Virus record (IMG/VR): IMGVR_UViG_3300020468_000095
Span: 1 to 20,765 of that record
Direction: 5' to 3' (one strand)
DNA from: a virus
Length of the DNA stretch: 20,765 nt
The position numbers and the translations under genes were made by a program. Of the stretch, positions 1 to 20,765 are shown in pieces; position 1 is the first letter of the stretch; every line of letters begins with the position of its first letter. Below the pieces are notes generated by a model that ran no database searches, was not told where the DNA came from, and was given only the letters and a program-made list of their open reading frames with translations.

Positions 1-1
1 A

Positions 2-2002
2 ACTTCGGATAATATTGGAACAGAATATATTCAGTTTGGAGATTATGCTAGTCAAAATAAAAGTGGTACATTTACCGAATGGTTAAAAATACGAAGGGAT
101 GGTGCAGATCTTACTGGGCAATTATATGTATCTGGTATATCAACTATTAACAATAGTCTTGATGTAAATGGTATTGCTAGATTTAATGATACAACTGATG
201 CTACTGATTCAACCACTGGTGGATCAGTTACAATAGATGGTGGTGCTGCTATTGCCAAGAGTTTATTTGTTGGTGCTAATTTAGATGTTACTGGAACTTT
301 AGTTGTAGATGGAAATGTAACATTAGGTAATGATGCTACTAGTGATACCGTAACATTTAATGCTGATATAGCAAGTCATCTATATCCTAGTGCTCATGAA
401 ACACATAATATAGGTTCAGCTACCACCTCATGGAATAATGTATATGCAAAAGAATATTATGGAATATTTAAGGGAGACATTGCTAATACTGTAGCTACAT
501 TGTCTCTTGATGCCAGTGTTACTGATGTTTTCGATATAAGTTCAAATAGTCTTTCTGCTGATGATCCTAATGCTGATAAACTTGTAATATGGGATGATAC
601 TGATGGTAAATTAACTCATGCAGGTCTTGGAACTGGATTATATTATAGTGGTACAAATCTTGATAGCACCACCTATGATTTTGAATTAGTAGATCATGGA
701 TCCAATAGTGGAGGTGGAACTGGTAATGATGCAATATTAAGATTAAATCCATCCACTGGAACTGATGATGATATAAGATTGATTGCTGGTTCCAATATTA
801 CACTTTCTCAGGATACAGGAACTCTTACTGTATCTTCCACGGATACCACAACTAATAACTTATATAAACTTGAGTGTGCTCAAACAGGTGATCCTGCTTC
901 TGATACCACAACTACTCTTAATAATAACCCCAAACTTTCACTTCAATCAAATGGTGGTTCTGGAAGTACTTATAGTGAAGTAGATTCTATTCAAATAAAT
1001 GGTGGAAATTTCTGCACCGTAACTAGAAGTGGTGATGGTTCATTAACTATTGATGCTGATGACCAAACTGGAACAACTTATCAGTTAAAAGCTACAAAAG
1101 ATTCTGATGGTGGAGCTACTGGAACTACTGCTGATCCATATCTATTTTTAGATGCCTCATCTGGAACTGATGATTCTGTTCGATTAGTAGGTTCAGGCAC
1201 TGTTGATGTAGATTGGGATGATGAAGGTCAAATCACTATAAAAGGAACTGATACCAATGTTGATACAGTTACTAATGCATTTAAAACATTTAGTACTCCA
1301 GATGGAGAGAGTGTAGTATCAAACTCTACAACTGGTACACTGACTTTTAAGCAGAGTGGTGGTATGACGATCACTTCAGATCCTACCACGAATGAGATTA
1401 CATTTAGTTCTACAAATACCAATACCGAATATAATTATACTGCTGTTGATGATAGTGGTGCAGTAAAACTAAGATTATCAACTACAGATGGTATTAGTAA
1501 TCAAGATATTGAAATTGCAGGAACTACAGATCAAATTGAGGTAACTCAAAACACTAGTGGTAAAATTACACTATCAATGGCTGCTGGTTACTCTTCTGGA
1601 AAAGATTTATCATCTTCATCAAAAAGATTTGATGTTTTGGCATGGACTGATTCTCTGGCAAATGGTGGACATACTTATGTTGGAGATGAACTATATTTCT
1701 TCAATAGTAATAAAGAAAGTGCCGATGCAACAATAAGTTTTTCTGGTGGAACAAATTTTGTTTTCGATCACAATATTCTACCAACTGGTACAATTGATCT
1801 AGGATCAACGACAGCAAGATGGAACAACATTTATGTAAATGACCTTCAACTTTCAAATAAATCTAAAAAAGATACAGGTGGTAATGATGTGGATGGAACT
1901 TGGGGTGACTGGACTTTGCAAGAGGGTGAGGATAATGTTTATATGATAAATAATCGAACTGGTAAAAAGTATGCCATGATGCTTAAAGAGGTGGAACATT
2001 AA
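2..2002 (+). CDS. Repetitive tail-fibre-like virion protein, 5' end cut by window
   Basis: The frame is open from base 2, so at least 666 residues are visible and the true start lies outside the window; the TTG at 500 is internal. The protein is rich in Ser, Thr, Gly, Asn and Asp with short beta-repeat patterns such as TGT/SGT and VTG, typical of trimeric fibre shafts. A motif of the form (N)(I/L)GS..T.WNN.Y occurs twice (404-445 and 1793-1834) and recurs in the 669-residue fibre at 13484-13525. A block around 221-300 (IDGG.AIAKS.FVG) recurs in the 1787-residue protein near 11790-11850. The C terminus changes to a less repetitive end (GTWGDWTLQEGEDN, then MINNRTGKKYAMM), possibly a trimer cap. 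The stop overlaps the next start as TAATG. The role as a virion fibre is inferred from composition, shared motifs and neighbours; which T4 gene it corresponds to cannot be said. Confidence 0.8.
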   Translation, partial: TSDNIGTEYIQFGDYASQNKSGTFTEWLKIRRDGADLTGQLYVSGISTINNSLDVNGIARFNDTTDATDSTTGGSVTIDGGAAIAKSLFVGANLDVTGTLVVDGNVTLGNDATSDTVTFNADIASHLYPSAHETHNIGSATTSWNNVYAKEYYGIFKGDIANTVATLSLDASVTDVFDISSNSLSADDPNADKLVIWDDTDGKLTHAGLGTGLYYSGTNLDSTTYDFELVDHGSNSGGGTGNDAILRLNPSTGTDDDIRLIAGSNITLSQDTGTLTVSSTDTTTNNLYKLECAQTGDPASDTTTTLNNNPKLSLQSNGGSGSTYSEVDSIQINGGNFCTVTRSGDGSLTIDADDQTGTTYQLKATKDSDGGATGTTADPYLFLDASSGTDDSVRLVGSGTVDVDWDDEGQITIKGTDTNVDTVTNAFKTFSTPDGESVVSNSTTGTLTFKQSGGMTITSDPTTNEITFSSTNTNTEYNYTAVDDSGAVKLRLSTTDGISNQDIEIAGTTDQIEVTQNTSGKITLSMAAGYSSGKDLSSSSKRFDVLAWTDSLANGGHTYVGDELYFFNSNKESADATISFSGGTNFVFDHNILPTGTIDLGSTTARWNNIYVNDLQLSNKSKKDTGGNDVDGTWGDWTLQEGEDNVYMINNRTGKKYAMMLKEVEH

Positions 2003-4764
2003 TGCCTATTAATTATGGTGATGTAGTTTCATATAATGCGGTAACTGGTTGGAATTCCGCAGGTGATGGTACTAATTGGCAAGTAAATCCAGCAAGAATA
2101 TTACAAATAAGAACCGCCACAGGAAGTGTGTCTAATGAATCTAGCAGTGATTATGTTAATGTGACATCTGTCCAGATGAAACGCACAAAACCAGATAGTA
2201 TATTTTATGCTCAAATTGCGGGTAGAGCGTCAAGTGGTACTGTATTAGCATACGGTGGTTTCGTATATACTTTTGAAGAAGACCGTACAACTACACTTAC
2301 CATTACGGATAGTACAACAGGACAAACATACACATACACGTATGTAGGTTTCGATAGTTCTATTAATAAATTTGCTGAATGGTCTAATGTTAATACAACA
2401 ACATCTGGTGTAACAGCAACCTCTAGGAAAATAGTATGGAATGATACGGAAGTTTATAGTAATGCATCTAGGGTAGTTCCACCTAACTCAGTTTATACTG
2501 AATTTTCTACTGGTGATGAATTTACAGGCAATGATGGATATCAATATAAGATAGGGGATCTTGAATATTCAAGTACGTCAACCATTAATGGTGTTACTGT
2601 AGGTACTAAGAGATATGAAATTGCAAGACGTTATCTCTCTGCTAGTGCTGCTAATACTGGAGAACCAGAAGTTAGAATCAGGATGATGAGACTCGATGGG
2701 ACATACCAAAGAACATTAGGTGGATCTTGGACTGTTGATGAAGAGTTTAATTTACCTACCCAAAACTCTGCATTACCTAGAGGTGAAGCAACCTTTGAAC
2801 TATCTGCTTTTTATCAACCAACAAAAACATATTATCCTCATGAAAGCACTGTTTTCATTTCCCTTGAGGCTAAAAATGATAATAGTGGAGGAATCGTCAA
2901 TATTGGGCAAAACTGTGAGTATTTTAATGTGGCAAGTCTAAGAGTTTATGAAATTGATAATGGTACATCAACTTTTATAATGAAACCAGATGATGCAGCA
3001 TTTACAGACACAGAAGGTATAACAGGTACTACTGGAGACCCTTTTTCTTCAAGTTATGTAAGAACAACAGGTTATGGAATACCGAACCATTGGTGGATAA
3101 ATCGAGATACCATGTATTCACCAGGCGTTAGATGTTTAATACCCAATCACAATGTTGCTGGTGAATGGATTGCATTTGGTGAGGGATTTCAAATGACTGA
3201 CGGGATTGATACCTCTGATGCAAATACTGGATGGTCTCATATGTATACAACTCGTTCCAGAATTGCTGCAATGATTACAGATGATAATGGTGTTACTTGG
3301 CAAGAAATGGATGATTCTACATACTCTTCTAGTACTGATTATTTTCCACCAATAGTTTTTGATTGGGCTACTAATGGAAACACTGATCCTGATGATGCAT
3401 TGTGGTTGATAGGTGGATATGAACGACAGAGGGAACCATCTGCTGGTTCACTAGAGCTTGATGGTGATATATGCTTATATCGTAATAGTGTAAGTGCATT
3501 CGGTAATGAGTTTGATGATTGGGATCTAAAATTTGTTGAGAGAGATACTGCTGCTAGAGTTATAGGAGGTTCTACAGTTGTACCATCTAATTCTGGATAC
3601 CAATTTATAACATCAGTATGCTATAGCAATGGATATTTTGTCATAGCTAATAACCTTGGACGTACAAATAGAGCTACAGAAGCAAATGTAAAAACTGGAG
3701 CTGGTCTCATAGCATTTGATGGATGGGTTAATTGTTGGGGTGTCTCAGACACTGCAGCAGGTGCTAACCAAATTAATTGTTTAACCTCAAATGATGGTGG
3801 TAGTAAAATTATGGCAGGTGGTGATAATAAAATTTTGTTCTCAGATAATTCTGGACAAACTTGGAGTGATTCATTTGCTATTATGCAAGGGTACTCTCCA
3901 GGTGATTTTAGTCCAGCAACTATACCACATATAAGTGGCACGGCCAGTCCAGATTACTTGAAGGCAGTTCATAATATAACATATGTGGCGGGTGAAGTAT
4001 ATGTTGGAAGTGTAAAAAAGGGGCCAGGAGTTTGGATAGCCTGTGGTTTTAAATCTCCAGATTATGATGCGTTACATGCAAATAAAACACCATTATATGC
4101 ATATTGTGATGAAACAGAGGACAGAGTGAATGGTCTCCCCGTTTGGCATGAAATTGACGTTGCAAATGATACTAATTTACCCACAGGTTCTCAATATAAT
4201 GTAAGGGAGAGAATTGTTTCCACAGGAAATGGTACTTTAATGACTTGGGCAGGTGCTGGCCCTGGCCTTTCTGGTCCTAAATCAGATATGGGGGGAACAT
4301 CATCTAGTCAATTATACAGTCAACAAGCTGATTCATATCGGTTTGGAAGTCTAGATGGAGATGGTAGCAATACCAAAAGTGGACAGACAGGTACTAATAA
4401 CAGTATTGGAGGAGTACGGGCTAAACTCAATACCAATGGATATCCAGATTCTTCATATGGAAGTCCAGATGCTAATGGTGTTAACTGGGACTCATCAAAA
4501 GCGTCATTTTGGGTAAGTTATGGGTCACTTACAGATTGGATACAAGTATCTTCTGGAACTCCATTTATTGGTGCTTCATATTCAGGCACTGCTAATGCAC
4601 CAACTGATGTGGGTGATAGTGGGCCTGGAAATACTTCAGCACCTAATGTTTTTCAAATGAAGGCAGATGGTTGGTCAAATGGACGTTATATGGTCGGATC
4701 AGTTGGGGGAGAGGTTTATAACAAGGCTGGTGGTAGAATAGCTTTCATTGACATTCCAGAGTGA
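2002..4764 (+). CDS. Large virion adhesin candidate: N-terminal beta module plus Asp-box propeller region
   Basis: 920 residues; the ATG shares its A with the preceding stop (TAATG), so the start is well supported by coupling. Residues about 33-320 are beta-rich, and two stretches match the two following proteins: the first near 51-68 (VNVTSVQM then KPDSIFY), the second near 264-318, ending ASLRVYEID. The rest (about 350-900) is Trp/Gly/Asp-rich and has an Asp-box, T-D-D-N-G-V-T-W at 426-433, and a near match, S-D-N-S-G-Q-T-W at 614-621. Such motifs mark beta-propellers of sialidases and other BNR-repeat proteins, and this part contains repeated short strands of the type W.A.G, W.VSYG and IAFG. 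No sialidase catalytic residues could be assigned, so glycan binding is likelier than cleavage. The position between fibre genes suggests a receptor-binding or baseplate-attached virion protein; this is inference. Confidence 0.75.
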   Translation: MPINYGDVVSYNAVTGWNSAGDGTNWQVNPARILQIRTATGSVSNESSSDYVNVTSVQMKRTKPDSIFYAQIAGRASSGTVLAYGGFVYTFEEDRTTTLTITDSTTGQTYTYTYVGFDSSINKFAEWSNVNTTTSGVTATSRKIVWNDTEVYSNASRVVPPNSVYTEFSTGDEFTGNDGYQYKIGDLEYSSTSTINGVTVGTKRYEIARRYLSASAANTGEPEVRIRMMRLDGTYQRTLGGSWTVDEEFNLPTQNSALPRGEATFELSAFYQPTKTYYPHESTVFISLEAKNDNSGGIVNIGQNCEYFNVASLRVYEIDNGTSTFIMKPDDAAFTDTEGITGTTGDPFSSSYVRTTGYGIPNHWWINRDTMYSPGVRCLIPNHNVAGEWIAFGEGFQMTDGIDTSDANTGWSHMYTTRSRIAAMITDDNGVTWQEMDDSTYSSSTDYFPPIVFDWATNGNTDPDDALWLIGGYERQREPSAGSLELDGDICLYRNSVSAFGNEFDDWDLKFVERDTAARVIGGSTVVPSNSGYQFITSVCYSNGYFVIANNLGRTNRATEANVKTGAGLIAFDGWVNCWGVSDTAAGANQINCLTSNDGGSKIMAGGDNKILFSDNSGQTWSDSFAIMQGYSPGDFSPATIPHISGTASPDYLKAVHNITYVAGEVYVGSVKKGPGVWIACGFKSPDYDALHANKTPLYAYCDETEDRVNGLPVWHEIDVANDTNLPTGSQYNVRERIVSTGNGTLMTWAGAGPGLSGPKSDMGGTSSSQLYSQQADSYRFGSLDGDGSNTKSGQTGTNNSIGGVRAKLNTNGYPDSSYGSPDANGVNWDSSKASFWVSYGSLTDWIQVSSGTPFIGASYSGTANAPTDVGDSGPGNTSAPNVFQMKADGWSNGRYMVGSVGGEVYNKAGGRIAFIDIPE

Positions 4765-4770
4765 TAAATA
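4763..4770 (+). promoter_or_regulatory. Candidate T4-type late promoter (GATAAATA)
   Basis: GATAAATA overlaps the stop of the preceding gene and ends 21 bases before the ATG at 4792. T4-like phages use TATAAATA, recognised by the gp55 late sigma factor, and marine relatives use NATAAATA. The same motif at almost the same distance precedes 6966 and 15889 in this window, which strengthens the call. No clear Shine-Dalgarno is seen before 4792. Confidence 0.55.
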
Positions 4771-4791
4771 TATTTACATTTATGTTATAGT

Positions 4792-5370
4792 ATGAGTGTT
4801 AATTTTTCCGATCCATCTCCGAATAATCCAAGTCTTCCTGATATAGGTACCGAACAAAAGGCACCTCAAGTATTTCATGCAATAGGTCAAAATTTGGGGG
4901 ATGATTTTCAATACGCAGGCCCAAATTATAATTGGAAATGGGTAACTGGTGTTACAATGACTGCCGTTAGACCTAATAGTACTTATCATATAACACTATC
5001 TACGTATGCAGTTGCAAATGGAAGTAATAATGGACAAGGAACTCCATATGTCAGAATACGAAGAGGAAATACTAATACTTATGTTACCGATGGTGGTTCT
5101 AATGGAATGTCTGGAAGAACATCTGTGAATACAAATTTTAATAGAAATGTTCATGATGGTAGTTTATTAAACTACATCTTTAAAGATCAACCAGGATTAA
5201 GAACAGGAGATACGGTTACATATTCACTTCAAGTAAAATGTAATGGAGCAGATGGATATGCACTTTTTGGTTATTCAACGGAAGGATTTGGATATGATGG
5301 AGCATCTCTGGTTGTAAAAGAAATAGGGCCAGAGATAGGATCAACAGTTGCTAATGCAATCGGTAGATAA
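4792..5370 (+). CDS. Small beta-rich virion protein, paralogue of its two neighbours
   Basis: 192 residues. Residues 48-68 (W-K-W-V-T-G-V-T-M, then RPNSTYHITL) align without gaps to 51-70 of the 920-residue protein and to 43-63 of the 289-residue protein. The C-terminal part (about 125-177) holds a strand, then TVTYSLQVKC at 141-150 and ASLVVKEIG at 171-179, again with counterparts in both neighbours. No signal peptide, transmembrane segment or catalytic motif is seen. The start fits the late promoter motif 21 bases upstream and the opening MSV-x-FS shared with the next protein. Its size suggests it is close to the bare shared module, perhaps a fibre-attachment or decoration domain. It is probably a late structural protein; the precise role is unknown. 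Confidence 0.7.
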   Translation: MSVNFSDPSPNNPSLPDIGTEQKAPQVFHAIGQNLGDDFQYAGPNYNWKWVTGVTMTAVRPNSTYHITLSTYAVANGSNNGQGTPYVRIRRGNTNTYVTDGGSNGMSGRTSVNTNFNRNVHDGSLLNYIFKDQPGLRTGDTVTYSLQVKCNGADGYALFGYSTEGFGYDGASLVVKEIGPEIGSTVANAIGR

Positions 5371-5373
5371 CTT

Positions 5374-6243
5374 ATGAGTGTATATTTTTCCAGAGGGCCT
5401 AAACAAGAAAATGCTGGCCCTATCATACAGGTTCATAGTGAGAGATCAGCTGGTGTTAGTGCAATTAATTATCAGGGTAAAAAAGCAAGTCCTAATAATT
5501 GGAAAGATATTACTACTCTTACGGTCAATAAAAAATCAAATAATAGTATCATGCATCTTTCAATAAAAGGTTCTTGTCAAGCAAATAGTAGTGCTGCATC
5601 TCAAACAGTTCAGGTAACTGTCAGTAGGGATTCTGATTTTACTTCAATTGTAAGTTTTGGTGGTAATAGTTATCAATTATCCAGCAATGGTTCGGCAAAT
5701 TTTAATAATACATTTAATGGTGGCACTGAATATCAAGTAAGTTTTAATGCACCAACTGTTCGTGCTGTAAATATTACAAATAATGGTAAAACATTAGCAA
5801 TAGATGATAATAATGATCCTTATGATAGTGATTTTAATGATTTAACAGTGACTGTTAATAAAGGACGTTTTGTTGCTGCTGAAGGTGTAATAGATAATAT
5901 TGACCCTGATGTAAGCACTATTCACTATATACTAGACATAGAAAGAGGTGGTGCAGGAATTAGAGTATCTAGAGATTCTGGTAGTGGTAATCCTGATGAT
6001 GCAACCACAGTCATAGATTTGGGGGCAGCTACACCATCTGCGTACCCTGCTAACTCTGTTTCCTTTAGTCATTTTTTTATGGATTCGGGTGTGTCATCTG
6101 GTACTTCTAGATATAGGTTACAATTACAATGTAATAGATCATCTAATGCACCTAACAACAATGTTCAAATAAATGCTGATGCACAAGCGTCTCTAGAGGT
6201 AATAGAGGCTGGTGATGTAATTACTTCAAGCACAAATCCTTAA
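5374..6243 (+). CDS. Beta-rich virion protein with DFNDL motif, paralogue of preceding proteins
   Basis: 289 residues, starting three bases after the previous stop. It opens MSVYFS, like the preceding protein's MSVNFS. The N-terminal module (43-63, W-K-D-I-T-T-L-T-V then NNSIMHLSI) and the C-terminal end (245-280, SRYRLQLQC to SLEVIEAGD) match the shared module. Between them is an insert with an acid-rich stretch, DDNNDPYDSDFNDLTVTV (144-161), resembling the D-x-D-F-N-D-L-x-V motif of calcium-binding beta-sandwich domains such as DUF4114. Calcium binding is suggested by the pattern, not shown. The gene probably descends from the same ancestor as its neighbours, with a middle insertion. It is likely a virion surface protein; no enzyme motif is visible. 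Confidence 0.7.
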   Translation: MSVYFSRGPKQENAGPIIQVHSERSAGVSAINYQGKKASPNNWKDITTLTVNKKSNNSIMHLSIKGSCQANSSAASQTVQVTVSRDSDFTSIVSFGGNSYQLSSNGSANFNNTFNGGTEYQVSFNAPTVRAVNITNNGKTLAIDDNNDPYDSDFNDLTVTVNKGRFVAAEGVIDNIDPDVSTIHYILDIERGGAGIRVSRDSGSGNPDDATTVIDLGAATPSAYPANSVSFSHFFMDSGVSSGTSRYRLQLQCNRSSNAPNNNVQINADAQASLEVIEAGDVITSSTNP

Positions 6244-6253
6244 ACTGAAATAC

Positions 6254-6269
6254 AATTAATTTATTAATT
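6254..6269 (+). repeat. A/T inverted repeat before oxygenase gene
   Basis: AATTAAT, two T, then ATTAATT form a perfect 7-base inverted repeat just upstream of the ATG at 6274. The all-A/T composition makes it weak as a hairpin and it could be chance in such AT-rich DNA. No T-tract or promoter motif stands out in the gap. Confidence 0.2.
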
Positions 6270-6273
6270 TATT

Positions 6274-6924
6274 ATGGAAAAAATTAAAACACAAACTAAA
6301 ACACAAAAGTTCGATGAAAATAATATTTCTGAAAAAATTATTGATCATATAGGAATTTATGAAAATGCCTTTACCTCAGATGAATGTGATGAAATAATAA
6401 AAAGATTTGATAAAGCAGAAGGTGCATCTTACACATTTAATGGTAGAGATCAATTTAGTCAGGGAAAACATGGAAGACATGATCATCAAATTTTTCTTGA
6501 GCACATAAATACACAATTTGCAGTGGATGTGATGAAAACCGTTACTCAAAGAACCTTTAACAAATATGTTATTCATTATCCAGAATTAGATCATGGTGAT
6601 CCTTTAGGTTTATTCACATCAAAAATACAAAAAACTGAAGTTGGGGGTGGTTATCATATTTGGCACTCTGAATCAAATTCATTTGATTGTAGAGATAGAG
6701 TTGTAGTTTGGATGTTATATTTAAATGATATTCCTATAGAAAATGGAGGTGCCACAGAGTTTATCTACCAAAAATTATCCATACAACCAAAAAAAGGAAC
6801 AATTGTTTTATGGCCAGCAACTTATACTCATACTCATAGAGGTGGATTTTTAACGGGTGATACTCCAAAATATATTGCAACTGGATGGTATGTAAGAATG
6901 GCTCATGCAGATACAAATTTATAA
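6274..6924 (+). CDS. 2-oxoglutarate/Fe(II)-dependent oxygenase (prolyl-4-hydroxylase-like)
   Basis: 216 residues. The C-terminal half has the double-stranded beta-helix signature. The proximal iron-ligand pair is H131-x-E133 (in YHIWHSESN), followed by MLYLND, the NGGATEF turn (158-163), then WPATYTHTHRGG with the distal ligand H186 or H188, and K199 or a nearby residue for the 2-oxoglutarate carboxylate. The GT-x-x-x-WPA element is typical of this superfamily. The acidic ligand is Glu where prolyl hydroxylases more often have Asp. Such enzymes hydroxylate protein or nucleic acid side chains using O2 and 2-oxoglutarate, and are common in T4-like marine phages with unknown targets. The gene sits between fibre genes, so a virion protein is a possible substrate, but that is inference. 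The 30-base leader (6244-6273) is almost pure A/T with no clear Shine-Dalgarno. Confidence 0.85.
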   Translation: MEKIKTQTKTQKFDENNISEKIIDHIGIYENAFTSDECDEIIKRFDKAEGASYTFNGRDQFSQGKHGRHDHQIFLEHINTQFAVDVMKTVTQRTFNKYVIHYPELDHGDPLGLFTSKIQKTEVGGGYHIWHSESNSFDCRDRVVVWMLYLNDIPIENGGATEFIYQKLSIQPKKGTIVLWPATYTHTHRGGFLTGDTPKYIATGWYVRMAHADTNL

Positions 6925-6935
6925 TTTGACCGATG

Positions 6936-6943
6936 TATAAATA
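6936..6943 (+). promoter_or_regulatory. T4-type late promoter (perfect TATAAATA)
   Basis: TATAAATA is an exact match to the T4 late promoter consensus read by the gp55 sigma factor. It lies in the 208-base gap between the oxygenase and the giant fibre gene and ends 22 bases before the TTG of the small ORF at 6966. The spacing equals that of the motifs at 4763 and 15861. Confidence 0.65.
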
Positions 6944-6965
6944 TCGAGTGAATATGGAGTAAATT

Positions 6966-7079
6966 TTGGAAAAGGAAATAAAGACACTAGAAAAATTACA
7001 TGATGATAATCATAAAGAATATGAAGAAGAAGATGAATTTATTATATTACATACAAGAGGTGGAAGTGCGGAGAGTTGA
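6966..7079 (+). CDS. Small acidic ORF, 37 residues, TTG start
   Basis: Too short for most gene callers. GGAG (6956-6959) lies six bases before a TTG start, and a perfect late promoter motif lies 22 bases upstream. The predicted product begins MEKEIKTLEKL, has a charged Glu/Asp/His stretch (EEEDE near residues 20-24), then FIILHTRGGSAES. The N-terminal two thirds could form one amphipathic helix. I recognise no family. If real it would be expressed late with the fibre genes; a small accessory or fibre-assembly factor is conceivable but unsupported. The alternative is a non-coding 5' leader for the gene at 7133. Confidence 0.45.
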   Translation: MEKEIKTLEKLHDDNHKEYEEEDEFIILHTRGGSAES

Positions 7080-7091
7080 TATTTTTAGCTA

Positions 7092-7099
7092 ACTAAATA
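7092..7099 (+). promoter_or_regulatory. Possible degenerate late promoter (ACTAAATA)
   Basis: ACTAAATA differs from TATAAATA at two bases and ends 33 bases before the ATG at 7133. It could give the giant fibre gene its own late transcript, or that gene may be read from the promoter at 6936. No Shine-Dalgarno is seen before 7133. Confidence 0.25.
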
Positions 7100-7132
7100 A
7101 GATATAGTAATAATTTTAGTAGTCATAATCCC

Positions 7133-10100
7133 ATGCCTCTGAATAAATTAGATAATTTCATAAAAAACACTGAGGGTCGTATTCTTTATGTGAGCCCGAG
7201 TGATTTAGATTCCTCTGATAGTATTGATAATCAGGGTAATTCTCTCGCTAGACCATTTAAAACCTTGCAAAGAGCTTTAATTGAGTCTGCGAGATTTTCT
7301 TATATTAAAGGAAGAAGTAATGATAGTGTAGAAAAAACCACTGTTCTTTTAATGCCTGGTGAGCATACCATAGATAATAGGCCTGGATTTCAATGTTTTG
7401 ATTCTTCTGGAGTTGCTAAAGTTAAATCTCCTGGAGGTGTTGAGAGTAATGCAAACATTACACTAGATTTAAACTTAAATACTAATTTTGATTTAACACA
7501 AGAAGATAATATACTTTATAAATTTAATAGTACTAATGGTGGTGTAATTGTTCCACGAGGAACTTCAGTTGTTGGTTTAGATTTAAGAAAGACAAAAATA
7601 AGACCATTATATGTTCCAAATCCTACTGATATTAATGTACCCACATCATCTATTTTCAGAATAACTGGTACTTGTTACTTTTGGCAATTCTCCATATTTG
7701 ATGGAAATGAAAACTCTCTAGTATATACAAACAATACAGATTTTGGTGATACTAAAAAATCGATACCAACATTTTCACATAATAAATTAACTGTATTTGA
7801 ATATGCTGATGGTGTTAATAATGTAAGTACCTATGGTATTACAGATCTTGATATGTATTATGCTAAATTGTCTAATGCATATAATACTGCCTCCACTAGA
7901 GAAATAGAGCAATCAGAAAAATACCCACAAGATGCCCTTGCATTTGAAAAACAAAGACCAGAATATGAAATTGTTGGTGCATTTGCAGCAGATCCATTAG
8001 AACTTACCTCAATAGAAGCTGGTTCTGGTGGTGTGGTTACATCAGTTGTAACCGTAAGAACTAAAATAGCACATGGTTTTCAAGTTGGAACACCTATTAA
8101 AATTAGAGGAGTTATCCCAACAAACTATAATATATCGGCAATAGTCACATCTATTAATTTAAGTAATGATAAAGAATTTACTTATTCTTTACAAAGTTTT
8201 CCTTTAGATTTAAAAGTAGGAAATGTTGCTTCAGCAACAGCAACTATTGAAACTGATACTGTATTTGGTGCATCTCCATATATCTTTAATATTTCAATGA
8301 GATCCGTTTATGGATTAAATGGTTTACATGCGGATGGAGACAAGGCAACAGGATTTCGTTCGATGGTTGTTGCTCAATTCACTGGTGTATCTCTACAAAA
8401 AGATGATCGTGCCTTCGTAGAATATGATAGTTCAACTAGAAGTTATAATAAAATAGCGGTAGGTTCTGCTGTTTATGGTTCAGATTTATCTAGTGGATCA
8501 TCTGCAACTGCCACAGGACAGGTATATCATTTAAATTCTGGGGCAATATATCGAGATGGATGGGAAACATGTCATATTAAAATGTCAAATGATGCAGTTT
8601 TACAGATAGTTTCTGTATTTGCAATTGGATATGCTAAACATTTTGCTGCAGAAAGTGGTGCAGACGCATCAATTACAAACTCAAACTCAAACTTTGGTCA
8701 ATTAGCACTCATATCAGATGGATTTAAGAGGGAAGCATTTGCAAAAGATGATAAAGGATTTATTACCTCTGTAATACCACCAAGAGCTATAGATACAGAA
8801 GAAGAAGAACTTGATTGGGTATCAATTGCTGCCACTAATGATGTTGCTTCTACTAGTACTAAATTATATTTACATGGATATAAATCAAAAGATGTTGAAC
8901 CTTTAGTTATCACTCAGGGTTATAGAGTTGGTGCAAAAGTAAATGATAAAATTTATTTACCCAACAATACTAATACACCATATGAAGCATCAATTGTAAT
9001 GGAAGATGGTAGTAGTTCATTTAAATCATATACTGTTACTGATGAACCTGATGAAAATTCAAATTCTTTCTTTATAGCATCTAATAATTTAGTAACTGGA
9101 GAAAAAGTAATTATTGTTAGTGATGATGGTGATTTGCCAGAAAATCTTGAAACTAATAAAGTTTATTACATTATAAAAGAGGGAGCTACTAGAGTTAAAT
9201 TGGCATCTTCAGAGGCAAATGCTAATAATTCATCAGAAATTTCTGTTTCTTTTGGAACTAATCTTAAAATTATTACAAGAGTTTCTGATAAGTCGGCTGG
9301 AGAGGTAGGACATCCCGTCCAATATGATGATGCTAATAATAATTGGTTTATCAATGTTGCATCATCTGGTAATACTATTACAAGTAATCTTACTACATCC
9401 GAAAGTGAAATTACATTTATAAAAAGAACAGAGGATACTAGAGGTTTAGATGAAAAACTTTATAAGTTAAGAATTGTTATTCCTAAAGAAACCGTAAATG
9501 GAAAACCTCCTGAGAATGGTTTTATAATTCAAGAATCAAGTTCAACAGGTTTTGAACTTGATAGTGATGCCACTAAGAATGATACATTAACAACTAAAAA
9601 CTATAGATTTGATAGAAATCCAAGATTTATTAGTACATGTTCTTACTCCAATCCAACTATAACTGTTGTATCAGAAATACCACATGGTTTAAATACTGAT
9701 GATCTTGTTATTGTTAAAAATGTAACAGATACCACCAATACCACTGGTGCGATAAATGCTGGATATAATGGAACATTTAAGGTAACTGGTGTTACCGATG
9801 ATATGACATTTACATATGGTAAAACTGATGTAAATGGAATTGAACGCTCTCCTAGTGCATTCCTCACTAATGATGATAGAACAACTAGATCTACATCTTC
9901 ACCCAGATTTGAAAAAAATGATCTACAAACAAATTATTATATCTATAGAAAAGAAGTAATTTCAGACTACGAACAAGATATTACGGATGGAATATATCAT
10001 GTATATGCATTGTCAGCAGATAAAAAACTTCCTATAGAATTTGATAATTTAGAATATAGTCAAAATGTAGTTAATCTTTATCCTCAATTAGATAGAGATA

Positions 10101-12496
10101 ATGTAAATGATAATCCACAATCTACAAAATCTTTTGCTGCGAGATCTCCTCTTGGTAAAGTTGATACTGATGATTTGAAAAAGAGTTTAACCAGAGAGAG
10201 TTTGGATGATTATACTAAATCTTCTAATATTGGTAAACTTGTATCAACCAATGGAACTGGTGCAGATCCAACAATTACATTTAGTAGGAGACATGGTTTA
10301 TCTGGTATAGCAACTGGATCTATAAATGATGCTAGTAGTGGGGCAAATGGTAGTTCGGCAGGAGTAATAAACAATGTAAAATTACTCACAACTAATCCTT
10401 TAGAATCATCTGGTGGAGTATGGCAAGGTGCTACTGGAGACGCAACATTTAATGCCTCTGGTGAATTAACAAACTTTAAAATTGTTTCTAAAGGTTCTGC
10501 TCATACCAATGATCAATTATTATATCTTGATAATAGTGTAGTTGGTGCTGGTGGTGGTGGTGCACAATTTAGGGTTGGTATTTCTGATGGCGTAGGTACG
10601 GTTCTTCAATTTACTGGTATTGGAACAGCTTCTGATAGTTATCACAGAGTAACAAGCGTATCTAGTGATACTCAAGTTGTAATTGCAAAAACGGCATCAG
10701 ATCCTGATATTCTTTCAGGACAATATGCAATAGAAATAGGCCCAGTAATTTCTGTCTCATCTGCATCACAAAATGGTGCTGACACCACATTTAATACTAC
10801 GGAAGCACATGGTTTAGTTGTTGGTAATAAGTTTAGAATACTGACTGTTGATAACGTAAACGTAGGAGATTTTGTTGTAAAATCAGTTGTTGATGTTGAT
10901 ACCTTCACAGCAACAACAACTTATGTTGCTTCTGCATTATTAGTTTCTAGTACAGCACCGAAATATATTCTAAAACATGGATATTCTTCTAATGCTGGTA
11001 GTTCTGATGCATCTGATGAAAATCTTGGTTCAAGATCTCTAACATTCTATGATAATGAATATGCATATGTTGATAGTAGTACAAAAGTTGAAGTTGGAGA
11101 TTCTACTGTTAAAATTGATCTTCCTGGATCTTTAACTAATATTGAAGATAGATTTTCATATGGTTCTTATATTGAAATTGATGATGAAATAATGCGAGTT
11201 GCATCACCAACAGTGACTAACGATAAAATTACTGTTATTAGAGGTGCACTAGCAACAGGTATTTCATCTCATGATGCTAGTTCATTAATTAGAAGAATTA
11301 AACCACTACCTGTTGAATTCCGTAGACAATCTATTTTACGTGCATCTGGTCATACATTTGAATATCTTGGATATGGGCCTGGTAACTATTCAACAGCACT
11401 ACCACAAGTACAAGACAGAACTCTTACGGCAAATGAGGAATATTTAGCACAATCACAAGAAAAAGCTGCTGGTGCTGTTGTTTATACTGGTATGAACAGC
11501 AAGGGTGATTTTTATATTGGAAATACTAAAAAATCTGCTTTAACTGGTGAAGAAATTAACTTTGATATTCCTGTTCCAACAATTACAGGAGAAAATCCTT
11601 CCAACTTAAGTGTGGTATTTGATGAAGTAACCATTAAAGAACGTATAGTAGTAGAAGGTGGAGATTCTGGTCAGGTTCTCTCTCAATTTGATGGGCCAGT
11701 AACTTTTAACAATTCTATTAAAGTTATTGATCTTTTAGTTGGTAATAAGATAAAACTTGCAAAAGATACAGCATCTATAAGTTTTACAACAGGTTCTTTA
11801 GTAATTGAAGGTGGTGTTGGTATTGCCAAATCTGTATTTGTTGGCCAAGGTTTACATGCAAGTTCATTAAATGTTACTGGTGATATTAGTGGTGCTGATG
11901 TTACTTGTTCTGATATTAATGCTGTGGGTGTCGTTACTGCTACTGGTGGTACATTTGGTAATATTGGAATAGGTACAGATGATAATCAAACTGTTACAAC
12001 ATCAAGTGGTAAACTTATACTAGATGCTGCTACAAATGAAGTTGAAATTAATGCCGACCTTGACCACAATGGAGATTTAGATACATCTGGTTCAGGAACA
12101 TTTGGTAGCACAGGAACATTTGGTGGTAATTTATCTGTAACAGGTACAGGTACATTTACAGGTGATATAACAGCATTAACTTCTGATATTAGACTTAAGG
12201 ATGATATTTCACCTATAACAGAGGCTCTTGAAAAAGTTAAATCAATTAGTGGATTTACTTATAAGCATAATGAACTCGCTAAGACCGCATGTAATCTTGA
12301 TACTGGAGATCAAAGATTTGCTGGTGTATCTGCTCAAGAAATACAAGCAATTCTTCCAGAAGCAGTTAAACCTGCTCCAAGTAATAATGAATATCTAACT
12401 GTTCAGTACGAGAAATTAGTACCGTTATTAATTGAATCAGTTAAAGAATTGTCTGCTAAGGTAGATAATCTTGAACAAAAACTATCAGATAAATAA
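7133..12496 (+). CDS. Giant tail-fibre/virion protein with C-terminal peptidase S74 chaperone
   Basis: 1787 residues, the largest gene here. The N terminus (about 15-90: ILYVSPSD, then ARPFKTLQRALIESARF and LLMPGEHTI) resembles the start of a pectate-lyase-like parallel beta-helix. The long middle is beta-rich with repeated 'GL..G..V.V..V..TF' pieces, seen near 870-910 and 1220-1270. Near 1410-1480 is a stretch with PLPVEFRRQSILRASG, then FEYLGYGPGNYS, of a kind I associate with marine T4-like virion proteins. From about 1550 the shaft repeats resemble the other fibres here. The last 104 residues are a peptidase S74 intramolecular chaperone: S1684-D-x-R-x-K1689 is the Ser/Lys catalytic signature, followed by GFTY, GVSAQEIQAILPEAV and a terminal coiled coil. 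In known members this domain drives trimer folding and is then cut off just before the serine. It is probably a host-recognition fibre. Confidence 0.9.
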   Translation: MPLNKLDNFIKNTEGRILYVSPSDLDSSDSIDNQGNSLARPFKTLQRALIESARFSYIKGRSNDSVEKTTVLLMPGEHTIDNRPGFQCFDSSGVAKVKSPGGVESNANITLDLNLNTNFDLTQEDNILYKFNSTNGGVIVPRGTSVVGLDLRKTKIRPLYVPNPTDINVPTSSIFRITGTCYFWQFSIFDGNENSLVYTNNTDFGDTKKSIPTFSHNKLTVFEYADGVNNVSTYGITDLDMYYAKLSNAYNTASTREIEQSEKYPQDALAFEKQRPEYEIVGAFAADPLELTSIEAGSGGVVTSVVTVRTKIAHGFQVGTPIKIRGVIPTNYNISAIVTSINLSNDKEFTYSLQSFPLDLKVGNVASATATIETDTVFGASPYIFNISMRSVYGLNGLHADGDKATGFRSMVVAQFTGVSLQKDDRAFVEYDSSTRSYNKIAVGSAVYGSDLSSGSSATATGQVYHLNSGAIYRDGWETCHIKMSNDAVLQIVSVFAIGYAKHFAAESGADASITNSNSNFGQLALISDGFKREAFAKDDKGFITSVIPPRAIDTEEEELDWVSIAATNDVASTSTKLYLHGYKSKDVEPLVITQGYRVGAKVNDKIYLPNNTNTPYEASIVMEDGSSSFKSYTVTDEPDENSNSFFIASNNLVTGEKVIIVSDDGDLPENLETNKVYYIIKEGATRVKLASSEANANNSSEISVSFGTNLKIITRVSDKSAGEVGHPVQYDDANNNWFINVASSGNTITSNLTTSESEITFIKRTEDTRGLDEKLYKLRIVIPKETVNGKPPENGFIIQESSSTGFELDSDATKNDTLTTKNYRFDRNPRFISTCSYSNPTITVVSEIPHGLNTDDLVIVKNVTDTTNTTGAINAGYNGTFKVTGVTDDMTFTYGKTDVNGIERSPSAFLTNDDRTTRSTSSPRFEKNDLQTNYYIYRKEVISDYEQDITDGIYHVYALSADKKLPIEFDNLEYSQNVVNLYPQLDRDNVNDNPQSTKSFAARSPLGKVDTDDLKKSLTRESLDDYTKSSNIGKLVSTNGTGADPTITFSRRHGLSGIATGSINDASSGANGSSAGVINNVKLLTTNPLESSGGVWQGATGDATFNASGELTNFKIVSKGSAHTNDQLLYLDNSVVGAGGGGAQFRVGISDGVGTVLQFTGIGTASDSYHRVTSVSSDTQVVIAKTASDPDILSGQYAIEIGPVISVSSASQNGADTTFNTTEAHGLVVGNKFRILTVDNVNVGDFVVKSVVDVDTFTATTTYVASALLVSSTAPKYILKHGYSSNAGSSDASDENLGSRSLTFYDNEYAYVDSSTKVEVGDSTVKIDLPGSLTNIEDRFSYGSYIEIDDEIMRVASPTVTNDKITVIRGALATGISSHDASSLIRRIKPLPVEFRRQSILRASGHTFEYLGYGPGNYSTALPQVQDRTLTANEEYLAQSQEKAAGAVVYTGMNSKGDFYIGNTKKSALTGEEINFDIPVPTITGENPSNLSVVFDEVTIKERIVVEGGDSGQVLSQFDGPVTFNNSIKVIDLLVGNKIKLAKDTASISFTTGSLVIEGGVGIAKSVFVGQGLHASSLNVTGDISGADVTCSDINAVGVVTATGGTFGNIGIGTDDNQTVTTSSGKLILDAATNEVEINADLDHNGDLDTSGSGTFGSTGTFGGNLSVTGTGTFTGDITALTSDIRLKDDISPITEALEKVKSISGFTYKHNELAKTACNLDTGDQRFAGVSAQEIQAILPEAVKPAPSNNEYLTVQYEKLVPLLIESVKELSAKVDNLEQKLSDK
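12182..12493 (+). other. Peptidase S74 self-cleaving chaperone domain
   Basis: Encodes residues 1684-1787 of the giant fibre. The Ser-Asp-x-Arg-x-Lys signature starts at 12182 and predicts self-cleavage between Thr1683 and Ser1684. Helical segments ITEALEKVKSI and LIESVKELSAKVDNLEQKL flank the conserved SAQEIQ core, as in endosialidase-type C-terminal chaperones. It is not a separate gene. Confidence 0.85.
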
Positions 12497-12514
12497 TTAA
12501 AAATGTAGCTATCA

Positions 12515-14524
12515 ATGGCAAATTATAATAAGTCATTCAATTTTAGGAATGGAGTACAAGTTGATAATAATAATTTTGTTGTAAATGCAAACGGGCTAGT
12601 TGGAATAGGAACCTCAATTCCATCTACTTTTTTAGATGTTCATGGTAATTCTGAACTTCGAGGAGATGTTACTGTAAGTGGAGAGATTAATGCAAGTGGA
12701 TTAGTAACATCCACACAATTATATGTAAATGGACAATCAGAGCTTGAAGGACAATTAGATGTTACTGGTATTACTACTTTTGGAAGTAGTGTATCTGTAG
12801 GTAGTTCCATTACTATAGGAACTGGTGTAACAATTGAGGGGTCAAATGGACAGGCAACATTTATTGGAGTTGTTACCGCATCTAAGTTTGTGGGTGATGG
12901 TGGTTCATTATCTAATATAATAGGATTTTCAACCCAAGCATGGATACTTGATCGGGCAATAAATGCCATAGATCCTTTAAGTGGACTTGCAACAGTTACG
13001 AGTATTGGAATAGGCACAACACAGGCAAATGCTTTATATGATTTAGTAATTGGGCAAGATCCTAATGATTCAAAAGAAGGAATCTCTTTTGATGGTTCAA
13101 CTGGTAATATTAGATCTAGTGGTATTATAACTGCTACTACCTTTAGTGGGCCTTTAACTGGTGCTGTTACTGGGAGTGTTACTGGAAATGTTACTGGGGA
13201 TGTCACTGGTAATATAAGTGGAGTAGCTGGAACTTTCTTATATTCAGATACTACAAATTTAGAAGTAACTGGTCTTTCTACATTTACTGGTGCTATAGAC
13301 GCAAATGGAAATTTAGATGTTGATGGTTATACTGAATTAGATGATCTTAATGTCTCTGGTATTTCTACATTTATTGGACTACTTAATGCCAAGGGTGATG
13401 TATCACTCGGAGATATATCAACTGACACAATATTAGTTGGTGCAAGATTTAATTCACATCTTATTCCTAAAACTGATGATAGTAGGGATTTAGGTTCTTC
13501 TGCATTACAGTGGAAAGATTTATATTTATCGGGAGTATCAAGCAGTGCTACTTTAAGAGTTAATCAGGGTTTTGCTGAAATCATTAATACTACTGGTGTT
13601 TCAACCGTAAGTATTGGTCAATCTGTAGGAGTTGGTAATAGTAGTGCTGGTTTAAGATTTGGAAATCCATCTAAGAACTTTGATATTATTAACTATGATA
13701 ATGGTAATGTTAATACATTTATTGATTTAAATGAAGTCGGACTTAGCACTGGTAATTTTAGATGGATTCATAAAAATAGTAATGTAAGAATGACTCTTAC
13801 ATATGATGGAAATTTGGGTATTGGAGAACCGTCTCCCGAACATAAGCTTCATGTTGCAGGTATATCTACATTTGAAGGTGCTGCACATTTTGAATCTGGT
13901 GTGACTGTTGATGGAACACTCACAGCACAGAATTTTAGTCCTAGTCAAATAACAAATGCAACTATAATCAATAATAGTGGTATATCAACATACTATAATC
14001 TTAATGCTACAAATTTCATAGGAATTAATTCTTCAATTCCAATATCAGGATTTGATGCTCAGGATGCAACAGGTTATCTTAACGCTGTTGGAATTAATAC
14101 CATATCATTATATGGTAATACATTAGCAGTTGATGGAAATGCTGCATTTACAGGTACTTTGGGTATTGGAACCACTGCTCTTTCAAATATAGGATACGGT
14201 GCTTTGGGAGCATTTCAAGTTCATGGTGGAGATGTCTTAATTAATAATGGAAGTTTATTATTAAATAATGATACTAGTTCGGGTTCAAGTATTGGTATAG
14301 GAACCACAACTCCACTTTGTGCGGTTGATTTTTCCCAAGCAGGTGCGGGAATTGGTACAAATGCTTACATGTTACCACCAAAAATTACTACTCCTCAAAG
14401 AGATGGAACTGGTGGAAATGTTGGATTATCAACTGTTTCTGGAGCATTAATTTATAACACTACTACTAGTAAATTGCAAGTATATAATGGAACTGCATGG
14501 GAAACTATTACTTCTAGCACTTAG
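12515..14524 (+). CDS. Repeat-rich tail-fibre protein, 669 residues
   Basis: Begins 18 bases after the previous stop. The protein is built of short degenerate repeats: IGIGT/VGIGT turns (near residues 30, 165, 446, 545 and 594), V(T/S)G(I/E)(T/S/N) strands, GISTF elements, and a run of x-V-T-G tetrapeptides (about 217-232). HKLHVAG and FLDVHG look like repeated versions of the same strand pair. It carries the (D)LGS..x.W.(D/N).Y motif also found in the first fibre (13484-13525). The C terminus (MLPPKITTPQRDG, then SGALIYNTTTSKLQVYNG) is a compact non-repetitive cap of a type common at phage and bacterial fibre ends, possibly a trimerisation tip. No enzyme motif is visible. The protein likely forms part of the long tail fibre together with its neighbours. 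Confidence 0.8.
   Translation: MANYNKSFNFRNGVQVDNNNFVVNANGLVGIGTSIPSTFLDVHGNSELRGDVTVSGEINASGLVTSTQLYVNGQSELEGQLDVTGITTFGSSVSVGSSITIGTGVTIEGSNGQATFIGVVTASKFVGDGGSLSNIIGFSTQAWILDRAINAIDPLSGLATVTSIGIGTTQANALYDLVIGQDPNDSKEGISFDGSTGNIRSSGIITATTFSGPLTGAVTGSVTGNVTGDVTGNISGVAGTFLYSDTTNLEVTGLSTFTGAIDANGNLDVDGYTELDDLNVSGISTFIGLLNAKGDVSLGDISTDTILVGARFNSHLIPKTDDSRDLGSSALQWKDLYLSGVSSSATLRVNQGFAEIINTTGVSTVSIGQSVGVGNSSAGLRFGNPSKNFDIINYDNGNVNTFIDLNEVGLSTGNFRWIHKNSNVRMTLTYDGNLGIGEPSPEHKLHVAGISTFEGAAHFESGVTVDGTLTAQNFSPSQITNATIINNSGISTYYNLNATNFIGINSSIPISGFDAQDATGYLNAVGINTISLYGNTLAVDGNAAFTGTLGIGTTALSNIGYGALGAFQVHGGDVLINNGSLLLNNDTSSGSSIGIGTTTPLCAVDFSQAGAGIGTNAYMLPPKITTPQRDGTGGNVGLSTVSGALIYNTTTSKLQVYNGTAWETITSST
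13157..13210 (+). repeat. Tandem 12-base repeat coding x-V-T-G units
   Basis: Four imperfect direct repeats of a 12-base unit (ACTGGtxxTGTT-like) encode T-G-A-V, T-G-S-V, T-G-N-V, T-G-D-V and a final T-G-N. They lie inside the 669-residue fibre gene. Such units are usual in phage fibre shafts and could gain or lose copies by slippage or recombination, altering fibre length. Confidence 0.7.
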
Positions 14525-14526
14525 AG

Positions 14527-15861
14527 ATGGCACATTCCGTAACCAAATCAGGCCCTTATTTTGAGGGTAGTGGACAAATTAACTTTAGTGATTTAAGAAG
14601 TACTTTTAGAGGTGCTTCATCTGCTTCAATAAGTGCATCTGATTTATTAAGAAAAACTGAGAATACTATAGAATCTCCAGTCGTGCCTGATTGCACAGAA
14701 AATGCTGCGGTGGCAGAATCTGAAAACTGGAAAGTCTCTCAGATGAGGGGAACTATTAAAGATTATAAGATTACTCAAACAAGCAGTAATAGTCAATTAG
14801 ATGGAACCAGTATAGAATGGAATGGAAATCTTACAAAAAATATCAGAAAAGTATATAATATACAGGGTACTATTTCATCAACTTCAATTAATAACAAGGC
14901 TTTAACATTTGAACTAGATAATATAATTAATTTAAATATTAATATTAGTTCGACTGCGAATATATTTGGTGCTGGTGGTTTAGGTGGGCCGTATGTACAA
15001 TCTGGTTCAACATTTTTAAATGGTTCTGATGGTGGTGATGCCATTCAATTTAATTCAAGTGGTGGTAAAAATAATAAAATAATTCTCTCAAATACTAATT
15101 CATTAACTGTTGCTGGTGGCGGTGGTGGCGGTGGAAATGGTGGAAATGGTGCAGATGGAGCTACTGGCCCTTGTTGGAAACCAAGAATTAATGCTGTTAG
15201 TGGTAGTTATACTGGTAATAAAGGCCCACAAGGTCAAATAGTAGATGATTATAGTCCTGGCCCTTGGGGTGAGTGGTACACCTATAAAATAGGTGGTAGT
15301 TGTCAATGTGAATACTATTCTGCGTGTCCTGATCCTTCAACTGATGGTACAAGAAATGCACCTATAACAATCAGGGGAACCACATATAATACTAGAGGTC
15401 GTAATTCTTCTGGTGGTTCTTCAACAACAGGAACAGTTGGATCTGGTACATTTTCAAGTAATCGTGCAGGAGGTGGATGTAACTGTTGGGGTTGGGGATT
15501 TGTATGTCATAACACATGTATAGATGGTGCTTATTGTGCAGTCGAAGATCCCATTGAAACAAGAGGTGGAAAAGGTGGATCTGGTGGTGCTGGTGCTAAT
15601 GGTCAAGGATTTAATCAATCAAAACAAAATGGTAGCAATGGAACTGCTGGTGAAGCAAAAAATTGCCCCACTATTGGAAGTGCTGGTGGAGATGGTGGAA
15701 AAGGTGGAAATGGTGGAAGTTTTGGAGAGCCAGGCCAAAATGGTGGTGGTATTAATTTTTATAGTGGTGGAAATGCTGGTAGGGCAATACGTGGAACTGG
15801 ATATACCGTAGAAGGAGTAAATGCTGATAATTTAAAAGGAGGTTATCTCCCAGATGTTTAG
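14527..15861 (+). CDS. Glycine-rich, cysteine-rich tail-tip adhesin candidate
   Basis: 444 residues, starting two bases after the preceding fibre stop. The N terminus has the element GSGQINFSDLRSTFRG, a short motif seen at the start of many phage structural proteins. Residues 60-145 are beta-rich. From 148 the chain holds glycine-rich blocks (148-154 GAGGLGG, 197-214 with seven Gly in a row, 347-373, 386-420), as in gp38-type distal tail-fibre adhesins whose glycine-rich strands pack as polyglycine II helices. Between the blocks lies a separate segment (216-340) with nine cysteines (216, 259, 261, 267, 318, 320, 327, 331, 337), plus another at 380, and many Trp/Tyr residues. By analogy with gp38, the loops between glycine blocks bind the receptor and vary between relatives. 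The role is inferred from composition and position; it could also be a gp37-like tip. Confidence 0.7.
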   Translation: MAHSVTKSGPYFEGSGQINFSDLRSTFRGASSASISASDLLRKTENTIESPVVPDCTENAAVAESENWKVSQMRGTIKDYKITQTSSNSQLDGTSIEWNGNLTKNIRKVYNIQGTISSTSINNKALTFELDNIINLNINISSTANIFGAGGLGGPYVQSGSTFLNGSDGGDAIQFNSSGGKNNKIILSNTNSLTVAGGGGGGGNGGNGADGATGPCWKPRINAVSGSYTGNKGPQGQIVDDYSPGPWGEWYTYKIGGSCQCEYYSACPDPSTDGTRNAPITIRGTTYNTRGRNSSGGSSTTGTVGSGTFSSNRAGGGCNCWGWGFVCHNTCIDGAYCAVEDPIETRGGKGGSGGAGANGQGFNQSKQNGSNGTAGEAKNCPTIGSAGGDGGKGGNGGSFGEPGQNGGGINFYSGGNAGRAIRGTGYTVEGVNADNLKGGYLPDV

Positions 15862-15868
15862 ATAAATA
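15861..15868 (+). promoter_or_regulatory. Candidate T4-type late promoter (GATAAATA)
   Basis: GATAAATA begins at the last base of the adhesin stop codon and ends 20 bases before the ATG at 15889. This repeats the arrangement at 4763, with the motif tucked against an upstream stop at a fixed distance from the next start. Confidence 0.55.
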
Positions 15869-15888
15869 AATTGACTTGAGTATGTAAC

Positions 15889-16287
15889 ATGTCTGACTAT
15901 CCTTCTTTACAAAAACAAGGTAAAAATTTATTAAAAACTGTATCAGATCTTTTAAATAAATCTAAAAAACCTTTCGTATCTGATGAAATATCTAAAGAGA
16001 GAATGGAAATATGTACGAGATGTATATATTATGACATATCTCAAATTCGTTGTAAAAAATGTGGTTGTTTTCTTAAACCAAAAACTAAATTTGCAGTGAA
16101 TGGTTGTCCTATTGGTGCATGGCCAATTCTTGATGAAGAATGGGTTAAATATAATCAACCATCAATCTCAATCAAAATTTTTGGTTCTTACATATATTTT
16201 TACATCCCACATAGGTTATCAAAATTTCTTGTCAAAATTAAAAAACTTATAGATACCTTTGTAAGGTTTGTACGGAAGGCTCTATAA
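15889..16287 (+). CDS. Small zinc-ribbon-like protein with basic amphipathic tail
   Basis: 132 residues. The centre has C42-x-x-C45, then C55-K-K-C58-G-C60 and C73-P, with aromatic and Trp residues around them (GAWPIL). This is the pattern of a small zinc ribbon often found in phage proteins of unknown function (C..C, about nine residues, then C..CGC.L and CP.G.W). The N-terminal 40 residues are helical and Lys/Ser-rich. The last 40 residues (FGSYIYFYIPHRL, then KFLVKIKKLIDTFVRFV) are strongly hydrophobic and basic and could form an amphipathic membrane-binding helix. It has its own late promoter motif and is followed by the terminator at 16323, so it ends the late block. The function is unknown; binding of nucleic acid or of a membrane are both possible. 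Confidence 0.65.
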   Translation: MSDYPSLQKQGKNLLKTVSDLLNKSKKPFVSDEISKERMEICTRCIYYDISQIRCKKCGCFLKPKTKFAVNGCPIGAWPILDEEWVKYNQPSISIKIFGSYIYFYIPHRLSKFLVKIKKLIDTFVRFVRKAL

Positions 16288-16303
16288 TTTTCTAAAGGAA
16301 CCA

Positions 16304-16319
16304 GTGACGGAACTGTCAC
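16304..16319 (+). other. Short hairpin upstream of terminator
   Basis: GTGAC (16304-16308) pairs with GTCAC (16315-16319) around a six-base loop. An alternative pairing, CAGT (16302-16305) with ACTG (16312-16315), excludes it. It lies 3 bases before the terminator stem and may stabilise or modulate it, or the transcript end. Confidence 0.4.
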
Positions 16320-16322
16320 AAG

Positions 16323-16344
16323 ACCCCCTCAAGGGGGTATTTTT
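16323..16344 (+). terminator. Rho-independent terminator ending the late block
   Basis: ACCCCC (16323-16328), loop TCAA, GGGGGT (16333-16338), then A and five T (16340-16344). The stem is G/C-pure in an otherwise AT-rich region and is followed by a T-tract, so the call is firm. It separates the late structural genes from the helicase operon. Confidence 0.9.
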
Positions 16345-16345
16345 A

Positions 16346-16354
16346 TGCTATAAT
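16346..16354 (+). promoter_or_regulatory. Extended -10 promoter for uvsW operon
   Basis: TGCTATAAT is a perfect extended -10 (TGn then TATAAT at 16349-16354), two bases after the terminator T-tract. No -35 box of the TTGACA type is visible, since that position falls in the terminator stem; extended -10 promoters can do without one. Initiation would be near 16361, about 20 bases before the uvsW ATG, so the leader is short. Confidence 0.7.
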
Positions 16355-16380
16355 ATATTCATAACGAACAAAGAGCATAC

Positions 16381-17556
16381 ATGCAGTTACGTCCACATCA
16401 GAATAAGGCATTGGAAGCAATGGCAAGACATTCTAAGGGTCAAATCATTGTACCCACTGGTGGTGGCAAAACTCTTATTGCCATTAAGGATGCTATAAGA
16501 AGACTTAATGGTCTTACTGATCCAACTCTTGTTGTAGTTGCTCCACGCATCCTATTAGCAGAGCAATTATCATCTGAGTTCTTGGAAGAGATTGAGAATG
16601 TATCTGTGATGCACGTACATAGTGGTGAAACACATCATTATAGTACAACTAAGAGTGATAAAATTCAAAAGTGGGTAAGAAATACACAGGGAAGTAAATT
16701 AATCTTTACAACATATCATTCACTTCATAGATTAGTAGAAGCAGATGTTGTTGTAGACACAGTATATTTTGATGAAGCACACAACGCAGTGCAAAAGAAT
16801 TTCATAGAGTCAGTTGATTACTTCTCACTACCATTTAATTCTTTACGTTGCTACTTCTTTACTGCAACACCTAAGCACAGTAGAACACCTTTCAAGATAG
16901 GTATGAATGATAGTGATATATTCGGTAATGTTATCTGTAATGTACCAGCACCTAAGTTGGTAGAACAAGGTCACATCCTACCACCAAAAGTAAAAGTATA
17001 TAAGAGTGAGATAAGACAGAAAGATGAGATAACATTTGATGTAGAATGTAATCAGATCATGGATAATATTGATGACCATGAGACTAAGAAGATCCTCGTG
17101 TGTGCTAAGTCTACCAAGCAGATCCAAGGATTAGTATCATATGATAAGTTCCGTGACGAATTAGCATGGAGAGGTTATAATTGCATGTATATTACATCCA
17201 AAACTGGTGCAGTCATTGATGGTGAGAAAGTAACCAGAGATGAGTTCTTTAATGTATTAAGTGCATGGGGTAAAGATCCTGATAAGAAATTTGTTGTATT
17301 ACATCACAGTATCTTAGCAGAGGGTATCAACGTAAAGGGTCTTGAAGCGGTCTTGTTCTTAAGATCTATGGATTACATTGGAATATCACAAACTATTGGC
17401 AGAGTGATCCGTAAGGGTTGCGAAAATAAGAAATATGGGTTAGTATGTATACCAGTATATTCAAAGGTGGGCATCTCTACTGCACGAAAAGTACAGGCAG
17501 TTGTTGATACTGTATTTGAGAGAGGAGAACCAGCAATTTCTATAATAACAAAATGA
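16381..17556 (+). CDS. uvsW: UvsW-type superfamily 2 DNA/RNA helicase
   Basis: 391 residues. Helicase motifs in order: Q-like LRPHQNKALEAM (3-14), Walker A PTGGGKT (25-31), motif Ia APRILLAEQ (54-62), DEAH (131-134), TAT (161-163), a second RecA-like domain with AKSTKQI (242-248), LAEGINV (312-318) and QTIGRVIR (337-344). In T4, UvsW unwinds branched DNA and R-loops, turns off origin-dependent initiation and drives recombination-dependent replication. This protein starts directly at the helicase core. T4 UvsW is about 500 residues with an N-terminal DNA-binding domain, so that part appears to be missing. The start is supported by the promoter about 30 bases upstream, which leaves no room for a longer N terminus. 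The gene overlaps the next by ATGA (17553-17556). Confidence 0.9.
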   Translation: MQLRPHQNKALEAMARHSKGQIIVPTGGGKTLIAIKDAIRRLNGLTDPTLVVVAPRILLAEQLSSEFLEEIENVSVMHVHSGETHHYSTTKSDKIQKWVRNTQGSKLIFTTYHSLHRLVEADVVVDTVYFDEAHNAVQKNFIESVDYFSLPFNSLRCYFFTATPKHSRTPFKIGMNDSDIFGNVICNVPAPKLVEQGHILPPKVKVYKSEIRQKDEITFDVECNQIMDNIDDHETKKILVCAKSTKQIQGLVSYDKFRDELAWRGYNCMYITSKTGAVIDGEKVTRDEFFNVLSAWGKDPDKKFVVLHHSILAEGINVKGLEAVLFLRSMDYIGISQTIGRVIRKGCENKKYGLVCIPVYSKVGISTARKVQAVVDTVFERGEPAISIITK

Positions 17557-17999
17557 CTTCTTCCGTAGTTTTAGTCACAGGTGGATTTGATCCAATACAT
17601 AGTGGCCATATTTCATTATTAAATTCAGCAAAACAAATAGCACCAATGAGTGCCTTGGCAGTTGGTGTTAATTCAGATGATTGGTTGACAAGAAAGAAGG
17701 GTAAACCTTTTATGCCATCTAGTGAAAGAATTGATATTGTCAGAGCATTGAAAGTGGTTGATAATGTTATTGAATTTAATGATAGCGATGGAAGTGCAAA
17801 TCATGCCATTGAACAATGTTTACAAATATATGATAAGGTAATCTTTGCTAATGGTGGAGATAGACACAATGAAAATGTACCAGAGTATGATAAGTTTAGT
17901 GAAGATGAAAGAGTGGTATTTAGATGGGCTGTCGGTGGACTTGGTAAAAAGAATAGTAGTTCATGGATATTAAAAGAGTGGGATGAAAGAAATAGATGA
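17553..17999 (+). CDS. Cytidylyltransferase-family nucleotidyltransferase
   Basis: 148 residues. The start GGFDPIHSGHISLL holds the H16-x-G-H19 signature of HIGH-type nucleotidyltransferases, and the family's other elements follow: RKKGKPFM (47-54), R-x-x-I-V-R-A-L (59-66), ANGGDR (99-104) and K-N-S-S-S-W-I-L (133-140) for the ISSTxI-like site. Family members join a nucleotide to a phosphorylated small molecule, as in TagD (CTP and glycerol-3-phosphate) or the HldE/RfaE adenylyl domain (heptose-1-phosphate). The substrate cannot be read from the sequence. It could feed modification of sugars or lipids on the host surface. It overlaps uvsW and the methyltransferase by ATGA on both sides, so it is co-translated with DNA-metabolism genes. 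The length is usual for the family. Confidence 0.85.
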   Translation: MTSSVVLVTGGFDPIHSGHISLLNSAKQIAPMSALAVGVNSDDWLTRKKGKPFMPSSERIDIVRALKVVDNVIEFNDSDGSANHAIEQCLQIYDKVIFANGGDRHNENVPEYDKFSEDERVVFRWAVGGLGKKNSSSWILKEWDERNR

Positions 18000-18934
18000 A
18001 AGACACTATTTTATATGGTGACTGTCGTAAGACACTATCAGCATTTCTACCACAGAGTGCAAGAATGTGTGTGACATCTCCACCCTATTACGGACTTAGA
18101 GATTATGGTGGAGAGGAGCAACAAATAGGACAGGAACAAACACCCGAAGAGTTTGTAGATCAACTTGTGTCTGTATTCAGAGAGGTACGAAATGTATTAA
18201 CTGATGATGGGACTTGTTGGGTAAACATAGGGGATAGTTATTATAATTATAGACCTGGTAAAGGTCAATCATATCCAAAACAATCGGTATCTAAAACAAA
18301 ACAAGATCTACCAGATAAATGTAACAAACGTGGGAACAAATTACAGGGATTAAAAGAGAAAGATTTAATTGGTATTCCTTGGTTATTTGCTTTTGCTATG
18401 CGAAAAGACGGATGGTATTTAAGACAAGATATTATATGGCATAAACCAAATCCAATGCCAGAAAGTGTAAAAGATAGATGTACCAAGTCACATGAGTATA
18501 TCTTTCTGTTCAGTAAAAATAAAAGGTATCATTATGATAATGAAGCAATCAAGGAGCCAGCAAAGGATTGGGGAACCAGAGATAGAACTAATGGTAAGTA
18601 TCATAATGAGGGAACAGGACTGCAACCACATTCAGGCCTGACTAAGAGTTATGCCAAGAAGAATAAGAGAAGTGTATGGTCTGTAACCAAGAAACCATAC
18701 AAGGGAGCTCATTTTGCTGTATTCCCACCCGAATTGATTGAGCCATGTATATTGGCTGGTAGTAATAAGGGTGATACTATATTAGATCCATTCATGGGGT
18801 CAGGAACCACTGCTATGGTGGCAAAGAAGTTAGATAGATATTACTTAGGTTGCGAACTACATGACAACTATGGTGATCTAATAGAGCAAAGAGTATTACC
18901 ATATGAGAACAGGTTAGAAAAGTTTTTTTCATGA
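17996..18934 (+). CDS. DNA methyltransferase, beta class (N4-cytosine or N6-adenine)
   Basis: 312 residues. Motif IV, T-S-P-P-Y-Y at 27-32 (TSPPYYGLRDYG), precedes the AdoMet-binding motif I, DPFMGSGTT at 264-272 (with LGCEL following), which is the beta-class order. SPPY is more common in N4-cytosine enzymes but also occurs in N6-adenine enzymes, so the methylated base is undecided. IPWLFAFAMRKDGWYLRQDIIWHKPNPMPES (about 122-152) is a typical middle segment of such phage enzymes. No restriction endonuclease gene is nearby, so it is probably an orphan enzyme that protects phage DNA or marks it. The run of seven T at 18923-18929 lies in the last codons, and the stop overlaps the next start by ATGA. 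Confidence 0.88.
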   Translation: MKDTILYGDCRKTLSAFLPQSARMCVTSPPYYGLRDYGGEEQQIGQEQTPEEFVDQLVSVFREVRNVLTDDGTCWVNIGDSYYNYRPGKGQSYPKQSVSKTKQDLPDKCNKRGNKLQGLKEKDLIGIPWLFAFAMRKDGWYLRQDIIWHKPNPMPESVKDRCTKSHEYIFLFSKNKRYHYDNEAIKEPAKDWGTRDRTNGKYHNEGTGLQPHSGLTKSYAKKNKRSVWSVTKKPYKGAHFAVFPPELIEPCILAGSNKGDTILDPFMGSGTTAMVAKKLDRYYLGCELHDNYGDLIEQRVLPYENRLEKFFS

Positions 18935-18940
18935 AAAAAA
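18923..18940 (+). repeat. Perfect T7/A7 palindrome at gene junction
   Basis: TTTTTTTCATGAAAAAAA is an exact 18-base palindrome centred on the start codon of the next gene. The T7 run lies in the methyltransferase end and the A7 run just after the next ATG. A slip of -1 at the T7 would put the methyltransferase in frame with the halogenase-like gene; this is possible but not shown. Confidence 0.55.
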
Positions 18941-20076
18941 TACAAAAAATAGCAATTGTAGGAGCTGGTAATGCTGCGTGTCTGACTGCTTTACATTACC
19001 ATCTTTATGGTAGAATTATAAACATTGATACTATTGATGAAATTGAAATATATCATGATCCTAATGTTCCAATAGAAAAAGTAGGTCTAGGTTCTCAATT
19101 AAATGTAACTGATATTATTTTTGATGTATTAAATTTAAATTGGTATGATAATCCTATTGATGCAACATTTAAAACTGGTATATTATATGAGGGGTGGGGT
19201 AAAAAACAAGATAAAATATTTCATCCTTTTTCTGGAAAAGGAAATGCAATACATTATATTCCACATAAATTATCTAAATGTGTATTAGAATCAGGTCATT
19301 TTAATGTTATAGAAAAAAGTATAAGTGATCCTGAGAAAGAGATAGATGCTAATTATATAATAGATTGTAGAGGTAGACATAATAGAGATAAGAGTAATTA
19401 TGATACTCTTATCAATCCATTAAATGCTGTTCTTTTATCAAGTAAAGATAGTAAAGATCCCGATCTACATTACACAAGAACTGTTACCACACCGAATGGA
19501 TGGACATTTGTGATTCCCAATAAGGATAGTGTTTCTTATGGATACTTGTACAATAATACAATAACATCAGACAAAGAAGCAAAAGAAGATTTTTTAGAAA
19601 GATTTAATTTATCTGAAATTCATGATACATTAACTTTTGAAAATTATATGGCTAAAAATGTATTTGTAGGTAATAGAACTATTTTAAATGGAAATGCTTG
19701 TGGTTTTATGGAACCAATGGAAGCAAATTCCACAGCTTTTTTCCTTAATGTAGCAGAATATGCTTGGGATTGTATATTTGGAATTACACCTCCAAGTAAA
19801 TCTAATTATTTGATTAAAAAAATGATGAGAGAAATAGAAACTTTTATACTCTGGCATTATCAATATGGTTCTAAGTATGATACAGCATTTTGGGAGTATG
19901 CTAAATCACTTCCATTTTATCCTGATGAAAGATTTAGAGAATTAGTAAAAAATCCTGCCGATAGAGATAAAGTTCAAATGGAAATGCAGACAAAAGATAA
20001 TTTTATTCTGGAAGAATACGCATATGGACAATGGGCAACTCCCAGTATAAAAGTTTGGAAGGATGCTATGGAATGA
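18931..20076 (+). CDS. Flavin-dependent halogenase-like protein (tryptophan halogenase family)
   Basis: 381 residues. The N terminus has a dinucleotide-binding fold with VGAGNAACL (10-18), as in the GxGxxA/G box of flavin monooxygenases and halogenases. ATFKTGILYEGW (78-89) matches the region around the catalytic lysine of tryptophan halogenases (Lys79 in PrnA), so K81 is the candidate. GWTFVIP (190-196) corresponds to the W-x-W-x-I-P halogenase motif, with the second Trp replaced by Phe. NGNACGFMEPMEANST (253-268) matches the second FAD-contact motif, G(D)AAGF.(D/E)P(L)E. Family members are about 500-550 residues; here the substrate-binding C-terminal part seems cut down. Such genes are known from marine T4-like phages. 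The substrate is unknown, and halogenation is not certain since the WxWxIP motif is incomplete; a monooxygenase is an alternative. Confidence 0.8.
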   Translation: MKKIQKIAIVGAGNAACLTALHYHLYGRIINIDTIDEIEIYHDPNVPIEKVGLGSQLNVTDIIFDVLNLNWYDNPIDATFKTGILYEGWGKKQDKIFHPFSGKGNAIHYIPHKLSKCVLESGHFNVIEKSISDPEKEIDANYIIDCRGRHNRDKSNYDTLINPLNAVLLSSKDSKDPDLHYTRTVTTPNGWTFVIPNKDSVSYGYLYNNTITSDKEAKEDFLERFNLSEIHDTLTFENYMAKNVFVGNRTILNGNACGFMEPMEANSTAFFLNVAEYAWDCIFGITPPSKSNYLIKKMMREIETFILWHYQYGSKYDTAFWEYAKSLPFYPDERFRELVKNPADRDKVQMEMQTKDNFILEEYAYGQWATPSIKVWKDAME

Positions 20077-20555
20077 AAACAGTAGAAAGACATAATTATG
20101 ATGGTAATAATATTATAAAAACAAGGAAACTTGTTTTTGAACCTTATGATTTTAGTGAACAAAATATGTGTTTGGTAATCGGATTGATACAACAAAATCT
20201 TAAACCTGAGTTACTCAAACGTAAGAAATTAAAGTATAAGGATAATCCTACTCAGTATTATGGACACTGTTATCATGCTACACAGGCACTATATTATCTG
20301 ATGAATACAGATAAGTTAGTTCCTATGAGTGGTGAAGATTATAGAGGAGAAAAACATTGGTGGTTGGAATATAATGGTAACACCTATGATTGCACTGCGG
20401 AGCAATATTGGACAGTTGGTGAACTGCCACCTTATGAGAGTGGAAAGAAATCAAAGTGGTATGGATGGAAACAACGACCACAACAAATTTCATTGGACTT
20501 GATGGTCAAAGTATTGGGAAAGAGATTGGCTCTTGACAAAACAACTAACCCATGA
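20073..20555 (+). CDS. Conserved phage protein with Cys-His-Asp pattern, possible papain/transglutaminase-like fold
   Basis: 160 residues from ATG at 20073, which overlaps the preceding stop by ATGA as at the other junctions; the longer start at 20031 would intrude 46 bases into the halogenase-like gene. The segment YGHCYHATQALYYL (63-76) with C66, then KHWWLEY (94-100) with H95, and TYDCTAEQY (104-112) with D106, has the Cys-His-Asp order and spacing of cysteine peptidase or transglutaminase-like folds; W and Y residues surround the His as is usual there. A charged N-terminal part (about 1-60) has no recognised motif. No signal peptide is seen. It may act on proteins or peptides inside the cell, but function is inferred only from residue pattern; a binding role is possible. 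Confidence 0.7.
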   Translation: MKTVERHNYDGNNIIKTRKLVFEPYDFSEQNMCLVIGLIQQNLKPELLKRKKLKYKDNPTQYYGHCYHATQALYYLMNTDKLVPMSGEDYRGEKHWWLEYNGNTYDCTAEQYWTVGELPPYESGKKSKWYGWKQRPQQISLDLMVKVLGKRLALDKTTNP

Positions 20556-20561
20556 TAATAT
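20533..20561 (+). promoter_or_regulatory. Sigma-70-type promoter (TTGACA, 17 bases, TAATAT with TGn)
   Basis: TTGACA (20533-20538) is a perfect -35 box lying in the last codons of the preceding gene. TAATAT (20556-20561) follows 17 bases later and is preceded by TGA, an extended -10 feature; GATAAT (20554-20559, 15-base spacing) is the alternative. Initiation would be near 20568. A host-sigma promoter here suggests an early gene downstream. Confidence 0.7.
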
Positions 20562-20581
20562 AACGAATATTGGAGGCGAAT

Positions 20582-20625
20582 TGCTAAACAGCAGACAGCT
20601 TCCGTTTACAATATGCTAAACAGCA
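20582..20625 (+). repeat. Two direct repeats of TGCTAAACAGCA in a gene leader
   Basis: TGCTAAACAGCA at 20582-20593 recurs exactly at 20614-20625. Each copy can itself fold as TGCT/AGCA around AAAC. The first copy sits on a TTG (20581) five bases behind GGAGG (20572-20576) and would open a 12-codon ORF (MLNSRQLPFTIC) ending at 20619. The second copy sits on an ATG (20613) and abuts the true Shine-Dalgarno of the next gene. The leader (20556-20638) holds nothing else recognisable. It may be a regulatory leader or a duplicated start region. Confidence 0.5.
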
Positions 20626-20638
20626 AGGAGAAAAATAT

Positions 20639-20765
20639 ATGTCTGTTACGAGACAGAGGGGTTTTGGCCCTGATCAGGTGGTTGACCGTGACCGATATAA
20701 AGGTAGGTGGACTAACGAAGAGTGTGAACGTCACACTAAACGAGGAAGATTTCTAGGATTTAGAT
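20639..20765 (+). CDS. Start of an unknown gene, 3' end cut by window
   Basis: ATG at 20639 follows AAGGAG (20625-20630) by eight bases, the best ribosome binding site in the window. The visible 42 residues (MSVTRQRGFGPDQVVDR, then DRYKGRWTNEECERHTKRG) are rich in Arg, Lys and Asp and show no family I recognise. The frame stays open to the window end. It is the first gene of a new transcript from the promoter at 20533 and may be an early protein. A competing frame from ATG 20613 (47 codons) lacks a Shine-Dalgarno and ends at 20756. Confidence 0.6.
   Translation, partial: MSVTRQRGFGPDQVVDRDRYKGRWTNEECERHTKRGRFLGFR

Follow-up and report, generated by a model that had tools for sequence, protein, structure and literature searches.

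The window analyzed here, i.e. the whole stretch of 20,765 bases, is the virus fragment IMGVR_UViG_3300020468_000095, a contig of a marine T4-like cyanophage, whose tail fibre and helicase most resemble proteins of T4-like phages infecting Synechococcus and Prochlorococcus. Downstream of the tail-fibre genes, we found a run of five genes overlapping by ATGA, which encode a helicase, a cytidylyltransferase-like protein, a methylase, a short flavin-dependent halogenase (FDH) homologue, and a phrog_12251 protein (Table 1). The product of the fourth gene, the halogenase, matches the Pfam profile PF04820 (E 1.7e-30, 106.7 bits vs a cut-off of 21) as well as phrog_2928, annotated as "tryptophan halogenase" (E 5.5e-63), and this similarity is far above chance. 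RiPP genes, including those for YcaO, an NHLP precursor, or an exporter, were not detected in the window when its ORFs were compared with Pfam and phrog profiles. A 2OG-Fe(II) oxygenase gene (PF13640, phrog_61) is located at 6274-6924, upstream of the tail-fibre genes. In the phrog_12251 protein, a GHCYHATQALYYL...HWWLEYNGNTYDCTAEQ pattern recalls transglutaminase-like folds with Cys/His/Asp, and the family of this protein follows the halogenase in four loci, including that of the window.

Table 1 Genes of the overlapping run and motifs of the window halogenase.
Feature	Coordinates	Strand	Basis
Cyanophage helicase, first gene of the run	16381..17556	+	profile matches
Cytidylyltransferase-like gene	17553..17999	+	profile match
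N6/N4 DNA methylase, ATGA overlap with the halogenase	17996..18934	+	profile match
Short FDH homologue, 381 aa	18931..20076	+	ATG start, intact ORF; PF04820, phrog_2928
GAGNAA, residues 11-16, GxGxxA FAD-binding Rossmann motif	18961..18978	+	G11 and G13 invariant in 79 sequences
VGLGS, residues 51-55, corresponding to VGEST, the strap of long FDHs	19081..19095	+	profile alignment
K81, equivalent to the catalytic lysine (K79 of PrnA, K84 of SrpI)	19171..19173	+	alignment; 183/183 relatives
F100-N105, short loop; long FDHs ~63 residues longer here	19228..19245	+	profile alignment
W191-T-F193-V-I-P, clade form of WxWxIP	19501..19518	+	alignment, relatives
F259-M-E-P-M-E264-A-N-S267, flavin/halide loop	19705..19731	+	alignment; E264 = PrnA E346
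Downstream gene, 160 aa, phrog_12251, ATGA overlap with the halogenase	20073..20555	+	phrog match

The initial annotation of the gene had described a halogenase-like enzyme over 100 residues shorter than typical tryptophan halogenases, which carries GxGxxA, K81, WTFVIP (from residue 191), and GFMEPMEA. This description is borne out: the motifs can be read directly and align with the VirX1-type columns, the protein is short compared to VirX1 (530 residues) and to other solved halogenases (about 500-550 residues), and profile, fold, and conservation of the Lys/Glu pair support its halogenase-like nature. In a profile-profile alignment of the window family with eleven long cyanophage halogenases headed by VirX1 (probability 100%), K81 was matched to the catalytic Lys, W191 and F193 to WxW, E264 to the Glu of EPxE, A265 to Ser, and S267 to Gly. 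GFMEPMEA includes both E261 and E264. What had escaped the initial annotation is that the halide loop differs as well (EPMEANS vs EPLESTG in RebH), with A265 and S267 standing in place of the Ser and Gly of Fx.Px.Sx.G. Additionally, L53 falls on the column of the strap Glu, a place that is occupied by Gln in 159 of the 183 viral relatives. Compared to the long FDHs, about 63 residues are absent between W89 and H108, beside the active site, and the homology to VirX1 stops near residue 331, so that the C-terminal Trp-binding lid is missing. Thus, the protein has the general features of an FDH (PF04820 score, GxGxxA, catalytic Lys and EPxE Glu, FDH fold) and lacks those of canonical long tryptophan FDHs, namely WxWxIP, Fx.Px.Sx.G, the substrate insert, and the Trp-binding lid.

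One pattern pair revealed at least 397 related IMG/VR contigs, and another query 122. Conservation was assessed in 183 viral short homologues of 347-414 residues, whose identity to the window halogenase reaches as low as 24%. K81, W191, F193, and F259 are invariant in all of them. Since one of the retrieval patterns contained GWTF and the invariance of F193 might therefore be circular, it was recounted in the 121 sequences retrieved without this pattern, all of which have Phe here. E264 is Glu in 181 of the 183 sequences and Gln in two divergent members. None of the 183 sequences has Gly where RebH has its halide-loop Gly; Ser, Ala, or Met is present instead. Two residues ahead, Ala takes the place of Ser in 132 sequences, and the loop reads A/S-T/S-S/A vs S-T-G in RebH. 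A dN/dS of 0.38 relative to a 90% relative (L001) shows that the window halogenase is under purifying selection. On these alignments, the altered WxWxIP motif is a signature of the clade and does not represent decay.

In several cyanophage halogenases, short and long, the catalytic Glu is exchanged for Gln (e.g. EPLQATS; L104, L106, L108, L109), and these copies are possibly weak or inactive. One viral contig encodes a tandem pair of short halogenases (L174:2916-5092), and tandem long halogenases are present in Syn10 (L098), where VirX1 is the second of the pair, and in S-RIM44 (L111). Both a long and a short halogenase are encoded by S-SSM7 and P-TIM40, which points to separate roles of the two forms.

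The initial annotation had proposed structure prediction and a phylogeny with marine phage halogenases as checks. An AlphaFold2 model built with 79 sequences reached a pLDDT of 92.8 and a pTM of 0.91; it supersedes an earlier model (20 sequences, pLDDT 68) that was too weak. Among the PDB matches listed, all 50 neighbours are tryptophan halogenases (TMq 0.70-0.77), the best Foldseek match being PrnA (4z43, E 6e-24), and the window halogenase is thus predicted to adopt the FDH fold. In the phylogenetic tree, the viral short forms together with the SrpI orthologues are separated from all long FDHs with a branch support of 100/100, the long side comprising VirX1, other cyanophage copies, and BrvH-like bacterial copies. 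The SrpI orthologues are found on a long branch, which may reflect attraction, and their exact place within the short side is unsure.

Outside viruses, the genome collection yielded six bacterial or archaeal records. Three are loci from Rhodobacteraceae MAGs (L094-L096), which encode short forms of 411-434 residues with GWVFIIP and EPLEATA. In L095 (1709-13087), the halogenase is accompanied by a SagD-type YcaO/leader-binding protein, two NHLM exporter subunits, and a precursor ORF on the minus strand (5381-5629) ending in ...AGLCCCW. LCCCW is the core of SrpE (PMC10858898, PMC10286304), and the L095 halogenase matches K84, Y102, P105, Q106, Q107, V108, and Y110 of published SrpI at a constant offset of 6, S109 being the sole mismatch among eight checked positions; these SrpI positions come from subsequent publications of the group that described SrpI (PMC10858898, PMC10286304). 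Because of the LCCCW core and these matches, we read the L095 cluster as srp. Judged by the reported residues, not by the sequence of SrpI itself, the halogenases of L094-L096 are probably SrpI orthologues. L094 and L096 contain fragments of the same srp-type proteusin RiPP cluster as L095. Two contigs labelled "Euryarchaeota" look like mis-binned phage contigs: in L093 (1-579), a photosystem II D1-like (psbA) frame adjoins the short halogenase, and in L092, 2OG-oxygenase-like frames do so. Of 399 Pseudomonadota genomes, a single one harbored a short form at E<=1e-40, and this was an SrpI orthologue, which indicates that the short branch is essentially viral. The sole bacterial members found of the short family are the SrpI orthologues in their RiPP cluster.

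SrpI, encoded in the srp RiPP cluster of a sponge symbiont, is an obligate peptidyl-Trp brominase. Its bromination of a C-terminal Trp depends on the leader, chlorination does not take place, and free Trp is not a substrate (PMC10286304). Mutation of its catalytic lysine abolishes activity. Residues 104-110 of SrpI, the counterpart of F100-N105, were modelled as binding the peptide leader (PMC10858898), and this loop coincides with the site of the extra segment in long FDHs. The identity of the window halogenase to the SrpI orthologues is only 28%, and the strap Glu is kept in the orthologues compared to Leu or Gln in the viral clade.

Clustering of the neighbour genes in 94 loci did not reveal a constant partner or substrate gene beside the halogenase. 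2OG oxygenases, helicase, methylase, and cytidylyltransferase recur in varying order, and ATGA coupling of short halogenases to neighbour genes is frequent. In 45 of 89 related loci, 2OG-Fe(II) oxygenase genes lie within four genes of the halogenase (directly adjoining in 30), frequently as an upstream run of three or four. We regard this neighbourhood as a lead only, given that the loci are not independent and that cyanophages are rich in such genes. In eight loci (L034-L038, L063, L071, L077), three or four oxygenase genes (PF13640, one DUF6445-like) are located directly upstream of the short halogenase. Proteins with a C-terminal Trp were more frequent near the halogenase (58/489) than further away (24/595), but this difference was driven by a few repeated families and is given no weight here. 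A phage-encoded flavin reductase partner was likewise rejected, since PF01613 is absent from all 20 phage records searched; a Synechococcus elongatus control has one. The host therefore probably supplies FADH2.

Overall, our results suggest, with a probability of about 0.55, that the window halogenase is an active FDH of a short viral branch, which prefers bromide, acts on a large substrate, and depends on FADH2 supplied by the host; activity, halide preference, and substrate size are deduced here by analogy to SrpI and BrvH. FADH2, presumably from a host flavin reductase, would be bound by the box domain and react with O2 to the C4a-hydroperoxide, which a halide, most likely bromide, would attack in a loop that reads A-N-S where RebH has S-T-G. 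HOX formed in this way would be passed to K81, with E264 assisting. On a peptide, a protein, or some other bulky molecule, it would then halogenate an electron-rich ring, probably that of Trp/indole or Tyr, the substrate being presented at the side opened by the absence of the ~63-residue insert and of the lid. Every substitution of K79 of Thal abolishes activity (PMC7948982), and the invariance of K81 thus argues for halogenation. The changes in the halide loop are compatible with activity, as BrvH, which has Ser for Gly in this loop, prefers bromide (PMC5945002) and the S311A exchange in CHEESY1 has a moderate effect only (PMC12645471). What speaks against this reading is that the phage enzymes are accompanied by neither RiPP genes, a leader peptide, nor a constant partner gene, and that two divergent members have Gln at E264; the comparison with SrpI is weakened by the low identity, the possibly attracted long branch, and the different strap residue.

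Some points favor a small substrate instead. In vitro, the substrates of cyanophage VirX1 include many small aromatics (PMC8407142), SrpI itself can brominate C3 of indole (PMC10286304), and other cyanophage genes are metabolic, so that an active halogenase on a free small host molecule, such as indole, a pigment, or a signalling metabolite, is conceivable, though we consider it a minority option. The short clade is separated from VirX1 by the 100/100 branch, free Trp is rejected by SrpI, and the short enzyme has no Trp-binding lid (Trp4 motif, PMC8269204). Of the small or carrier-bound substrate suggested in the initial annotation, the small half lacks support, whereas the bound or large half gains indirect support from the kinship with SrpI and the loss of the substrate-side segment. 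The same annotation had raised the possibility that the protein has become a monooxygenase. WxWxIP, thought to prevent monooxygenation (PMC8407142), is indeed altered, the strap Glu and the Fx.Px.Sx.G loop, proposed for all active FDHs (PMC8407142), are both lost, and genes for 2OG-Fe(II) hydroxylases directly adjoin the halogenase in 30 of 89 related loci. However, K81 is kept throughout, orthologues of the proven brominase SrpI share W-x-F and the Gly-less loop, and some active FDHs lack WxWxIP (PMC8407142), so that the WTFVIP form is no bar to FDH status; conversion to a flavin monooxygenase hydroxylating an aromatic or a protein side chain is accordingly unlikely. Even less probable is a catalytically dead or HOX/H2O2-leaking relic with no dedicated substrate. 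Such a relic would fit the Gln at E264 in two relatives and the leakage of HOX by FDHs (PMC7948982), and it is difficult to reconcile with the number of related viral contigs, the invariant catalytic residues, the purifying selection, and the frequent ATGA coupling.

A more specific form of the large-substrate proposal, which we put forward as rather doubtful, is a dedicated protein halogenase of marine cyanophages that would brominate Trp or Tyr on proteins of the phage virion (tail fibre) or on a host protein, possibly together with the 2OG-Fe(II) hydroxylases that frequently adjoin it. If true, such bromination would represent a viral post-translational halogenation. A halogenase in a phage is less striking than the initial annotation implied: cyanophage "tryptophan halogenases" (T4-GC 212) were tabulated in 2010 with sizes of 1104 to 1593 bp (PMC3037559), so that short forms were already visible then, without discussion in that paper, their role was called speculative (PMC2984593), and VirX1 has been characterised (PMC8407142), its preference for iodination having since been questioned (PMC11021962). 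In the literature searched, we found VirX1 as the only characterised viral FDH and no description of the short W-x-F viral clade or of its tie to SrpI. For genes that have been listed for more than 15 years, the signature shared with peptidyl brominases provides a testable target class, i.e. peptides or proteins with bromide. In addition, the short viral clade provides many new compact FDHs of interest to biocatalysis. Genome mining based on the two motifs employed in PMC12645471, WxWxIP and Fx.Px.Sx.G, would miss this branch.

Among known systems, PrnA, RebH, and PyrH share the fold, being the best Foldseek matches, and the Lys/Glu pair with the window halogenase but differ in length (about 500-550 residues), insert, Trp-binding lid, WxWxIP, and ESTG loop. 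BrvH likewise has Ser in place of the halide-loop Gly (PMC5945002), whereas it is a long form with WxWxIP. VirX1 (cyanophage Syn10, PDB 6QGM) and the other long members of T4-GC 212 have the FDH fold, the phage origin, and the catalytic Lys and Glu in common with the window halogenase, and the Trp-binding helical lid is absent from VirX1 (PMC7948982) as well. VirX1 differs by its WVWNIP and LESTG motifs and the presence of the insert, its identity is 23% over part of the protein, and the 100/100 split places the window halogenase outside its clade. The "tryptophan halogenase" of cyanophages S-ShM2 and S-RIM14 is short, belongs to the same clade, and is 44% identical; its gene adjoins talC, whereas that of the window adjoins the methylase. 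SrpI resembles the viral clade in the absence of the ~63-residue insert, in W-x-F-x-IP, in the Gly-less EPxE-A-T-(S/A) loop, and in the place of the lysine, and it differs from the window halogenase by its location in a YcaO/NHLP RiPP cluster, which provides a dedicated leader peptide, and by the strap Glu (in the orthologues) vs Leu. The window halogenase, a short form with W-x-F-x-IP and a Gly-less loop and without RiPP machinery, is thus SrpI-like at most and not an SrpI orthologue.
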